Positions 1-64,000 of a stretch of DNA of 64,000 bases are shown here, one piece after another; the first letter of the stretch is position 1; every line of letters begins with the position of its first letter. The position numbers and the translations under genes were made by a program. The stretch covers positions 3,482,501 to 3,546,500 of the forward strand of contig NZ_CP035952.1 of NCBI RefSeq assembly GCF_004214895.1, given 5' to 3'. Under the pieces are notes generated by a model. It did no database searches. It saw nothing but the letters and a program-made list of their open reading frames with translations, and was not told the DNA's origin. This DNA comes from Pseudomonas tructae (GTDB lineage Bacteria; Pseudomonadota; Gammaproteobacteria; Pseudomonadales; Pseudomonadaceae).

Positions 1-311
1 CCCTGCAGGCTGCCCGCGACGAGCGTGACGCCCTGGCGAGCATCGCCGGCCAATGGTACGTGCGCCTGCAGAGCCCAGAGGTGACCGCCAGCGAACGCAT
101 CGACTTTCGCCGCTGGCTCGACAGCGCCGCGCAAAACCGCGAGGCGTTCCACGCCACCGAGCTGCGCTGGCGCTCCCTGCTGGCCCCGGCCCGACAGCTG
201 GGTGAAGACGGCTGGTACCGACAGGCGCGAGCGGCCTTGTCGCTGGGTGGCTGTTCGGTGGCAATCGGCCTGGGCCTGGCCGCCTTGGCAGCGATCGGTT
301 TCTGGTCCTGA
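1..311 (+). CDS. DUF4880/FecR-type anti-sigma protein, 5' end outside the window
   Basis: The reading frame is open to the left edge (codons in phase with position 3) and stops at 309-311, so the true start lies outside. The visible part has the DUF4880 pattern of FecR/PupR sigma-factor regulators: a short amphipathic helix, then WYVRLQSPEVTASER and FRRWLDSAAQNREAF, followed by a membrane segment (about the last 25 residues, LSLGGCSVAIGLGLAALAAIG). Full FecR proteins of about 320 residues carry a periplasmic FecR domain after this helix; here the protein ends straight after it. It is therefore either a naturally short DUF4880-only protein or a remnant. The in-frame GTG at 60 is probably internal, because the homologous pattern continues upstream of it. 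Confidence 0.7.
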   Translation, partial: LQAARDERDALASIAGQWYVRLQSPEVTASERIDFRRWLDSAAQNREAFHATELRWRSLLAPARQLGEDGWYRQARAALSLGGCSVAIGLGLAALAAIGFWS

Positions 312-360
312 GCCAGGCGTGTAGAGTAGGCGTCACAACAACTCTACGTGGAGCCTGGTG

Positions 361-1509
361 ATGACCGTGACGCTGTCCCCCCTGCACATCGACTGCGATT
401 TCGATTCCGGCAACATCCTCGTCAAGGATGCCAGTGACCCTGCGCACGTGCGCCTGGCCATTCGCCCCGACACCCGAAGCCCGCATTTTCAGTGGTTCCA
501 CTTCAAGGCCGATGGGCTGTCTCCAGGCCAGATCCATGGCTTTATCCTGGAAAACGCCGGTCAATCGTCTTACCACGAGGCCTGGAGCGGTTACCAGGCC
601 GTCGCCTCCTATGACCAGCAAGAGTGGTTCCGGGTGCCCAGCACCTACGATGGCAAGGCCCTGACCTTCACCCTCAAGGCCGAACAGCCCCAGGCCTGGT
701 TCGCCTACTTCGAGCCCTACCCGCGCGCACGCCACAACCAGTTGATCGAACGTGCCAAGACCCTGCCGGGCGTCGAACTGCTGGCCACCGGCCGCAGCGT
801 CGAAGGCCGTGACATCCCGCTGCTGCGGGTCGGCAACGGTGAGGCAGGCAAGCGCAAGCTGTGGATCATCGCCCAGCAGCACCCGGGCGAGCACATGGCC
901 GAGTGGTTCATGGAGGGGGTGATCGACCGCCTGCAAGGCAATGACCCGGCTATCCAGGCATTGCTCAAGCAAGCCGACCTGTACCTGATCGCCAACATGA
1001 ACCCTGACGGCGCCCTCCACGGCCATCTGCGCACCAACTTCGCGGGCCAGGACCTCAACCGCGCCTGGCAGGATGCAAGCATCGACAAGAGCCCGGAAGT
1101 GCTCTTCGCCCAGCAGCAGATGAAGCTGTATGGCGTCGACCTGTTCCTCGACGTGCATGGCGATGAAGAAATCCCCCACGTGTTCACTGCCGGCTGCGAG
1201 GGCAACCCCGGCTACACCCCGCGTATCGCCGGGCTGGAAAAGACCTTCCGCGACAGCCTGTGCGAACGCACCAAGGATTTCCAGCAAGTCCATGGCTACC
1301 CGCTTTCAGCCCCGGGTACAGCCAACATGACCCTGGCCTGCAACAGCGTCGGCAATAGTTACGACTGCCTGTCGCTGACCCTGGAGATGCCGTTCAAGGA
1401 CCACGACGACGCCCCCAACCCCGCGACCGGCTGGAACGGCCAACGCAGCAAGGACCTGGCCAGCGCCGTACTGGACGTGTTCGGGCAGATGGCCGGCACC
1501 CTGCGCTAA
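361..1509 (+). CDS. M14-family zinc carboxypeptidase
   Basis: 382 residues. The C-terminal two thirds is an M14 carboxypeptidase fold: zinc ligands H174 and E177 in QQHPGEHMAEW, the substrate-binding stretch NMNPDGALHGHLRTN followed by QDLNRAW, third ligand H266 in LDVHGDEE, and the catalytic Glu in LTLEMPFK near the end. The first 120 residues form the beta-rich N-terminal domain of the cytosolic carboxypeptidase-like subgroup (family knowledge). No signal peptide is seen, so a cytoplasmic enzyme removing C-terminal residues from peptides or proteins is inferred; the substrate is unknown. A GTG at 358 sits directly before the ATG at 361. The ATG is preferred because a GGAG motif lies about 8 bases upstream. 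Confidence 0.88.
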   Translation: MTVTLSPLHIDCDFDSGNILVKDASDPAHVRLAIRPDTRSPHFQWFHFKADGLSPGQIHGFILENAGQSSYHEAWSGYQAVASYDQQEWFRVPSTYDGKALTFTLKAEQPQAWFAYFEPYPRARHNQLIERAKTLPGVELLATGRSVEGRDIPLLRVGNGEAGKRKLWIIAQQHPGEHMAEWFMEGVIDRLQGNDPAIQALLKQADLYLIANMNPDGALHGHLRTNFAGQDLNRAWQDASIDKSPEVLFAQQQMKLYGVDLFLDVHGDEEIPHVFTAGCEGNPGYTPRIAGLEKTFRDSLCERTKDFQQVHGYPLSAPGTANMTLACNSVGNSYDCLSLTLEMPFKDHDDAPNPATGWNGQRSKDLASAVLDVFGQMAGTLR

Positions 1510-1617
1510 CGCTGCTGGCGAGCAGGATCAACCACCCTGGCAGGCAAAGCAAAGACCTGCCGGGGCCTTGCCACCCTAAATGACGGCCACCCACGCCGCC
1601 GTTTAGGAACCCCTGCC

Positions 1618-2934
1618 ATGACCACCCGCCCTGCCCCTTCACTCAAGGCCACTGGCCTGTGCCTGCTGCTGGCCCTGCCACCGGTTCAGGCCTTCGAGCT
1701 GTACGCTGACGACGACACGCATCTGAATGCCAACTTCCTCGCCGTGTATGGCCTGTTCAACAGTCGCAAGAACTACGACGGCACCGACGGGGGCTCGACC
1801 TGGCGCGAAGGCTTCATCAAGTATGGCCTGAGCGCCGATCAGCGCCTGAGCGAACTGGGTACGGTCTACGGCACCGCCAACCTGGTCAGTTCGGCGACCT
1901 GGGGCGACGGCGATGCTGCCGGCATCAGCGATGGCAGCGAACGCACCACACAGTTCGACGAAGCCTTCGCCGGCTGGCGCTCGGCCAAACTGATACCGGC
2001 GCTGGGCGAGGATGGCCTGGACCTGTCGTTCGGCCGCCAGGTCATCACCCTTGGCGATGGTTTCATCATCAACGACGATGGCCTGAACTTCGGCAAGGGC
2101 CCGGCCGATGGCGAACTCAACCGCGGTGGCGCCTACTACCTGGCCGCCCGCCATGCCTTCGACAAGACCGCAGCGCTGCGCCTGGGCGGCAAAGAGGGCC
2201 TGCACGGCAGCCTGCTGTGGCTCAAGTCGGACAACCGCGCCCAGGCCAACAGCGAGCTGGCCGCCAGCACCCTGGCCTACAGCGCCGCGCCCGGCACCCT
2301 GGAGCTGGCCTACATTCGTGGCCTGAATGTCGATGAGCGTTACGCCAACGAGTTGCAGAAACAGCGCGAAGGCATGGATATCTACAGCCTGCGTGGCGCC
2401 GGTGACGCCGGGGTCGAGCACGCGCATTTCGCCTTCGAGCACGCTTGGCAGCACAAGGACGCAGCGCCGGAAAAAGCCTGGTATGTCGAGGCGGGCTACA
2501 CCTTCGCCGAGCTGCCCTGGCGCCCGGACCTGACCTACCGCTACAGCCGTTACTCCCAAGGCTGGGACTCGATGTTCAACGGCATGAACCGTGGCTATGG
2601 CACCTGGTTCCAGGGTGAGGTCACCGGCAACTATTCAGGCCCGTTCAACAGCAACAACGATGTGCACTTCGTTGGCCTAAAGGCCACGCCGGTGGAAGCA
2701 CTGACACTGGGCGTGCTGCTGTTCAACTACAAGACCCTGCACGCGCGCGACACACTGAACCTCGATGGCCGCGAGCTGGACCTGTACGCCGAATGGGCGC
2801 TGAGCGAGCACCTGATCATCAGCCCGCTGCTGGGCCTGTACCAACCGCGCAAGAGCAGCGACAACGGCGGTAACCAGGTGGGCGGCAACGGCACCAACCT
2901 CTACAGCCAGCTGACCATTGCCGTGCCGTTTTAG
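1618..2934 (+). CDS. Outer-membrane porin (alginate-export-like beta barrel)
   Basis: 438 residues with a cleavable signal peptide (hydrophobic LCLLLALPPVQA, cleavage expected before FELYADDD). Alternating amphipathic strands run to a terminal phenylalanine (LTIAVPF), the usual C-terminal signature recognised by the BAM complex. The long-strand pattern with LSFGRQVITLGDGF and repeated aromatic-girdle strands resembles the alginate-export / OprD-sized Pseudomonas porins. The gene stands alone after the carboxypeptidase, 108 bases downstream. Its 3' end overlaps the convergent thioesterase gene by four bases. The solute is not deducible from the sequence. Confidence 0.8.
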   Translation: MTTRPAPSLKATGLCLLLALPPVQAFELYADDDTHLNANFLAVYGLFNSRKNYDGTDGGSTWREGFIKYGLSADQRLSELGTVYGTANLVSSATWGDGDAAGISDGSERTTQFDEAFAGWRSAKLIPALGEDGLDLSFGRQVITLGDGFIINDDGLNFGKGPADGELNRGGAYYLAARHAFDKTAALRLGGKEGLHGSLLWLKSDNRAQANSELAASTLAYSAAPGTLELAYIRGLNVDERYANELQKQREGMDIYSLRGAGDAGVEHAHFAFEHAWQHKDAAPEKAWYVEAGYTFAELPWRPDLTYRYSRYSQGWDSMFNGMNRGYGTWFQGEVTGNYSGPFNSNNDVHFVGLKATPVEALTLGVLLFNYKTLHARDTLNLDGRELDLYAEWALSEHLIISPLLGLYQPRKSSDNGGNQVGGNGTNLYSQLTIAVPF

Positions 2935-3428
2935 GCGGTACCGTGGGCCTTGTGCTTGAGCTTTTCGGTGTCGACTCGGACAAACACCGAGTCAGCGGTC
3001 ACCGTCAGCACGTCACCGGCCCAGACCTCGCAGACGACCCGGCTCTTGCGCCCGACCTCACCCTCGACCCGGGCCTTGAGCAGCAGCTCGATGCCCATGG
3101 GCGTGGGTTTGAGGTAGGTCAGGTTGAGCTGGCCGGTAACGCAGTCGATGCGTGGCAGGCTGCCGGGCTCGCGACCTTCGGCGCGGTAGTGGTAAGCCAT
3201 GGCGGTCCAGTTGGAATGGCAGTCGACCAGCATGGCGAGCAAGCCGCCATAGACCAGCCCCGGCCAGCCCAGGAAGGTGCTGTCGGGTGAGTGACGGCAC
3301 AGCAGGTGGATACCGTCGCTGTCCCAGTGGCTTTGCAGGTGCAGGCCGCTGGGGTGGGAACAGCCGCAGCCATAGCAGACGCCCTCGGGGGCGGCCAGTT
3401 CCTGCAGGGATAAGGCGTGGGTGCTCAT
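2931..3428 (-). CDS. PaaI-family hotdog-fold thioesterase
   Basis: 165 residues. The N-terminal CYGCGCSHPSGLHLQS stretch followed by FLGWPGLVYGGLLAMLVDCHSNW is the typical hotdog helix with the acidic catalytic residue (D in LVDCHSNW). The last third is a beta hairpin, PTPMGIELLLKARV and VVCEVWAGDVLTVTADSVFVRV. The family hydrolyses acyl-CoA thioesters; the preferred acyl chain is unknown. It is read from its own promoter and converges on the porin gene. The Cys-rich N-terminus (CxGCGCxHPxG) is common in this subgroup and need not bind metal. Confidence 0.85.
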   Translation of the reverse strand: MSTHALSLQELAAPEGVCYGCGCSHPSGLHLQSHWDSDGIHLLCRHSPDSTFLGWPGLVYGGLLAMLVDCHSNWTAMAYHYRAEGREPGSLPRIDCVTGQLNLTYLKPTPMGIELLLKARVEGEVGRKSRVVCEVWAGDVLTVTADSVFVRVDTEKLKHKAHGTA

Positions 3429-3492
3429 AGACTTCCTGATTGTCTGTTATGGGTGGAAAGCATCCTCGATAGTAACGCCTTGCTGCCCGGCG

Positions 3493-4143
3493 CTACAGAC
3501 CTTTGTCCCAGACACCGGGCCACTGCTCAATACCCTGAAGATAGTGCCGCGCCCTGAAACCGCCCGCTTTGAGCGCCGCTACCGCATCACGGGAAAACAC
3601 ACACCAGGGCCCACGACAATAGGCGACCACCTCCTGCTGCGCGGGCAGCTCACCCAGGCGCTGCTGCAGTTCAGCGAACGGAATGTTGATCGCCCCCGGC
3701 AAATGCCCCTGGGCGAACTCCTCGGCCGGGCGCACGTCGAGCAGGGTCACGCTGTGATCCTGCAGGCGCTCGAGCAATTCTTCCCGGCTGATCGCTTCCA
3801 ACTGCTCGGGCGCGCTCAGGCTGTCGCTCATCAGTTCACGAATCGCCGCGCGGTTGAACGCCGCCAGTTGTCCCAGCGCGGCCAGCACTTCGGGGATCGG
3901 CCCGGCGCTGAGCCGGTAGAGCACACGTTTGCCATCGCGGCGGGTCTGGACAAAACCGGCGCGGCGCAAGTGCTGCAGATGTTGGGAGGCATTGGCCACC
4001 GACAGTTGGCACTGCTGGGCCAGGTGCTCGACGGCCAGCTCGCCGCCGGCAATCTGTTCGAGCAGATTAAGGCGATGGGCGTGGCCAAGGGTCCGCGCCA
4101 GATCGGCGATGTGCTGGTGCTGCTGGGTTTTCATGTCGGTCAT
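3493..4143 (-). CDS. ArsR-family repressor fused to a rhodanese domain
   Basis: 216 residues. Residues 10-85 are an ArsR/SmtB winged helix (LGHAHRLNLLEQI, then the recognition helix LSVANASQHLQHLRRAGFV). Residues 115-213 are a rhodanese domain with the active-site loop YCRGPWCVFS (Cys176) and LLDVRPAEEFAQGHLPGA. Such fusions act as sulfur- or thiol-responsive repressors (family knowledge). The gene is divergent from the DUF2938 membrane gene, and an inverted repeat lies between them, so autoregulation plus control of the neighbour is inferred. The ATG at 4143 is chosen over an in-frame TTG at 4152, which has no better ribosome site. Confidence 0.88.
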   Translation of the reverse strand: MTDMKTQQHQHIADLARTLGHAHRLNLLEQIAGGELAVEHLAQQCQLSVANASQHLQHLRRAGFVQTRRDGKRVLYRLSAGPIPEVLAALGQLAAFNRAAIRELMSDSLSAPEQLEAISREELLERLQDHSVTLLDVRPAEEFAQGHLPGAINIPFAELQQRLGELPAQQEVVAYCRGPWCVFSRDAVAALKAGGFRARHYLQGIEQWPGVWDKGL

Positions 4144-4168
4144 TGACAGCAAGGTAACATTGGCTAAT

Positions 4169-4190
4169 CATTCAATCAATCTATTGAATG
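4169..4190. promoter_or_regulatory. Inverted repeat, likely operator of the ArsR-rhodanese repressor
   Basis: Perfect arms CATTCAAT (4169-4176) and ATTGAATG (4183-4190) separated by six bases, in the 66-base gap between the divergent ArsR-rhodanese and DUF2938 genes. This AT-rich 8-6-8 layout fits ArsR/SmtB operators. The protein-site assignment is inferred from position only. Confidence 0.7.
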
Positions 4191-4209
4191 TTATTAAGCG
4201 AGGTGCAGC

Positions 4210-4707
4210 ATGCTCGAAACAATCGTTCTTGCGCTCTTGATCGGCTTGACGGCCACAGCCCTGGCCGATCTCTGGTCGCTGTTCCAGCAACGGGTGCTGG
4301 GCATGGCGGGCGCCAACTGGGCATTGGTGGGCCGCTGGATCGGGTACATGCCACGCGGCCAGTGGGTTCACCACAGCATCGCCAAGGCCCCAGCCCTGGC
4401 CGGTGAACGGCTGATCGGCTGGAGTGCGCACTATCTTATCGGGGTGATGTTCGCGGGGTTGTTGCTGGCGGTCTGCGGGGTGGCCTGGGCACGCCAGCCG
4501 ACCTTTGTGCCGGCATTCGTGCTTGGCCTTGCGACCGTAGCGGCGCCCTACCTGATCATGCAGCCCGGCATGGGTGCCGGCTTCTTCGCCTCGAAAACCC
4601 CCAAACCAAACACCGCGCGTGCGCGCAGCCTGCTGGCCCATGGGGTGTTTGGCGTGGCCTTGTACCTGGCCGGGGTGCTCTGGGCTGCGCTGCTGCAGCC
4701 CAATTGA
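4210..4707 (+). CDS. DUF2938 integral membrane protein
   Basis: 165 residues with four hydrophobic segments: about 3-22 (ETIVLALLIGLTATALADLW), 75-95, 99-115 and 140-160. The conserved stretches WVGRWIGYMPRGQ-like (ALVGRWIGYMPRGQWVHHSI) and MQPGMGAGFFASKTP match the DUF2938 pattern as I recall it. Function is unknown. The shared operator region with a rhodanese-ArsR repressor suggests a job in sulfur-compound or thiol stress transport, similar to YeeE/PmpA-type partners of such repressors; this is inference. The stop codon is one base from the convergent 95-residue gene. Confidence 0.8.
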   Translation: MLETIVLALLIGLTATALADLWSLFQQRVLGMAGANWALVGRWIGYMPRGQWVHHSIAKAPALAGERLIGWSAHYLIGVMFAGLLLAVCGVAWARQPTFVPAFVLGLATVAAPYLIMQPGMGAGFFASKTPKPNTARARSLLAHGVFGVALYLAGVLWAALLQPN

Positions 4708-4708
4708 T

Positions 4709-4996
4709 TTACAGGCCCAGCTCTTGGGGGGTGAGCATGTCGCTCTCGAAGGCGATCCAGCCGCCTTCCAGCTCAGCGTGGCCGTTGACGATCGGGCCGT
4801 AGTAGGTCAGGCCGTTTTCCAGGGTCACGCAAATGTGCGTCGCATTGTCCGGGGCGGCCAGGGTGCCGACAAAGTGCACCTTCTTCAGCGTCTCGGTAAC
4901 GGCTTCAAGGCCCACCCGAATAGCGATGTTTTCCACGGCTTCAACATCATCATGCTGGTCGTCGCTGACGGTCACGGTGGCAGTGTAGTTGTACAT
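4709..4996 (-). CDS. Hypothetical 95-residue protein
   Basis: 95 residues, acidic, with no signal peptide or membrane segment. An N-terminal beta-rich part (MYNYTATVTVSDDQHDDVEAV) is followed by a helix (AIRVGLEAVTETLKK) and a hairpin. I do not recognise the family. GC3-rich codon use on this strand and a clean start support a real gene. It converges tightly with the DUF2938 gene. A GGAG-like motif precedes the ATG. Confidence 0.65.
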   Translation of the reverse strand: MYNYTATVTVSDDQHDDVEAVENIAIRVGLEAVTETLKKVHFVGTLAAPDNATHICVTLENGLTYYGPIVNGHAELEGGWIAFESDMLTPQELGL

Positions 4997-5169
4997 GGTC
5001 GAACTCCAACGACAGGAAAAACGGCGTCAGCTGACGCTCGGGGGCGCATAGGGTAATGGAGCGGCTCGGAAAAAGCCCGTGCCCATCGACGAGGCGACGC
5101 ACGAAGGTACCCTCAACCCGCCCCGGCTGGTATTGTGCCCCCCGGTAAAAACCTGTCAGAGGAATGACA

Positions 5170-5601
5170 TTGAGTGCTGAACAGAACCTGACCTCGGACA
5201 TGTTCGAGGTCGACAAGCGCCTGGGGCTCAAGCCCGTGGTGGATTTCAACAGCTACCTGGTGAACGCTTTCGGCGACGGCCCGTGCACCTGCAGCCGTTG
5301 CCACGCCAGTGGTGGTGACGAGAGCGGTTACGAGCACCAGCACACCTTCGTTATCGACGGCCGCACGCTCAACCGCCGCTTTGCCAGTACCGCGGGCAGC
5401 GATGTGCTCAATGCGCTGAAAAAAGCCTGGTTGTCTTACACCAAGGCCGATCTGCCCGCCCTGGGCGCGCTGGACCTGACGGCGGTCAAGGGCTTCGTCG
5501 AGCCACAGCTGCACGCACGCGTGTTGCCGTTGTTCCTGGCCAGCGGGCTGGTGCGAGAGGTTGACGGCCAATGGATGTTGCAGGTTCAGGCTGGGGATTG
5601 A
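5170..5601 (+). CDS. Hypothetical protein with CTCSRC motif
   Basis: About 143 residues, not recognised. Near residue 40 a PCTCSRCHAS stretch offers three close cysteines plus a histidine, which could bind a metal. The rest is helical and ends with a small winged-helix-like tail (ARVLPLFLASGLVREVDGQWML). Two starts compete: an ATG at 5164 that directly abuts the GAGGA motif (5159-5163), and a TTG at 5170 with an ideal spacing of about six bases. I prefer the TTG on that ground, but the ATG cannot be excluded. A REP pair follows. Confidence 0.6.
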   Translation: MSAEQNLTSDMFEVDKRLGLKPVVDFNSYLVNAFGDGPCTCSRCHASGGDESGYEHQHTFVIDGRTLNRRFASTAGSDVLNALKKAWLSYTKADLPALGALDLTAVKGFVEPQLHARVLPLFLASGLVREVDGQWMLQVQAGD

Positions 5602-5614
5602 TTGCAGGAGTTGA

Positions 5615-5700
5615 GTGGGAGCGGCGATGCGGCGCCCCGACTTGCCCCGCGATAGCATTCTTTGAGCCACATCCCATCGCGGGGCAAGCCCGCTCCCACA
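5615..5700. repeat. REP pair, one arm rearranged
   Basis: The right arm (5676-5700) is a standard Pseudomonas REP with the core GCGGGGCAAGCCCGCTCC. The left arm begins with GTGGGAGC and ends with CTTGCCCCGCGAT, but an extra GC-rich stretch (about 5623-5640) interrupts it, so this copy is damaged. It lies between the CTCSRC gene and the 3' end of the LysR gene. Confidence 0.85.
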
Positions 5701-5749
5701 GAGATCGCGCAAGTTTTATAGATTTTTATCAAGACAGTTGCCCCACCGT

Positions 5750-6688
5750 TCAGCTGACCGCGCACTCGCGCAACCAGTCGATCATCACCTGCACACGCAA
5801 CGGCATTGGCTCGCGCGGCGGATGCACCAGGTAGTAGCCCTGCCCCGCCGTCTGGCTGAAGCCCCCCAGGGGCAGGATCAGTGCGCCCTGGTCAAGCAGC
5901 GGTTGCACCAGACGCTGGCGCCCCATGGCCACGCCAGCATGGTGGCTGGCGGCGGCACTGCACAGATCGGAGCGGTCGAAGGTCAGGTGGCTTGTGGGCA
6001 GCTGCGGTTGCACCGCCTGCTCGCCGGCCCAGCGTTGCCATTCGGCATCGAAAGCGGCCTGCTCCCAGGCCAGGGCATCGTGCAGCAAGGTGCACCCCAC
6101 CAGGCGCTCGGGGTGGCCGCTCAGACCATGGCGTTCGGCATACTGCGGGCTGCACACCGGGGCGATTCTTTCGTCCATCAGCAGCTGGCTGCACAGCCCC
6201 GCAAACTCACCATGACCATACAGCAAGGCCAGGTCCACCGGGCGGGTGCGAAAATCCACCGGGTCGTTGCCAGTGCGAATGTCCAGGCTGACCTGCGGGT
6301 AACGCTGCTGGAAACCTGCCAGGCGTGGCACCAGCCAGTGCTGGGCCAGCGAAGGCCGTACATACAGGCTCAGGGCGCCGCTGGCTGCTTCGCTCGAAGG
6401 CTGCAGGGCTTCTTGCAATTGCGCTTCGAAACCTTGTACTAGCCGATAGAGCCGCTCGCCTTCGGCGGTCAGGCGAATGCGCCGGGTCAGGCGCTCGAAC
6501 AGACGTAGCGCCACGGCCTGTTCCAGGCGAGCGATACGGTGACTAACGGCGCTGGCGCTCAGGCACAGCTCCTGCGCGGCCAGGCTGAAACTCAGATGCC
6601 GGGCGACCGCAAGGAAGGTGTGCAGGTTGGCGAACTGCGCGCCGCTCAAGCGGGTGCCGAGGCGATCAGGCAGGTTGAGCATGCTCAA
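5750..6688 (-). CDS. LysR-family regulator, probably of the D-serine dehydratase gene
   Basis: 312 residues. Helix-turn-helix at about 20-80 ([35 protein letters not shown]), then a LysR effector domain with [18 protein letters not shown]. Its start overlaps the dsdA stop by the four bases at 6685-6688 (ATGA), so it is translated from the same message as dsdA. In E. coli DsdC is divergent from dsdXA; here the order is dsdA then regulator. Specific control of dsdA is inferred from the coupling. The HTH has the sequence style of the GcvA/DsdC subgroup. Confidence 0.85.
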
Positions 6689-8037
6689 CGCCCGACCAGT
6701 TCGGCACGACCCTGGGCCAGGTAGCGGTCCATCTCGTCGCGCGGCACCATGCTGCCGCCGGTGCCCCAGACCAGGTGGGTGGCGCGCGCCATGCGCTCAT
6801 CGCTCAAACCCAGGCGCTGACGGTAGCCTTGCTGCTCTTGCAGCACATTGAACATGCCCGCTAGCCCGGCCAGCGCCGATGGCTCCAGCTCCAGGCCTTC
6901 ACAGGCCTGCATTTGCGCCAGCTGGCGGTACAGGGTTTGGTCACTGACGGTGTAATAACCGTCGATCAGGCGCTGCAGCGAGCGGCCGACAAAACCCGAA
7001 GGCCGGCCCACCGCCAGGCCGTCGGCGGCGGTCTGGTTGTCGATGCCGAAGTCATACACCGACACCGCGTCGTGCAGGCCTGTGTACACCCCCAGGAACA
7101 TGCACGGCGAATGGGTCGGCTCGGCGAACACGCAGTGCACCGCATCGCCAAAGATGTGCTTGAGGCCAAAGGCCACGCCGCCCGGGCCACCGCCAACCCC
7201 ACAAGGCAGATAGACGAACAGCGGATGCTCGGCGTCGACCACTATGCCCTGCTCGGCCAACTGACGTTGTAGGCGTTCGGCCGCCACGGCGTAACCGAGG
7301 AACAGGTTCAGCGAATTTTCATCATCGACGAAATGACAACGCGGGTCGGCCTCGGCTTCCCGGCGCCCCTGCTCCACCGCCACACTGTAGTCGGCGCTGT
7401 ACTCGCGCACCTCGACACCGCAGGCGCGCAGACGATCCTTCTTCCACTGGCGGGCATCGGCGGACATGTGCACCGTTGCCTTGAAGCCCAGGCGCGCACT
7501 GATGAGGCCGATCGACAGGCCAAGGTTGCCGGTAGAGCCAACCGCCACGCTGTACTGGCCGAAGAACGCCCGGGCTTGATTGCTGTCGAGCTTGGCATAG
7601 CTATCACCCGGCTGCAGCAAGCCGCCGGCCAGGGCCAGGTCTTCAGCGAGTTTGAGCACTTCATAGATCCCGCCGCGGGCCTTGATCGAACCGGAGATCG
7701 GCAGCAGGTTGTCGGCCTTGAGCCACAGCGCTCCGCTTGCCGGCAGTTGCTGTTCGGCACTGAGCACGGCCTGCAGGGCGGGCAACGGCAACAATGGCGA
7801 TTCGATGATGCCTGCACTGGCCACAGTCTGGGGGAACGCCGAAGCAATGAACGCAGCGAAGCGCTCGAGCCTGGCGCTGGCCTGGCGGATATCTTCAGCG
7901 TTCAATGGCACATCACCCAGGGCCTCGGCGCTCGCTGCCAGGGCCGGGTTGAACCAGCAGGTGGGGCGCAACGCTACCAGGTCGGCGATCAGCGGATGGC
8001 TCTGGCACCAGGCATTGACGGATTTTTCCAGCGGCAT
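6685..8037 (-). CDS. dsdA: D-serine dehydratase (D-serine ammonia-lyase)
   Basis: 450 residues, the usual DsdA length. Converts D-serine to pyruvate and ammonia with pyridoxal phosphate. The PLP lysine is K119 in SGSIKARGG; the phosphate-binding glycine loop appears as [24 protein letters not shown] before the lysine is typical of the D-serine branch of fold type II enzymes. The gene is first in a two-gene unit with an overlapping LysR gene and no DsdX transporter. The ATG at 8037 opens at [16 protein letters not shown], the usual N-terminus of this family. Confidence 0.93.
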
Positions 8038-8214
8038 TGGGTGACTCCATGGGCAAGCGGATAGAACGATTAAGCGTCAGCCCCAGGTGCTTTACAACCG
8101 ATGGTTGCTCAAGCCATGGATGAACCTGTTTCAGCCATGGCGCGCCGTGCAAGCCGCCGCACTTCTGCTACCTTGGGAATACCCTCTTCATCCGCATCAC
8201 ACAGGTGACCCCTC

Positions 8215-10320
8215 ATGGCGCGCACCACCCCCATCGAGCTGTACCGCAACATCGGCATCGTCGCCCATGTTGACGCCGGCAAGACCACCACCACCGAACG
8301 CATCCTGTTTTACACCGGGGTCAATCACAAGATGGGCGAGGTGCACGACGGCGCCGCGACCATGGACTGGATGGCCCAGGAGCAGGAACGCGGCATCACC
8401 ATCACCTCGGCGGCGACCACGGCGTTCTGGCAGGGCTCGACCAAACAGTTTCCGGACAAGTACCGTTTCAACATCATCGACACCCCCGGCCACGTCGACT
8501 TCACCATCGAGGTGGAGCGTTCGCTGCGGGTGCTCGACGGCGCGGTGGTAGTGTTCAGTGGCGCCGACGGCGTCGAGCCACAATCGGAAACGGTCTGGCG
8601 CCAGGCCAACAAATACCACGTGCCGCGCCTGGCCTATGTCAACAAGATGGACCGCCAGGGCGCTGATTTTCTGAAGGTGGTCAAGCAGATCGACAAGCGC
8701 CTGGGCCACCACCCGGTACCGATCCAGTTGTCGATCGGCGCCGAGGAACACTTCGCCGGGCAGATCGACCTGGTGAAGATGAAGGCCATTTACTGGAACG
8801 AAGACGATCAGGGCACCAGCTACCGCGAAGAAGAGATTCCCGCCGACCTGCGCGAGCTTGCCGACGAGTGGCGTGCACACCTGGTCGAAGCCGCCGCCGA
8901 GGCCAATGACGAGTTCATGGAGCTGTACCTCAACGGCCAGGAACTGAGCAACGAGCAGATCAAGGCCGGCCTGCGCCAACGCACCCTGGCCAATGAGATC
9001 GTACCGGCAATCTGCGGCTCGTCCTTCAAGAACAAGGGCGTGCCACTGATGCTCGACGCGGTCATCGACTACCTGCCGGCGCCGTCGGAAATCCCGGCGA
9101 TCCATGGCACCGACCCGGACCACGAAGACAAGCACCTGGAACGCCACGCCGACGATAACGAACCGTTCTCGGCGCTGGCCTTCAAGATCGCCACCGACCC
9201 CTTCGTCGGCACCCTGACGTTTGCCCGGGTCTACTCCGGCGTGCTCAGCTCTGGCAACGCCGTACTCAATTCGGTCAAGGGCAAGAAGGAGCGCATTGGC
9301 CGCATGGTGCAGATGCACGCCAACCAGCGCGCCGAGATCAAGGACGTGTGCGCCGGCGACATCGCCGCGCTGATCGGCATGAAAGACGTCACCACCGGCG
9401 ACACCCTGTGCGACATCGACAAGCCGATCATCCTGGAACGCATGGACTTCCCCGACCCGGTGATCTCGGTGGCGGTGGAGCCGAAAACCAAGGCCGACCA
9501 GGAGAAAATGGGCATCGCCCTGAGCAAGTTGGCTCAGGAAGACCCTTCGTTCCGGGTCCGTACCGATGAAGAAACCGCACAAACCATTATCTCTGGCATG
9601 GGCGAGTTGCACCTGGACATCATCGTCGATCGCATGCGCCGCGAGTTCGGCGTCGAGGCCAACATCGGCAAGCCTCAGGTGGCCTACCGCGAGAAGATCC
9701 GCAACACCTGCGAAATCGAAGGCAAGTTCGTCCGCCAGTCCGGTGGCCGAGGCCAGTACGGCCACTGCTGGATCCGCTTCGCCCCCGGCGAAGAAGGCAA
9801 AGAAGGGTTGGAATTTGTCAACGAAGTGGTCGGCGGCGTGGTGCCCCGCGAGTACATCCCGGCGATCCAGAAAGGCATCGAGGAGCAGATGAAGAACGGG
9901 GTGCTGGCCGGTTATCCGCTGATTGGCCTCAAGGCCACCGTGTTCGATGGCTCGTACCATGATGTCGACTCCAATGAAATGGCCTTCAAGGTCGCGGCGT
10001 CCATGGCCACCAAGCAACTGGCGCAAAAAGGCGGTGCGGTGTTGCTGGAGCCGGTGATGAAAGTCGAGGTGGTGACGCCAGAGGAATACCAGGGCGATAT
10101 CATGGGTGACCTGAGTCGCCGCCGCGGAATGATTCAGGACGGCGATGAGACCCCGGCAGGCAAGGTAGTGCGCGCCGAAGTGCCACTGGGCGAGATGTTC
10201 GGCTACTCCACCCAGATGCGCTCGATGACCCAGGGTCGGGCCAGCTACACCATGGAGTTCACCAAGTACGCCGAGGCGCCGGCGAACATCAGTGAGGCGA
10301 TTATCAAGAAACAAGGCTAG
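8215..10320 (+). CDS. fusA: Elongation factor G, stand-alone paralogue
   Basis: 701 residues, full-length EF-G. GTPase motifs: AHVDAGKT (17-24), DTPGH (89-93), NKMD (143-146). Domains II to V follow, ending in [19 protein letters not shown]. It drives ribosome translocation and, with RRF, ribosome recycling. The str-operon neighbours (rpsL, rpsG, tuf) are absent, so this is most likely the second EF-G (fusA2/fusB type) that Pseudomonas species carry besides the str-operon copy. Ribosome site AGGTGA stands just upstream of the ATG. It precedes ligD on the same strand with an 81-base gap. Confidence 0.93.
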
Positions 10321-10401
10321 GTTCCAAAAGCCAATTGAACTCCCTCCCCTGCGGCCCGCTCCCACTCCATAGGAGCCGCCGAAAAGCCGCAGGACACCGC
10401 C

Positions 10402-12840
10402 ATGGCCAAGCCGTTGCAAGAGTACGCGCGCAAGCGCAATTTCGATGCCACCCCTGAGCCGGTGGGCGCGGGCTTGACCCGCAATGAGCCACACGCGCTG
10501 CAGTACTGCATCCAGAAGCACGACGCCAGCCACCTGCACTACGACTTTCGCCTGGAGCTGGACGGCACCCTGAAAAGCTGGGCGATCCCCAAGGGCCCAT
10601 CGCTGGATCCAAAGATCAGGCGCCTGGCTGTGCACGTCGAAGACCATCCCCTGGACTACGCCAACTTCGAGGGCCATATTCCCGAAGGTCATTATGGCGC
10701 CGGGGATGTGATCGTCTGGGACCGTGGCGTGTGGATTCCCGAAGACGATCCGCACAAAGCCTATGCCAAGGGCAAGCTGCGCTTTCGTTTGCAAGGCGAG
10801 AAACTTTCGGGAATCTGGAACCTGTTTCGCACCCACCTGGCGGGCAAGCAGGAGCAGTGGCTGCTGATCAAGTCCGCCGACGCCCAGGCGCGCCCAGAGG
10901 CCAGCTACGATATCCTCCAGGCCCAGCCGCACAGTGTGCTCAGCGACCGTACCCTGGTCACCCGTACACCCCGGCCGACGAATAGATCCCGCGCCAGCAA
11001 GGCTGCCCTGCCCGACGTGCTCAAGCCGCAACTGGCCACCCTGGTAGAGACACCGCCCGAGGGCGACTGGCGCTACGAAGTGAAATTCGACGGTTACCGC
11101 ATCCTCACCCGCATTGAAGGTGAAGATGTCCGCCTGTTCACCCGCAATGGCCATGACTGGACTGCCAAACTGCCCAGCCAGGCCCGGGCCTTGGCCAAGC
11201 TCGGCCTGCACTCGGCCTGGCTAGATGGCGAGATGGTGGTAGCCAACGAGCACGGCGTGGCGGACTTCCAGGCCCTGCAAAATGCCTTCGACCAGCAACG
11301 CGACGAGCAGATCATCTACTACCTGTTCGACCTGCCCTACCTCAACGGCAAGGACCTGCGCCAGTGCCCACTGGAACAGCGCCGCAGTGCCCTGGCGGCA
11401 CTGCTGGAGAAAGCCGATGCAAAACGCCTGCGCTTCTCTGCCGATTTTGACCAGCCCGTCGAGTCGCTGCTCGACAGCGCTTGCAAGCTGGCGATGGAAG
11501 GCCTGATCGGCAAGCGCCTGGGCAGCCGCTACATCAGCCGGCGCAGCGGCGACTGGATCAAGCTCAAGTGCAAGCAGCGCCAGGAGTTCGTCATCGTTGG
11601 TTTTACCGAACCCAAGGGCTCACGCAAGTCCTTCGGCGCGCTGCTATTGGCCCTGCATGATGAGCGCGGTGAGCTGCGCTATGCCGGCAAGGTGGGTAGC
11701 GGTTTCACCCGCACCACACTGGCGCATATTCACCACCGCCTGGCGCCTTTGGAAATCAGTAAGCCGCGGTTCAAAAACCCGCCAACCGGCGTCGAAGCCA
11801 AAGGAGTGCACTGGCTCAAGCCACGACTGCTGGCCGAAATCGCCTATGCGCAGATGACCCGTGACGGCGTCGTCCGCCATTCAGTGTTCCACGGCCTGCG
11901 CGACGATAAACCGGCCAAGGCCATCGGCCTGGAGCAGCCCGTGAAATCCCCGACAGGTAAAACCTCTACCCTGCACCTGACCCACCCGCAACGCATCGTC
12001 GATGCCAGCAGCGGTATCAGCAAGGGCCAGGTCGCCGAGTACTACGCCCAGGTCGCCCGGTGGATCCTGCCGCATCTTAAACGCCGCCCCGTGGCCCTGG
12101 TACGTGCCCCCGACGGCCTGGCTGGCGAACTGTTCTTCCAGAAAAACGCTGCGCAATTGAACATCCCCGGCCTTGAACACCACGACAAGGCCGAGGCCGG
12201 CCAGGTGCTGATGATCATCGACCAGGCCGAAACCCTGCTGGGCGCCGTGCAGATGAACACCCTCGAACTGCACACCTGGAACGCCACCGCCAAGGACTTC
12301 GACAAGCCCGACAGGCTGATCCTCGACCTTGACCCGGACCCTGCGCTTCCCTGGAAGGCCATGCTCGAAGCCACCCAGTTGACCCTGGCGCTGCTCGACG
12401 AACTGGGCCTGCAGTCATTTCTCAAGACCAGCGGCGGCAAGGGCATGCACATCGTCGTACCGCTAAGCCGGCGTGCCGGTTGGGACGAGGTCAAGGGCTT
12501 TGCCAAGGCCATGGTCCAGCACCTGGCCGGGTTGTTCCCCGAGCGCTTGTCGGCGGTATCCGGGCCGAAGAACCGGGTCGGTCGGATCTTCATCGACTAC
12601 CTGCGCAACGGCAAAGGCGCGACCACCGTTTGCGCCTATTCAATCCGCGCCCGCGAAGGGCTGCCGGTATCGGTGCCGATTCGCCGCGAGGAACTGACCG
12701 AACTCAAGGGCGCGAACCAATGGAACCTGCTCAACCTGGGCCCGCGCCTGGCCGAAGGCGATGATCCGTGGGCCGGCTATGGCCTGGTGCGCCAGTCGAT
12801 CAGCAAGGAGCTGCGCCGGCGCATGGGTGTTCAATCATGA
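10402..12840 (+). CDS. ligD: DNA ligase D (NHEJ ligase/polymerase/phosphoesterase)
   Basis: 812 residues in the order phosphoesterase - ligase - polymerase, as in other Pseudomonas LigD. Phosphoesterase about 20-160 with HYDFRLELDG and HIPEGHYGAGDV. ATP-dependent ligase about 205-500 with adenylation lysine K228 in EVKFDGYR and the later motif GDWIKLKCKQRQEFV. AEP-type primase-polymerase about 525-812 with the metal-binding LDLDPDP (641-647). It joins double-strand breaks together with Ku, which is encoded in this window at 18477-19340. Its stop overlaps the next start (ATGA, 12837-12840), linking it translationally to four uncharacterised genes. Confidence 0.96.
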   Translation: MAKPLQEYARKRNFDATPEPVGAGLTRNEPHALQYCIQKHDASHLHYDFRLELDGTLKSWAIPKGPSLDPKIRRLAVHVEDHPLDYANFEGHIPEGHYGAGDVIVWDRGVWIPEDDPHKAYAKGKLRFRLQGEKLSGIWNLFRTHLAGKQEQWLLIKSADAQARPEASYDILQAQPHSVLSDRTLVTRTPRPTNRSRASKAALPDVLKPQLATLVETPPEGDWRYEVKFDGYRILTRIEGEDVRLFTRNGHDWTAKLPSQARALAKLGLHSAWLDGEMVVANEHGVADFQALQNAFDQQRDEQIIYYLFDLPYLNGKDLRQCPLEQRRSALAALLEKADAKRLRFSADFDQPVESLLDSACKLAMEGLIGKRLGSRYISRRSGDWIKLKCKQRQEFVIVGFTEPKGSRKSFGALLLALHDERGELRYAGKVGSGFTRTTLAHIHHRLAPLEISKPRFKNPPTGVEAKGVHWLKPRLLAEIAYAQMTRDGVVRHSVFHGLRDDKPAKAIGLEQPVKSPTGKTSTLHLTHPQRIVDASSGISKGQVAEYYAQVARWILPHLKRRPVALVRAPDGLAGELFFQKNAAQLNIPGLEHHDKAEAGQVLMIIDQAETLLGAVQMNTLELHTWNATAKDFDKPDRLILDLDPDPALPWKAMLEATQLTLALLDELGLQSFLKTSGGKGMHIVVPLSRRAGWDEVKGFAKAMVQHLAGLFPERLSAVSGPKNRVGRIFIDYLRNGKGATTVCAYSIRAREGLPVSVPIRREELTELKGANQWNLLNLGPRLAEGDDPWAGYGLVRQSISKELRRRMGVQS

Positions 12841-13850
12841 CGCCCCGGGAGCTGTTGCAGGCATTCGCTCGCCGTCCACAGGCGTTGAATCTCGACCGTC
12901 AGTTGCAACGCTGCCTGGAGCAATGCCGCGAAAGCGGCTTTGACCAGTTGCCCCTGCCCGGCCATGGCCGCACCCTGCAGCGCTGGCAGGTGCTGGCCGA
13001 GGTCGCCGGGATTGATCTGGCCCTGGCCAAGCTGTTCGAAGGCCATACCGATGCCCTGGCGATCCTTCATGAGTGCGGCGCCAGCCATCTGGCCCCGGCC
13101 GGCAGCTGGGGCGTATGGGCCGCCGAGCCGCCGAACGCACGCGTGCGCATCGTCCGGCGCAACGGCAACGACGTGCACCTGCAAGGCCGCAAAGCCTGGT
13201 GCTCCGGTGCCCTGCAGATCGACCGGGCGCTGCTCACCGCCTGGGATGAACAGGAGCGCCCGCAATTGGTGGCAGTGGCCCTGGATCAGCCAGCCTTGCG
13301 CATCTTCAACGAGGGCTGGCAAGCCATCGGCATGGCCGTTACCGCCAGCGTCGATGTCGAGTTCAACCACTGCCCGGCGCAACGGGTCGGCAGCAGCGGC
13401 CAGTACCTCAGCCGCCCGGGTTTCTGGCATGGCGGTGGGGGCATCGCCGCCTGCTGGTATGGTGCGGCGCAAACCCTGGGCGACGTTCTCCTGGACCACT
13501 GTCGCCACCGTGAAGAACCGCACGCCCAGGCGCACTTGGGTGCGGTGGACGCGGCCCTGGCCGGCGCCCGCGCAGCGTTGCGCGAAGCCGCCGAGTGGAT
13601 CGACGGCCACCCGGGCAGCGATGCCGAACTCGTCGTCCGGCGCCTGCGCGCGCAGGTCGAAGGGGCCGCGCTTGGCGTGCTCGATCATGTCGGCCGGGCC
13701 CTGGGTGCAACACCGTTCTGCCGCGACAGCCATTTCGCCCGGCTCAGCGCCGACCTGCCGGTATTCCTGCGCCAGAGCCATGCCGAGCGCGATCTGGCCG
13801 AGCTTGGCCGGCAATTGAGTGCAACCCCCGAAGGAGGCTGGCGGCTATGA
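12837..13850 (+). CDS. Acyl-CoA dehydrogenase-like protein
   Basis: 337 residues, shorter than the usual 380 or so of acyl-CoA dehydrogenases. The N-terminal helical domain, a central beta part (VHLQGRKAWCSGALQIDRALLTAW) and a C-terminal helical bundle can be followed. The central GRKxWxSGA stretch is the FAD-contacting region of the fold. I could not identify a convincing catalytic glutamate in the last domain, so activity is uncertain. The start is the ATG inside the ligD stop. It is followed by ATGA-coupled PIG-L, methyltransferase and glycosyltransferase genes, so it likely works on a lipid or sugar-lipid metabolite made by them (inference). Confidence 0.8.
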   Translation: MTPRELLQAFARRPQALNLDRQLQRCLEQCRESGFDQLPLPGHGRTLQRWQVLAEVAGIDLALAKLFEGHTDALAILHECGASHLAPAGSWGVWAAEPPNARVRIVRRNGNDVHLQGRKAWCSGALQIDRALLTAWDEQERPQLVAVALDQPALRIFNEGWQAIGMAVTASVDVEFNHCPAQRVGSSGQYLSRPGFWHGGGGIAACWYGAAQTLGDVLLDHCRHREEPHAQAHLGAVDAALAGARAALREAAEWIDGHPGSDAELVVRRLRAQVEGAALGVLDHVGRALGATPFCRDSHFARLSADLPVFLRQSHAERDLAELGRQLSATPEGGWRL

Positions 13851-14611
13851 CCCTGCAGCTTGCGCAGAACCCGATCCAGGCGCCGGGTACGCCGCTTTCG
13901 CACTGGCAAGCGTCGGCGGCCCTGCAGGCGGTGCCGGCCATTACCCATGCTCAATTGGTGCCGCTCGGCAGCCGCCTGGTGGTGGTCGCCCCGCACCCGG
14001 ATGACGAGGTGCTCGGCTGCGCTGGCGTGCTCGCTGGCATGCGCGGCCGCGAACAGGACCTGTTGCTGATCTCGGTCAGCGACGGTGAGGCCAGCCATCC
14101 TGATTCATGCCGCTGGAGCAGCGAACGCCTGCGCCAGCAACGCCCGCGCGAAAGCGCCGATGCCTTGCGCCGCCTTGGGCTGGACCTGACTCAGCTGGCC
14201 TGGCTGCGCCTGGGCCTGGCCGACAGCGCCGTGGCCAACCACGAGCGCTGGCTGGCAGAACGCCTGGTGCAACTGCTGCGCGCCAGCGACCGGGTACTGA
14301 CCACCTGGCGCCTGGACGGCCACTGCGACCACGAGGCGGTGGGTCGTGCCTGCGCGCGCGCCTGCGAAACCGTCGGTGCCCGGCTGATCGAGGTGCCGAT
14401 CTGGGCCTGGCACTGGGCCCGGCCGAGCGACCCGCGGCTACCCTGGCAACGCGCCCACAAACTGTTCCTCGACCGTGCGGTGCTGGCCCTCAAACAGCAA
14501 GCCGTCACCGCCCATGTCAGCCAGTTGCAGGCCGACGATCAGACCCCGCCAGTGCTTGACCGCGAGACGCTGGCGCGCCTGCTGCAACCTTTCGAACTGG
14601 TGTTCACATGA
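13847..14611 (+). CDS. PIG-L/LmbE-family N-deacetylase
   Basis: 254 residues. The zinc site motif APHPDDE is at 48-54 and the second histidine motif GHCDHEAVG at 158-166, as in PIG-L, MshB and BshB enzymes that deacetylate N-acetylglucosamine conjugates. AAGGAGG (13831-13837) gives a strong ribosome site for the ATG at 13847, which overlaps the upstream stop by four bases. Together with a glycosyltransferase and a NodS-like methyltransferase it suggests assembly of a modified amino-sugar conjugate; the product is not known. Confidence 0.9.
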   Translation: MTLQLAQNPIQAPGTPLSHWQASAALQAVPAITHAQLVPLGSRLVVVAPHPDDEVLGCAGVLAGMRGREQDLLLISVSDGEASHPDSCRWSSERLRQQRPRESADALRRLGLDLTQLAWLRLGLADSAVANHERWLAERLVQLLRASDRVLTTWRLDGHCDHEAVGRACARACETVGARLIEVPIWAWHWARPSDPRLPWQRAHKLFLDRAVLALKQQAVTAHVSQLQADDQTPPVLDRETLARLLQPFELVFT

Positions 14612-15207
14612 GCGTATCGGCGAGTCACTTCGAGCAACTGTTCGAGCACAACGACGACCCTTGGGCGTTTCGCACCCGCTGGTACGAAAAGCGCAAGCGC
14701 GACTTGCTGCTGGCCAGCCTGCCACGCCAGTACTACAACCGGGTGTTCGAGCCGGCCTGTGCCAATGGCGAGCTCAGCGCAGCCCTCGCCGAGCGCTGCG
14801 AGAGCCTGCTGTGCCAGGACCTCAACGCCACTGCCGTACAACTGGCCCGTGAACGCCTGCGGCCCTGGCACAACGCGCGGGTCGAGCAAGGCTGCCTGCC
14901 CGGCGACTGGCCAGCCGGCGAATTCGAGTTGATCGTGCTCAGTGAGATCGGTTACTACCTGGATCCCGGTCAGTGGCTAGAAGTACTGGAGCGCGCCGCC
15001 GCAAGCCTGACGCCCGACGGCGCCCTACTGCTGTGCCACTGGCTGCATCCAATCGACGGCTGCCCGCAAACCGGTCATCAGGTCCATGCCTTGCTGGCCG
15101 AGCGCATGCCGCTGTACCGCAACCTGCGTCATGAAGAGGCCGATTTTCTCCTTGAATACTGGTGCGTGCAGCCTTCAGGCATCGACCTCGACGAGCCTTG
15201 CCTATGA
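14608..15207 (+). CDS. NodS-like SAM-dependent methyltransferase
   Basis: 199 residues, class I methyltransferase. The N-terminal FEHNDDPWAFRTRWYEKRKR is the characteristic opening of NodS-family N-methyltransferases; motif I is VFEPACANGELSAAL and the acidic residue after strand 2 is in CQDLNATAV. NodS methylates the deacetylated amino group of chito-oligosaccharides in rhizobia (family knowledge), which fits the deacetylase encoded just upstream. Starts within the previous stop (ATGA 14608-14611). Confidence 0.87.
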   Translation: MSVSASHFEQLFEHNDDPWAFRTRWYEKRKRDLLLASLPRQYYNRVFEPACANGELSAALAERCESLLCQDLNATAVQLARERLRPWHNARVEQGCLPGDWPAGEFELIVLSEIGYYLDPGQWLEVLERAAASLTPDGALLLCHWLHPIDGCPQTGHQVHALLAERMPLYRNLRHEEADFLLEYWCVQPSGIDLDEPCL

Positions 15208-15869
15208 TTGCCGTGATTGTCCCTGCGCATAATGAAGAACAACTGCTCGGTTGCTGCCTGCGCGCCCTCGGCCGCGCCGCGAAGACGTTGTCGACACTGG
15301 GCGAAGAGGTGCAGACGGTGGTGGTACTGGACGCCTGCCACGATGGCAGTGAGGCCATTGCCCGCGCCTATGGCGTGGAAGTAGTCAAGGTGCAAGCACA
15401 CAACGTCGGTCACGCTCGCCGAGCCGGTGCGGCATTGATGCTCGAACGTGGCGCGCGCTGGCTGGCCTTTACCGATGCCGACAGCTGCGTGCCGACCGAC
15501 TGGCTGTTGTGCCAACTGGCCTGCGCTGCCGATGCGGTGTGCGGCACCGTACATGTCGAGTCTTGGCAGGCCCATCAGGACGCGACGTTGCGTGAACGCT
15601 ACCTGGCCCACTACCAGGCCCGCGAAGGGCACCGGCATGTTCATGGCGCCAACCTTGGCATCTGCGCCCGCGCCTATGCAAAGGTCGGTGGCTTCCAGGC
15701 ACTGCCGTTGCACGAGGATGTTCAACTGGTCTACGACCTGCAGCAAAGCGGCGCGCATATTGTCTGGACCGCGCGCAACAGCGTGTCGACCAGTAGCCGC
15801 CGGGACTGCCGCGTGCGCGGCGGCTTCGGTGACTTTCTCAACAACCTGGACGATCCGCCCCCGGCATAA
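15204..15869 (+). CDS. GT2-family glycosyltransferase
   Basis: 221 residues. GT-A fold: IAVIVPAHNEEQLLGCCL at the start, VVVLDACHDGSEAIA for the nucleotide, and the DxD-type metal site in FTDADSCVP (about residue 90), then LPLHEDVQLVYDLQ as the catalytic acidic region. No membrane segment is seen, so it is a soluble enzyme using a nucleotide sugar. Start is the ATG at 15204 inside the methyltransferase stop. The end overlaps the convergent LysR gene by 32 bases (15838-15869). Confidence 0.88.
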   Translation: MIAVIVPAHNEEQLLGCCLRALGRAAKTLSTLGEEVQTVVVLDACHDGSEAIARAYGVEVVKVQAHNVGHARRAGAALMLERGARWLAFTDADSCVPTDWLLCQLACAADAVCGTVHVESWQAHQDATLRERYLAHYQAREGHRHVHGANLGICARAYAKVGGFQALPLHEDVQLVYDLQQSGAHIVWTARNSVSTSSRRDCRVRGGFGDFLNNLDDPPPA

Positions 15870-16761
15870 GCAACCAGGCCTTGATGAAGTCGATCCAGGC
15901 GCGAACCTTGCGCGGCACGTGGCGGCTGGACGGATACAGGGCATAGACGCTCTGCGGCGCGAAACGGTAGCCGGGCAGCGCATCGAGCAACTGACCACTG
16001 GCCAGGTCATCGGCCACCAGCCAGTCCGGCAACAGCGCCACGCCTGCACCCTGCACGGCAAAGGCACGCAGGATCGACGCATTGTCGGCGACCAGCAACG
16101 CCGTGCCCTGAGGCGCATACAGGCGGTTACGTGCCTGGCTGTCGACCAGCGTCCAGCGATTGTTCTGCTCGAAGCGGCTGTGTACCAGTTGCGCCACGTT
16201 TGCCAGGTCCCCGGGTGAGTCGATCAGTTGCGGACCATGCATGGCCAGTAGACTGGGCGCCAGCACCAGGCGCACGGTGTAGGTCGCCAGGCACACCCCA
16301 CGGTACTGGGAGTCCTGCGCCTGGCCCAGGCGAATGGCCACATCGAATCGCTCACGCACCAGGTCGACCTGGGCCGTATGGGTCTCCAGGCGCACGCTCA
16401 GCGCAGGATGCAACCGGCAAAAGGCCTGCAATGCCGGGGCGAGGACTTTGAGCCCGTACTCAACCGTGGAGGTAATACGCAGGCTGCCCTGCAGCCCGCC
16501 ATGCTCGGCGCGCGCCTCGTCGATGGCCAGGCGCGCGTCTTCAACCACCTGCAGGCAGCGCTGGTAGAAGCGCTCGCCGGCGTCGGTCAAAGCAATGCTG
16601 CGCGTGGTACGGGTCAGCAGGGTCACGCCCAGCTCCGCTTCCAGCTGCTTGATGCTGAAGCTCACCGCCGCACGGGTTTGCTGCAGGCGCTCGGCGGCGC
16701 CAGTGAAGGAACCGGCCTGGACCACGGCGCAGAACAGTTCGAAGCGGTCGAGACTGACCAT
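15838..16761 (-). CDS. LysR-family transcriptional regulator
   Basis: 307 residues. Opens MVSLDRFELFCAVVQAGSFTGAAERL with the helix-turn-helix at about 18-60 (TRAAVSFSIKQLEAELGV), then the effector-binding domain. Divergent from the MFS transporter gene with a 113-base gap that carries an inverted repeat with LysR-box geometry, so control of that exporter is likely. The effector cannot be told from sequence. Confidence 0.88.
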   Translation of the reverse strand: MVSLDRFELFCAVVQAGSFTGAAERLQQTRAAVSFSIKQLEAELGVTLLTRTTRSIALTDAGERFYQRCLQVVEDARLAIDEARAEHGGLQGSLRITSTVEYGLKVLAPALQAFCRLHPALSVRLETHTAQVDLVRERFDVAIRLGQAQDSQYRGVCLATYTVRLVLAPSLLAMHGPQLIDSPGDLANVAQLVHSRFEQNNRWTLVDSQARNRLYAPQGTALLVADNASILRAFAVQGAGVALLPDWLVADDLASGQLLDALPGYRFAPQSVYALYPSSRHVPRKVRAWIDFIKAWLLMPGADRPGC

Positions 16762-16775
16762 GATTCGCCTTCGCC

Positions 16776-16798
16776 ATTGTCAAAATAATTCGAACAAT
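16776..16798. promoter_or_regulatory. Possible LysR box between divergent LysR and MFS genes
   Basis: Arms ATTGT (16776-16780) and ACAAT (16794-16798) flank an AT-rich 13-base centre, matching the T-N11-A type site that LysR proteins bind. It lies 15 bases upstream of the regulator start and about 77 bases from the MFS start. Assignment is positional. Confidence 0.5.
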
Positions 16799-16874
16799 CT
16801 GCCGACTTTTCGCATCTTATTCAAGCATCGACAACCTTCTAGACTGCACCCTCCTCCAGCCCGTCGGCGTTGTC

Positions 16875-18071
16875 ATGCCCTATCGCTCGAAAGTCACCCT
16901 GGTCTACCTGCTGGGTTTTACCCTAGACCTGCTCAACATGTTCGCCCTCAACGCCGCCTACCCGGTGCTGGGCCAGGAGCTGCACGCCTCGGTGGCGCAA
17001 CTGAGCTGGGTCAGCAACCTGTACATGCTCGGCCTGACGCTTGCGATCCCACTGGGCACCTGGCTGGCCACCCGCCTGGGCGAGCGCGGCTCGCTACTGC
17101 TGTCGTTGGCGCTGTTCGCCCTGGGTTCGGCCCTGGCCGGTGGCGCCGGCTCGATCGAAAGTCTGCTGGCCTGGCGCCTGCTGCAAGGTGTGGGTGGCGG
17201 CCTGCTGATCCCGGTGGGCCAGGCCATGGCTTATCGCTTGTATGCACCTGAGCAACGTCACCACCTGACCTCGCTGGTGATGATGGTCGCCCTATTGGTC
17301 CCGGCCCTGTCGCCGGTACTGGGTGGCCTGGTGGTCGACCAACACGCGTGGCGCTGGATCTTCTTTGCCATGCTGCCACTGACCTTGATGACCGGCGCGC
17401 TGGTGCTGGCCTGGCTGCCGGCAAACCAGCCCTTGCCGGCGCCACAACCGATACTCGACCTGCGTCTGCTCGGCCAACCGCTGCTGCGCACGGCAATGCT
17501 GATCTACCTGTGCGTGCCGGGGGTGTTCATCGGCGCCAACCTTGTGGCGGCCTTGTACCTGCAACAACGCCTCGAGCTGAGCGCCACGGCCACCGGTGCC
17601 CTGATGTTGCCCTGGGCACTGGGCGCGTTGGGCGCGATCGCCTTCGTGCGCTGGCGCTTCAACCGGACCGGACCCAAGCGTCTGCTCAGCGCCGGTATGC
17701 TGATTCAGTGCGGCGCACTGCTGTGCCTGGCCTCACCCTGGGTCGCCGCACACCACGCCTGGCTCACCGTGATCTTCGCCCTGCTCGGCCTGGGCAGCAG
17801 CCTGTGCAGCAGCAGCGCACAAAGCCTGGCCTTCCTGGCCATCGCGCCGCAGCAGATGGGTCAGGCCAGCGCCGTGTGGAACCTCAATCGGCAATTGAGC
17901 TTCTGCCTCGGCGTCGCCGTGCTCGGCGCCGTGCTCAATCATCTGCTGCCTGACGTCCAGGCCTTCGCACACACTTTCATCCTCGCCGCGCTGCTGACCC
18001 TGCTGCCGCTGCCGATGGTGTTGAAACTGCCCGGGGCTCGTGCCCTGGGGCTTACCACTGCAACTATTTGA
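16875..18071 (+). CDS. MFS transporter, drug/metabolite efflux type
   Basis: 398 residues with about 12 membrane helices. Motif A appears as GTWLATRLGERGSLL after helix 2. The antiporter motif C region is LVPALSPVLGGLVVDQHAWRWIFF in helix 5, which is characteristic of proton-coupled exporters of the DHA families. The inner-membrane protein probably exports a small toxic compound under control of the divergent LysR regulator. The substrate is unknown. Confidence 0.85.
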   Translation: MPYRSKVTLVYLLGFTLDLLNMFALNAAYPVLGQELHASVAQLSWVSNLYMLGLTLAIPLGTWLATRLGERGSLLLSLALFALGSALAGGAGSIESLLAWRLLQGVGGGLLIPVGQAMAYRLYAPEQRHHLTSLVMMVALLVPALSPVLGGLVVDQHAWRWIFFAMLPLTLMTGALVLAWLPANQPLPAPQPILDLRLLGQPLLRTAMLIYLCVPGVFIGANLVAALYLQQRLELSATATGALMLPWALGALGAIAFVRWRFNRTGPKRLLSAGMLIQCGALLCLASPWVAAHHAWLTVIFALLGLGSSLCSSSAQSLAFLAIAPQQMGQASAVWNLNRQLSFCLGVAVLGAVLNHLLPDVQAFAHTFILAALLTLLPLPMVLKLPGARALGLTTATI

Positions 18072-18080
18072 GCCCTGCCC

Positions 18081-18476
18081 ATGAACCCGACCCATCCCGC
18101 TTTCAAGGAAGTTCTCAGCGCCCATGTGGCCATCGAGCAATGGCTGTCCGGCACTGCCCCGGCGGATCAGTTCGAGGCATTGATGGCACGCTTCAGCGCG
18201 CAGTTCACAATGATCAACCTGCCCGGCCAGGTCTTCGATTACCAAGGGCTGCGGCGTCTGTTCGAGCAGGCGCACGGTAAGCGTGCCGGACTGGAAATCA
18301 CCATTGACGAATTACAGCTGATCGCCGAAGGGCCGAGCCTGAGCGTGGTCAGTTATCGCGAATGGCAGGCCGATGGCGCAGGCAATCGCTCGGTGCGACG
18401 CTCGACGGCAGTGTTCGAGCGTGACAATGGCGCCCTGCGCTGGCGCCATCTGCATGAAACGCCTGTTACTGCCTGA
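18081..18476 (+). CDS. NTF2-like (SnoaL/DUF4440-type) small protein
   Basis: 131 residues starting nine bases after the MFS stop, so probably in the same operon. A helical N-terminal third (FKEVLSAHVAIEQWL) and a curved sheet (FTMINLPGQVFDYQGLRRLFEQ, LSVVSYREWQ, TAVFERDNGALRWRHLHET) give the cone-shaped NTF2-like pattern. Members are small-molecule-binding enzymes or accessory proteins; no catalytic residue can be assigned. It ends directly against the Ku stop codon. Confidence 0.7.
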   Translation: MNPTHPAFKEVLSAHVAIEQWLSGTAPADQFEALMARFSAQFTMINLPGQVFDYQGLRRLFEQAHGKRAGLEITIDELQLIAEGPSLSVVSYREWQADGAGNRSVRRSTAVFERDNGALRWRHLHETPVTA

Positions 18477-19340
18477 TCAGGCTTTTTTGCGCGGTTTGCC
18501 GGTGCCTGCGGTTTTTTTCGCCGCTGGCGCTGCTTTCTTCGACGCCGCTTGGCGCCCACCCAGGCTGCGCTTGAGCAATTCGGTGAGGTCGATGATATCG
18601 GCGCTTTTCTGCTCGCCTTCGCCCTCCAGCGCCGCAACCGTGGTGATCTTGCCCTGGCTGGCCTTTTCTTCGACCAGGCTCATGATGGTGTCCTTGAAGT
18701 CGTTGCGATACTCCGCGGGCGTCCAGTGCCCACTCATGTCCTCGACCAGGCGCTTGGCCATCTGCAGCTCGCGCTTGTCGATGCTCGGGTCGCGCACGCT
18801 GGCTTCCAGCCCGAGGCTATCGAGGCTGCGCACTTCCTCGGGCCAGCGCAGGGTAATCATGACCATGGCGTCCTCCAGAGGGCGCAGCAGCGCCAGGTGC
18901 TGTTGGGTGTGCAGCACCACCTTGGCCAGGGCTACCTTGCCGGTGCTTTCCAGGGTTTTGCGCAACAAGGCGTAGACCTTGCCGCCACGCCGCTCGGGGC
19001 TCAAGTAATACGGGGTATCGAACTGCTGCAGGGGAATTTCGTCGCTGTCGACAAACGAGAAGATATCGATGGTCTGGGTCGCCTCGGGACGGGCCTTGCG
19101 GATCTCCTCTTCGCTGATCACCACGTACTGGCCTTTCTGGTACTGCACGCCCTTGACGATATGCTCGCGGGCGATTTCCTTGCCAGTGACCTTGTTTACC
19201 CGCTTATAGCCCACCGGCTCCAGGCTGCGCTCATCGAGCCAGTCGAAGTCGACCCGATCGTTGCTGATCGCGGTACTCAGCGACACCGGGATGTGAACCA
19301 GACCGAAGCTGATTGCACCTTTCCAGAGGGCTCTGACCAT
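18477..19340 (-). CDS. ku: NHEJ DNA end-binding protein Ku
   Basis: 287 residues. The Ku core starts at ALWKGAISFGLVHIPV and runs through VDFDWLDERSLEPVGYKRVNKVTGKEI to about residue 250. A lysine/alanine-rich tail (SKKAAPAAKKTAGTGKPRKKA) follows, as in other bacterial Ku proteins, and can contact DNA. It forms a homodimer that threads onto broken ends and recruits LigD. The ATG at 19340 is chosen over upstream in-frame codons because GGGAG lies just before it and the family starts MVRALWKG. It is on the opposite strand from ligD, 5.6 kb away. Confidence 0.96.
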   Translation of the reverse strand: MVRALWKGAISFGLVHIPVSLSTAISNDRVDFDWLDERSLEPVGYKRVNKVTGKEIAREHIVKGVQYQKGQYVVISEEEIRKARPEATQTIDIFSFVDSDEIPLQQFDTPYYLSPERRGGKVYALLRKTLESTGKVALAKVVLHTQQHLALLRPLEDAMVMITLRWPEEVRSLDSLGLEASVRDPSIDKRELQMAKRLVEDMSGHWTPAEYRNDFKDTIMSLVEEKASQGKITTVAALEGEGEQKSADIIDLTELLKRSLGGRQAASKKAAPAAKKTAGTGKPRKKA

Positions 19341-19552
19341 GACGAAGCTCCCGAACCAGCGCCAGGGCGGCACTTATTCTCATTGGAAGGACATTGGCGC
19401 CCAAGGTTTGCCTGAACCGCGCGCGGGCCCGACCGGCGGTTGTCCTGCGCAATAGCGCTGAACTCTGACGTCTGCGGCCTTTCTTAAAAGTATTAGCTGA
19501 CTGTCAATCCACTCACACACGCGCGCCCCAGTAACCGTAGGAGGCCTGTGCC

Positions 19553-19840
19553 ATGAGAAAGCTCAGCCCGGCCTGCCCGACCTGCTTGCAGATCGATTTT
19601 GTCCAGGACACGCTATTCGGCCCGGTGGCCCACAGCGCCGAGTGCGAAGTGCAACTGGCACCCCTGAGCATCAATGGCCTGCCCGGCCTGCGCCTGCAGA
19701 TTCAAGCCCCAGTGCCAGCCAAGCTCGAACGCTCGCACAGTGTCGCGTTTGTCTGGGAGGGCCGAACCTATCGCGGGATCGTTCAGTACCACCGGCGTTG
19801 TGATGACGGTGGTTTGCAGTTGCAGCTGGAGTTGCAATAA
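19553..19840 (+). CDS. Hypothetical 95-residue protein
   Basis: 95 residues, with AGGAGG well placed before the ATG. The N-terminus has a CPTCLQ pair. The rest is beta-rich (CEVQLAPLSINGLPGLRLQI, HSVAFVWEGRTYRGIVQYHRR, LQLQLELQ), somewhat like a small PilZ-type barrel, but the c-di-GMP RxxxR motif is not visible, so I do not assign that family. It stands alone between Ku and the YIP1-family gene. Confidence 0.6.
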   Translation: MRKLSPACPTCLQIDFVQDTLFGPVAHSAECEVQLAPLSINGLPGLRLQIQAPVPAKLERSHSVAFVWEGRTYRGIVQYHRRCDDGGLQLQLELQ

Positions 19841-19932
19841 AGGTCTCGCGATGAGGCCGGTGAGTGCACGAAGAGAAACCTGCCAGGTGTAGGCCGCAAG
19901 GCTGGTGGCGCCCTTGAGATCGAGCGCGGCGC

Positions 19933-19957
19933 ATCGCGGGTCAAGCCCGCTCCCACC
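19933..19957. repeat. Single REP element
   Basis: One copy of the Pseudomonas REP with a one-base change in the core (GCGGGTCAAGCCCGCTCC). It lies in the 233-base gap before the YIP1-family gene. No partner arm is seen nearby. Confidence 0.75.
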
Positions 19958-20073
19958 CATGGCCTGTAAGAGCGGTGTTGTCAGCCTTGGTGCAAAAAAT
20001 GAACCCTCTGCACCCGGCCGACCTCCATAGAACAGGGAGAGGTGTTTCCTACCCTGCTTACCCGGAGGTCACC

Positions 20074-20688
20074 ATGAGTACCCATCTGGTTCAACTCTTC
20101 ACCCACCCCGACGACGCCTGGATGGAAATTCGCCAGGAAGAGGAACTGCACCCGCGCCACTACCTGCCGCACCTGCTGCTGATGGCGCTGATTCCGGCAC
20201 TGTGCCTGTTCATCGGCACCACCAGTATCGGCTGGAGCCTGGCCGGTACCGAGCGGGTACGCCTGAGCGTGGCCAGCGCCGCCGAGCTGGGCGTGCTGCT
20301 GTATGCTACCAGTGTGTTCGGGGTGATGATCATGGGCGGTTTCATCCGCTGGATGTCGCGCACCTTCGATGCGCGCCCCAGCCTCAACCAGTGCATCGGT
20401 TTTGCCGCCTATACCGCCACGCCCTATTTCGTCGCCGGTGTCGCCGGGCTGTACCCCGGACGCTGGTTGGCGCTGATCGTGTTGGGCGCAGCATCGGCAT
20501 ACGCGACCTTTCTGCTGTATGTCGGCCTGCCGACCTTCCTGCGCCTGCGCAAGGAAGATGGTCTGCTGTATTCGACCAGTGTCTGGGCAGTGGGATTGCT
20601 GGTGCTGGTGACCATCCTGGTGTCGATGATCCTGTTCTGGTTCAACGTGCTCAGCCCTGAGTACCTGCGCCCGGCCAGCCTTGGTTAA
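20074..20688 (+). CDS. YIP1-family inner-membrane protein
   Basis: 204 residues with about five membrane segments after an N-terminal cytoplasmic stretch (LVQLFTHPDDAWMEIRQEEEL) that is typical of bacterial YIP1-family proteins. GGAGG at 20064-20068 sets the ATG at 20074; the frame is open further upstream but without ribosome sites. Function is unknown; the family is common in gammaproteobacteria as a single gene. Confidence 0.82.
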   Translation: MSTHLVQLFTHPDDAWMEIRQEEELHPRHYLPHLLLMALIPALCLFIGTTSIGWSLAGTERVRLSVASAAELGVLLYATSVFGVMIMGGFIRWMSRTFDARPSLNQCIGFAAYTATPYFVAGVAGLYPGRWLALIVLGAASAYATFLLYVGLPTFLRLRKEDGLLYSTSVWAVGLLVLVTILVSMILFWFNVLSPEYLRPASLG

Positions 20689-20707
20689 GTGTGTCAGCCT
20701 GGATGGC

Positions 20708-20980
20708 TCAAATCGGCGCCTGGGGCTGGAACGGAATCTGGCTACGCCCCAGGCGCTGTTCTTCGCGCATCTGGGCAACCAGTGCGGCCAGTTCGTGACA
20801 GGTGGTCAGGCTGTGCACCTGGACACCAGTGACCGTCATGCAATCGCTCAGGCTATCGCCCTGGCCCAACTGAATGGTCAGGTGCTCGCTATCGGTGCAG
20901 GACACCACACAGCGATCGGGCAGGAAGGCCTGTTCGATCAAGTGGCACAACTCCAGTGTGGAAACGCCCATCAGTGACAT
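20708..20980 (-). CDS. DUF1652 protein
   Basis: 90 residues. MSLMGVSTLELCHLIEQAFLPDRCVVS is the usual opening of DUF1652, a small family known mostly from Pseudomonas. GGGAGGA precedes the ATG. No function is known. It converges on the YIP1 gene and is divergent from the KGG stress gene across 211 bases. Confidence 0.82.
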   Translation of the reverse strand: MSLMGVSTLELCHLIEQAFLPDRCVVSCTDSEHLTIQLGQGDSLSDCMTVTGVQVHSLTTCHELAALVAQMREEQRLGRSQIPFQPQAPI

Positions 20981-21191
20981 GCTGCGATCCTCCCATGCAG
21001 TGCGGCGGTGGTCTATGGAAGAGACACGGCGAGCCTGGCAAGTTCAACCCGTACGGCGCTGTCTCGGATAAACGGCGCAGCTTTGCCGTTCGTCCCGCCC
21101 CGGCGAAAAATTTCAAACTTTGCCCGACGCCCCTGCCTCCCAAGTTGTGTAAGGCAAACGCCTTGCGAACATTCACAAGAGGAAGAGAATC

Positions 21192-21365
21192 ATGGCTAAC
21201 AAAGACACTTCCAATCCCGGGAATTTCGCTAACGACAAGCAAAAAGCGTCAGATGCCGGGAAAAAAGGTGGCCAGGCCTCCGGTGGTAGCGCAGGTGGCC
21301 AGACCCGCAAGCCTGACATGGACAAAGACCAGGCCCGCAAACCCAGTGGTGGCGGCCGTAGCTAA
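21192..21365 (+). CDS. KGG-motif general stress protein
   Basis: 57 residues, strongly hydrophilic and glycine-rich. FANDKQKASDAGKKGGQASGG is the repeat of the stress-induced KGG family (Con-10/GsiB-like) and the C-terminal part repeats a shorter version. AGAGGAAGAG stands upstream as ribosome site. Members are intrinsically disordered proteins made under starvation, desiccation or salt stress (family knowledge). The 211-base gap in front leaves room for a stress promoter, but I could not assign one firmly. Confidence 0.85.
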   Translation: MANKDTSNPGNFANDKQKASDAGKKGGQASGGSAGGQTRKPDMDKDQARKPSGGGRS

Positions 21366-21414
21366 CGGAGCAAAGACCGGCGCACATCCTGTGCGTCGGT
21401 CCCCAGGCACTGCC

Positions 21415-21975
21415 ATGAGCCAACACGTCATCCACTTTCATTGCCAGATCGATCAGGACACCACCGAGCGCTTTCGTGACCGGTGTCTGCAGGCCGTCGA
21501 TGAGGGTGCCAGCTCGTTGCTGCTGTTTCTCTCCACCACCGGTGGCAGCACCAACTTCGGCTTCTCGCTCTACAGCTTTCTCAAGTCGTTGCCGGTGCCG
21601 CTGTGCGCGGTCAACGCCGGCAATATCGAATCGATGGGCATCATCATGTACCTGGCGGCCGGCGAGCGGGTCGCAGCACCCCACTCGCGCTTTCTCATCC
21701 ACCCCATGACCTGGCACTTCAGCCAGAGCGCGGTGGACCATTCGCGCCTGCGCGAATACCTGTCGAGCCTGAACAATGACCTGGAGCGCTACGTGCGCAT
21801 CTTCGAACTGGAAACCGCCCAGGCCGAACGCAAGCTGGACATTTTTCATTGCCTGACCACCGAGGAAAAGGTCATCCCCGCCTACGACTCGCTGGCCTGC
21901 GGCATCGCTCACCGGCTCGAGCAGGTGGTGTTTGCCAAGGATGCTCGGCACCTGACCATCAGCGGCGCGCACTGA
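21415..21975 (+). CDS. ClpP-like serine protease homologue with incomplete triad
   Basis: 186 residues, ClpP/crotonase fold. The nucleophile appears as Ser73 in GNIESMGIIMYLAA, and the histidine is His96 in RFLIHPMTW. The region aligning with the ClpP catalytic-aspartate loop reads KLDIFHCLTTEEK; the position of the aspartate seems to be Phe144. It starts 49 bases after the KGG protein gene. A role with ClpX/A is doubtful because the hydrophobic-pocket and N-terminal axial residues are not evident. It may be a self-standing peptidase or a pseudoenzyme. Confidence 0.78.
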   Translation: MSQHVIHFHCQIDQDTTERFRDRCLQAVDEGASSLLLFLSTTGGSTNFGFSLYSFLKSLPVPLCAVNAGNIESMGIIMYLAAGERVAAPHSRFLIHPMTWHFSQSAVDHSRLREYLSSLNNDLERYVRIFELETAQAERKLDIFHCLTTEEKVIPAYDSLACGIAHRLEQVVFAKDARHLTISGAH

Positions 21976-22073
21976 CGGGCGCAATCGGATGGAATTTTTC
22001 CGTCGGCGCAGCACTCACTAGAGGCATTGAAGGGAATTTCTTGGTCACTGCTCTGTAAGGATCTTCCACAGCC

Positions 22074-22301
22074 ATGAATAACGCGAAACTGTTCGTCATC
22101 GACTACCACCTGCACGGCGATCACAAGTCCTTCATCATCCGCGCCGAGATGATGGACAACGCCGAAGCCTGGCACTGGGCGAGTTGCGACGCCGGTATCG
22201 GTCGAATAGGCCGCTACGGCCGGGAGAAGGTCAAGAAAGTCAGCAAGCCCCTGGCCGAGCGCTATGGCATCACCGATGTGCAGTGGCGCCAGTCCGGTTG
22301 A
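22074..22301 (+). CDS. Small conserved Pseudomonas protein (DUF6555-like)
   Basis: 75 residues. MNNAKLFVIDYHLHGDHKSFIIRAEMM followed by NAEAWHWASCDAGIGRI looks like a small family of unknown function that I associate with DUF6555 in Pseudomonas; the identification is from memory. AAGGAT precedes the ATG. It converges tightly with the glycosylase gene. Confidence 0.65.
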   Translation: MNNAKLFVIDYHLHGDHKSFIIRAEMMDNAEAWHWASCDAGIGRIGRYGREKVKKVSKPLAERYGITDVQWRQSG

Positions 22302-23219
22302 TCAGCTCAATGAGCTCCACAGGTGTTGCGCAGCGTAGGCACGCCACGGGCTCCAGGCCTGGGAGCGGTGGGCCAGTTGCGCATCGATGCCTTCGAGCAG
22401 GCGCAGGGCCTTGATCAGCGCCACATCCCCCAGGGGCAAGGCATCGGCCGCGCCCATCTGGCGCAACGCCAGGTACTGGGCACTCCACGGGCCGATCCCG
22501 CGCAAACGGCACAGACGCTCGACCCAGCCCTGCAAATCGCGCTCGGCGCGCAATAGCTGCGGGTCGTCGAGCAGCGCCCGGGCCAGGGTCGAAAGCGTCG
22601 CCGCGCGTGAGCGCGGCATGCCCAAACCACTGAGGTCGACCTCGGCAATGGCCTGCGCCACCGGGAACAGGTGAGTCAAACCCGAGTCATGCTGCAACGC
22701 CGTGGCCAGCGGCATGCCGTAGCCGGCGACCATGCGTCCGGCCAGGGTAATGGCACCGGCAACGCTGATCTGCTGGCCGAGCACGGTGCGCATGGCCTGC
22801 TCGAAGGCATCCCAACCCCGTGGCACACGAAGCCCGGGGCGTTGCGCGATCAGGCCTGCCATCAATGCATCAACACCCAGCTGGGCCTCGATCAGCCGGG
22901 GATCTGCCTCCAGGTCGAACACCCGGCGCACCCGGGCGAGTAGCCCCGGCAAGGCCGCGGGGCTGAGCCCCGTCACCGTCACCTGCAAGCGATGCCCACG
23001 GGCCTTGCGGACCTGGATCACCCCATGGCGCTGGCCAACCACAAAACTGCGCTCGTACACCCCTGCGCTAACGCGCTCGACCCCGTTGATCGCCCGGGCA
23101 GCGAAAAACGCCAGCAGCGACGGCCAGTGCAACGGCGGCTGGTAACTCAGCCAGCAACTGATGCTGGGGCCAGGACGCACACCGCGCCGGTGGCCACGTA
23201 AGGAAGAGGCAGGTTTCAT
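22302..23219 (-). CDS. AlkA-type DNA-3-methyladenine glycosylase II
   Basis: 305 residues. N-terminal AlkA beta domain (LAFFAARAINGVERVSAGVYERSF), then the helix-hairpin-helix GPD domain with LGQQISVAGAITLAGR and the hairpin LRGIGPWSAQYLALRQMG; the catalytic aspartate is in LPLGDVALIK. It removes alkylated purines and pyrimidines in base-excision repair. The ATG at 23219 (MKPASSLRG) is chosen as the start; the frame remains open upstream without ribosome site. No Ada domain is fused. Confidence 0.88.
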   Translation of the reverse strand: MKPASSLRGHRRGVRPGPSISCWLSYQPPLHWPSLLAFFAARAINGVERVSAGVYERSFVVGQRHGVIQVRKARGHRLQVTVTGLSPAALPGLLARVRRVFDLEADPRLIEAQLGVDALMAGLIAQRPGLRVPRGWDAFEQAMRTVLGQQISVAGAITLAGRMVAGYGMPLATALQHDSGLTHLFPVAQAIAEVDLSGLGMPRSRAATLSTLARALLDDPQLLRAERDLQGWVERLCRLRGIGPWSAQYLALRQMGAADALPLGDVALIKALRLLEGIDAQLAHRSQAWSPWRAYAAQHLWSSLS

Positions 23220-23283
23220 TGAACGATGATTACCCATCCGGGCATCGGCGCGCCAGTGCCGGGGCAACGGCGTTGAAAAACGA

Positions 23284-23313
23284 GGTCGGCCGGGCAACAG
23301 TGCCCGGCCGACC
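23284..23313 (-). terminator. Rho-independent terminator of the isochorismatase operon
   Basis: Perfect 13-bp stem GGTCGGCCGGGCA / TGCCCGGCCGACC with a four-base loop, 15 bases beyond the stop of the minus-strand gene at 23329. On the minus strand the stem is followed by CGTTTTTC, a T-run that fits intrinsic termination in that direction. Confidence 0.85.
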
Positions 23314-23328
23314 GATCAATGAACGGCG

Positions 23329-23955
23329 TTACTTGCCGTTGGTCAGGGTGTTGTAGCTGGTAATCAGGTTGCGGTAGTCGGGAATGTGGTTGGAGAACAG
23401 CGTGCCCAGGCCTTCGATGTCGTTGCGCCAGTCGCGGTGCAACTCACAGGCAAGACCAAACCAGGTCATCAGTTGCGCACCGGCTTGGGACATGCGATCC
23501 CAGGCCGAGTCACGGGTCAGGGCATTGAAAGTGCCGGAGGCATCGGTGACCACGAACACCTCGAAGCCCTCTTCCAGGGCCGACAGCGCCGGAAAGGCCA
23601 CGCACACTTCGGTTACCACACCGGCAATGATCAACTGCTTCTTGCCGGTAGCCTTGACCGCCTTGACGAAGTCTTCGTTGTCCCAGGCGTTGATCTGCCC
23701 AGGGCGGGCGATGTACGGCGCCTCGGGAAATTGCGCTTTGAGCTCGGGCACCAGCGGGCCGTTGGGGCCGGTTTCAAAGCTGGTGGTGAGGATGGTCGGC
23801 AGCTTGAAGTACTTGGCCAGATCGCCGACGGCCAGCACGTTATTCTTGAACTTGTCCGGCTCGATGTCCCGTACCAGCGACAGCAGACCGGTCTGGTGGT
23901 CTACCAGCAGGACTGCAGCATTGTTTTTGTCCAGGCGCACGTATGGCTTGCTCAT
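23329..23955 (-). CDS. Isochorismatase-family (YcaC-like) hydrolase
   Basis: 208 residues. Cysteine hydrolase fold with Asp19 in LLVDHQTGLLS and nucleophile Cys118 in AGVVTEVCVAFPA. The FETGPNGPLVPEL and ARPGQINAWDN loops are typical of YcaC. The natural substrate of YcaC proteins is unsettled. A second, similar gene lies directly upstream, giving a tandem pair in one operon with pirin. It ends at a strong terminator. Confidence 0.87.
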   Translation of the reverse strand: MSKPYVRLDKNNAAVLLVDHQTGLLSLVRDIEPDKFKNNVLAVGDLAKYFKLPTILTTSFETGPNGPLVPELKAQFPEAPYIARPGQINAWDNEDFVKAVKATGKKQLIIAGVVTEVCVAFPALSALEEGFEVFVVTDASGTFNALTRDSAWDRMSQAGAQLMTWFGLACELHRDWRNDIEGLGTLFSNHIPDYRNLITSYNTLTNGK

Positions 23956-24008
23956 GGTCTAACTCCTTGCAGTGGTAAGCCGGTACCAGAGGCACCGGCC
24001 ATGAGGGA

Positions 24009-24695
24009 TCAGCGTTGGGAATCGAGTTGTTCGTGCTCGTTGGCCACTTGCTGCGCCTTGAGATAACTCTCGATCAGCAACTGATAGTGCGGGAACACCG
24101 CGCTGTAGGCTTCGGCCCACTGTTGCGCGTCGGCACGGTTCCAGCTGCGCTGTACTTCCGAACACACCGCAGCGGTGTCCATCGGCACCACGCCAGCTTG
24201 CATCACCCGGGCCAGGGTGATTTCCTGGGCCATCTTCGAATAGGTACCGCTGGCGTCGATGACGGCAAACACCTGATAGCCTTCGGCAACGGCGCTGATG
24301 CTCGGGAAGGCCATGCACACACTGGTGATGGTGCCGGCAATGATCAGCTGCTTCTTGCCGGTGGCCTTGACCGCCTCGACGAACTCGGGATTGTCCCAGG
24401 CGTTGATTTCACCTTTGCGGGCCACGTAGCGGGCATGGGGCGCAGCTTCATGAATTTCCGGAATCAGCGGGCCGTTGGGGCCTTGGGGCACGGAAGCGGT
24501 GGTGATCACCGGGATCTTCGCCAGGCTTGCGACCTTGGCCAGGGTGATGGCGTTGGCCCGCAGTTCAGTCATGGGCATGTCCTTGACCGTCTGGAACAGG
24601 CCGCTCTGATGATCGATCAGCAGCATTGCGGCATTTTCAGGGTCAATACGCGGGACCTGGCCGTTGAAGTTGGCAACGTTGGCAAACGTACTCAT
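24009..24695 (-). CDS. Isochorismatase-family hydrolase, tandem paralogue
   Basis: 228 residues, same fold as the following gene, with nucleophile Cys127 in [12 protein letters not shown] and acid Asp28 in [10 protein letters not shown]. The [12 protein letters not shown] and [11 protein letters not shown] loops match its neighbour closely, so the pair arose by duplication. It has an N-terminal extension of about ten residues and a longer C-terminal tail. Ribosome site GAAGGAGAAG is clear. Confidence 0.87.
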
Positions 24696-24722
24696 GGCAT
24701 CTTCTCCTTCGGGGTTATGAGA

Positions 24723-25613
24723 CTAGTTGTGGTGACGCGGGCCGACCTGCCCGCTCATCAGGCCGAAGCGCCCGGCGCGAAAATCGTCAAAGGCTTCGGC
24801 AATCTCGGCGTCGCTGTTCATCACGAACGGGCCGTAGCCGACAATCGGTTCCTCCAGCGGCTCGCCACTGAGCAACAGCACCGAGACGTCGCTTTGCGCT
24901 TCGAGCAGCACTTCATCGCCGGCGCGGTCGAACAGCACCAGTTGCGCAGCACCGACCTGACGCTCGCCGTTGACCAGCAACTGGCCACGCAACACCACCA
25001 GCGCGGTACTGCGGCCGGCCGCGCTGGGCAAGCGCAGTGGCGCACCGGCCTTGAGCTGCAGGTCCCAGACATCCATCGCAGTGAAGGTCTGCGCCGGGCC
25101 CTGGTGGCCGCGAAACGCTCCGGCAATCACCCGCAGGCTGCCGGCACCGTTGCCCAGTGGCACGACCGGGATATCACTGCTGAGCAAGGTCTGGTAACCG
25201 GCCGGCGCCGATTTGTCCCTGGCCGGCAGGTTGACCCACAGCTGGACCATCTCCAGGGTGCCGCCCTTGGCTGCAAATGCCGGAGAGTGGAACTCTTCAT
25301 GGAGGATCCCGCCGGCAGCGGTCATCCACTGCACATCGCCCGGGCCGATCAAGCCACCGGCACCGGTGGAGTCGCGGTGTTCCAGTTCGCCCTGGTAGAC
25401 GATGGTCACGGTTTCAAATCCGCGATGGGGGTGCTGACCGACACCGCGACGCGCCGTGGTCGGGGTGAAGTCGTGGGGCCCGGCATAGTCCAGCAGCAGG
25501 AACGGGCTGATGTGCTGGGCCAGGTTGTCGTAGGTAAACAGGCTACGAACCGGGAAGCCATCACCCACCCAGTGCGGGTGCGGACTGCTGTAGACGCCTT
25601 GGATCTTTTTCAT
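24723..25613 (-). CDS. Pirin-family protein
   Basis: 296 residues, bicupin. The N-terminal cupin holds the iron ligands in HPHRGFETVT and the HEEFHSP stretch; GGTLEMVQLWVNLP marks the family. Some bacterial pirins are quercetin dioxygenases or redox sensors. It is first gene of the unit pirin - hydrolase - hydrolase. The ATG at 25613 has GAGGAGG just upstream, which decides against the frame's earlier codon at 25646. Divergent LysR gene 99 bases away. Confidence 0.9.
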   Translation of the reverse strand: MKKIQGVYSSPHPHWVGDGFPVRSLFTYDNLAQHISPFLLLDYAGPHDFTPTTARRGVGQHPHRGFETVTIVYQGELEHRDSTGAGGLIGPGDVQWMTAAGGILHEEFHSPAFAAKGGTLEMVQLWVNLPARDKSAPAGYQTLLSSDIPVVPLGNGAGSLRVIAGAFRGHQGPAQTFTAMDVWDLQLKAGAPLRLPSAAGRSTALVVLRGQLLVNGERQVGAAQLVLFDRAGDEVLLEAQSDVSVLLLSGEPLEEPIVGYGPFVMNSDAEIAEAFDDFRAGRFGLMSGQVGPRHHN

Positions 25614-25712
25614 CAGATGCCTCCTCTCGTGCATGGCTATAACCATACGAGCGCAACGACATCGGCGGTAGATCGGTTAAACTGTCTTCAGCGTTCCATT
25701 TGGAGAACACTG

Positions 25713-26618
25713 GTGGAAGACCTCAACGACCTGTACTACTTTGCCCAAGTGGTCGATCACGGTGGCTTTGCCCCGGCCGGCCGCGCCCTGGACATGCCCA
25801 AGTCCAAGCTCAGCCGGCGCATCGCCGGGCTGGAAGAACGCCTGGGCGTGCGCCTGATCCAGCGCTCGACCCGGCACTTTTCAGTGACCGAGATTGGCCA
25901 GGCCTACTACCGCCACTGCGTGGCCATGCTGGTCGAAGCCGAAGGCGCCGCCGAGCTGATCGAGCGCAACCGCGCCGAGCCCCAGGGCATCGTGCGCTTG
26001 AGCTGCCCGACGGCGCTGCTGGATTTCTGGGTCGGGGCCATGCTCACCCGCTTCATGGTCCAGTGCCCGCTGGTGCAATTGCACATCGAAAGCACCAACC
26101 GCCAGGTCGACCTGATCCAGGAAGGCATCGACATCGCCCTGCGCGTACGCGTGCCGCCACTGGAAAGCAGCGACCTGGTCATGAAGGTGATGGCGCGCAG
26201 CACCCAGTACCTGGTGGCGGCGCCGTCCTTGCTCGAACGCTTGCCACAGCGCCCGGTACCTGCGGACCTGAGCGCCCTGCCCAGCCTGCACTGGGGTTAC
26301 CCGCAGCGCGACTACCACTGGCACCTGCTCGGCCCCGACGGCGCCCGCGCAAGCCTGCGGCACACCCCGCGCCTGGTCACCGATGACCTGGTGGTGTTGC
26401 GTCAGGCGGCGGTGGCCGGTGTGGGGGTGGTGCACCTGCCGCAAGTGGTGATCCGCGAAGAGCTCGAGGCCGGGCGGCTGCTGCAAGCCACGCCGAACTG
26501 GGCCCCGGAGTGCGGCGTGGTACACGCGGTGTTTGCCTCGCGGCGCGGGCTGCTGCCGTCGGTGCGCAGCTTGCTGGACTTTCTGGCGGCGGAGTTTGAG
26601 GCCAGTGATATCGCGTAA
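25713..26618 (+). CDS. LysR-family regulator of the pirin/hydrolase operon
   Basis: 301 residues. Opens with GTG: MEDLNDLYYFAQVVDHGGFAPAGRALDMPKSKLSRRIAGLE, the AaeR/DsdC-like helix-turn-helix. GGAG at 25702-25705 supports the GTG at 25713, although a long open frame extends upstream. Divergent from pirin, so control of the pirin and isochorismatase genes is likely. LysR regulators beside pirin/YcaC genes are common in Pseudomonas. Confidence 0.87.
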   Translation: MEDLNDLYYFAQVVDHGGFAPAGRALDMPKSKLSRRIAGLEERLGVRLIQRSTRHFSVTEIGQAYYRHCVAMLVEAEGAAELIERNRAEPQGIVRLSCPTALLDFWVGAMLTRFMVQCPLVQLHIESTNRQVDLIQEGIDIALRVRVPPLESSDLVMKVMARSTQYLVAAPSLLERLPQRPVPADLSALPSLHWGYPQRDYHWHLLGPDGARASLRHTPRLVTDDLVVLRQAAVAGVGVVHLPQVVIREELEAGRLLQATPNWAPECGVVHAVFASRRGLLPSVRSLLDFLAAEFEASDIA

Positions 26619-26630
26619 GTGACTGCAGAC

Positions 26631-29600
26631 TTAGAGCAAGGGGAATGCCAGGAGACGAGCCGTTTCGCTCATCCAGGCAGGAATATAGCCTTTGCGCGTC
26701 TCTCGCAATTCGACAAGTTGTGCACGCCAGTGCTCGTCACTTAGACCGAATCTATGGTCACTGAAAGCGTTCAACAATAGATGCTTGTTACGCACCGAAA
26801 ATTGCTGGGAGAAGTCCAATTTCTCCCAACACTCCTTGGCACGCTTGACTGATTGCAATGTCGACTCGGAAAACGCCAACAGCCAATGTTGCTCATAGTC
26901 CAACGAACGTTGTTTCTGGACATTGCCACCTACAGCGACAGGCCGTCGTGCTTCTTCCTCCATCGAGCCCCCATCCCTTAACCATCGAACATACGCGCCC
27001 CCCAAGCGGCCCTCTTCGAAGGAATACCGAAACCTCTCAGGATTGCTTTGAACCAGAAGCTCGTACAGCGCCAGCAGTTCTTCTGACAGCGTCACTGAAG
27101 CGTCGAAATTTCCCGCCTCCGCCTCTATGACCATACAGTTCGAGAGTGTATCAGCCAGGACCTTGCCGAATCGCTCAGGTTTGGACTCTGCGAGCGCCCG
27201 ATTGATCGATAGACTCTCCTTGGTCAGCCGTAATGCTTCCTCTATCTCACCGACATCCGATAGACGCGCAGCGTAAGTCATCAATGTCAGCGCAAAGTTC
27301 TGCCGATGCTTCTCGGGCTCGCTCTCCATCAATGCGCGACGCAGCCCCAAGCCCTCTTTATTTGCAGCCAACGCCTTGTGAATATGCCCGTTCATCCCCA
27401 GGCACCTGGCGTAGATACTCAAGCTGACGGCCAGATCGTTCTGGTTGGATTTGGAAACAGCTCGTCCAACGCTTCTTGTTAACTGAAGCCCTTCTTGACT
27501 CAATTGCAAGGCTTCTTCGGACTTTCCACAATCGGCCAAGCAACTTGCACAGATCCCCAATGTCTTCGAGAGCTCAATGCAATCTTTATTTCCATGCACC
27601 GAAATAATCTGCCTACTGAGCCGCAGGGCTTTCTGGGCGCTGGCCAATGCCTCGTCATTTTGACCCTGGACGGTCAGCAACTCCGAATGCAACCTCAAGT
27701 GCCAATTCTGCCTCAGGTCATTGTCACGCGAGCCACGAAGCTTTGGTCCGAGCGCAAGTGCTTGCTCAACAACCGCTAATGCTTCGCGTGTCTGCCCATC
27801 GTTCTTTAACGCAAAGGTTAAATGCCCAAGAGCTGCTGCGTAATCCTCAATGCTGCGCGAGGTCTCTTTTTTACTCATTTTCTGGAGGCACCGGAGGACT
27901 TGGCTCTGCCGCACAGAAATACTCAGTTTGGCCAACGGTACAATGTCGTAGTTCAACCATTGCATCAGCGCACCCGAAGCCTGCGACTGCAATCGAGGAG
28001 GTAGCCCCTGATAGGCGCGCTCAACGACCTCAAGCAAAGGACCGGATGTCTCGAGGCAGACTGCAATGCAATCATCGACACATGAAACAAAGTGCCGTCG
28101 CAAAACTTCTTCGATTACCGGTAACAGATCTTCGCGTTCGCGCAGCAGACGGGCTACCACTGTCAGGCTGGAACGTCTCAGCGCGTGACTACCGCTAGCC
28201 AGTACCTGATCAAGCAGTTCCACTCCACGCGCGCCCAGCAGGCTCTGCGCCACTAACGCCTCACCAATCAGATCAGGTCGCAAGCCTTGCAGGCCCTGAT
28301 GGTGATCCGGATACAAGGGGGTAAGCATCCGGTAAAGGGACTTGAGTTCAGTTCGCTCGACGTCCGAAACGTCAAGAATGTCTTCCAGCATGCGCTCAGT
28401 AGCGATGCCATTGGCCAAAGTGGACAGTGTCATCAATACACTCGCCCGATGAACGACTTCCTCTCCCTGGTCTGCGGTTGCCCCCAGCATCTTGGCCCAG
28501 TAACGCCGCTCATGGTTGACCAGTGCTCGCGGCAACGCCTCGGCAGACTTCGGCCGCTCGCCACGCAGGGCCATCAACGCCGCCATCTGGATGTAAAGAG
28601 GCCTGGAGAAGTGTGAATCCTCCAGATCCGGTATGTGCTCCGGCGGATGCACTTCCAACTTTTCGGCGAATGCCGCTAAAGCCTGATTGTAAGCCGATTG
28701 CCTCGAGTCGGGACTTGCATGGAGTGCCGGCAGAATGAACGGGCCGCTGGTAGCGGGCCCTTCCAGCACGTCTTCACACTGACTGTCTTTGCCGGGCAGC
28801 ACGTTCCACCATTCGCCCCCGGCGCGGGCTAACAGAAGTAAACGTACTGGCTGAATCTGCGACTTGTCCTTGAGCCCCTTGATCAGGGCAAGCAGAAGCG
28901 GCTGGCGGGTCTCGGCGTAGTCGATCACGATCAAACTGGGGGTTGGACTTGCAACCAGGCTCCGAGCCAGCTCCTGCACTTTGTCGGTGTCACACTCACC
29001 CGCCAGAAATCCTGCATTCCATCCCTGTAGTTGCATCCGTCGGCACATTTCCAGCGCCATGCGCGTCTTGCCGACACCCCCTGGGCCACAGAGCAAACGC
29101 ACTTGCAAGGTAAAATCAGATCGCTGTACCCACTCCAACTGCGTTAGCAGAAAGGGTTCACGGTTGGCATCGAAAGGCACGATTGCCTCTTCGGCACGCA
29201 AGAGCTGACTGTCGCTCAAGCCCTGTCTCGGCCGCCAGGTTGCCTTGGGTAATACAAAACCAGGCAGGACCTGACTCGCGACCGTCTCGATAGGCGAAGT
29301 CGTGTCGGTAGCAAGCGGTGCATTCGGACGCTGTTCATGCGCCTGCACGGGAGCACTCTCCAACACCCAACCCAATGCTTGCCCACAGGACTGCGCGCAC
29401 TGCGCCCACGAATAAAGGCCGCACAGTTTCTCCCGCAGGCGAAAGGCATCGTGGCGTTTGGACGGGTCATGTGCAATCAGCGTCAGCGCCTTGACCAGCC
29501 GTTCGACATCAGTTGCTGAGTGATAAGGCGCCTGCTCACTGCCTTCGACATCCATTGTCGTGACCCAGGACTTGTAAGCCCCGTGTTCAAGCTCTTCGAG

Positions 29601-30623
29601 CAACTTGTACGCACCACTTTTCACACTCAGCACCAGCGGCACGCCTGCGGCGATCGCCTCCCAGGCTACCAGGCCAAACCCTTCATGCCAGGACGGCATC
29701 ATTGCAACGGATGAACCTCGCAAGTCGTCGAATAGTACCTGCCGTTGCGCAGTAAAAGGCAGAGGCTGGATGTTGACCACACGCCCCGCTTGCTCCTGTG
29801 CGTAACGTCGCAGTTCCGCTTCCGCATCGTCACCGGCGCCTTGCGTGATGTTTTCGAAATCTACGCCACGCAACAACAACTTTGGTTCGTTCTTGCCCTG
29901 AAACCTGTTGGGCATTTCCGGTTGTGCGTCTGCTTGACGAATCGCCTGGGAGAACGCTGCAACCCCCAGATGCGCCTGTTTGATTTTCCTTGCGTCAGCA
30001 CTCAGACGCCCACTCAAGAATCCTTTCAATGTCTTGGGTTCACGCTTGGCAGTGATTTCCGCCAATCCTGGAACCAACATTGGGATCGACTCATGGTCGA
30101 GCATGTCGTACAACGCATCGCGTAGCAGCGGGCCAACAGCCATCACCACGTCCGCAGCCTGAAACAACTGCCGTTGTTCATCCTCTTTGGACCTGGCCCG
30201 CTGGGCGTTCTCGACAAAGGGCTCATAGCGTTCATAGCTCATATGGTGGATCAATGCCGACCGTCCACCTCGCGCTTTCGACGCTAAGGCAATGGCACCG
30301 GTAATGCGGTCATGCCCCAACCAGACGCACCGCGCATCTATCTCAATCCCTGCCGCTGCCAACGCTTGCCAAGCCAGATGCTCGTGGCCGGATGCAAACT
30401 GCTTTTGCTCCTCCAGCCCCAGCGAAATCAGCGTTACCTGCTGGGCTGCGGCATCATCGCGCTCCTGCTCACTGGCCCAAAGCACCACACAGACAGTCCG
30501 GGCCTGGCGATAGTACAGCGCAGAAAACGCCCCTAGCAGGTCACTATTGAAACTGTTGATCCCACCAAATTGAGGTCCCCAGCGAGTGGCAAAACTGATC
30601 AAGGTATCGAGCGCAGGCATCAT
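26631..30623 (-). CDS. GT4-like / STAND NTPase / TPR three-part protein
   Basis: 1330 residues, one gene, no close partner. Residues about 10-420 resemble a GT-B glycosyltransferase of the GT4 type: N-terminal GPQFGGINSFNSDLLGAF (16-33), and the donor-site EX7E motif E314-E322 in SWHEGFGLVAWEAIAAGVP. Residues about 475-800 are a STAND/AAA-like P-loop NTPase: Walker A GPGGVGKT (513-520), Walker B LIVIDYAET (564-572), and an arginine after the sensor strand (LLLLAR, 595-600). Residues about 920-1195 hold roughly six TPR-like repeats (for example DGQTREALAVVEQAL, CGKSEEALQLSQEGL, VGEIEEALRLTKESL). This effector - switch - sensor order is that of STAND defence and cell-death proteins. Base content is clearly lower than its neighbours (27 of 60 GC in 27541-27600 against 47 of 60 in 46021-46080), a sign of transfer. 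A glycosyltransferase as effector is unusual. Function is inferred, not known. Confidence 0.75.
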   Translation of the reverse strand: MMPALDTLISFATRWGPQFGGINSFNSDLLGAFSALYYRQARTVCVVLWASEQERDDAAAQQVTLISLGLEEQKQFASGHEHLAWQALAAAGIEIDARCVWLGHDRITGAIALASKARGGRSALIHHMSYERYEPFVENAQRARSKEDEQRQLFQAADVVMAVGPLLRDALYDMLDHESIPMLVPGLAEITAKREPKTLKGFLSGRLSADARKIKQAHLGVAAFSQAIRQADAQPEMPNRFQGKNEPKLLLRGVDFENITQGAGDDAEAELRRYAQEQAGRVVNIQPLPFTAQRQVLFDDLRGSSVAMMPSWHEGFGLVAWEAIAAGVPLVLSVKSGAYKLLEELEHGAYKSWVTTMDVEGSEQAPYHSATDVERLVKALTLIAHDPSKRHDAFRLREKLCGLYSWAQCAQSCGQALGWVLESAPVQAHEQRPNAPLATDTTSPIETVASQVLPGFVLPKATWRPRQGLSDSQLLRAEEAIVPFDANREPFLLTQLEWVQRSDFTLQVRLLCGPGGVGKTRMALEMCRRMQLQGWNAGFLAGECDTDKVQELARSLVASPTPSLIVIDYAETRQPLLLALIKGLKDKSQIQPVRLLLLARAGGEWWNVLPGKDSQCEDVLEGPATSGPFILPALHASPDSRQSAYNQALAAFAEKLEVHPPEHIPDLEDSHFSRPLYIQMAALMALRGERPKSAEALPRALVNHERRYWAKMLGATADQGEEVVHRASVLMTLSTLANGIATERMLEDILDVSDVERTELKSLYRMLTPLYPDHHQGLQGLRPDLIGEALVAQSLLGARGVELLDQVLASGSHALRRSSLTVVARLLREREDLLPVIEEVLRRHFVSCVDDCIAVCLETSGPLLEVVERAYQGLPPRLQSQASGALMQWLNYDIVPLAKLSISVRQSQVLRCLQKMSKKETSRSIEDYAAALGHLTFALKNDGQTREALAVVEQALALGPKLRGSRDNDLRQNWHLRLHSELLTVQGQNDEALASAQKALRLSRQIISVHGNKDCIELSKTLGICASCLADCGKSEEALQLSQEGLQLTRSVGRAVSKSNQNDLAVSLSIYARCLGMNGHIHKALAANKEGLGLRRALMESEPEKHRQNFALTLMTYAARLSDVGEIEEALRLTKESLSINRALAESKPERFGKVLADTLSNCMVIEAEAGNFDASVTLSEELLALYELLVQSNPERFRYSFEEGRLGGAYVRWLRDGGSMEEEARRPVAVGGNVQKQRSLDYEQHWLLAFSESTLQSVKRAKECWEKLDFSQQFSVRNKHLLLNAFSDHRFGLSDEHWRAQLVELRETRKGYIPAWMSETARLLAFPLL

Positions 30624-30698
30624 GCGTAAGTTCTTTCGGTCCAGGATAGGCTGACAAACAATGATGGCATTGTACCTTCATCCTGATCCCGATTCTGA

Positions 30699-31571
30699 TC
30701 AACCTAACAGGAACTTTTCCACCCACTCACTGCACGCCGCCGCATCTTCCTGCATAAAACAGTGCCCGCCCGGCACTTGGTTGGCCGTGACCTGAGGGTT
30801 GTTGCGAGCCCAACGCTGAACCGACTGCGGCACGAAGGGATAGGTGCTTTCGCCGTAGAGCACCAGGGTCGGGGTGCGTACCTGGGCCAGCGAAGCCCAC
30901 ATGCGCCGCGGGAAGGAGCTGAAGATTTCTACTTCGCGGCTGGGCCGGCACTTGAGCACTACGCCTTCGCCGCAGTCACCAATGGCGTGCTCGATGTAGG
31001 ACTGCAACGCCGATTCGCTCCAGCCCTTGAAGATCCCCCGGCCCTCCAGCGACGATCGCGCGGCGCTGCGATCGGGCCAGTGGCTGCGGCGGGTGGCGGC
31101 CTTGCGGGCCAGGGCATGGCGACGGTGCAGGCCGACCAGTGCCGCAGCACCCATGATGCCCATCATCGAAGAGGTAAAGAGCACCGGGTCGAGCAGTACC
31201 GCGCGCTGGAACAGCCGGGGCTGCTGCGCCAGCATCAGGCCGCTGAGCACCCCGCCAAAGCTGTGGCCGACGGCAAAGCGCGGTACTTCACCGTACTCGC
31301 CACGCCCCGCTTCGAAAGCCTCGATGGCCAGCGTCGCGGTGCGGTTCCAACCGGCGAACGGCCCGCCATGATCGCTGTCGCCATGGCCCTGGACATCGCA
31401 CAGCCACAGGTCGAAATGCTCGGCCAGGCGCGCCAGCAACGGCTGGTAGGCCAGGCAGCAAAAGCCGTTGCCATGCAGAAAATGCAGCAACGGCTTGCCA
31501 CTGGCTGGGGAGCTCCAGCCGCGCAGGGTGAAGCCAGCACTTGTGTCATGGGACCAGGGAATCAACTGCAT
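30699..31571 (-). CDS. Alpha/beta-fold hydrolase
   Basis: 290 residues. Oxyanion motif HGNG (33-36), nucleophile Ser104 in VGHSFGGVLS, and the catalytic histidine in VPGGHCFMQED near the end. A typical soluble esterase/lipase-type enzyme with a helical lid in 125-190; substrate unknown. The ATG at 31571 is taken; an in-frame GTG lies four codons upstream at 31583. It follows the LysE-type gene by 17 bases on the same strand, so they may share a message. Confidence 0.85.
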   Translation of the reverse strand: MQLIPWSHDTSAGFTLRGWSSPASGKPLLHFLHGNGFCCLAYQPLLARLAEHFDLWLCDVQGHGDSDHGGPFAGWNRTATLAIEAFEAGRGEYGEVPRFAVGHSFGGVLSGLMLAQQPRLFQRAVLLDPVLFTSSMMGIMGAAALVGLHRRHALARKAATRRSHWPDRSAARSSLEGRGIFKGWSESALQSYIEHAIGDCGEGVVLKCRPSREVEIFSSFPRRMWASLAQVRTPTLVLYGESTYPFVPQSVQRWARNNPQVTANQVPGGHCFMQEDAAACSEWVEKFLLG

Positions 31572-31588
31572 GTGCCAGCGCACTCACG

Positions 31589-32218
31589 TCAGGAAAAGCT
31601 CGATTCTACAAACAGCAGGGGGTACAGGGATATCACCAGCAACGCCGCCATCAGCAGATTGAACAACATCAACCAGCGCGGGTTCTGCAGTACCGTGCGC
31701 AAGGCGCTGCCAAACATCACCCAGACGCAGACACTGGGCAGGTTTACCAGGGCGAACAACGTGGCAATCACGATAACATTAGTGAGGTAACCCTGGGCCG
31801 GGGTGTAGGTGGTGATTGCGCCTACAGCCATGACCCAGGCCTTGGGATTGACCCACTGAAAGGCCGCTGCGCCCCAGAAGCCCAGCGGTTTGCGACTGTC
31901 GGGGTTACTCACCGACAGAGGCCCGGAAGTGGCGATCTTGTAGGCCAGGTACAGCAAATAAGCGGCGCCGACATAACGCAGCACGGTATAGATCGGTGGG
32001 TAGGCTTTGAACACCTCGCCCAGGCCAAAGCCCACCGCCAGGACCATGACCATGAAGCCGACGCTGATGCCCAGCGCATGAGGAATCGAACGACGTACCC
32101 CGAAGTTCACCCCGGAGGCCAGCAACATGGTGTTGTTGGGCCCCGGGGTGATCGAGGAGACGAAGGCGAACAGCACGAAGGCGCTGAGCAGGTCCAGTGA
32201 GCCGAGCATGGCAGGCAT
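31589..32218 (-). CDS. LysE/RhtB-family exporter
   Basis: 209 residues with six membrane helices. The family signature FVSSITPGPNNTMLLASGVNFG occupies residues 19-40, and QWVNPKAWVMAVGA marks the conserved helix 4. Members export amino acids such as homoserine, threonine or lysine; which one is not deducible. The second methionine (residue 4) could also be the start. Confidence 0.87.
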   Translation of the reverse strand: MPAMLGSLDLLSAFVLFAFVSSITPGPNNTMLLASGVNFGVRRSIPHALGISVGFMVMVLAVGFGLGEVFKAYPPIYTVLRYVGAAYLLYLAYKIATSGPLSVSNPDSRKPLGFWGAAAFQWVNPKAWVMAVGAITTYTPAQGYLTNVIVIATLFALVNLPSVCVWVMFGSALRTVLQNPRWLMLFNLLMAALLVISLYPLLFVESSFS

Positions 32219-32297
32219 CCAGTTTTTTTATTGGGCTGCACTGACACTAACGGAGTCCTGACCTGCCTCAGCCATACAGTTGCTGAAAATAATGCCG

Positions 32298-32906
32298 CTA
32301 CACTTGACTGTCCCGCTTCGCCAGCGCCTCGACCACAAAATCCAGGCGGTCCTGGCCGAAGAACATCTGCTCGCCGACAAAGCAGGTAGGCGCGCCAAAC
32401 ACGCCGCGGCGCACGGCCTCCTCGGTGGCCTCTTTGAGTGCTGCCTTGACCTCGGCCTCAGCGGTCCAGGCCTGATACTGCTCGGGATCGAAACCGGCCG
32501 CTTGCAGCACACCCGCCAGCACCTGCACGTCGCCAAGATTGCGTTGCTGTACCCACAGGGCCTGAAACATCGCCCTCAGGTAGGCCTCGAATCGCTCTGG
32601 TTGATAGCGCTGCACGGCAACAGTGCCGCGCATCAGGCCCAGGGTGTTGATCGGAAAGCCCGGGGGCAATGCCAAGGTCACGCCATAGCGCTTGGCGTAG
32701 CGCTGAAAATCGACAAACACATGCCGGGCCTTGGCCGGCACCATCACCGGCGAGGCATTGCCGGTGGCCTGGAACACCCCGCCCAGCAGCATCGGCCGGT
32801 ACAGCAGTTGGGCATCCTGTTCATTACACAGTTTCGGTAACTGGGTCCAGGCCAGATAGCTGGCCGGGCTACCCAGATCAAAGAAGAATTCCACGGTCTT
32901 GCTCAT
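32298..32906 (-). CDS. 2-hydroxychromene-2-carboxylate isomerase family (kappa-GST fold)
   Basis: 202 residues. Opens VEFFFDLGSPASYLAWTQLPKL, the glutathione-binding Ser/Pro loop of DsbA-fold HCCA isomerases, and ends with RRGVFGAPTCFVGEQMFFGQDRLDFV, the conserved C-terminal part. Such enzymes use glutathione to isomerise intermediates of naphthalene-like aromatics or related compounds. The ATG at 32906 has AAAGGAA upstream. It follows an unusual SDR gene by 35 bases, so the two form a unit. Confidence 0.87.
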   Translation of the reverse strand: MSKTVEFFFDLGSPASYLAWTQLPKLCNEQDAQLLYRPMLLGGVFQATGNASPVMVPAKARHVFVDFQRYAKRYGVTLALPPGFPINTLGLMRGTVAVQRYQPERFEAYLRAMFQALWVQQRNLGDVQVLAGVLQAAGFDPEQYQAWTAEAEVKAALKEATEEAVRRGVFGAPTCFVGEQMFFGQDRLDFVVEALAKRDSQV

Positions 32907-32941
32907 TGGCAGCAGTTCCTTTGTTGTTATTGGCAGAGGGC

Positions 32942-33673
32942 TTACCAGCGTTCCATCCACGGCCGCAGGTCGAGCTCGAAGGTCCAGGCATCCCTAGGCT
33001 GGTTGTGCAAGAACCAGTAGCTGTCGGCGATGTGCTGCGGGTCGAGAATGCCGTCCTGGTCCTTGAGTGCATAGCGCTCGGGAAAGCTGTCACGAATGAA
33101 TGCAGTATCGATAGCACCGTCCACCACCACATGGGCGACATGAATATTGCGCGGCCCAAGCTCACGGGCCATGCTCTGGGCCAGGGCGCGAATGCCATGT
33201 TTGGCCCCGGCAAAAGCAGCGAACCCGGCAGCGCCGCGCAAACCGGCGGTGGCACCGGTGAACAGGATAGTCCCACGCTCGCGAGTGACCATGCGCCGGG
33301 CCACCGCCTGACTGGTCAAGAAGCCGGCGAAACAGGCCATCTCCCAAATCTTGAAGTACTTGCGCGCGGTCTCTTCGAGAATGCTGCAGGGCACGTTGGC
33401 GCCGATGTTGAAGACAAAGGCTTCGATCGGGCCGAGGGTGCTTTCGATCTCTTCGACCAACGCCGCCACGTCCTCTTCCTTGCGCGCATCCGACGCAAAA
33501 CCGTGCGCCTCGCCACCGGCCGCGCGGATCTCGTCCACCAGCGGCTGCAGCTTGTCGGCACTGCGCCGGGTCACGCAGGCGACATAACCCTCGCGGGCAA
33601 AACGCCTGGCAATCGCGCCGCCGGTGGCATCGCCGGCCCCAACCACCAGTGCCACCTTCTTGCCTTGAGTCAT
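32942..33673 (-). CDS. Short-chain dehydrogenase-like protein lacking the Ser-Tyr pair
   Basis: 243 residues, Rossmann fold with the nucleotide loop VGAGDATGGAIA (11-22) and NIGANVP in place of NNAG. The YxxxK site reads FAGAK: Phe154 replaces the tyrosine while Lys158 is kept. The serine expected 13 residues earlier is Ala141. Without these it is unlikely to be a classical oxidoreductase; a lyase-like, dehydratase or binding role is possible. The ATG at 33673 has GGAGG. It is divergent from a TetR gene and in line with the HCCA-isomerase-type gene. Confidence 0.82.
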   Translation of the reverse strand: MTQGKKVALVVGAGDATGGAIARRFAREGYVACVTRRSADKLQPLVDEIRAAGGEAHGFASDARKEEDVAALVEEIESTLGPIEAFVFNIGANVPCSILEETARKYFKIWEMACFAGFLTSQAVARRMVTRERGTILFTGATAGLRGAAGFAAFAGAKHGIRALAQSMARELGPRNIHVAHVVVDGAIDTAFIRDSFPERYALKDQDGILDPQHIADSYWFLHNQPRDAWTFELDLRPWMERW

Positions 33674-33688
33674 GTGTCGCCTCCATTG

Positions 33689-33711
33689 GTAAACGATCAT
33701 TTAGTAAACGA
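33689..33711. promoter_or_regulatory. Direct repeats between SDR and TetR genes
   Basis: Two copies of GTAAACGA (33689-33696 and 33704-33711) spaced 15 bases start to start, in the 91-base gap between divergent genes, upstream of a TATGAT box at 33721-33726. They could be the site of the TetR protein at 33765. Confidence 0.4.
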
Positions 33712-33764
33712 ACGCTATGCTATGATTCAGGCTTCGTCAAGCCAGCCCTGCGGAGCATGTCGGC

Positions 33765-34319
33765 GTGCGCTATTCCACCACCCACAAACAACAGACTCGG
33801 CAAAAACTGCTGGAAAGCAGCGGTGCCCTGGCCAAACGCGGCGGCTTCGCGACCACCGGCGTGGCCGGGCTGATGAAGGCCATCGGCCTGACCGGCGGCG
33901 CCTTCTACAACCACTTCCCGTCCAAGGACGACCTGTTCACCGAGGTGGTGCGCCGCGAGCTGTCCAGCAGCCCGATTGCCCAGCAACCCATGAGCCGCGC
34001 ACGGCTCGAGCGTTGCCTTGACCAGTACCTGAGCATGGCGCATTTGCACAACGTCGAAGGCGGGTGCGCGATCCCCACCCTGGGTGCGGAAATCGCCCGC
34101 GCAGAGTTACCGGTGCGCGCTGAAGCCGAACACTGGCTGTGCAGTCTGCAGCACGCCTGGGCGCAGACCCTGGAAGATCCGGAGCTGGCCTGGGCGCTGG
34201 TCAGCCAGTGTGTGGGCGCGCTGGTGATTGCCCGCATGCTTGCCAGCGAGCCGCTTCAGCAACAGGTGCTCAAGGCCTCCCGCGACTTCATCACCGGGGC
34301 CCTGCATGAAGCCCCTTGA
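33765..34319 (+). CDS. TetR/AcrR-family repressor
   Basis: 184 residues with GTG start. Helix-turn-helix at 10-55, RQKLLESSGALAKRGGFATTGVAGLMKAIGLTGGAFYNHFPSKDDLF, the AcrR subgroup. The gene is divergent from the SDR/HCCA-isomerase unit, which it probably represses. CGGAG nine bases upstream supports the GTG. Its end overlaps the next gene by 14 bases. Confidence 0.87.
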   Translation: MRYSTTHKQQTRQKLLESSGALAKRGGFATTGVAGLMKAIGLTGGAFYNHFPSKDDLFTEVVRRELSSSPIAQQPMSRARLERCLDQYLSMAHLHNVEGGCAIPTLGAEIARAELPVRAEAEHWLCSLQHAWAQTLEDPELAWALVSQCVGALVIARMLASEPLQQQVLKASRDFITGALHEAP

Positions 34320-34902
34320 GTCACTGCTGCTGAGCCTGGCCCTGACTGTCCCGCTTGCCGCCCTCGCCGCTTGCCCGGTCGGCCAGTACGAAATCTGCCT
34401 GGGCAGTTGCATCTGCTCGCCCATCGACCCCGGCCAGGCCGGTACCGTGCTCGACGACCTCGGGCGCGTGGCCAGCAGTTCCCTGGCCCTGGCCTTGCAG
34501 CAAGCGCGCACGACGGCGGCGGCCGGCACGGTACTGCCGATCCCGCTGCACATCCGCGCTCAGCTCGAACCCTTTTACGACTTCCAGGTACTCGATGCGG
34601 CGCGCTACAAGGTCGGCGATCAGCAAGCCCTGGACAGCGCCAATGCGCTGCTGCAGAACCCCGACGTCAACGCCGTGACCCTGATCGACATCATCGTCTT
34701 TCGCCACCAAGCCGACGCCCAGGACAACGTCGCGCTCTGGGCCCATGAGCTGCAGCATGTGCAGCAGTACCAGCAATGGGGGGTGGAGGAATTCGCCCGG
34801 CGCTACTCGCGCGACTTCAACGCCGTCGAAGCCCCGGCCTACGAAATCCAGGCGAAGGTCAGCAAGGCCCTGAGGCAGCGCGCCTCCGGCCAGGCTCGCT
34901 GA
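34306..34902 (+). CDS. DUF4157-like HExxH protein, predicted lipoprotein
   Basis: 198 residues. The N-terminal signal MKPLESLLLSLALTVPLAALAAC ends in a plausible lipobox LAAC (Cys23). A zinc-protease-like HELQH stands at 147-151, followed by QQYQQWGVEEFARRY and the downstream acidic EAPAYEIQ, the pattern of the DUF4157 domain (eCIS-core/metallopeptidase-like). It is coupled to the TetR gene. Whether it cleaves protein is unknown. The extra cysteines at 31, 35 and 37 (ICLGSCIC) could form disulfides in the periplasm. Confidence 0.75.
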   Translation: MKPLESLLLSLALTVPLAALAACPVGQYEICLGSCICSPIDPGQAGTVLDDLGRVASSSLALALQQARTTAAAGTVLPIPLHIRAQLEPFYDFQVLDAARYKVGDQQALDSANALLQNPDVNAVTLIDIIVFRHQADAQDNVALWAHELQHVQQYQQWGVEEFARRYSRDFNAVEAPAYEIQAKVSKALRQRASGQAR

Positions 34903-34903
34903 G

Positions 34904-35515
34904 TCAGGCGCAGGCGCCGTGTAATGCGCTCAGCGCCGGTTTGATCATCGCCTGCAGGCGCGGTGCGGCAATGCCGTCGCGGGCCTGAATGGCAATGCCG
35001 TGCAGCAAGGTGGCAAACAGATCGCCCAGCGCCTCGGGGTCGGCATCAGCCTTGAGCTCGCCACGGCCGTGGGCCTGCTGCAACAGGTCGATGATCGACT
35101 GGGTGCGTTGGCGGCGCAGCTCGCTCATCCAGTCGAGGACGCCCGTGATATCCGGCCCGCCGCTGGCGGTCGAGGAGACGGCCAGGCAGCCCCGCGGACC
35201 GTCGGCGCGGGTGTAGGTGGCGATGGCATCGGCAAGGATCTGCGCCACCGCCTCACTCACCGGCAAGCTGCGCTGGATAACGCGCTCGGCAAAGCCACCC
35301 TGCTCGGCCAGGTACAGCGCCACCACTTCGCGAAACAGTTGTTCCTTGCTGCCGAAGGCTGCGTAGATCCGCGCTGAAGCAATGCCCAGGGCACTGACCA
35401 GCAAGGCCATCGACGTGCCTTCATATCCGTATTGCCAGAAGGTCACCAGGGCCTTGTGCAAGGCCTGGTCACGATCGAATTCCCGGGGACGTCCGGCCAT
35501 GGGTAGTGTGTCCAT
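34904..35515 (-). CDS. TetR/AcrR-family repressor
   Basis: 203 residues. The opening MAGRPREFDRDQALHKALVTFWQYGYEGTSMALLVSALGIASARIYAAFGSKEQLF is the classic N-terminus of the AcrR group whose C-terminal part has GPRGCLAVSS. Divergent from the isomerase-like gene with a perfect palindrome over the promoter of that gene. Start at 35515 or 35500 (second Met) cannot be told apart. Confidence 0.87.
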   Translation of the reverse strand: MDTLPMAGRPREFDRDQALHKALVTFWQYGYEGTSMALLVSALGIASARIYAAFGSKEQLFREVVALYLAEQGGFAERVIQRSLPVSEAVAQILADAIATYTRADGPRGCLAVSSTASGGPDITGVLDWMSELRRQRTQSIIDLLQQAHGRGELKADADPEALGDLFATLLHGIAIQARDGIAAPRLQAMIKPALSALHGACA

Positions 35516-35551
35516 CCAATCAGTTGCGGCGGATTCTACCTTGCAAAACAG

Positions 35552-35580
35552 TTGACGCAAGCCCGTTGCCGACCTATTGT
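35552..35580 (+). promoter_or_regulatory. Sigma-70 promoter of the isomerase-hydrolase-methyltransferase genes
   Basis: TTGACG (35552-35557), 17-base spacer, TATTGT (35575-35580). The -10 box lies inside the palindromic operator that follows, so a repressor bound there would block RNA polymerase. Confidence 0.65.
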
Positions 35581-35602
35581 TTGTCGATCGACAAACAATA
35601 GG
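35573..35602. promoter_or_regulatory. 30-bp perfect palindrome, likely TetR operator
   Basis: Left half CCTATTGTTTGTCGA (35573-35587), right half its exact reverse complement (35588-35602), with no mismatch and no spacer. It overlaps the -10 box and reaches the ribosome site of the gene at 35611. The divergent TetR gene at 34904 is the obvious source of its ligand. The site is longer than many TetR operators and may bind two dimers. Confidence 0.85.
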
Positions 35603-35610
35603 AAGTCACC

Positions 35611-36666
35611 ATGCGTACTCTCAAAGGACCCAGCCTGCACCTGGCCCAGTTCAGCGCCGAACAACCGCCGTTCAACAGCCTTGGTGAGATCGCCCGCTGG
35701 GCTGCCGGCCATGGCTTCGAAGCCTTGCAGGTGCCGGCCTGGGACCTGCGCCTGTTTGACCTGGAGCTGGCTGCCCGAAGCCAGACCTACTGTGACGAGC
35801 TGCGCGGCATGCTGGCCGAACATGGGCTGCAGGTCAGCGAATTGAGCACCCACCTGCTCGGCCAGTTGGTCGCGGTGCACCCGGCCTATGACGCCCTGTG
35901 CGACAACTTCGCGCCACCTGCGCTGCACGGCAAACCCAAAGAGCGTACAGCCTGGGCGCTGGAGCAATTGCACCTGGCAATCAAGGCCTCGCAACGCCTG
36001 GGCCTGACCGACATGGGCACCTTCTCCGGGTCCCTGGCCTGGCCCTACCTGTTCCCCTTCCCGCAGCGCCCGACAGGCCTGATCGAGGCGGCGTTCGAGG
36101 AACTGGCGCGGCGCTGGCGGCCGATCCTCGATGCTTGCGATGAGCACGGCATCAACCTCTGCTACGAGATCCACCCCAGCGAAGACCTGCACGATGGCAG
36201 CAGTTTCGAACGCTTCCTTGAGCTGGTGGATGACCACCCACGCTGCAACCTGCTGTTCGACCCCAGCCACTTTGTCCTGCAACAACTGAACTACCTCGAC
36301 TACCTGGATCTGTACCACTCGCGCATTCGCATGTTTCACGTCAAGGACGCCGAGTTCAATCCGAGCGGCCGCCAGGGTACCTACGGCGGCTACTGCGACT
36401 GGAACGATCGGGCCGGGCGTTTTCGCTCGCTGGGCGACGGCCAGGTCGACTTCAAGGCGATCTTTTCCAAGCTGGCGCAGTACGACTTCCCCGGCTGGGC
36501 GACGCTGGAATGGGAGTGCTGCCTGAAGGACCAGGAAGCCGGCGCGCGCGAAGGCGCAGCGTTCATCCGTGAGCACATCATCCCGGTAACCACCCGCACC
36601 TTCGATGACTTCGCCGGCGCACCGGTCGACCCGCAACAAATCCAGACCCTCCTGGGCCTGGCTTGA
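35611..36666 (+). CDS. Sugar-phosphate isomerase/epimerase-family TIM barrel
   Basis: 351 residues, AP-endonuclease family 2 barrel. Metal-site stretches: CYEIHPSEDLHD, LLFDPSHFVLQQL, MFHVKDAEFNP and WATLEWECCLKD. The family includes xylose-isomerase-like epimerases and IolE/IolI-type enzymes. First gene of a unit that continues with an epoxide-hydrolase-like enzyme and a methyltransferase. Controlled by the TetR palindrome in its leader; substrate unknown. Confidence 0.87.
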   Translation: MRTLKGPSLHLAQFSAEQPPFNSLGEIARWAAGHGFEALQVPAWDLRLFDLELAARSQTYCDELRGMLAEHGLQVSELSTHLLGQLVAVHPAYDALCDNFAPPALHGKPKERTAWALEQLHLAIKASQRLGLTDMGTFSGSLAWPYLFPFPQRPTGLIEAAFEELARRWRPILDACDEHGINLCYEIHPSEDLHDGSSFERFLELVDDHPRCNLLFDPSHFVLQQLNYLDYLDLYHSRIRMFHVKDAEFNPSGRQGTYGGYCDWNDRAGRFRSLGDGQVDFKAIFSKLAQYDFPGWATLEWECCLKDQEAGAREGAAFIREHIIPVTTRTFDDFAGAPVDPQQIQTLLGLA

Positions 36667-36694
36667 ATCCCCTGTTCACATGGAGTGCAGCACG

Positions 36695-37561
36695 ATGTCA
36701 GCAACCCCCGAACCTCGCTTTGAACACCGCTACCTGAACCTGGAACCCGGCCGCCGCCTGCATTGCGTGCTGGCCGGCAGTGGCCAACCGGTGCTGTTGA
36801 TCCCCGGCTGGCCGCAGACCTGGTATGCCTGGCGGCACGTGATGAGCGCCCTGGCCCGCCAGGGTTACCAGGCCATCGCCGTCGACCTTCCGGGCACCGG
36901 CCTGTCGGACCCGGCCGCCGACGGTCACGACACCGGCAGCATTGCCGCGCTGTTGCACAGGGCCATGGGCCAACTGGGCCATCAGCGCTACCGCCTGGCC
37001 GGCCATGACGTCGGCATGTGGGTCGGCTACGCCTTGGCCTGCGACTTCCCCGAAGCGGTCAGCCAACTGGTGCTCAGCGAAGCGGTGATCCCCGGGCTTG
37101 CCGAGGCGCCGCCGATCTTTGTCAGCGCCGAGCAGAACATCTTCATCTGGCACTTTCTCTTCAACCAGTTGCAGGACCTGCCCGAGGCCTTGATCAGTGG
37201 CCGTGAGGACCGTTACCTGACCTTCATGTTCGAGCGCTGGGCGCACCATGTCGACCGCGTCGCCGTCGACACTTATATCAAGGCCTACAGCAAACCGGGC
37301 GGCCTCAGCGGCGGGCTGGCCTACTACCGCTCGATTCGCCAGACCATCGCCCAGAACCAGCAACGCGCCCACCAGCGCCTGCTCATGCCGGTGCTGGCCA
37401 TAGGCGCCGAGCACGCCACCGCCCAGGTGCCGCTACAGACCCTCAAAGCGCATGCCGAGGATCTGCGCGGTTGTGTCATCGCCGACTGCGGGCACTTTGT
37501 CATGGAAGAAGCAGACGAAGCGTTCAGCCAGCACCTGCTGGAGTTTTTCCAGGCGAACTAG
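36695..37561 (+). CDS. Epoxide-hydrolase-like alpha/beta hydrolase
   Basis: 288 residues. Oxyanion motif PGWPQTWYAWR, nucleophile Asp105 in AGHDVGMWVG (Asp instead of Ser, as in epoxide hydrolases and haloalkane dehalogenases), and catalytic His in DCGHFVMEE. The paired cap-domain tyrosines expected of an epoxide hydrolase are possible in 190-230 but not certain. The GGAG at 36682 supports the ATG at 36695. It lies 28 bases after the isomerase-like gene. Confidence 0.85.
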   Translation: MSATPEPRFEHRYLNLEPGRRLHCVLAGSGQPVLLIPGWPQTWYAWRHVMSALARQGYQAIAVDLPGTGLSDPAADGHDTGSIAALLHRAMGQLGHQRYRLAGHDVGMWVGYALACDFPEAVSQLVLSEAVIPGLAEAPPIFVSAEQNIFIWHFLFNQLQDLPEALISGREDRYLTFMFERWAHHVDRVAVDTYIKAYSKPGGLSGGLAYYRSIRQTIAQNQQRAHQRLLMPVLAIGAEHATAQVPLQTLKAHAEDLRGCVIADCGHFVMEEADEAFSQHLLEFFQAN

Positions 37562-37651
37562 ACTTAAGGGTTGCCCCATCCACATTGGCCCGAGGTTGCC
37601 GGCAATGCTGGCAACCCCGTTGACGTTGGACTTCCTGGAGGAGAACACGCA

Positions 37652-38698
37652 ATGGACGAAGCCAGGCTTAACGATTTCATGGGCAAGCTGGTGTCCGACA
37701 TGGGCGCCGCCGCGATGCTTGCCAACCTGATCCTCGGCGATGAACTCGGCTTGTACCGGGCCATGGCCGACAGCCAGTTCATCACCCCCGAACAGCTGGC
37801 CGACAAGACCGGCTGCAATGCCCGCCTGCTGCGCGAATGGCTGAGCGCCCAGGCGGCCTCCGGTTACATGGAACACAGCGATGGGCGCTTTCGCCTGCCC
37901 GAAGAACAGGCCATGGCCCTGGCCATCGAAGACTCACCGGTGTATGCCGCCGGTGGCGCCTCGGTGATCGCCGCGCTGTTTCACGACAAGGACAAACTGG
38001 TCGCCGCCATGCGTGGCGATGGCGCCCTGGCCTGGGGCGATCATCACCCCTGCATGTTCAGCGGCACCGAGCGCTTCTTCCGCCCCGGTTACCGTGCCCA
38101 CCTGGTGGCCGAGTGGCTGCCGACACTGAGCGGTGTGGTCGACAAACTCCAGGCCGGTGCCAAGGTTGCCGACGTCGGCTGTGGTCATGGCGCCTCGACG
38201 GTGATTATGGCCCAGGCCTTCCCCGCCTCGCGTTTCAGCGGCTTTGACTACCATGCCCCGTCGATCAGCATCGCCAGCCAGCGTGCCGCCGAAGGCGGTG
38301 TGGCCGAACGCACACAGTTCGTCCAGGCCAGCGCCAAGAACTTCCCCGGCAACGACTTCGACCTGATCTGCTATTTCGACTGCCTGCACGACATGGGCGA
38401 CCCGGTCGGCGCCGCCCGGCATGCCTATGATTCGCTCAAGGCCGACGGCACGGTGTTGCTGGTCGAGCCCTATGCCAACGACACCCTGGATGAAAACAGC
38501 ACACCGGTCGGGCGGTTGTTCTACGCCGCCTCGACCTTTATCTGTACGCCCAACTCGCTGTCCCAGGAAGTTGGCCTGGGGCTTGGCGCCCAGGCTGGCG
38601 AGGCGCGGCTGCGCGCGGTGTTTGAAGAGGCCGGGTTCAAGCGCTTTCGTCGGGCGACCGAGACGCCGTTCAATCTGATTCTTGAAGCGCGCAAGTAA
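37652..38698 (+). CDS. SAM-dependent methyltransferase with N-terminal winged helix
   Basis: 348 residues. The first 110 or so residues form a dimerisation/winged-helix part (LNDFMGKLVSDMGAAAMLANLILGDELGLYRAM); the catalytic class I domain has motif I VADVGCGHGAST and the later FDLICYFDCLHDMGDP. It resembles Rv2258c-type methyltransferases. GGAGGAG precedes the ATG. It is third in the TetR-controlled unit. Confidence 0.87.
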   Translation: MDEARLNDFMGKLVSDMGAAAMLANLILGDELGLYRAMADSQFITPEQLADKTGCNARLLREWLSAQAASGYMEHSDGRFRLPEEQAMALAIEDSPVYAAGGASVIAALFHDKDKLVAAMRGDGALAWGDHHPCMFSGTERFFRPGYRAHLVAEWLPTLSGVVDKLQAGAKVADVGCGHGASTVIMAQAFPASRFSGFDYHAPSISIASQRAAEGGVAERTQFVQASAKNFPGNDFDLICYFDCLHDMGDPVGAARHAYDSLKADGTVLLVEPYANDTLDENSTPVGRLFYAASTFICTPNSLSQEVGLGLGAQAGEARLRAVFEEAGFKRFRRATETPFNLILEARK

Positions 38699-38703
38699 TC
38701 GCT

Positions 38704-38759
38704 GATCGCGGGGCAAGCCCGCTCCTACCGGCCCGTAGGAGCGGGCTTGCCCCGCGATG
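38704..38759. repeat. REP pair
   Basis: Two inverted REP cores (GCGGGGCAAGCCCGCTCC and its complement) with a ten-base centre, right after the methyltransferase stop. It can fold into one long hairpin and may protect or end the upstream message. Confidence 0.9.
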
Positions 38760-38825
38760 CTTTTTTACCTCCCACCCGTCCCCCGAGCAGAGAAATTTGC
38801 AGGAAGCCCTTGCGCGTCAAATATT

Positions 38826-38837
38826 ATGGTATACCAT
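38826..38837. promoter_or_regulatory. GTATAC-centred palindrome, likely GntR operator
   Basis: ATGGTATACCAT, a perfect 12-bp palindrome 37 bases before the start at 38875. The centre GTATAC recurs upstream of several genes in this window. FCD-type GntR regulators of the VanR/FadR group bind such sites; the last gene of this operon (42751) encodes one. Confidence 0.7.
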
Positions 38838-38874
38838 CAGACAGCAAGACCAATACCCTGAACCGGAGCAGCCC

Positions 38875-39465
38875 ATGAGTTTCGAAATCCGCAAGATCGT
38901 CACCTACAGCGAACAAACCCTGATTGAAGGCGGCAAGGCTAGCGCCAAGCCTGTAACCATGGTCGGCCTGGCGGTGGTGATCAAGAACCCATGGCTGGGT
39001 CGCGGCTTTGTCGACGACTTGAAACCCGAGATCCGTGCCCACTGCTCGGATCTGGGGGCGCAAATGGTTGAGCGCCTGTGCACAGCCATCGGTGGCGCCG
39101 ACAAGATCCAGGCCTACGGCAAAGCAGCCGTGGTCGGCGCCGACGGCGAGATCGAACACGCCTCGGCGGTGATCCACACCCTGCGTTTTGGCAACCACTA
39201 CCGCGAAGCGGTCCAGGCCAAGAGCTACCTGAGCTTCACCAACAAGCGTGGCGGACCGGGCACCTCGATCCAGATCCCGATGATGCACAAGGACGACGAA
39301 GGCCTGCGCTCGCACTACATCACCCTGGAAATGCAGATCGAAGACGCCCCGCGCGCCGACGAAATCGTCGTGGTGCTCGGTTGCGCCGACGGTGGCCGCC
39401 TGCACCCGCGCATCGGCAACCGCTACATCGACCTGGAAGAGCTGGCCGCTGAAAAAGCGCACTAA
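38875..39465 (+). CDS. Amino acid synthesis family protein (DUF1185)
   Basis: 196 residues. IRKIVTYSEQTLIEGG at the start and GRGFVDDLKPEIR, then GKAAVVGADGEIEHASAVIH are hallmarks of the AA_synth/DUF1185 family, whose biochemical role is not established. First gene of a catabolic-looking operon with a hydrolase, aldehyde dehydrogenase, flavin reductase and CMD protein. The ATG at 38875 follows an upstream palindromic operator. Confidence 0.87.
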   Translation: MSFEIRKIVTYSEQTLIEGGKASAKPVTMVGLAVVIKNPWLGRGFVDDLKPEIRAHCSDLGAQMVERLCTAIGGADKIQAYGKAAVVGADGEIEHASAVIHTLRFGNHYREAVQAKSYLSFTNKRGGPGTSIQIPMMHKDDEGLRSHYITLEMQIEDAPRADEIVVVLGCADGGRLHPRIGNRYIDLEELAAEKAH

Positions 39466-39491
39466 CAATAATGACGCCCCAGGAGTGAGCG

Positions 39492-40325
39492 ATGATGCAG
39501 CCTGCTGCTGAACGCACCCCGGCCGGCACCAGTTACCTGGCGACCGGCCAAGGCCAACCCGTGGTGTTGATCCACGGCGTGGGCCTGAACAAAGAAATGT
39601 GGGGCGGGCAGATCGTCGGCCTGGCCAGCAACTACCAAGTGATTGCCTACGACATGCTCGGCCATGGCCAGAGCCCGCGTCCGGCCGCAGGCACCGGCCT
39701 GCCCGGCTATGCCGCGCAATTACTCGAATTGCTCGAACACTTGCAAGTGCCCCAGGCAACCATCATCGGTTTTTCCATGGGCGGCCTGGTGGCCCGCGCC
39801 TTCGCCCTGCACTACCCGCAGCGCCTTGCCGCGCTGGTGGTGCTCAACAGCGTGTTCAACCGCAGCGCCGAACAGCGCGCCGGGGTCATTGCACGCACCG
39901 CTCAAGCCGCCGAGCACGGCCCCGACGCCAACGCCGAAGCGGCCCTGGCGCGCTGGTTCAGCCGCGAATACCAGGCGGCCAACCCGGCGCAGATCGCCGC
40001 TATTCGCCAGACCCTGGCCAGCAACGATCCGCAGGGTTACCTGACCACCTACCAGCTGTTCGCCACCCAGGACATGTACCGCGCCGACGACCTGGGCAGC
40101 ATCCAGGTACCGACCCTGATCGCCACCGGCGAATGGGACCTGGGTTCGACCCCGGACATGAGCTTGCAACTGGCCCGGCGCATTCCCGGGGCCCAGAGCG
40201 TGGTGCTGGCCGAGCAACGGCATATGATGCCGGTAGAGTCGCCGCGCCTGGTCAACCAGATGCTCCTGGACTTTCTCGGGCACGCCCGAACCCTCTCCGA
40301 TTCAGCCAAGGGGATCGTCGCATGA
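39492..40325 (+). CDS. Alpha/beta hydrolase (RutD/PcaD-like)
   Basis: 277 residues. HGVG oxyanion loop (28-31), nucleophile Ser95 in IGFSMGGLVAR, acidic residue in ATGEWDLGSTPD and His in AEQRHMMPVESP. Small hydrolases of this type open enol lactones or cleave C-C or C-N bonds in ring degradation. AGGAG at 39480 is well placed. The end overlaps the aldehyde dehydrogenase start (ATGA 40322-40325). Confidence 0.87.
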   Translation: MMQPAAERTPAGTSYLATGQGQPVVLIHGVGLNKEMWGGQIVGLASNYQVIAYDMLGHGQSPRPAAGTGLPGYAAQLLELLEHLQVPQATIIGFSMGGLVARAFALHYPQRLAALVVLNSVFNRSAEQRAGVIARTAQAAEHGPDANAEAALARWFSREYQAANPAQIAAIRQTLASNDPQGYLTTYQLFATQDMYRADDLGSIQVPTLIATGEWDLGSTPDMSLQLARRIPGAQSVVLAEQRHMMPVESPRLVNQMLLDFLGHARTLSDSAKGIVA

Positions 40326-41803
40326 CACTTGTACCCTTCCAGATGTGCATCGATGGCCAATGGCGCGATGCCTTGAGCGGCAAGACCTTCGACAGCCTCG
40401 ACCCGTCCACCGCGCAGGCCTGGGCGCAACTGCCCGATGCTGATGAAGCCGATGTCGAACTTGCCGTGCAGGCCGCGCAACGCGCTTTCGAAAGCACCGC
40501 CTGGCGCGGCATCACTGCCACTGCCCGTGGCAAGCTGCTGCGCCGCCTCGGCGACCTGATCAGCGACAACAAGGAACGTCTGGCCCAGCTGGAGAGCCGC
40601 GACAACGGCAAGCTGATCCGCGAGACCCGCGGCCAGGTCGGTTATCTGCCGGAGTTCTTCCACTACACCGCAGGCCTTGCCGACAAGCTCGAAGGCGGCA
40701 CCCTGCCGCTGGACAAGCCCGAGCTGTTTGCCTACACCGTGCACGAACCGATCGGCGTGGTGGCAGCGATCATCCCCTGGAACAGCCCGCTGTACCTGAC
40801 CGCGATCAAGCTGGCGCCCGCGCTTGCGGCCGGCAACACCATCGTCATCAAGCCGTCCGAGCATGCTTCGGCGACCATCCTTGAGCTGGCCCGCCTGGCC
40901 CTTGAAGCCGGCTTCCCGGCCGGGGTGGTCAATGTCGTCACAGGTTTTGGCCCAAGCACCGGCGCCGCCCTGACCCGCCACCCGCTGGTGCGCAAGATCG
41001 CCTTTACCGGCGGCGCCGCCACGGCCCGCCATGTGGTGCGCAGCAGCGCGGAGAACTTCGCCAAGCTGTCGCTGGAGCTGGGCGGCAAGTCGCCGAACAT
41101 CATCTTCGCCGACGCCGACCTGGACAGCGCCATCAATGGCGCGGTGGCCGGCATCTACGCCGCCTCCGGGCAGAGCTGCGTGGCCGGCTCGCGGCTGCTG
41201 GTGCAAGACGAGATCTTCGATGAGTTCGTCGAGCGCCTGATCGAACGGGCCAAGCGGATCAAGATCGGCAACCCGCAAGATGAAAGCAGCGAAATGGGCC
41301 CGATGGCCACCGCCCAGCAACTGGCGGTGGTCGAAAGCCTGGTGGCGGCGGCCAAGGCCGAGGGCGCGACCCTGCGCCTGGGCGGCCAGCGCGCCGAGGT
41401 CGAAGGCGATGGCTGGTACTACCAGCCGACCCTGTTCGAATGTGACAGCCACTCGCTGAAAATCATGCAGGAGGAAGTCTTTGGGCCGGTGGCGGCAGTG
41501 ATCCGCTTCAAGACCGAAGCCCAGGCGCTGGTCATGGCCAACGACTCGCAGTTTGGTCTGGCCGCCGGCATCTGGACCCGCGACCTGGGCCGCGCCCATC
41601 GCCTGGCCCGGGATGTGCGCTCGGGGATCATCTGGGTCAACACCTACCGCGCGGTGTCGGCCATGGCGCCGATCGGCGGCTTCAAGAACAGCGGCTATGG
41701 CCGTGAAAGCGGCATCGATTCGGTGCTGGCCTATACCGAGCTGAAAACGGTGTGGATCAACCTCTCCACCGCCCCCATGCCCGACCCCTTTGTCATGCGT
41801 TAG
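40322..41803 (+). CDS. NAD(P)-dependent aldehyde dehydrogenase
   Basis: 493 residues, ALDH superfamily. Catalytic Cys286 in ASGQSCVAGSRL, general-base Glu252 in LELGGKSPN, and the cofactor loop IPWNSPLYLT with FTGGAATARHV. It should oxidise an aldehyde formed in this pathway to the acid. The ATG at 40322 lies within the hydrolase stop; a long open frame upstream in the same phase is a shadow. Confidence 0.9.
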   Translation: MTLVPFQMCIDGQWRDALSGKTFDSLDPSTAQAWAQLPDADEADVELAVQAAQRAFESTAWRGITATARGKLLRRLGDLISDNKERLAQLESRDNGKLIRETRGQVGYLPEFFHYTAGLADKLEGGTLPLDKPELFAYTVHEPIGVVAAIIPWNSPLYLTAIKLAPALAAGNTIVIKPSEHASATILELARLALEAGFPAGVVNVVTGFGPSTGAALTRHPLVRKIAFTGGAATARHVVRSSAENFAKLSLELGGKSPNIIFADADLDSAINGAVAGIYAASGQSCVAGSRLLVQDEIFDEFVERLIERAKRIKIGNPQDESSEMGPMATAQQLAVVESLVAAAKAEGATLRLGGQRAEVEGDGWYYQPTLFECDSHSLKIMQEEVFGPVAAVIRFKTEAQALVMANDSQFGLAAGIWTRDLGRAHRLARDVRSGIIWVNTYRAVSAMAPIGGFKNSGYGRESGIDSVLAYTELKTVWINLSTAPMPDPFVMR

Positions 41804-41815
41804 GAGCGCCCGTCC

Positions 41816-42301
41816 ATGATTGAACCTGGCATTTACAAAGACGTGATGGGCTCGTTTCCGTCCGGCGTCACCGTGGTCACCACCCTGGACGCCGACGGCG
41901 GCATCGTCGGCATCACCGCCAGCGCCTTCAGTGCGCTGTCGATCGATCCGGCGCTGGTGCTGTTCTGCCCCAACTACGCCTCCGACACCTACCCGGTGCT
42001 GCGTGACAGCAAGCAGTTCGCCATCCACCTGCTGGCCGCCGGGCAAACCGCCGAAGCCTATGCCTTCGCCGGCAAGGGCAAAGACAAGGCCAAGGGCATC
42101 GACTGGCACCTGAGCGCGCTGGGCAACCCGCTGCTGGGCAACGCCACGGCGATCATCGAGTGCGAGCTGTGGCGCGAGTACGACGGCGGCGACCACGCCA
42201 TTATCGTCGGCGCGGTCAAACACCTGATCCTGCCCGAGCAACCGGCCACGCCGATGATCTATCACAAAGGCAAGCTCGGCGCCCTGCCGCCACTGGCCTG
42301 A
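41816..42301 (+). CDS. Flavin reductase (RutF/HpaC-type)
   Basis: 161 residues. FPSGVTVVTTLDADGGIVGITASAFSALS is the FMN-binding start of the flavin reductase family that supplies reduced flavin to two-component monooxygenases. No oxygenase component is encoded in this operon. It could serve an oxygenase elsewhere, or reduce another substrate. Confidence 0.88.
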   Translation: MIEPGIYKDVMGSFPSGVTVVTTLDADGGIVGITASAFSALSIDPALVLFCPNYASDTYPVLRDSKQFAIHLLAAGQTAEAYAFAGKGKDKAKGIDWHLSALGNPLLGNATAIIECELWREYDGGDHAIIVGAVKHLILPEQPATPMIYHKGKLGALPPLA

Positions 42302-42319
42302 CTGATTGGGAGCACAGTG

Positions 42320-42709
42320 ATGCACAACGACACGTACGAAAAAGGCCTGCAGATCCGCACCCAGGTGCTGGGCCAGGACTACGTCAACAGATCGATCGAG
42401 AACGCCGACGACTTCAACCGCCCCCTGCAGGAACTGGTCACCGAATACTGCTGGGGGCATGTCTGGGGCCGCGACGGGTTGTCGCTCAAGGAACGCAGCA
42501 TGATCAACCTGGCGATGATTTCCGCGCTCAACCGCCCACACGAACTCAAGCTGCATATACGCGGCGCCTTGCGTAACGGTCTGAGTCGTGAGCAAATACG
42601 CGAAATCCTGCTTCAAGTCGGTATCTATTGCGGTGTGCCCGCAGCCGTGGACAGTTTCCGGCTGGCCCGCGAAGCCTTCGCCGAGGCCGACTCGGAGCCC
42701 ACTCGATAA
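42320..42709 (+). CDS. Carboxymuconolactone decarboxylase family protein
   Basis: 129 residues, small all-helical CMD fold. DFNRPLQELVTEYCWGHVWGRDGLSLKERSMINLAM is close to the PcaC pattern, and HIRGALRNGLSREQIREILLQ is the conserved helix pair. There is no CxxC, so an AhpD-like peroxidase role is unlikely. A decarboxylase or isomerase step in ring degradation fits. GTG at 42317 sits directly before the ATG at 42320; GGGAG spacing favours the ATG. Confidence 0.87.
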   Translation: MHNDTYEKGLQIRTQVLGQDYVNRSIENADDFNRPLQELVTEYCWGHVWGRDGLSLKERSMINLAMISALNRPHELKLHIRGALRNGLSREQIREILLQVGIYCGVPAAVDSFRLAREAFAEADSEPTR

Positions 42710-42750
42710 CGACGGGCTGTGCAACCGCAACAGCCTTCAGCAGAGCACCG

Positions 42751-43506
42751 ATGATGAAACGCCAGCCTCTCGACGACAGCTTCAAGGTCAACCGCAACCC
42801 CGTCACCCTGCGTGAAATCGTCCTCGACAAACTGCGCGGGGCGATCATGAGCTTCCAGCTGTTGCCCGGTGATCGCCTGGTCGAGCGCGACCTCTGCGAG
42901 CGTCTTGGCGTCAGCCGCACTTCGGTGCGCGAAGCCCTGCGCCACCTGGAGTCCGAAGGCCTGGTGGAGTTCGCCGACGCCAAGGGTCCGCGGGTGGCCA
43001 TCATCACCCTCGAAGATGCCCGCGACATCTACGAGCTGCGCTGCGTGCTCGAAGGCCTGATCGTCCAGCTGTTCACCTTGAACGCCAAGGCCAAGGACAT
43101 CCGCGCCCTGGAAAAGGCCCTGGAAGTGAATCGCAAGTCCCTGGAAGAAGGCGAGCTGCAGCAGGTGATCGACTCGGTACAGGGCTTCTACGATGTGCTG
43201 CTCGAAGGCTCGGGCAACCATGTTGCCGCAACCCAATTGCGTCAGTTGCAAGCGCGCATCAGCTACCTGCGGGCTACCTCGGTTTCCCAGGAAAACCGCC
43301 GCGGCGCCAGCAACCAGGAAATGGAAAAAATCGTCGCGGCGATCAAGAGCGGCGACCCGCTGGCCGCCCACCAGGCCTCGGTCGATCACGTGCGCGCCGC
43401 TGCCAAGGTGGCACTGGACTACCTGCGCCTGAAACAGAACGACAACAGCAAGGTGCGCGACATTGCCGCGCCCATTGCCCTCAAAGAACCCCGCATAGGC
43501 CGCTGA
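42751..43506 (+). CDS. GntR-family regulator (FCD subgroup)
   Basis: 251 residues. Winged helix about 18-90 (VTLREIVLDKLRGAIMSFQLLPGDRLVERDLCERLGVSRTSVREALRHLESEGLVEF), then the all-helical FCD effector domain. Last regulator of the DUF1185 operon, and probably the protein that reads the ATGGTATACCAT site at 38826. The ATG at 42751 is followed at once by a second ATG; both are possible. Confidence 0.88.
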   Translation: MMKRQPLDDSFKVNRNPVTLREIVLDKLRGAIMSFQLLPGDRLVERDLCERLGVSRTSVREALRHLESEGLVEFADAKGPRVAIITLEDARDIYELRCVLEGLIVQLFTLNAKAKDIRALEKALEVNRKSLEEGELQQVIDSVQGFYDVLLEGSGNHVAATQLRQLQARISYLRATSVSQENRRGASNQEMEKIVAAIKSGDPLAAHQASVDHVRAAAKVALDYLRLKQNDNSKVRDIAAPIALKEPRIGR

Positions 43507-43508
43507 CC

Positions 43509-44072
43509 ATGCCCGCCGTCCCGCGTTACTGCCCGCATTGCACTGCCCAACTGCACCAGGGACGGCCCAGCGGCGACACTCATGAGCGCCTGCTGTGCAG
43601 CGCTTGCGGCTACATCCACTATGTGAACCCGAAGATCATCGCCGGCTGCATCATCGAGCAGGACGGCAAGTACCTGCTGTGCCAACGGGCGATCCCGCCA
43701 CGCCCGGGTACCTGGACGTTGCCGGCGGGCTTCATGGAAAGCGGCGAGACGACCGAGCAGGCGGCGCTGCGCGAGCTGTGGGAAGAAAGCGGCGTACGCG
43801 GCGAGATCCTTTCACCCTACTCGATCTTCAGCGTGCCGAGCATCAGCGAGGTGTACATCATCTTTCGCACCAGCGCCCTGGAGATCACCGGCCAGTACGG
43901 GCCGGAAACCCTCGACTACCGCTTCTTCGCCCCCGAGGACATCCCTTGGGAGGAGATCTACTACCCGGCAATCCGGCAGATTCTCGAGCGCTACATCGAG
44001 GAACGACAAGCCGGGGTGTACGGGATCTACATGGGCAACGACGACACCGGCAAGGTGCATTTCATCCGTTAA
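43509..44072 (+). CDS. NUDIX hydrolase with zinc ribbon
   Basis: 187 residues. A zinc ribbon with C8-C11 and C30-C33 is followed by the NUDIX box G74 to V96 (GX5EX7REXXEEXGV fully matched: E80, R88, E89, E92, E93). Resembles the NudC-like or ADP-ribose-type hydrolases that split nucleotide diphosphate compounds. It starts two bases after the GntR stop, so it is co-transcribed, though a metabolic link is not obvious. Confidence 0.88.
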   Translation: MPAVPRYCPHCTAQLHQGRPSGDTHERLLCSACGYIHYVNPKIIAGCIIEQDGKYLLCQRAIPPRPGTWTLPAGFMESGETTEQAALRELWEESGVRGEILSPYSIFSVPSISEVYIIFRTSALEITGQYGPETLDYRFFAPEDIPWEEIYYPAIRQILERYIEERQAGVYGIYMGNDDTGKVHFIR

Positions 44073-44122
44073 ACCCGTCCCACGGCTGTCCGTCGGCCAG
44101 GTGTGGCGCCGTGCCTGGATAG

Positions 44123-44138
44123 TTTCGTATACCATATC
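44123..44138. promoter_or_regulatory. GTATAC-centred GntR site before the second GntR gene
   Basis: TTTCGTATACCATATC, whose reverse complement differs from the sites at 49555 and 55412 by one base over 15 positions (ATATGGTATACGAAA against ATATCGTATACGAAA). It lies 27 bases before the GntR start at 44165, so autoregulation is likely. Confidence 0.7.
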
Positions 44139-44164
44139 CAGAAATAACTTCGGACAATGCCACC

Positions 44165-44836
44165 GTGACCGTACCTCGCCTCAACGCCCCGGACCTGGGC
44201 AACACGCCTTCGACCTCGGAGATCATCACCCGTCACCTGCGCGATGCAATCATTGCCGGGCATTTCGCCGAAGACGAACCGATCCGCCAGGACGACATCG
44301 CCCGCCAGTTCAACGTCAGCAAGATCCCGGTGCGCGAAGCGCTCAAGCGCCTGGAGGCCGAAGGCCTGGTAATGTTCCAGCGCAATCGCGGGGCGATGGT
44401 CACGCGCCTGTCCGAAGCGGAGCTGGCGCAGATGTTCGAAGTGCGCATGTTGCTCGAGGACAAGGCCCTGCGCCTGGCCATCCCGAACATGACAGACGCG
44501 ACCTTCGCCCGCGCCGAACGCATCTGCCAGGAGTTCGTCGGCGAGAACGACGTCGGCCGTTGGGCCGAGCTCAACTGGGAGTTGCATGCCTGCCTGTACG
44601 AACCTGCGCAGCGCCCGTTCCTGGTCAACATGATCCGCTCGGTGAACGACAAGCTGGAGCGCTACCTGCGCCTGCAGATGAGCCTGTCGGCCGGCAAGGA
44701 GCGCGCCGATCACGAACACCGCGACATCCTCGACGCCTGCCGGGCCCAGGATGTCGAGCGGGCGGTCCGGCTGCTTGATGAACACATTGCCGGCGTCTGC
44801 AAAACGCTCTTCGAGCATTTGCCTCCCACCAAATAA
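44165..44836 (+). CDS. GntR-family regulator (FCD subgroup), likely of the hydroxyproline genes
   Basis: 223 residues. Winged helix about 20-85 (STSEIITRHLRDAIIAGHFAEDEPIRQDDIARQFNVSKIPVREALKRLEAEGLVMF), then FCD domain with metal-type histidines (ELHACLYEPA, HEHRDILDACRA). Its own leader carries the same near-palindrome that precedes the hydroxyproline transporter and lhpC, so it probably represses them until the substrate is present. It differs clearly from the GntR at 42751. Confidence 0.88.
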   Translation: MTVPRLNAPDLGNTPSTSEIITRHLRDAIIAGHFAEDEPIRQDDIARQFNVSKIPVREALKRLEAEGLVMFQRNRGAMVTRLSEAELAQMFEVRMLLEDKALRLAIPNMTDATFARAERICQEFVGENDVGRWAELNWELHACLYEPAQRPFLVNMIRSVNDKLERYLRLQMSLSAGKERADHEHRDILDACRAQDVERAVRLLDEHIAGVCKTLFEHLPPTK

Positions 44837-44845
44837 TGGCAACCT

Positions 44846-44916
44846 GTGGGAGCGGGCTTGCCCCGCGATACGATGTGCCTGAAGGAATGCTATCGCGGGG
44901 CAAGCCCGCTCCCACA
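44846..44916. repeat. REP pair
   Basis: Two inverted REP copies, GTGGGAGCGGGCTTGCCCC on the left and GGGGCAAGCCCGCTCCCAC on the right, with a loop of about 28 bases. It sits between the GntR gene and lhpA. Confidence 0.9.
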
Positions 44917-45041
44917 GCCCCCCACCCCCAGGTTTAGCCACTGTGCTGATTTCGTCATCGGTGTAGTCTAAAGGCATCAAGCCTGCCCAGCAGGGCACAG
45001 GCCACTCTGTCGTTCACTTCCCTGAACGGACGCGGCCTTCC

Positions 45042-45974
45042 ATGAAACGCATTACCGTGATCGACTCCCATACCGGCGGCGAACCGACTCGCCTGGTCAT
45101 CGACGGCTTCCCCGACCTTGGCAACGGCAGCATGGCCCAGCGCCGCCGGCGCCTGGCCGAGGAACACGATCAATGGCGCACGGCGTGCATGCTCGAGCCA
45201 CGCGGCAGCGATGTGCTGGTCGGTGCGCTGCTGTGCCAGCCGCTGGACGCAAGCGCCTGCGCCGGGGTGATCTTCTTCAACAACAGCGGTTATCTGGGCA
45301 TGTGCGGCCACGGCACCATCGGCCTGGTGGTATCGCTGGCACACCTGGGCCGGATCGGACCGGGCGTGCACAGCATCGAAACCCCGGTCGGCACCGTTCA
45401 AGCGACCCTGCATGAAGACCACTCGGTCAGCGTGCGCAATGTGCCGGCCTACCGCTACCGCAAGGACCTGGCACTGGAGGTGCCGGGCCTTGGCCGGGTG
45501 GTCGGCGATGTGGCCTGGGGCGGCAACTGGTTCTTCCTGGTTGCCGAGCACGGCCAGCGGGTCGCCGCTGACAACATCGAGGCACTGACGGCCTACAGCT
45601 ATGCCGTGCAACAGGCGTTGGAGGACCAAGGCATCCGTGGCGAGGACGGCGGCCTGATCGACCATATCGAATTGTTCGCAGGTGACCCCGACGCCGACAG
45701 CCGCAATTTCGTGCTCTGCCCCGGCAAGGCCTACGACCGCTCGCCCTGCGGCACCGGCACCAGCGCCAAGCTCGCCTGCCTTGCCGCCGACGGCAAACTG
45801 CAGCCAGGGCAGACCTGGCGCCAGGCCAGCGTCATCGGCAGTACCTTCGACGGCTCGTTCGAGGCCGACGGCGAGCGGATCATCCCGACCATTCGCGGCC
45901 GCGCTCACATCAGCGCCGAGGCCACGCTGATTCTGCAAGAAGACGACCCGTTCACCTGGGGCATTCGCCCGTGA
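45042..45974 (+). CDS. lhpA: 4-hydroxyproline 2-epimerase
   Basis: 310 residues, proline racemase family, with both catalytic cysteines: Cys88 in MCGHGTIG and Cys236 in SPCGTGTSA. It interconverts trans-4-hydroxy-L-proline and cis-4-hydroxy-D-proline, the entry step of bacterial hydroxyproline use. Followed with a four-base overlap by the dehydrogenase genes for its product. Assignment rests on the Cys/Cys pair, [11 protein letters not shown], and the operon. Confidence 0.9.
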
Positions 45975-47086
45975 GCGGCACCGCCGTGGCCGATGTGATC
46001 GTGATCGGCGCCGGCATCATCGGCGCAGCCTGCGCGCAGGCGCTGGCCGCCCGTGGCCTGCGCGTACTGGTGCTCGATGCCGGGCTGCATGGCGCCACCG
46101 CCGCCGGCATGGGCCATTTGCTGGTGCTCGACGACAATCCTGCGGAGCTGGCACTGAGCCAATACTCACTGCAACGCTGGCGCGAACTGGCCCCGCGACT
46201 GCCAGAGGCCTGCGCCTACCGCAGTAACGGTACCTTGTGGCTTGCGGCCAACGCCGAAGAAATGGCCGTGGCCGAGCACAAATTCAACGTCCTGCAAGCC
46301 CATGGCGTCGACTGCCAGCTTATTGCCGGACGCGCCATGCGCCGGCGCGAACCGGCGTTGCGCGAGGGGCTCGAAGGCGGTCTGCTGATCAACGGCGACG
46401 GCATCCTCTATGCCCCGGCCACTGCCGGCTGGATGCTGGAAACAGCAGGGATCGATCAGCGTCGAGCGCGGGTCAGCGCAGTAGAGGGCAATCGCGTGCG
46501 CCTGGACAGCGGCCAGTGGCTGAGCGCCGAGGCGGTGGTGCTGGCCAACGGTATCCAGGCCGTTGACCTGTGCCCGGAGCTGCCCATCGAGCCGAAGAAA
46601 GGCCACCTGCTGATCACCGATCGCTACCCCGGCACCGTCACCCATACCCTGGTGGAGCTGGGCTACGTGACCAGCGCGCATAACGCCAGCGGCCCATCGA
46701 CCGCGTGCAATATCCAGCCGCGCCCGACCGGCCAGCTGTTCATCGGCGCTTCACGCCAGTTCGGCACCACCGACCCGGCCGTGGAAGGCTGGATGCTTGC
46801 GCGCATGCTCAAGCGCGCGACCGAGTACATGCCGGACCTGGCCAACCTCAACGGCATCCGCGCCTGGACCGGCTTTCGTGCCGCCAGCCCCGATGGCCTG
46901 CCGCTGGTGGGCCGTCATCCGCACCAGGACGGCCTGTGGCTGGCGGTCGGCCACGAAGGCCTGGGGGTCACCACCGCCCCGGCCACCGCCGACCTGCTGA
47001 GCGCGCAACTGTTCGACCAGGCACCGCCGCTGGCGGCCAGCCCCTACCTGCCTGATCGCTTCCTTGGAGCACTCGCCCATGCCTGA
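45971..47086 (+). CDS. lhpB: D-hydroxyproline dehydrogenase, FAD subunit (DAO family)
   Basis: 371 residues. FAD dinucleotide loop [17 protein letters not shown] near residues 11-27 and the DAO-family end [37 protein letters not shown]. It oxidises cis-4-hydroxy-D-proline to 1-pyrroline-4-hydroxy-2-carboxylate, as part of a complex with the two following small and large subunits. Starts with GTG/ATG close to the lhpA stop; the ATGA-like overlap (45971-45974, GTGA) is a GTG start. Confidence 0.85.
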
Positions 47087-47315
47087 GCTGACCCTCGATG
47101 GCCGCCCGTTGCACGTGGCTGCCGGCACCAGCGTCGCCGCCGCCCTCGCCCTGGGTGGCGATGGCTGCTCGCGCACCTCGGTCAGCGGCCAGCGCCGCAC
47201 GCCGTTGTGCGGCATGGGTATTTGCCAGGAGTGCCGGGTGAGCATCGACGGCCGTCGGCGCCTGGCCTGCCAGACCCTGTGCCGCGATGGCATGCAGGTG
47301 CAGACCCGGCCATGA
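47079..47315 (+). CDS. lhpF: D-hydroxyproline dehydrogenase, 2Fe-2S subunit
   Basis: 78 residues. A plant-type ferredoxin fold with cysteines in RRTPLCGMGICQECRVSIDG and the last in RRLACQTLC. Electron-transfer subunit between the FAD subunits, as in other three-part D-hydroxyproline or octopine/nopaline-type dehydrogenases. The ATG at 47079 overlaps lhpB by eight bases; TTGGAG stands about 11 bases upstream. Confidence 0.87.
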   Translation: MPELTLDGRPLHVAAGTSVAAALALGGDGCSRTSVSGQRRTPLCGMGICQECRVSIDGRRRLACQTLCRDGMQVQTRP

Positions 47316-48568
47316 ACGAACACGCCAACCTGCTGATCATTGGCGCCGGCCCCGCCGGGCTGAGCGCGGCCCTGGCCGCCGCGCCCAGGGCCGAACGCAT
47401 CGTGCTGCTCGACGACAACCCACTGCCGGGCGGGCAGATCTGGCGCGACGGCCCCCAGGCCAAAGTGCCTGGCCAGGCGCGCCGGCTGCGCGAGCAGGTG
47501 CTCGCCTGCGCCAATGTGCACTGGCACAGCGGCACCCGGGTGATCGCCAACCCCGCTCCGAACACCCTGCTGCTGGAGAACGCCGAGCGCGGCTGGCAGA
47601 TCCACTACGACTGCGTGATTCTCTGCACCGGCGCCCGCGAACTGCTGCTGCCCTTCCCCGGCTGGACGCTGCCTGGCGTGACCGGTGCCGGTGGCTTGCA
47701 GGCGCTGATCAAGGCCGGCCTGCCGGTGCGTGACCAAGGTATTGTCATCGCCGGCAGCGGCCCCTTGCTGCTGGCCAGTGCTGCCACTGCCAAAAACAAT
47801 GGCGCCCGGGTACTGCGCATTGCCGAACAGGCCTCGTCTGCCGCCGTCGCCAGCTTCGCCGTACAGTTGCCGCGCTGGCCAGACAAGCTGCTGCAGTCGA
47901 TCAGCCTGTTCGACCGCCAGTACCGTAGCGCCAGCCATGTACTGGCCGCCTTGGGCCGCGATCGGCTCGAAGGCGTGCGCCTGAAACAAAATGGCAAGGT
48001 GGTGGAAATCGCCTGCGATCGACTGGCCTGCGGCTTCGGCCTGATCCCCAACATCCAGCTCGCCCAGGCACTGGGCTGCGCCATAGAGCGACAGGCCGTT
48101 GCCGTCGATACCTGGCAGGCGACGTCGCAGCCTTGCGTTTACGCGGCAGGCGAATGCACCGGTTTCGGCGGCAGCGAGCGGGCCTTGGTTGAAGGTGCTA
48201 TCGCAGGTCATGCTGCGGTCGGCAATCGCCAGGCGGCGCAGCGGCTGTGGCGCCGCCGCGCGCGCTGGCAGGGTTTTGCCAAGGCGCTGAACACGGCCTT
48301 CGCCCTGGACCCTGCGCTCAAGTCGCTGGCAACCGCCGACACCCTGGTGTGCCGCTGCGAAGACGTGCCCTATGCCGCCCTCGCCGGGCACAGCGACTGG
48401 CGCCAGGCCAAGCTGGCCAGCCGTTGCGGCATGGGTGCCTGCCAGGGCAGGATCTGCGGTGCGGCCACCGCGCACCTGTTCGGCTGGCAACCTTCGGCGC
48501 CGCGCCCGCCGTTCAGCCCGGCGCGGATCGACACCCTGCTGTGCCTGGAGCACACCCGCGACGCTTGA
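47312..48568 (+). CDS. lhpE: D-hydroxyproline dehydrogenase, large FAD/NAD(P)-type subunit
   Basis: 418 residues. N-terminal FAD loop LLIIGAGPAGLSAALAAA and a second nucleotide loop VIAGSGPLLLASAATA; the C-terminal 60 residues hold a BFD-like cysteine set (LVCRCEDVPY, then SRCGMGACQGRIC) for a second iron-sulfur cluster. Related to the ooxA/hcnB-type subunits. Overlaps lhpF by four bases (ATGA 47312-47315). Confidence 0.87.
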   Translation: MNEHANLLIIGAGPAGLSAALAAAPRAERIVLLDDNPLPGGQIWRDGPQAKVPGQARRLREQVLACANVHWHSGTRVIANPAPNTLLLENAERGWQIHYDCVILCTGARELLLPFPGWTLPGVTGAGGLQALIKAGLPVRDQGIVIAGSGPLLLASAATAKNNGARVLRIAEQASSAAVASFAVQLPRWPDKLLQSISLFDRQYRSASHVLAALGRDRLEGVRLKQNGKVVEIACDRLACGFGLIPNIQLAQALGCAIERQAVAVDTWQATSQPCVYAAGECTGFGGSERALVEGAIAGHAAVGNRQAAQRLWRRRARWQGFAKALNTAFALDPALKSLATADTLVCRCEDVPYAALAGHSDWRQAKLASRCGMGACQGRICGAATAHLFGWQPSAPRPPFSPARIDTLLCLEHTRDA

Positions 48569-48624
48569 GGTAGGCACCGGGGGCGCCCTATGATCCGGAC
48601 GGACGCCCCCGGGACCTTTGCGCC

Positions 48625-49374
48625 ATGCACGCCACGCTCAACCACTTCGCGCCCTGCGATCTGCCGACCCTGCTCAGCAGCCTGCAACCCATCGCGCCGC
48701 TGCTCGACACGCTCAACGATGTGGTGTTCTTCATCAAGGACCGCGAGGCACGCTATGCCTTCGTCAACCAGACCCTGGCCCGGCGCTGCGGGCGCAAGCA
48801 TTGCCAGGACCTGCTCGGGCTCACCGCCGAGCACGTCTTCCCCGCCCGCTTCGGCCCGCTCTATACCGAGCAGGACCGCCGCGTGCTCAGCAGCGGCCGG
48901 GAGCTGTCCGACCAGCTTGAACTGCACCTGTACTTCGGCAACCAGCCGATCTGGTGCCTGACCCACAAACGTGCGCTCAAGGATGCCGCCGGCAACATCG
49001 TCGGCCTCGCCGGTATCTCCCGCGACCTGCAACTGCCTCAGTCCAACCACCCGGCGTTTCACAAGCTGGCCGCAGTCGATGGGCATATCCGCACCCACTT
49101 CAGCCGCCCGATCAGCCTCGCCGAACTGACCGCCATCGCCGGGCTGTCGGTGGCGCAACTGGAGCGCCAGTGCAAGCGCATCTTCCAGCTCACGCCGCGG
49201 CAGATGATCCACAAGGCGCGGCTGGAAGAGGCTTCGCGCCTGCTGCAAGATCTCGACTTGCCGATTACCGACATTGCCCTGCGCTGCGGTTACACCGACC
49301 ACAGTGCCTTCAGCCGGCAGTTTCGCGCCCTCACCGGGCTATCACCCAGCCAGTACCGCGACAGCCAGCGCTGA
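48625..49374 (+). CDS. AraC-family regulator with PAS sensor domain
   Basis: 249 residues. A PAS domain covers about 20-140 (LLDTLNDVVFFIKDREARYAFVNQTLARRCG and GNIVGLAGISRDLQ). The AraC DNA-binding domain covers about 150-247, with LAELTAIAGLSVAQLERQCKRIFQLTPRQMIHKARLEEASRLL and the second HTH ITDIALRCGYTDHSAFSRQFR. It starts 56 bases after lhpE and likely activates the hydroxyproline genes. Regulators of lhp loci in other pseudomonads are of AraC type. Confidence 0.88.
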   Translation: MHATLNHFAPCDLPTLLSSLQPIAPLLDTLNDVVFFIKDREARYAFVNQTLARRCGRKHCQDLLGLTAEHVFPARFGPLYTEQDRRVLSSGRELSDQLELHLYFGNQPIWCLTHKRALKDAAGNIVGLAGISRDLQLPQSNHPAFHKLAAVDGHIRTHFSRPISLAELTAIAGLSVAQLERQCKRIFQLTPRQMIHKARLEEASRLLQDLDLPITDIALRCGYTDHSAFSRQFRALTGLSPSQYRDSQR

Positions 49375-49554
49375 GTGTTCCCTTGGCGGGCGCTGCGCGC
49401 AGGCAGTGCTCCAATATGTAACACCTGCGCTGCGCCCATCGCGTAGCAGCCAAATCCCTCCTGACAATCTGCTTGTGCTTCAGGCGCCCTAGCTCACGGG
49501 CTGAAGGATTATTCCTGCGCCCCCCAAAAAACAGGCACGGGCGTTGCACATAAA

Positions 49555-49570
49555 ATATCGTATACGAAAT
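49555..49570. promoter_or_regulatory. GTATAC-centred GntR site before the transporter operon
   Basis: ATATCGTATACGAAAT, an almost perfect palindrome, identical to the site at 55412-55427. A half-site ATACGATATCC follows at 49576-49586. It lies 45 bases before the binding-protein start. Confidence 0.8.
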
Positions 49571-49615
49571 TACCAATACGATATCCAACAGCACTCACCC
49601 GACCACGAGGCACCT

Positions 49616-50434
49616 ATGAAAAACCGCACATTTGCCGTAGCCCTCAGCGCTGTTCTCAGTACCACCTGCATTGCCAACGCCCAGGCCGACAAGCTCGACG
49701 ACATCATCGGTTCAGGCAAGCTGCGTTGCGCCGTGACCCTGGACTTCCCACCCATGGGCTTTCGCGATGCCGCCAACAAACCCGCAGGCTTCGACGTCGA
49801 TTACTGCAGCGACCTGGCGAAGGTGCTGGGGGTCGAGCCCGAAGTGGTCGAAACGCCCTTCCCCGACCGCATCCCGGCGCTGGTCTCAGGCCGCGCCGAC
49901 GTGATCGTGGCGTCTACCTCCGACACCCTTGAGCGGGCCAAGACCGTCGGCCTGACCGTGCCCTACTTCGCCTTCCAGATGGTAGTGCTGACCCGCGACA
50001 ACACCGGCATCAACAGTTTCGACGACCTCAAGGGCAAAGCCCTGGGCAACACCAGCGGCACCTATGAAGCCATTGCCCTGGAAAAAGATGTAAAAAACTG
50101 GGGCAGCGGCACCTTCCGCGCCTACCAGTCGCAGAACGACACCCTGCTGGCGGTCGCCCAGGGGCACATCGACGCCACCGTGGTCACCAACACCGTCGCC
50201 GCAGCCACCCTCAAATCCGGCAAGTACAAGAACCTCAAGGTCGCCGGCAATGCCCCCTACGTGATCGACTACGTATCGCTGGGCGCCAAGCGCAACGAGT
50301 ATGGCCTGTTGCGCTACCTGGACCTGTTCGTCAACCAGCAGGTGCGCACCGGACGCTACAACGAACTGTTCACCAAGTGGGTGGGCACTGAAATCGCCCC
50401 GACCGACCTGACCGTGCCAAAGGTCTACTACTGA
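49616..50434 (+). CDS. Amino acid ABC transporter substrate-binding protein (hydroxyproline-type)
   Basis: 272 residues with signal peptide MKNRTFAVALSAVLSTTCIANAQA. Solute-binding protein family 3: LRCAVTLDFPPMGFRDAANKPAGFDVDYC at the start, DVIVASTSDTLERAKTVGLTVPY in the middle. Secreted to the periplasm to bind a polar amino acid. Its place with two permeases, an ATPase and aconitase X suggests hydroxyprolines. GAGG at 49606 supports the ATG at 49616; upstream codons of the same frame lie in the operator. Confidence 0.88.
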   Translation: MKNRTFAVALSAVLSTTCIANAQADKLDDIIGSGKLRCAVTLDFPPMGFRDAANKPAGFDVDYCSDLAKVLGVEPEVVETPFPDRIPALVSGRADVIVASTSDTLERAKTVGLTVPYFAFQMVVLTRDNTGINSFDDLKGKALGNTSGTYEAIALEKDVKNWGSGTFRAYQSQNDTLLAVAQGHIDATVVTNTVAAATLKSGKYKNLKVAGNAPYVIDYVSLGAKRNEYGLLRYLDLFVNQQVRTGRYNELFTKWVGTEIAPTDLTVPKVYY

Positions 50435-50444
50435 GGTGGGCAGC

Positions 50445-52160
50445 ATGACCAGCACACCCATCCCCCTGACCGGGCGCAGCCTGGTCGAGGGCGCGGCCGA
50501 GGGCCCCTTGCTGTTCGCCGATACCGGGCTGAGCTTCTGGGGCGGGGTCGACCCCGCAAGTGGCGAAGTCATTGACCGTCATCATCCCCTGAGCGGCCAG
50601 TGCATCGCCGGGCGCGTGCTGGCCATCCCCAGCGGGCGCGGCTCGTGCACCGGCAGCAGCGTGATGATGGAACTGATCAGCAACGGCCACGCACCGGCAG
50701 CACTGGTACTGGCCGAACCCGATGAGATCCTGACCCTCGGTGTGCTGGTTGCGCAACGCCTGTTCGGGCGTTCCCTGCCGGTGCTGTGCATCGGCAGGGA
50801 AGCCTTCGCCGGTTTGCGCGGCGCAGGTCTTGTGCGGGTCGAGGGCCAGCGTACTTACACAACGGCGCTGAGCCTGAGCGATCAGGATCAGGCGCTGCTC
50901 GACGGTGCCCACGGCAAGGCGGCGCAGATAGCGATGCAGATCGTCCTGCGCATGGCCGAGCTGCAAGGCGCCGAGCAGTTGCTCGACGTGACCCAGGCGC
51001 ACATCGACGGCTGCATCTACACCGGCCCCGCCAGCCTGCGCTTTGCCGAGCAACTGGTGCAATGGGGCGCCAAGGTACGGGTGCCGACCACCCTCAATGC
51101 CATCTCGGTCGACCAGCGGCGCTGGCGCGAGCTGGGCATCGATCCTGCGCTGGGCGAGCCGGCCAGCGCCCTGGGCGATGCCTACATGGCCATGGGTGCG
51201 CAGATGAGTTTCACCTGCGCGCCGTACCTGCTCGATAGCGCGCCGAGCCAAGGCGAGCAGATCGTCTGGGCCGAATCCAACGCTGTGGTGTACGCCAACA
51301 GCGTACTGGGTGCGCGCACGCTCAAGTACCCCGACTACCTGGATATCTGCATTGCCCTGACCGGCCGTGCACCGCGCATTGGCTGCCACCTGGACAGCCA
51401 GCGCAAGGCGCAACTGATCGTCGAGGTGCCTGCCCTGAAGCCGCTCGACGACAGCTTCTACCCACTGCTGGGCTACCACATCGGCGCCCTGGCCGGTTCG
51501 CGGATTCCCCTGGTGTACGGGCTGGAACAGGCGCAACCGAGCCTGGATGACCTCAAGGCCTTCGGCGCCGCCTTTGCCACCACCTCGGCCGCGCCGCTGT
51601 TTCATATTGCCGGGGTCACCCCAGAAGCGCTGGACCCGGCGCAGGTGCTTGAGCCCGGTGCAATCCTGCCCACCGAACACCTGCATCCGGCCGACCTGCT
51701 GCACAGCTGGCGCGAGCTCAACAGCGCTCGTGAGTCGCAGGTGGACGTGGTGTCACTGGGCAACCCGCATTTCTCTTTCAGCGAATTCGCCGCACTCGCG
51801 CAGCTGTGCCAGGGCCGGCGCAAACACCCGGACGTGGTCGTGGCCATCACTTGCGGTCGAACGGTGCTCGAACAGGCCCGCGCCGCCGGCCACATCACGG
51901 TGCTCGAACACTTCGGCGTGACCCTGGTGACCGACACCTGCTGGTGCATGCTCGGTGAGCCGGTAATTCCGCCTGCAGCGCGCACGCTGATGACCAATTC
52001 GGGCAAATATGCCCACTACGGGCCGGGCCTGGCCGGCCGGCCGGTGCATTTCGCCAGCCTCGCCGAATGCGTCGAGTCGGCCTGCAGCGGCCAGGCCAGC
52101 GGCCGCTTGCCGGCCTGGCTGCGACCTGCCGCGAGCAAGGAGGACCGGGCCCATGTTTGA
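50445..52160 (+). CDS. Aconitase X, probable cis-3-hydroxy-L-proline dehydratase
   Basis: 571 residues. The N-terminal 130 or so residues are the small swivel domain (DUF126: HHPLSGQCIAGRVLAIPSGRGSCTGSSVMMEL), fused to the large AcnX (DUF521) domain beginning with SLSDQDQALLDGAHGKAAQIAMQIVLRMAEL. Iron-sulfur cysteines are seen in FTCAPYLLDS and the later VTDTCWCMLG. Bacterial AcnX proteins of this fused type dehydrate cis-3-hydroxy-L-proline to 1-pyrroline-2-carboxylate (family knowledge). A GTG at 50436 is an alternative start. It lies between transporter genes, so uptake and use are co-expressed. Confidence 0.85.
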   Translation: MTSTPIPLTGRSLVEGAAEGPLLFADTGLSFWGGVDPASGEVIDRHHPLSGQCIAGRVLAIPSGRGSCTGSSVMMELISNGHAPAALVLAEPDEILTLGVLVAQRLFGRSLPVLCIGREAFAGLRGAGLVRVEGQRTYTTALSLSDQDQALLDGAHGKAAQIAMQIVLRMAELQGAEQLLDVTQAHIDGCIYTGPASLRFAEQLVQWGAKVRVPTTLNAISVDQRRWRELGIDPALGEPASALGDAYMAMGAQMSFTCAPYLLDSAPSQGEQIVWAESNAVVYANSVLGARTLKYPDYLDICIALTGRAPRIGCHLDSQRKAQLIVEVPALKPLDDSFYPLLGYHIGALAGSRIPLVYGLEQAQPSLDDLKAFGAAFATTSAAPLFHIAGVTPEALDPAQVLEPGAILPTEHLHPADLLHSWRELNSARESQVDVVSLGNPHFSFSEFAALAQLCQGRRKHPDVVVAITCGRTVLEQARAAGHITVLEHFGVTLVTDTCWCMLGEPVIPPAARTLMTNSGKYAHYGPGLAGRPVHFASLAECVESACSGQASGRLPAWLRPAASKEDRAHV

Positions 52161-52824
52161 CTTCGACTACACCTTCCAGTGGCGCTCGGCACTGCGCGCC
52201 CTGCCCGACATGCTCGCCGGCGCCTGGGTCACTTTCGAGACCGCCGCGCTGTCGATGATCTTCGGGGTATTGATTGCCCTGGCCCTGACCGTCATGCGCG
52301 AAGGCAAGCAACCGCTGCTGCGCGGCGTTGCCAATGGCTGGGTGTCGATCGCGCGCAACACGCCCTCGCTGTTCCAGATCTACATCCTCTACTTCGGCCT
52401 GGGCTCCCTGGGCCTGCATGTCAGTTCCTGGGTCGCCTTGCTGGCGGGCATCACCTTCAACAACGCAGGGTACCTGGCGGAGAACTTTCGCGGCGGCCTC
52501 AAGGCCGTACCGACCACGCAAATGCGCGCAGCGCGCTCGCTGGGCATGAGCGCCTTTCAGACCTACCGGATGATCGTCATCCCGCAACTGCTGCGGGTGG
52601 TGTTCTATCCCCTGACCAACCAGATGGTCTGGGCAGTGCTGATGACCTCGCTGGGGGTGATCGTCGGCCTTAACAACGACCTCACCGGCGTAACCCAGGA
52701 CTACAACGTCAAGACCTTCCGCACCTTCGAATACTTCGCCCTGGCGGCGGCGCTGTACTACGTGATTGCCAAGGCAATCGTCGCGCTGGCCCGGCTGATG
52801 GCCTGGCGGCTGTTCCGTTACTGA
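52153..52824 (+). CDS. Amino acid ABC transporter permease
   Basis: 223 residues with about five membrane helices. WVTFETAALSMIFGVLIALALTVMR opens the HisM/GltJ-type permease. The cytoplasmic EAA-type loop LKAVPTTQMRAARSLGMSAFQTYRMIVIPQLLR contacts the ATPase. The start overlaps aconitase X by eight bases. Confidence 0.9.
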   Translation: MFDFDYTFQWRSALRALPDMLAGAWVTFETAALSMIFGVLIALALTVMREGKQPLLRGVANGWVSIARNTPSLFQIYILYFGLGSLGLHVSSWVALLAGITFNNAGYLAENFRGGLKAVPTTQMRAARSLGMSAFQTYRMIVIPQLLRVVFYPLTNQMVWAVLMTSLGVIVGLNNDLTGVTQDYNVKTFRTFEYFALAAALYYVIAKAIVALARLMAWRLFRY

Positions 52825-52834
52825 GGAGCTCGGC

Positions 52835-53485
52835 ATGTTTTCCACCGGTTTTACCTGGAACGACTTGGTGTTCCTGCTCGACGGGGCACGCATCACCTTG
52901 CAGTTGACCTTCTGGGCCATCCTGCTGGGTACCTTCGCCGGGCTGCTGTTCGGCCTGGCCCGCGCCCTGTGGCCACGGTTGAGCTTGCCGCTGGCGTGGT
53001 TGCTGGATGTGTTTCGCAGCGTGCCGCTGCTGATCCAGTTCGTACTGTTCAACTCGTTCAAGAGCATCGTCGGCCTCGACATCAGCGCCTTCAGCGTCGG
53101 CTGCATCGTGCTGGGGGTCTACACCGCCGCGTACTTCACCGAGATCGTCCGTGGTGGTGTGCTGGCGGTATCGCTGAGCGTGCGCCGGGCCAGCCGCTCG
53201 CTGGGCATGAGCTACCTGCAGGATCTGCGCTGGATTGTCCTGCCGATGGCCACCCGGGTGGCGTTTCCCGGATGGCTTAACCTGGTCCTGGGGGTGATGA
53301 AAGACACCGCGCTGGTGATGTGGATCGGCATCGTCGAACTGCTGCGCGCCTCGCAGACCATCGTTACACGGATTCAGGAACCCCTGCTGGTGCTGTGCAT
53401 CGCAGGCCTCATCTACTACGTCATGAGCCTGGTGGTTGCCCGTCTGGGCGCCCGTCTGGAAAGAAGGTGGCAGGAAAATGATTGA
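52835..53485 (+). CDS. Amino acid ABC transporter permease
   Basis: 216 residues, second permease of the pair. RITLQLTFWAILLGTFAGLLFGLAR is the first helix region and VLAVSLSVRRASRSLGMSYLQDLRWIVLPMATR the EAA loop. It forms the membrane channel with its neighbour. Overlaps the ATPase gene by eight bases. Confidence 0.9.
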   Translation: MFSTGFTWNDLVFLLDGARITLQLTFWAILLGTFAGLLFGLARALWPRLSLPLAWLLDVFRSVPLLIQFVLFNSFKSIVGLDISAFSVGCIVLGVYTAAYFTEIVRGGVLAVSLSVRRASRSLGMSYLQDLRWIVLPMATRVAFPGWLNLVLGVMKDTALVMWIGIVELLRASQTIVTRIQEPLLVLCIAGLIYYVMSLVVARLGARLERRWQEND

Positions 53486-54200
53486 GATCCAGAACGTACA
53501 CAAATCCTTCGGCGACCTCGAGGTGGTCAAGGGCGTGAGCCTGACCGTGGACAAGGGCGAGGTGGTGTCGATCATCGGCGGCTCGGGTTCGGGCAAGTCG
53601 ACCTTGCTGATGTGCATTAACGGCCTGGAGCCGATCCAGAAAGGCAACATCCGCGTCGACGGCGTCGAGGTCCACCACCACGCCACCGACCTGAACCGCC
53701 TGCGCCAGAAGATCGGCATCGTCTTCCAGCAGTGGAACGCCTTCCCGCACCTGACGGTGCTGGAAAACGTCATGCTCGCGCCACGCAAGGTGCTGGGCAA
53801 GAGCAAGCAGGACGCCGAGGCACTGGCGGTCAAGCAACTGACCCACGTGGGCCTGGGCGACAAGCTCAAGACCTTCCCCGGCAAGTTGTCCGGCGGGCAG
53901 CAGCAGCGCATGGCGATTGCCCGGGCGCTGGCGATGTCGCCGGACTACATGCTGTTCGACGAAGCCACCTCGGCCCTCGACCCGCAACTGGTGGGCGAGG
54001 TGCTCGACACCATGCGCATGCTGGCCGAGGACGGCATGACCATGGTCCTGGTGACCCACGAGATCCGTTTTGCCCGGGATGTGTCGGACCGGGTGGCGTT
54101 CTTTCGCAATGGCCTGGTGCACGAAATCGGCTCGCCGGACCAAGTCATCGGCAACCCGTTGCAGCCGGAGACGGCGGCGTTCTTGAAGTCGGTGAAATAG
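53478..54200 (+). CDS. Amino acid ABC transporter ATP-binding protein
   Basis: 240 residues. Walker A GGSGSGKST (34-42), signature LSGGQQQRMAIARAL, Walker B YMLFDEATSALDP, and the H-loop LVTHEIRFARD. GlnQ/HisP subgroup for polar amino acids. Start at the ATG 53478 after AGGAAAATG. The import complex is completed by the two permeases and the binding protein. Confidence 0.92.
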   Translation: MIEIQNVHKSFGDLEVVKGVSLTVDKGEVVSIIGGSGSGKSTLLMCINGLEPIQKGNIRVDGVEVHHHATDLNRLRQKIGIVFQQWNAFPHLTVLENVMLAPRKVLGKSKQDAEALAVKQLTHVGLGDKLKTFPGKLSGGQQQRMAIARALAMSPDYMLFDEATSALDPQLVGEVLDTMRMLAEDGMTMVLVTHEIRFARDVSDRVAFFRNGLVHEIGSPDQVIGNPLQPETAAFLKSVK

Positions 54201-54204
54201 AAGC

Positions 54205-54264
54205 ATCGCGGGGCAAGCCCGCTCCCACACCACTATCCCTGTGGGAGCGGGCTTGCCCCGCGAT
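54205..54264. repeat. REP pair
   Basis: Inverted REP pair with a centre of about 14 bases, just after the ATPase stop and 35 bases before the next start. It may reduce expression of the downstream gene relative to the transporter. Confidence 0.9.
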
Positions 54265-54298
54265 AAGGCCCTCCCGTACAACACAAGGAGTCCTGTAA

Positions 54299-55327
54299 AT
54301 GCGCTCATCGAAAATCATCCACATCGTCAACTGCCACGCCGAAGGCGAAGTCGGCGACGTCATCGTCGGCGGTGTTGCCCCGCCACCCGGCGCCAGCGTC
54401 TGGGAGCAGTCGCGCTGGATCGCCCGCGACCAGAGCCTGCGCAACCTGGTCCTCAACGAACCGCGCGGCGGCGTGTTCCGCCACGTCAACCTGCTGGTCC
54501 CGGCCAAGGATCCGCGCGCGCAAATGGCCTGGATCATCATGGAGCCGGCCGACACCCCGCCGATGTCCGGTTCCAACTCGCTGTGCGTGTCGACGGTGCT
54601 GCTCGACAGCGGCATCCTGCCGATGACCGAGCCTGAAACGCACCTGGTGCTCGAGGCCCCCGGCGGCCTGATCGAAGCCGTCGCCCACTGCCGCGACGGC
54701 AAAGTACAGCGGGTGCAGGTAAAGAACGTGCCGTCCTTCGCCGACCGCCTCGACACCTGGATCGAGGTCGAAGGCCATGGCTCGCTGCAGGTCGACACGG
54801 CCTATGGCGGCGACAGCTTCGTCATTGCCGATGCCCGTCAGCTGGGCTTTGCCATACGCCCCGACGAAGCCCGGGATATCGTCGAGATGGGCCTTAAGAT
54901 CACCCGCGCCGCCAATGAACAACTGGGTTTCCGCCACCCGCTGAACCCGGACTGGGCACACATTTCCTTCTGCCAGATCGCAGCGCCCATCGAGTACCAG
55001 GACGGCGTCGCCAGCGCCGCCAATGCCGTGGTCATCCGCCCCGGCAAGATCGACCGCTCGCCCTGCGGCACCGGCTGCTCGGCGCGCATGGCGGTGCTGC
55101 AGGCCAAAGGTCTGATGAAGGCCGGCGATCGCTTCATCGGCCGTTCGATCATCGGTTCGCAGTTCGACTGCCACATCGAATCGCTCACCGAAATCGCCGG
55201 GCGCCCGGCCATCTACCCGTGCATTTCCGGCCGTGCATGGATCACCGGCACTCAGCAACTGCTGCTCGACCCGAGTGATCCCTGGCCACAGGGCTACCGG
55301 TTGTCGGACACCTGGCCCGGCGCCTGA
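54299..55327 (+). CDS. Proline-racemase family enzyme of Ser/Cys type, probable trans-3-hydroxy-L-proline dehydratase
   Basis: 342 residues. Homologous to LhpA, but the first catalytic cysteine is Ser90 (MSGSNSLC), and the second cysteine is kept (Cys256 in SPCGTGC). In this family such replacements go with dehydration or altered 3-hydroxyproline chemistry, while Cys/Cys enzymes are epimerases. Its place beside aconitase X argues for trans-3-hydroxy-L-proline to 1-pyrroline-2-carboxylate. A 3-hydroxyproline 2-epimerase activity is the main alternative. Confidence 0.8.
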
Positions 55328-55411
55328 AGCCTAACCTGTTGATTTAAAAACACCCTTGAAACCGATCAGTGTCAAACATGAAAAAGCACTGGTCCTGAAT
55401 ACACACTTCAA

Positions 55412-55427
55412 ATATCGTATACGAAAT
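55412..55427. promoter_or_regulatory. GTATAC-centred GntR site before lhpC
   Basis: ATATCGTATACGAAAT, the same 16 bases as at 49555, placed 24 bases before the lhpC start. A repressor here would cover the transcription start region. Confidence 0.8.
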
Positions 55428-55450
55428 ACAATAAACCACCGGAGAACACC

Positions 55451-56368
55451 ATGAGCAAGCACGTAAACTGGAGCGGCGTCTTCCCTGCAGTCACCACTCA
55501 ATTCAACGACGACTTCTCGATCAACCTGGAAAAGACCCACCAGGTCATTTCCAACGTGATCCGCGACGGCGTCTCGGGCCTGGTGGTCTGTGGCTCGGTG
55601 GGCGAGAACACCTCGCTGAGCGCCGACGAGAAAATCGCCGTCACCGAGGTCGCCGTCGATGCCTCCCGCGGCCGGGTACCGGTGATCTGCGGCGTAGCCG
55701 AGTTCACCAGCGTACAGGCCGCCAAGGTGGCCAACGCGGTGCGCCAGGTCGGCGTCGATGGCGTGATGCTCATGCCGGCGCTGGTCTACGGTTCCAAGCC
55801 GTTCGAGACCGCCGAGCACTACCGCTACGTGGCCAAGCACACTGACGTGCCGCTGATGGTCTACAACAACCCGCCGATCTACAAAAACGACGTCACCCCG
55901 GACATCCTGATTTCCCTGGCCGACTGCGACAACGTGGTGTGCTTCAAGGACTCCTCCGGCGACACCCGGCGTTTTATCGATGTGCGCAATCAAGTGGGTG
56001 ACCGCTTCATCCTGTTCGCAGGCCTGGACGACGTGGTGCTGGAGAGCATCGCAGTCGGCGCCCAGGGCTGGGTCTCGGGCATGTCCAACGTGTTCCCCAA
56101 AGAAGGCGAGACGATCTTCCGCCTGGCCAAAGCCGGTCGCTTTGCCGAGGCCATGCCGATCTACGAATGGTTGATGCCGATCCTGCACCTGGACGCGCGT
56201 GCGGACCTGGTGCAGTGCATCAAGCTGTGCGAAGCCATCGCCGGTCGCGGCAGCGCGCTGACTCGTCCGCCACGCCTGGCCCTGCCGGAGAGTGATCGGC
56301 TCTACGTCGAGCAGATCATGGCCAAGGCCCTGGCCAACCGTCCGCATCTGCCGGATGTCGGCCTCTGA
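55451..56368 (+). CDS. lhpC: 1-pyrroline-4-hydroxy-2-carboxylate deaminase (DapA family)
   Basis: 305 residues, dihydrodipicolinate synthase fold. Schiff-base Lys166 in VVCFKDSSGD, tyrosine Tyr138 in PLMVYNNPP, and VCGSVGENTSLSADEK for the substrate carboxylate. It turns the LhpBEF product into 2-oxoglutarate semialdehyde and ammonia. Followed by the semialdehyde dehydrogenase. CCGGAG precedes the ATG by about five bases. Confidence 0.88.
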   Translation: MSKHVNWSGVFPAVTTQFNDDFSINLEKTHQVISNVIRDGVSGLVVCGSVGENTSLSADEKIAVTEVAVDASRGRVPVICGVAEFTSVQAAKVANAVRQVGVDGVMLMPALVYGSKPFETAEHYRYVAKHTDVPLMVYNNPPIYKNDVTPDILISLADCDNVVCFKDSSGDTRRFIDVRNQVGDRFILFAGLDDVVLESIAVGAQGWVSGMSNVFPKEGETIFRLAKAGRFAEAMPIYEWLMPILHLDARADLVQCIKLCEAIAGRGSALTRPPRLALPESDRLYVEQIMAKALANRPHLPDVGL

Positions 56369-56426
56369 GTGTCGGCGCGCCAGTGCAGTGCGCTGGCCTG
56401 ACCCCACCCTTTTTCCGGAGTGTTCC

Positions 56427-58007
56427 ATGACGGCTATCATCGGCCACAATTACATCGGCGGCGCGCGCAGCGCCGCTGGCACTGTCACCCTGCAAAGCCA
56501 TGCGGCAAGCGGTGGTGAAGCCCTGCCTTATCGCTTCCATCAAGCCACGCCCGAGGAGGTGGACGCCGCCGCTCGCGCAGCACAACAGGCGTACCCGGCG
56601 TTTCGCAGTGTGGCACCAGGGCGGCGCGCGCAATTTCTCGAAGCCATCGCCGCACAACTGGACGCCCTCGGGGATGACTTCGTCCAGTTGGTGACCTGCG
56701 AAACGGCGCTGCCCACTGCGCGCATCCTGGGTGAGCGTGGCCGCACCAGTGGACAGATGCGCCTGTTTGCCCAGGTGCTGCGCCGGGGGGATTGCCTCGG
56801 TGCGCGGATCGACCGCGCCCAACCCGATCGGCAACCGCTGCCACGCGCCGACCTGCGTCAGTATCGCCTGGGTGTTGGCCCGGTCGCGGTGTTCGGTGCC
56901 AGCAACTTTCCGCTGGCCTTTTCCACCGCCGGCGGCGACACCGCTGCCGCACTGGCCGCCGGCTGCCCGGTGGTGTTCAAGGCCCATAGCGGCCACATGG
57001 CCACGGCCGAACGGGTCGCCGACGCGATCATCCGCGCCGCCGAACTCACCGGCATGCCCAAGGGCGTGTTCAACATGATTTACGGCGCCGGCGTCGGCGA
57101 AGCGCTGGTCAAGCACCCGGCGATCCAGGCCGTGGGCTTTACCGGTTCGCTCAAGGGCGGCCGTGCGCTGTGTGACATGGCGGCCGCGCGGGCACAACCG
57201 ATCCCGGTGTTCGCCGAGATGAGCAGCATCAACCCGGTGCTGGTACTGCCCCAGGCCCTGGCCAAGCGTGGCGAGCAGATCGCCGGCGAACTGGCCGCTT
57301 CGGTGGTGCTCGGTGGCGGGCAGTTCTGTACCAACCCGGGGCTGGTCATCGGCCTGCGCGCGCCCGCGTTCAGCAGCTTCACCGAGCAACTGGCGGCGCA
57401 ACTGGCCGAACAACCGGCGCAGACCCTGCTCAACAGCGGCACCCTCGCCAGTTACCGCAAGGGCGTCGAGGCGTTGCTTGTACATCCGCGCATCCGCCAC
57501 CTGGCGGGCCATGCGCACCAGGGCAATCAGGCCCAACCGCAGTTGTTCAAGGCCGATGCGGCGCTGTTGATCGAGGGTGATCCACTGTTGCAGGAAGAAG
57601 TCTTCGGCCCTGCCACCATACTGGTCGAAGTGGCCGATGTCGGTGAATTGCATCAAGCCCTGAACGGCTTGCACGGCCAGCTCACCGCGACGCTGATTGG
57701 CGAAGCGGCGGATCTGCAAGAGCATGCCGAGTTACTACCGCTGCTGGAACAGAAAGTCGGCCGCGTGCTGTTCAACGGCTACCCCACCGGCGTCGAAGTC
57801 TGTGATGCGATGGTGCATGGCGGGCCCTACCCGGCCACCTCGGATGCCCGTGGCACCTCGGTCGGCAGCCTGGCCATCGAGCGCTTCCTGCGCCCGGTGT
57901 GTTACCAGAACTGCCCGGATGCGCTGTTGCCTGAAGCCTTGCAGAACGCCAACCCCTTGGGCATCGCCCGCCTGGTCGACGGCCAGAGCAGCCGCGCCGC
58001 GCTGTAG
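56427..58007 (+). CDS. lhpG: 2-oxoglutarate semialdehyde dehydrogenase
   Basis: 526 residues. The nucleotide loop VFGASNFPLAFSTAGGDTAAALAAGCPVV is that of the alpha-ketoglutaric semialdehyde dehydrogenases. The catalytic cysteine lies in LGGGQFCTNPGLV and the general base in AEMSSINPV. It oxidises the LhpC product to 2-oxoglutarate, which enters the TCA cycle. CCGGAG precedes the ATG at 56427 by about nine bases; an earlier start in the frame lies inside lhpC. Confidence 0.88.
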   Translation: MTAIIGHNYIGGARSAAGTVTLQSHAASGGEALPYRFHQATPEEVDAAARAAQQAYPAFRSVAPGRRAQFLEAIAAQLDALGDDFVQLVTCETALPTARILGERGRTSGQMRLFAQVLRRGDCLGARIDRAQPDRQPLPRADLRQYRLGVGPVAVFGASNFPLAFSTAGGDTAAALAAGCPVVFKAHSGHMATAERVADAIIRAAELTGMPKGVFNMIYGAGVGEALVKHPAIQAVGFTGSLKGGRALCDMAAARAQPIPVFAEMSSINPVLVLPQALAKRGEQIAGELAASVVLGGGQFCTNPGLVIGLRAPAFSSFTEQLAAQLAEQPAQTLLNSGTLASYRKGVEALLVHPRIRHLAGHAHQGNQAQPQLFKADAALLIEGDPLLQEEVFGPATILVEVADVGELHQALNGLHGQLTATLIGEAADLQEHAELLPLLEQKVGRVLFNGYPTGVEVCDAMVHGGPYPATSDARGTSVGSLAIERFLRPVCYQNCPDALLPEALQNANPLGIARLVDGQSSRAAL

Positions 58008-58031
58008 AACAGGACTTGCTCCCACAGGGGG

Positions 58032-59039
58032 TCAGGCCAGCAGTGCCTTGAGGTCGTTGTACAAGGCTTCTGGTATCTCTACCCCCTCCTCCACGCTGCG
58101 CGCGCGTGCTGCATAGCGCCGCTGCGACGGCAACCGCGCGCCCTGCCCCTCAATACTTGCAAACACATTTTCAGCGCGGGCCAGGTGCAGATCGGCGGCA
58201 TCACCCAGAAACTTGCGCGGGTCCAGGGCAATCAGCAGCTCGCCATGGTAAGGCGAGGCTTTGCTGCCGCCGGCATGGGCCAGGGATTCGGCGCTGGTCA
58301 GGTCGCCAATCAAGGGGCCTGCGATCAATTCGACCATCGCCGCCAGCGCCGAGCCCTTGTGCCCGCCAAAGGTCAACATCGCACCACGGTCCAGAACCAC
58401 ATTGGGGTCAGTGCTGGGCTGGCCGTGCTCGTCGACGCCCCAACCTTGGGGAATGGCCTTGCCCGCACGCCGGTGCAGTTCGATGTCGCCCCGGGCGATG
58501 GCGCTGGTGGCGAAGTCGAATACGTATGGATGCTGGCCGGCCCGCGGCCAGCCAAAGGCGATCGGGTTGGTGCCGAACACCGGCCGGTGCCCGCCAGCTG
58601 GCGCAACCCAGGCATGGCTGGGGGTGAACGCCAGGGCCACCAGGCCGGCTTCGGCCAGTTGTTCGATCTCCACCCACAATGCGGAAAAGTGCACACAATG
58701 GTTGATCGCCAGGGCAGCGATACCGTTGCTGCGGGCCTTGGCTTGCAACAACGGCAAGCCGGCCTGGAACGCCAGCTGGGAGAACCCGCCACCGGCGTCG
58801 ACACGGACGATCGAGGGCGCCTGGTCAATCACTTGCGGGCGGGCATCGGCGACCACCTTGCCAGCCTTGAGCGAACTGACGCAGCCCAGTACCCGGTACA
58901 GGCCATGGGAGGCGCAGCCATCACGTTCACCGGCGACGATGGTATCGCTCACCGCCTGGGCGTGGTCGGCGCAAAAGCCGTTGTGCAAGAGGATTGAATA
59001 CGCCAGCGTATGAGCTTCGGACAGGGTCAGGCGGGTCAT
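58032..59039 (-). CDS. Ldh-family imine reductase, probable 1-pyrroline-2-carboxylate reductase
   Basis: 335 residues of the malate/L-lactate dehydrogenase type-2 family (as DpkA): catalytic His in ALAINHCVHFSALW, and the nucleotide part FTPSHAWVAPAGG with GTNPIAFGWPR. In this locus it should reduce the 1-pyrroline-2-carboxylate made by aconitase X and the Ser/Cys enzyme to L-proline. The ATG at 59039 is preferred because AAGGAG has no spacing to the ATG at 59045 but six bases to this one. It is convergent with lhpG. Confidence 0.85.
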   Translation of the reverse strand: MTRLTLSEAHTLAYSILLHNGFCADHAQAVSDTIVAGERDGCASHGLYRVLGCVSSLKAGKVVADARPQVIDQAPSIVRVDAGGGFSQLAFQAGLPLLQAKARSNGIAALAINHCVHFSALWVEIEQLAEAGLVALAFTPSHAWVAPAGGHRPVFGTNPIAFGWPRAGQHPYVFDFATSAIARGDIELHRRAGKAIPQGWGVDEHGQPSTDPNVVLDRGAMLTFGGHKGSALAAMVELIAGPLIGDLTSAESLAHAGGSKASPYHGELLIALDPRKFLGDAADLHLARAENVFASIEGQGARLPSQRRYAARARSVEEGVEIPEALYNDLKALLA

Positions 59040-59144
59040 GGTCATCTCCTTGGGCAGACTGTCCAGCCTGCCCTAAACCCGCTGGCGCCGACTTGATCGC
59101 TTTAGCCCCGTGCGATGACGAACTCGGCATAGCCGCACAGTCCC

Positions 59145-59432
59145 TCATAACCCCTCGACAATAATCACCTCGGCCCTGGCCACCCCGTGCCTGAATACAC
59201 ACGCCTGCTGATATGCATCCGACCGGTAGCACGCCAGCGCCTGTTCGTAGGATTCGAACTCGATCACCACACTGCGCTGGGGCGTCAGCCTGCCTTCCAT
59301 GGCCTCGCTGCGCCCACCACGGGCCAGCAACTTGCCACCAAAGGTGGCAAATGCCGCCGGCGCCCGCTGGGTGTACTGCTGATACTGCTCCGGGTCGCTG
59401 ACATCGACATGGGCAATCCAGTAAGCCTTCAT
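59145..59432 (-). CDS. DUF1330 protein
   Basis: 95 residues, ferredoxin-like dimeric alpha/beta-barrel fold: MKAYWIAHVDVSDPEQYQQYTQRAPAAFATFGGKLLARGG and the end RSVVIEFESYEQALACYRSDAYQQA are standard for DUF1330. Function is unknown, possibly binding or isomerising small organic acids. GGAGAG precedes the ATG at 59432. A GTATAC-type site lies 23 bases upstream. Confidence 0.88.
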   Translation of the reverse strand: MKAYWIAHVDVSDPEQYQQYTQRAPAAFATFGGKLLARGGRSEAMEGRLTPQRSVVIEFESYEQALACYRSDAYQQACVFRHGVARAEVIIVEGL

Positions 59433-59454
59433 TGCACGCTCTCCATCCAGACTT

Positions 59455-59476
59455 ATTGGTATTACGGTATACCAAT
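59455..59476. promoter_or_regulatory. GTATAC-containing inverted repeat before the DUF1330 gene
   Basis: Arms ATTGGTAT (59455-59462) and ATACCAAT (59469-59476) with a six-base spacer; the right part also contains the core GGTATACC (59466-59473), the same as in the site at 38826. It stands immediately upstream of the minus-strand DUF1330 gene. Confidence 0.65.
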
Positions 59477-59517
59477 ATGGAGCATTCAGCACTGCCTTTT
59501 TGGGGGCAGTCCAGTCT

Positions 59518-59541
59518 GTGGGAGCGGGCTTGCCCCGCGAT
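59518..59541. repeat. Single REP element
   Basis: One REP copy (GTGGGAGCGGGCTTGCCCC, then GCGAT), between the DUF1330 promoter and the end of the 62-residue gene. Confidence 0.85.
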
Positions 59542-59548
59542 CCCCGGC

Positions 59549-59737
59549 CTATACATCTGCCTCAGGGAAGTTACGGCAACTCTTGCGCTCGGCCAGCTCC
59601 TTGTCACTTGGGCGCTGGTCGACAAATACGGCATGGCCATCCTTGTAGATCTCCAGATAGCCCCACTCCAGATCCTGTTCGTGCTGGCCCGGCTTGGGCG
59701 GGTTACGCCACCAGGGCTCGCGACTGATCAACTCCAT
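59549..59737 (-). CDS. Hypothetical 62-residue protein
   Basis: 62 residues starting MELISREPWWRNPPKPGQ and continuing with a compact beta-rich body (LEWGYLEIYKDGHAVFVDQ). GGGAG lies eight bases upstream of the ATG at 59737. The frame stays open further upstream into the intergenic region, but that extension crosses a likely operator and has no ribosome site. Not recognised; the size and charge suggest a small soluble protein. Confidence 0.6.
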   Translation of the reverse strand: MELISREPWWRNPPKPGQHEQDLEWGYLEIYKDGHAVFVDQRPSDKELAERKSCRNFPEADV

Positions 59738-59868
59738 GGCAATGGCTCCCGCGCAAAAACATGACTTCACTATAGACGGTCGACCGCGAAGGCTCTGCTG
59801 CGGGCATCCGCGTCCCGCCCCCGGTGCCGGGTGATAGCCGGTAGCCTGCAGGCCCTTGTCAAAATCTT

Positions 59869-59890
59869 GGAATACCATAATATGATATCC
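59869..59890. promoter_or_regulatory. Imperfect inverted repeat upstream of the ABC importer
   Basis: Arms GGAATACCATA and TATGATATCC form an imperfect palindrome 87 bases before the binding-protein start. The half ATGGTAT is that of the GntR-type sites upstream of other units, but the exact GTATAC centre is lost. Confidence 0.45.
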
Positions 59891-59976
59891 CGTAGACCTA
59901 GAAATCTGCTGATGCTCCCCACTACAAGGCGGGCAGTGCCAAGCCCGCTCAAAACACAAGAAACGAGGGCGTACCC

Positions 59977-61002
59977 ATGCTGTTTTCCAAACGCGCAAGC
60001 GCAGTGCTGGCTGCCAGCCTGCTGACATTGACCTGCCAGGCCGCCCTGGCCGCCGACAGCCTGAATTTCGTCAGTTGGGGCGGCACCACCCAGGATGCGC
60101 AGAAGCAGGCCTGGGCCGAGCCATTCAGCGCCAGCAGCAAGATCCGCGTGGTCCAGGACGGTCCTACCGACTACGGCAAGCTCAAGGCCATGGTCGAAAG
60201 CGGCAACGTGCAGTGGGATGTGGTCGATGTCGAAGCGGATTTCGCCCTGCGCGCAGCCAGCGAAGGCCTGCTTGAGCCATTGGACTTCAACAGCATCAAG
60301 CGTGATCGCCTCGACCCGCGTTTCGTCTCCGATCACGGCGTCGGCTCGTTCTTCTTCTCCTTCGTCCTCGGCTACAACGAAGGCAAGCTTGGCGCCAACA
60401 AGCCCCAGGACTGGAGCGCGCTGTTCGACACCAAGGCCTACCCCGGCAAACGCGCCCTGTACAAATGGCCGAGCCCCGGCGTGCTCGAGCTGGCCCTGCT
60501 GGCCGACGGCGTCGCTGCCGACAAGCTCTACCCGCTGGACCTGGACCGCGCCTTCAAGAAACTCGACACCATCAAGCAGGACATCGTCTGGTGGGGCGGC
60601 GGCGCGCAGTCGCAGCAGCTGCTGGCCTCAGGCGAAGCAAGCCTGGGCCAGTTCTGGAACGGCCGGGTCTACGCCCTGCAGCAAGATGGCGCGCCGGTCG
60701 GCGTGAGCTGGAAGCAGAACCTGGTCATGGCTGACTTCCTGGTCATCCCCAAAGGTGCGAAAAACAAGGACGCGGCCATGAAGTTCCTGGCCAACGCCAG
60801 CGGCGCCCAGGGCCAGGCCGACTTTGCCAACCTCACCGCTTATGCGCCGGTCAACCTCGACAGCATCAGCCTGCTCAAGCCTGAGCTCGCGCCCAACCTG
60901 CCGACCGCCTACGCTCAGGATCAGGTGACCCTCGATTTCGCCTACTGGGCCAAGAACGGCCAGGCAATCGCCACCCGCTGGAATGAGTGGCTGGTCAAAT
61001 GA
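59977..61002 (+). CDS. ABC transporter substrate-binding protein (PotD/PotF-type)
   Basis: 341 residues with signal peptide ending LTCQAALAADS. Periplasmic binding protein family 2: LNFVSWGGTTQDAQKQAWAEPF and GPTDYGKLKAMVESGNVQWDVVDVE are typical of the polyamine/iron-like group. Residues that would decide the ligand are not obvious. First gene of a complete importer (binding protein, two permeases, ATPase). Confidence 0.87.
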   Translation: MLFSKRASAVLAASLLTLTCQAALAADSLNFVSWGGTTQDAQKQAWAEPFSASSKIRVVQDGPTDYGKLKAMVESGNVQWDVVDVEADFALRAASEGLLEPLDFNSIKRDRLDPRFVSDHGVGSFFFSFVLGYNEGKLGANKPQDWSALFDTKAYPGKRALYKWPSPGVLELALLADGVAADKLYPLDLDRAFKKLDTIKQDIVWWGGGAQSQQLLASGEASLGQFWNGRVYALQQDGAPVGVSWKQNLVMADFLVIPKGAKNKDAAMKFLANASGAQGQADFANLTAYAPVNLDSISLLKPELAPNLPTAYAQDQVTLDFAYWAKNGQAIATRWNEWLVK

Positions 61003-61919
61003 AAGTCGCCATCAATGCCCTGCAAACCCCGTCCGGCGCCGCAGCCGGCGCCAAGGGAGCTGCGATGAAGCACTCGCCGCCACTGCGTGCACGCTGGCGC
61101 GGCAGCCGCAACCTGCTGCCGGCCCTGTTGTTCCTTGGCCTGTTCTTTTTTGCGCCACTGATCGGCCTGCTGCTGCGCGGTGTACTCGAACCCGTTCCGG
61201 GCCTGGGCAACTACGAGCAACTGTTCGCCAACTCGGCCTACGCCCGGGTGCTGTTCAACACCTTTTCGGTGGCCGGGCTGGTTACCCTGATCAGCGTGCT
61301 GCTGGGCTTTCCCCTGGCCTGGGCGATCACCCTGGTGCCACGTGGCTGGGGCCGCTGGCTGCTGAACATCGTGCTGCTGTCGATGTGGACCAGCCTGCTC
61401 GCCCGCACCTACTCCTGGCTGGTGCTACTGCAGGCTTCCGGGGTGATCAACAAGGCGTTGCTGGCCATCGGCATCATCGATGCGCCGCTGGAAATGGTGC
61501 ACAACCTCACCGGCGTAGTGATCGGCATGAGCTACATCATGATCCCGTTCATCGTCCTGCCCCTGCAGGCGACCATGCAGGCGATCGATCCGATGGTGCT
61601 GCAGGCCGGCTCCATCTGCGGTGCCAGCCCCTGGACCAACTTCTTCAAGGTGTTCCTGCCGCTGTGCCGGTCCGGGCTGTTTTCCGGGGCACTGATGGTG
61701 TTCGTCATGTCCCTGGGGTACTACGTGACCCCGGCGCTGCTCGGTGGCGCGCAGAACATGATGCTGCCCGAGTTCATCGTCCAGCAGGTGCAGTCGTTCC
61801 TCAACTGGGGCCTGGCCAGTGCCGCCGCCGCGTTGCTGATCGCCATCACCCTGGTGCTGTTCTACTTCTACTTGAAGCTGCAACCGGAATCCCCGGTCGG
61901 CAACAGTAACGCGAGGTAA
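60999..61919 (+). CDS. ABC transporter permease (PotB/PotH-type)
   Basis: About 306 residues with six membrane helices; EAA loop MVLQAGSICGASPWTNFFKVFLPLCRSG. The ATG at 60999 overlaps the upstream stop by four bases, and the codons that follow have coding-type third positions. A second start at 61065 has a much stronger site (AAGGGAG five bases upstream), so the protein may instead begin MKHSPPLRAR, 22 residues shorter. Confidence 0.85.
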   Translation: MKVAINALQTPSGAAAGAKGAAMKHSPPLRARWRGSRNLLPALLFLGLFFFAPLIGLLLRGVLEPVPGLGNYEQLFANSAYARVLFNTFSVAGLVTLISVLLGFPLAWAITLVPRGWGRWLLNIVLLSMWTSLLARTYSWLVLLQASGVINKALLAIGIIDAPLEMVHNLTGVVIGMSYIMIPFIVLPLQATMQAIDPMVLQAGSICGASPWTNFFKVFLPLCRSGLFSGALMVFVMSLGYYVTPALLGGAQNMMLPEFIVQQVQSFLNWGLASAAAALLIAITLVLFYFYLKLQPESPVGNSNAR

Positions 61920-61925
61920 GCCAAG

Positions 61926-62735
61926 ATGCTCCTGACACCCAATGCCATGAGCCGGCGCCTGCGCCTGGGCCTGTACACCACCACCGGGGTGATCGCGCTG
62001 TTCCTGCTGCTGCCGATCGTGTTCATCGTCCTGCTGTCGTTCGGCTCGTCGCAGTGGCTGGTGTTCCCGCCGCCGGGCTGGACGCTGAAGTGGTACAGCC
62101 AGTTCTTCTCCAACGTCGAATGGATGGAAGCAGCCCTGGCCAGCCTCAAGGTCGCGCTGCTGACCACGGTGTTTGCCGTGGCCCTGGGCCTGCCCACCGC
62201 CTTTGCCCTGGTGCGCGGGCGCTTCCCTGGCCGGGAGATGCTCTATGGCCTGTTCACCCTGCCGATGATCGTGCCGCTGGTGATCATCGCCGTGGCGGTG
62301 TATGCGCTGTTCCTCAAGCTTGGCTACACCGGCACGCTGTTTGCCTTCGTGGTCAGCCATGTGATCGTCGCCCTGCCCTTTACCATCATCTCGATCATCA
62401 ACTCGCTGAAGCTGTTCGATCAGTCGATCGAAGACGCCGCGGTGATCTGCGGCGCCTCGCGGCTGCAAGCGATCGTCAAGGTGACCTTCCCGGCGATTCG
62501 CCCGGGGATGATCGCCGGCGCCCTGTTCGCCTTTTTGGTGTCGTGGGACGAGGTGGTACTCAGCGTGATGATGGCCAGCCCCAACCTGCAGACCCTGCCG
62601 GTAAAAATGTGGACCACCCTGCGCCAGGACCTGACCCCGGTGATCGCCGTCGCTTCGACGCTGCTGATCGGCCTGTCGGTGCTGGTGATGATGATTGCCG
62701 CCGCTCTGCGCCGGCGCAACCCGGTCAGCGCCTGA
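61926..62735 (+). CDS. ABC transporter permease (PotC/PotI-type)
   Basis: 269 residues with six helices and the EAA loop SIEDAAVICGASRLQAIVKVTFPAIRPGM. GAGG lies ten bases before the ATG. It pairs with the previous permease to form the channel. LKVALLTTVFAVALGLPTAFALVRGR is the characteristic second helix region. Confidence 0.87.
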   Translation: MLLTPNAMSRRLRLGLYTTTGVIALFLLLPIVFIVLLSFGSSQWLVFPPPGWTLKWYSQFFSNVEWMEAALASLKVALLTTVFAVALGLPTAFALVRGRFPGREMLYGLFTLPMIVPLVIIAVAVYALFLKLGYTGTLFAFVVSHVIVALPFTIISIINSLKLFDQSIEDAAVICGASRLQAIVKVTFPAIRPGMIAGALFAFLVSWDEVVLSVMMASPNLQTLPVKMWTTLRQDLTPVIAVASTLLIGLSVLVMMIAAALRRRNPVSA

Positions 62736-62754
62736 GCGCCTGGAGAACAACAAG

Positions 62755-63903
62755 ATGAGTGCAGTCCTCTCTGAGAAACAACAGGCCAGGCCCCTGGTCA
62801 GCCTGCGCAACCTGAACAAGCATTACGGCGACTTTGCCGCCGTCGACGACATCAGCCTGGACATTCAGGACGGTGAGTTCCTCACCTTCCTCGGCTCCAG
62901 CGGTTCGGGCAAGAGCACCACGCTGTCGATGCTCGCCGGCTTCGAAACGCCGAGCAGCGGCGAGATCCTGGTCAACGGCGCCTCGCTGGTCAACGTGCCG
63001 CCGCACAAGCGTGACATCGGCATGGTGTTCCAGCGCTACTCGCTGTTCCCGCACTTGTCGGTGCGCGACAACATCGCCTTCCCCCTGGCCATCCGCAAGC
63101 GCAGCGCCACCGAACGCGACCGGCAAGTGGACGCCATGCTCAAGCTGGTGCAACTGGACAGCTTTGCCCAACGCCGCCCGGCGCAACTCTCCGGCGGCCA
63201 GCAACAGCGGGTGGCCATTGCCCGGGCGCTGGTGTACGAGCCACGCATTTTGCTGATGGACGAACCGCTGGGGGCGCTGGACAAGAAGCTGCGCGAAGAC
63301 CTGCAGGACGAACTGCGCCAGTTGCACCGGCGCCTGGGCATCACCATCGTCTATGTCACCCACGACCAGGAAGAAGCCATGCGCCTGTCCCAGCGCATCG
63401 CCATCTTCAGCCACGGCAAGATCGTCGGCCTGGGCACAGGCTATGACCTCTACCAGAACCCGCCGAATGCTTTTGTCGCCTCGTTCCTGGGCAACTCCAA
63501 CTTCCTGCGGGTCAAGGCCCATGGCAATGGCGCAGCGAGTTTCGAGGGGCAGCCGCTGGCGATGCGGTTGACGCCGGGGCTGGCTGAGGGTCAGGAGGTG
63601 CTGCTGATGGTACGCCCGGAAAAAGCCCTGGCCCTGAGTGTCGAGCAAGCGGCGCGCGAGGCCTTGCCTGCGGGCTGGAACGAGGTAACGGCGAGGGTCG
63701 GGGAAGTGCTGTTCCTGGGCGAGAGCCAGACCTGCAGCGTGGTGACCCGCGGCGGTACGGCGATGACGGTCAAGGCGCTGTCAGCGGCGGGGATGCCGAT
63801 GCAGCCGGGCGATAGCGTCAAGGTGCGCTGGGCGGTGGCGGATGCCTGTGTGTACAGCCAATGGGCCCCGAGTGATTTGAACAAGGCTGCTGGGGCGCAT
63901 TGA
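62755..63903 (+). CDS. ABC transporter ATP-binding protein (PotA-type)
   Basis: 382 residues. Walker A GSSGSGKST, signature LSGGQQQRVAIARAL, Walker B ILLMDEPLGALDKKL, H-loop YVTHDQEEAM, and a C-terminal TOBE domain (about 290-380), as in spermidine/putrescine and related importers. TGGAG stands before the ATG at 62755. The operon has no metabolic gene downstream, so the substrate stays open. Confidence 0.9.
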   Translation: MSAVLSEKQQARPLVSLRNLNKHYGDFAAVDDISLDIQDGEFLTFLGSSGSGKSTTLSMLAGFETPSSGEILVNGASLVNVPPHKRDIGMVFQRYSLFPHLSVRDNIAFPLAIRKRSATERDRQVDAMLKLVQLDSFAQRRPAQLSGGQQQRVAIARALVYEPRILLMDEPLGALDKKLREDLQDELRQLHRRLGITIVYVTHDQEEAMRLSQRIAIFSHGKIVGLGTGYDLYQNPPNAFVASFLGNSNFLRVKAHGNGAASFEGQPLAMRLTPGLAEGQEVLLMVRPEKALALSVEQAAREALPAGWNEVTARVGEVLFLGESQTCSVVTRGGTAMTVKALSAAGMPMQPGDSVKVRWAVADACVYSQWAPSDLNKAAGAH

Positions 63904-63906
63904 CGC

Positions 63907-63963
63907 GATCGCGGGGCAAGCCCGCTCCCACATAACACTGTAGGAGCGGACTTGCCCCGCGAT
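63907..63963. repeat. REP pair
   Basis: Inverted REP pair after the importer operon; the right arm has one base change (GAGCGGACTTGCCCC). It lies where transcription of the importer should end. The last 37 bases of the window hold nothing I can assign. Confidence 0.88.
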
Positions 63964-64000
63964 AAGGCCGGTCAGGCCGGCGCCGAGGTCCGAATCAGGT

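Follow-up and report, generated by a model that had tools for sequence, protein, structure and literature searches.

Described systems with similar components

Proteins that combine a GT4 glycosyltransferase domain with a STAND NTPase were predicted in 2021, in a paper by Kaur et al. As far as its text goes, that paper (PMC8195603) treats them as counter-invader (conflict) proteins in which GT4 is predicted to be an effector. The switches named there for GT4 are AP-ATPase, NACHT, SWACOS and nSTAND2, the GT4 domain is often C-terminal, and some STANDs with a C-terminal GT4 also bear an N-terminal TIR or caspase domain. The protein discussed here, encoded in a stretch of 64,000 nucleotides from Pseudomonas tructae (the window), resembles those proteins in having a GT4-conflict domain (Pfam PF20706) and a STAND NTPase in one polypeptide. 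It differs from the description in the text of PMC8195603 in that its GT4 domain is N-terminal, its NTPase nSTAND5-like and its TPR array kinesin-light-chain-like, although the tables and figures of that paper may show the same architecture. The original prediction had called the gene a candidate novel defence system, but GT4-STAND proteins were already predicted in the text of PMC8195603 and Pfam has a named family for the domain, so that the claim of novelty is not supported. On the same two grounds we rejected the claim of a novel effector.

Comparison of the window protein with the PADLOC models gave only a weak match to DrmD (E 0.0013, at the P-loop), and none to the Avs (AVAST) or TIR-NLR models. 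Avs/AVAST proteins have the same order of effector, switch and sensor, but their effector (as in Avs5) differs from the GT4 of the window protein. The STAND protein of structure 6mfv is not known to have a glycosyltransferase. It shares the TPR sensor and comes from work on double autoinhibition (PMC6468293). The TIR-STAND-TPR protein TIR-NLR of P4-like satellites is given in the text of PMC9122126 as a validated anti-phage system, with proteins at the same hotspot in which SIR2 or nuclease domains replace TIR. It is thus like the window protein in being a single protein with N-terminal effector, STAND and C-terminal TPR whose relatives swap effectors, but its effector is TIR and not GT4. DS-8, also described as tested against phage, has a metallophosphatase on a NACHT. 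MalT and AfsR are described as STAND-TPR transcription regulators, and the architecture is therefore not specific to immunity. A literature search, with subscription papers and bioRxiv mostly outside its range, found no experimental report of a glycosyltransferase effector in an anti-phage STAND.

The gene and its domains

The single gene that had been noticed, for a GT4-STAND-TPR protein of 1330 residues, was confirmed, and profiles, motifs and predicted folds bear out the order of its parts (Table 1). Conservation and motif counts refer to 56 sequences, the window protein and 55 chosen homologues. Pairwise conservation is 0.51-0.53 in the GT and STAND core, 0.36 in the TPR region (921-1195) and 0.23 in the tail (1196-1330). 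Tandem DNA repeats were looked for in the window gene and none found.

Table 1. Features of the GT4-STAND-TPR gene and its site in the window
Feature	Position	Strand	Evidence and remarks
Whole gene, 1330-aa GT4-STAND-TPR protein	26631..30623	-	Sequence and homologue search
GT4-type GT-B glycosyltransferase, residues 1-420, predicted effector	29364..30623	-	
EX7E motif, E314/E322	29658..29684	-	R206 and K215 elsewhere in domain
Variable linker, residues 421-470	29214..29363	-	pLDDT <50 at 425-449; conservation 0.21 (residues 426-470)
STAND NTPase module, residues 471-900	27924..29213	-	Profile, conservation, predicted model, fold search
Walker A GPGGVGKT, residues 513-520	29064..29087	-	K519 and T520 in 56/56
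Walker B strand and beginning of conserved DYAETR, residues 564-572	28908..28934	-	D568, Y569, A570, E571, T572 in 56/56
Kinesin-light-chain-like TPR array, residues ~901-1217, predicted sensor	26973..27923	-	Profile, model, conservation
C-terminal tail, residues 1218-1330	26634..26972	-	Least conserved domain; P1315 and W1317 nearly invariant
Stretch without counterpart in relative G015 (empty site)	26612..30725, ends approximate	.	Flanking genes adjoin in G015

The glycosyltransferase domain. Residues 10-412 match PF20706 with 256.5 bits against a cut-off of 26, a cut-off that is leaky, since all 14 control genomes contain matches above it; the next best match in the same genome has 44 bits. 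Structure comparison of the predicted model finds the two-Rossmann GT-B fold at the N-terminus, where the original prediction had placed it, and EX7E is intact, so that fold and motif are those of GT4/GT-B. R206, K215 and E314 occur in all 56 sequences and E322 in 55, and the domain is apparently an intact sugar-transferring enzyme, as predicted from these residues. The nearest solved folds include MshA, BshA and sucrose-phosphate synthase, GT4 enzymes with 11-18% identity to the window domain. These three are biosynthetic enzymes that are not known to have a STAND switch, and their acceptors are small molecules.

The STAND module. Alignment, predicted model and Foldseek between them show a P-loop NTPase with conserved Walker A and B (the Walker B aspartate, like the Walker A lysine and threonine, is invariant), a helical module and C-terminal repeats. 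The NTPase reaches the cut-off of no Pfam STAND family: it has weak nSTAND_NTPase5 and AAA-type matches, with no NACHT or NB-ARC among the matches listed at E <= 10. For nSTAND_NTPase5 (PF25199) the cut-off of 34 bits is reached by L137, L138 and L139, but the window protein has 16.8 bits and a relative in genome G244 22.9. Foldseek with residues 430-1330 gives 6mfv as top match, with low whole-match TM-scores of 0.24/0.31, and the Avs5 SIR2-STAND structure 9jap at rank 6. The VIA-align rows are taken up by the GT domain and TPR folds, and the lack of a STAND row there is thus uninformative.

The TPR array and tail. The TPR region matches the kinesin light chain profile (E 4e-20) and forms paired helices in the predicted model. 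Among homologues the TPR and tail part is 253-628 aa long and the STAND module 418-436 aa, some of the sequences being fragments, and in one relative this part contains a nearly identical 49-aa unit repeated 16.4 times. Such variation is sensor-like.

Exchange of the effector domain

The STAND-TPR module is also found with other N-terminal domains. In two Streptomyces plasmid proteins, both with nSTAND_NTPase5 above cut-off, it carries Trypsin_2, and in a protein from an IMG/VR contig, with an NTPase match under cut-off, it carries TIR_2; this contig is 8 kb long and putatively viral, and the TIR-carrying cousin matches TIR-NLR only over the TIR part. These swaps on one module, as read from domain matches, support the earlier suggestion of a defence role.

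The GT4-conflict domain in turn has other partners: nSTAND1 and an FGE-sulfatase domain in L096, and NACHT and HEAT repeats in L102, while L097 and L100 show NACHT-type matches that are weaker. It is also joined to radical-SAM/B12-binding-type and squalene-cyclase-like domains, fusions with no evident part in immunity. In L099, L100 and L101 it is C-terminal, the usual sensor side, with a STAND-type match in L100 only, and the text of PMC8195603 has C-terminal GT4 in STANDs, as noted above. The domain might from this be taken to sense or bind a sugar nucleotide or glycan and not to act as an enzyme effector. We consider this very doubtful for the window protein, in which the domain is N-terminal, the TPR array already fills the sensor side, and E314, R206, K215 and E322 are invariant or nearly so.

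Distribution and alleles

At least 264 homologues were found at E <= 1e-3 (8000 candidates scored, 120 listed), the best among the matches listed having 74% identity over the whole length. Matches at E <= 1e-100 are confined to four of 398 genomes of the genus and two of 369 of the class, the P. tructae genome being included in the counts. In G015 the two flanking genes are adjacent and the site is empty. P. donghuensis HYS carries at this site an allele with 55/40% identity, and its flanking genes there are 97.7% and 91.8% identical to those in the window. The G244 gene begins 543 bp behind an Rz-like spanin gene, itself preceded by tail sheath, tape measure and tail protein genes. The gene is thus mobile, with divergent alleles at one site, and the horizontal gain proposed from low GC is borne out also by the empty site, the patchy occurrence and the copy behind prophage genes.

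No homologue was present in 50,697 phage genome records. Among putatively viral contigs there were three relatives in 57 pattern matches, one of them (L134) a GT4-STAND relative; when the viral sequences were scanned again with the TIR cousin as query, it was its own sole match. Of 72,556 plasmid records 67 matched, none with 80% coverage.

The HYS allele has a broken frame, leaving ORFs of 546 and 763 aa, and the L092 gene is also split, as might be expected of a passenger gene or mobile-element cargo in chance decay and not kept for defence. That is highly improbable, as the window gene is unbroken and retains every motif, and an intact protein (P0027, representing 18 member sequences) is 98-99% identical to the HYS pieces, with a further copy in P. 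rubra, cut by contig ends, at 98%.

Genes adjacent to the homologues

The genes flanking the window gene were named by eye as LysR-type, alpha/beta hydrolase and pirin-like. The hydrolase is an unlikely partner, because what looks by eye like an efflux operon separates the two in P. donghuensis. The text of PMC8195603 proposes for GT4 effectors an action on the invader, and the window protein could by the same switch modify a phage protein or DNA, which would be neutralised or marked for lectin-like sensors. We think this unlikely: by eye, neither neighbour of the window gene resembles a lectin. That the nearest folds include enzymes with small-molecule acceptors says little either way.

When 379 neighbour ORFs were all compared with one another, no operon partner conserved across the family was found. 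The sole recurrent partner is a 469-aa gene overlapping the homologue by 4 bp in four Geobacter-type loci, and its copy in L063, scanned by itself, matches SLFN_AlbA_2/HATPase_c_4. The neighbour survey covered 35 loci with up to three ORFs per side, 147 ORFs called by a simple longest-ORF script and no gene finder, or 144 after omission of three long ones; Pseudomonas loci L057 and L080 had been left out beforehand and L072 was without neighbour. Many of the neighbours are housekeeping genes. Defence genes were confirmed in two of the 35 loci, which is a lower bound: PtuA (Septu-like) in L079, and Wadjet JetB and JetC in L092, the JetC ORF lying outside the set of 144. With the SLFN/AlbA_2-type partner added, the expectation that homologues lie near defence genes is weakly borne out.

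Other PADLOC matches among the neighbours, with no locus assigned, were MzaA, RtcR-type, PDC-M37B and DRT-type. At E <= 1e-15 there were 98 PADLOC model families (25 listed) in the 144 ORFs and 4 in 125 ORFs around 15 ordinary-glycosyltransferase loci (NsnA, PD-T4-2_A and PycC once each, mad3 in five), a contrast that we discarded as it stands because single ORFs match dozens of families. When 10 ORFs were checked singly at E <= 1e-10, the UvrD-type helicase of L086 matched 40 families and the PtuA-like ATPase of L079 53, the L064 ORF had weak pAgo/Aga-type matches only, and four (L063, L073, L075 and L088) had no match. The helicases of L086 and L089 may be ordinary genes.

A constant location within sugar-biosynthesis clusters, which would have told against defence, is not what the homologues show: the neighbour comparison finds no conserved sugar-gene neighbour, and none is prominent among the matches listed from the Pfam survey (25 of 171 neighbour families), which include one glucokinase and one GH15. 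This bears on the view that the protein is a regulated metabolic or envelope glycosyltransferase, its STAND-TPR part sensing a metabolite as in MalT and controlling sugar transfer. STAND-TPR regulators of metabolism are on record, the closest folds are metabolic GT-B enzymes and some GT4-conflict domains are fused to enzyme-like domains. Such a function is nevertheless quite unlikely, given also that the gene is rare and patchy with a copy behind prophage genes, and that the same switch bears trypsin or TIR elsewhere.

Proposed function and significance

We regard it as probable that the window gene encodes an NLR-like (STAND) protein that by itself provides defence, one of the GT4-conflict kind, in which a sugar transfer would be activated and halt growth. 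By analogy with other STAND proteins, the NTPase at rest would hold ADP and be closed by the TPR array. When the array and tail bind something that betrays a phage or another invader, ATP would enter and the STAND cores would multimerise, bringing together or exposing the N-terminal GT4 domains. The retaining GT4 would then move sugar from a nucleotide-sugar donor, most likely UDP-type, to a molecule or macromolecule essential to the host, and growth would stop before phage is made. The donor, the acceptor and the choice of host rather than phage as target are the least certain parts.

Counting against a defence reading are the weak DrmD match as the only PADLOC match, the two of 35 loci, the lack of a homologue in phage records, the shortness and only putatively viral nature of the TIR contig and an NTPase under Pfam cut-offs, and also the STAND-TPR transcription regulators and the GT4-conflict fusions without evident immune role.

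In its fuller form the proposal is of an NLR-like receptor that kills or protects by glycosylation: infection, through TPR and STAND, would activate GT4 so that an essential host molecule is sugar-tagged or nucleotide sugar drained, the gene being kept at a single chromosomal site in exchangeable versions and also carried by prophages; we give this about an even chance. Tested anti-phage proteins of such design are described with TIR (TIR-NLR) or a metallophosphatase on NACHT (DS-8). If the proposal is true, a glycosyltransferase effector would add a transfer reaction with a probably essential target, and would tie the bacterial proteins to the GT4 domains of invertebrate TRADD-N proteins given in the text of PMC8195603. 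The window gene is a good test case: it encodes one protein with intact motifs, a relative has the site empty, the alleles found there are divergent, and cultured pseudomonads carry close homologues.

Conservation of the enzyme, switch and repeat array

The original prediction was of one protein joining a glycosyltransferase (GT), a STAND NTPase and a TPR array; the observation is real and the protein is well built. We aligned the window protein with 55 homologues picked among the matches listed, fragments included, and glycosyltransferase residues R206, K215 and E314 and NTPase residues G515, G516, G518, K519, T520 and D568 are present in all 56 sequences. Position 322 is E in 55 of them and D in one, and E314-x7-E322 is what we take to be the EX7E motif of retaining GT4 enzymes. 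Mean pairwise identity per column in this alignment is 0.51-0.52 for the GT, 0.53 for the STAND core, 0.50 for the remaining STAND part, 0.36 for the TPRs and 0.23 for the tail. Identity to P0001, the top match among those listed, is 88% (GT), 78% (STAND) and 60% (TPR plus tail). It is thus the enzyme and switch that are held and the putative sensing end that changes. The C-terminal array of the Parasulfuritortus cantonensis homologue (L085) has 16.4 copies of a 147-bp unit with 95% match, and is a putative repeat sensor homogenised recently.

Occurrence and chromosomal site

Matches with E <= 1e-100 were found in 4 of 398 genus genomes and 2 of 369 class genomes, own included. The lower GC given with the original prediction is borne out, with 56.1% for the gene against 63.8% for the window. 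In a relative with an empty site (G015) the flanking LysR-type and hydrolase genes, named by eye, adjoin with nothing between. P. rubra ID1025 has the window allele at 98% identity, cut by contig ends. At the same site P. donghuensis HYS has an allele with a broken reading frame, whose N-terminal piece is 55% and whose C-terminal piece is 40% identical. P0027, an intact protein of 1318 aa from P. donghuensis that represents 18 member sequences, has 98-99% identity to both HYS pieces. The HYS flanks are far closer to the window (LysR-type gene 97.7%, pirin-like gene 97.1%, hydrolase 91.8%, with other full-length neighbours compared bottoming out at 89.7%), so either the site swaps alleles or the alleles diverge far faster than their surroundings. 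The neighbourhood takes up other cargo too, as P. rubra has, adjoining the hydrolase, a 1191-aa ORF with ToxA_N, LRR and NEL (E3 ligase) domains that is absent from the window. In HYS the divergent allele is separated from the hydrolase by ORFs that, judged by eye, resemble an efflux operon of the MFS/HlyD/OprM kind with an AraC-type regulator.

A relative in G244 (1282 aa, 54% identity over residues 6-959) has GT4-conflict (PF20706) and TPR matches over the Pfam gathering cut-offs and nSTAND_NTPase5 (PF25199) under. Its gene follows genes for tail sheath, tape measure and tail protein and begins 543 bp past an Rz-like spanin gene, which is a position suited to accessory cargo in a prophage. 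Small variable prophage loci are described as hotspots of anti-phage systems in PMC9122126.

Features of loci holding homologues or domain relatives (positions within each locus)
Locus	Position	Feature	Basis
L063	14218-15627	469-aa overlapping gene	
L068	13933-15342	469-aa overlapping gene	
L069	13924-15333	469-aa overlapping gene	
L076	4735-6144	469-aa overlapping gene	
L052	11818-16696	efflux-like operon and AraC-type regulator	by eye
L056	2944-6519	ToxA_N/LRR/NEL ORF	
L085	12808-15213	homologue with 147-bp repeats	
L101	8879-11230	toroid and GT4-conflict protein	
L105	9848-14188	N-terminal GT4-conflict protein	
L112	9974-13816	N-terminal GT4-conflict protein	
L135	5666-8002	TIR-STAND-TPR protein	
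L137	4979-5317	'trypco2 family protein' gene	annotation
L138	4987-5298	'trypco2 family protein' gene	annotation
L139	5150-5479	'trypco2 family protein' gene	annotation

Exchange of domains

The STAND-TPR half is found with other N-termini. Trypsin_2 takes this place in two proteins encoded on plasmids of Streptomyces xanthophaeus and S. cellulosae (L137, L138), both with nSTAND_NTPase5 over cut-off and TPRs. A protein on an 8-kb IMG/VR contig (L135) has TIR_2, its NTPase match being under cut-off; it matches the model of the known TIR-NLR over the TIR alone. Each of the three actinobacterial plasmid loci retrieved with the STAND-TPR half (L137, L138, L139) has a 'trypco2 family protein' gene immediately upstream of it.

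The GT4-conflict domain in turn occurs with nSTAND1 and an FGE-sulfatase domain (L096), with NACHT and HEAT (L102) and with weaker NACHT-type matches (L097, L100), and is C-terminal in L099, L100 and L101. The halves thus exchange both ways, which fits the prediction for an effector in a STAND receptor.

Against this effector reading are proteins for which an immune role is not evident. GT4-conflict is N-terminal in proteins of about 1280-1450 aa from Pseudomonas and Paraburkholderia (L105, L112) whose C-terminal parts match radical SAM, over cut-off in L105 alone, and B12-binding, under cut-off in both. The scan covered these two from a set of similar-sized loci to which L104, L107, L108, L110, L111, L114 and L116-L118 also belong. 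L141, from a Rhizobium plasmid, encodes a protein that matches GT4 and is annotated 'cobalamin-dependent'. In Pelosinus fermentans GT4-conflict follows a squalene-cyclase/prenyltransferase-like toroid. All 14 control genomes exceed the PF20706 gathering cut-off, so annotation that relies on the cut-off probably assigns too many proteins to conflict systems.

Neighbouring genes

Near homologues outside the genus, no partner gene is shared by more than four loci. Four Geobacter-type loci have a 469-aa gene that overlaps the 3' end (stop) of the homologue by 4 bp; it has SLFN_AlbA_2 and HATPase_c_4 domains in the one copy scanned individually, that of L063, and is possibly a second component in that subgroup. 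Known defence genes were confirmed close to at least 2 of 35 loci. Many neighbours are housekeeping genes. L092 has Wadjet JetB and JetC near a homologue that is itself split, and L079 a PtuA-like ATPase; such neighbours support the defence reading weakly. Single-gene defence systems, too, take the form of a lone gene. A contrast in PADLOC families of 98 for homologue neighbours against 4 for controls was set aside, as the raw count is inflated.

Function and relation to known systems

PMC9122126 reports phage protection of E. coli by a TIR-STAND-TPR protein, and places STAND proteins that carry SIR2 or nuclease domains instead of TIR in the same hotspot. In PMC8195603 (2021), GT4 domains are predicted to serve as effectors of counter-invader systems, STAND NTPase fusions included, and the Pfam title of the domain is 'Family 4 Glycosyltransferase in conflict systems'; we therefore place the window protein in this predicted class, and the claim of a novel defence system is not supported. 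The text of PMC8195603 on GT4, figures and source tables aside, does not describe the combination of N-terminal GT4, nSTAND5-like switch and TPRs, and no experimental test of a GT4 effector on a STAND protein was found in the literature searched.

In STAND proteins that have TPR sensors, the closed state with ADP persists until an inducer permits ATP binding and multimerisation (PMC6468293). By analogy a product of the invader would be sensed by the TPR array and tail, after which the STAND part would multimerise and the GT4 enzyme would be switched on. Our leading guess is that sugar would be moved to a host molecule and growth would stop; we favour this because, in the protein of like design with a TIR effector, the presumed target of the TIR is NAD+ of the cell itself. 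The proposal in PMC8195603 is instead that GT4 modifies invader molecules or invader-host interfaces.

The window protein is most likely immune, and its predicted GT4 effector is chemically unusual. This clean single-gene case makes the action of GT4 effectors directly testable.
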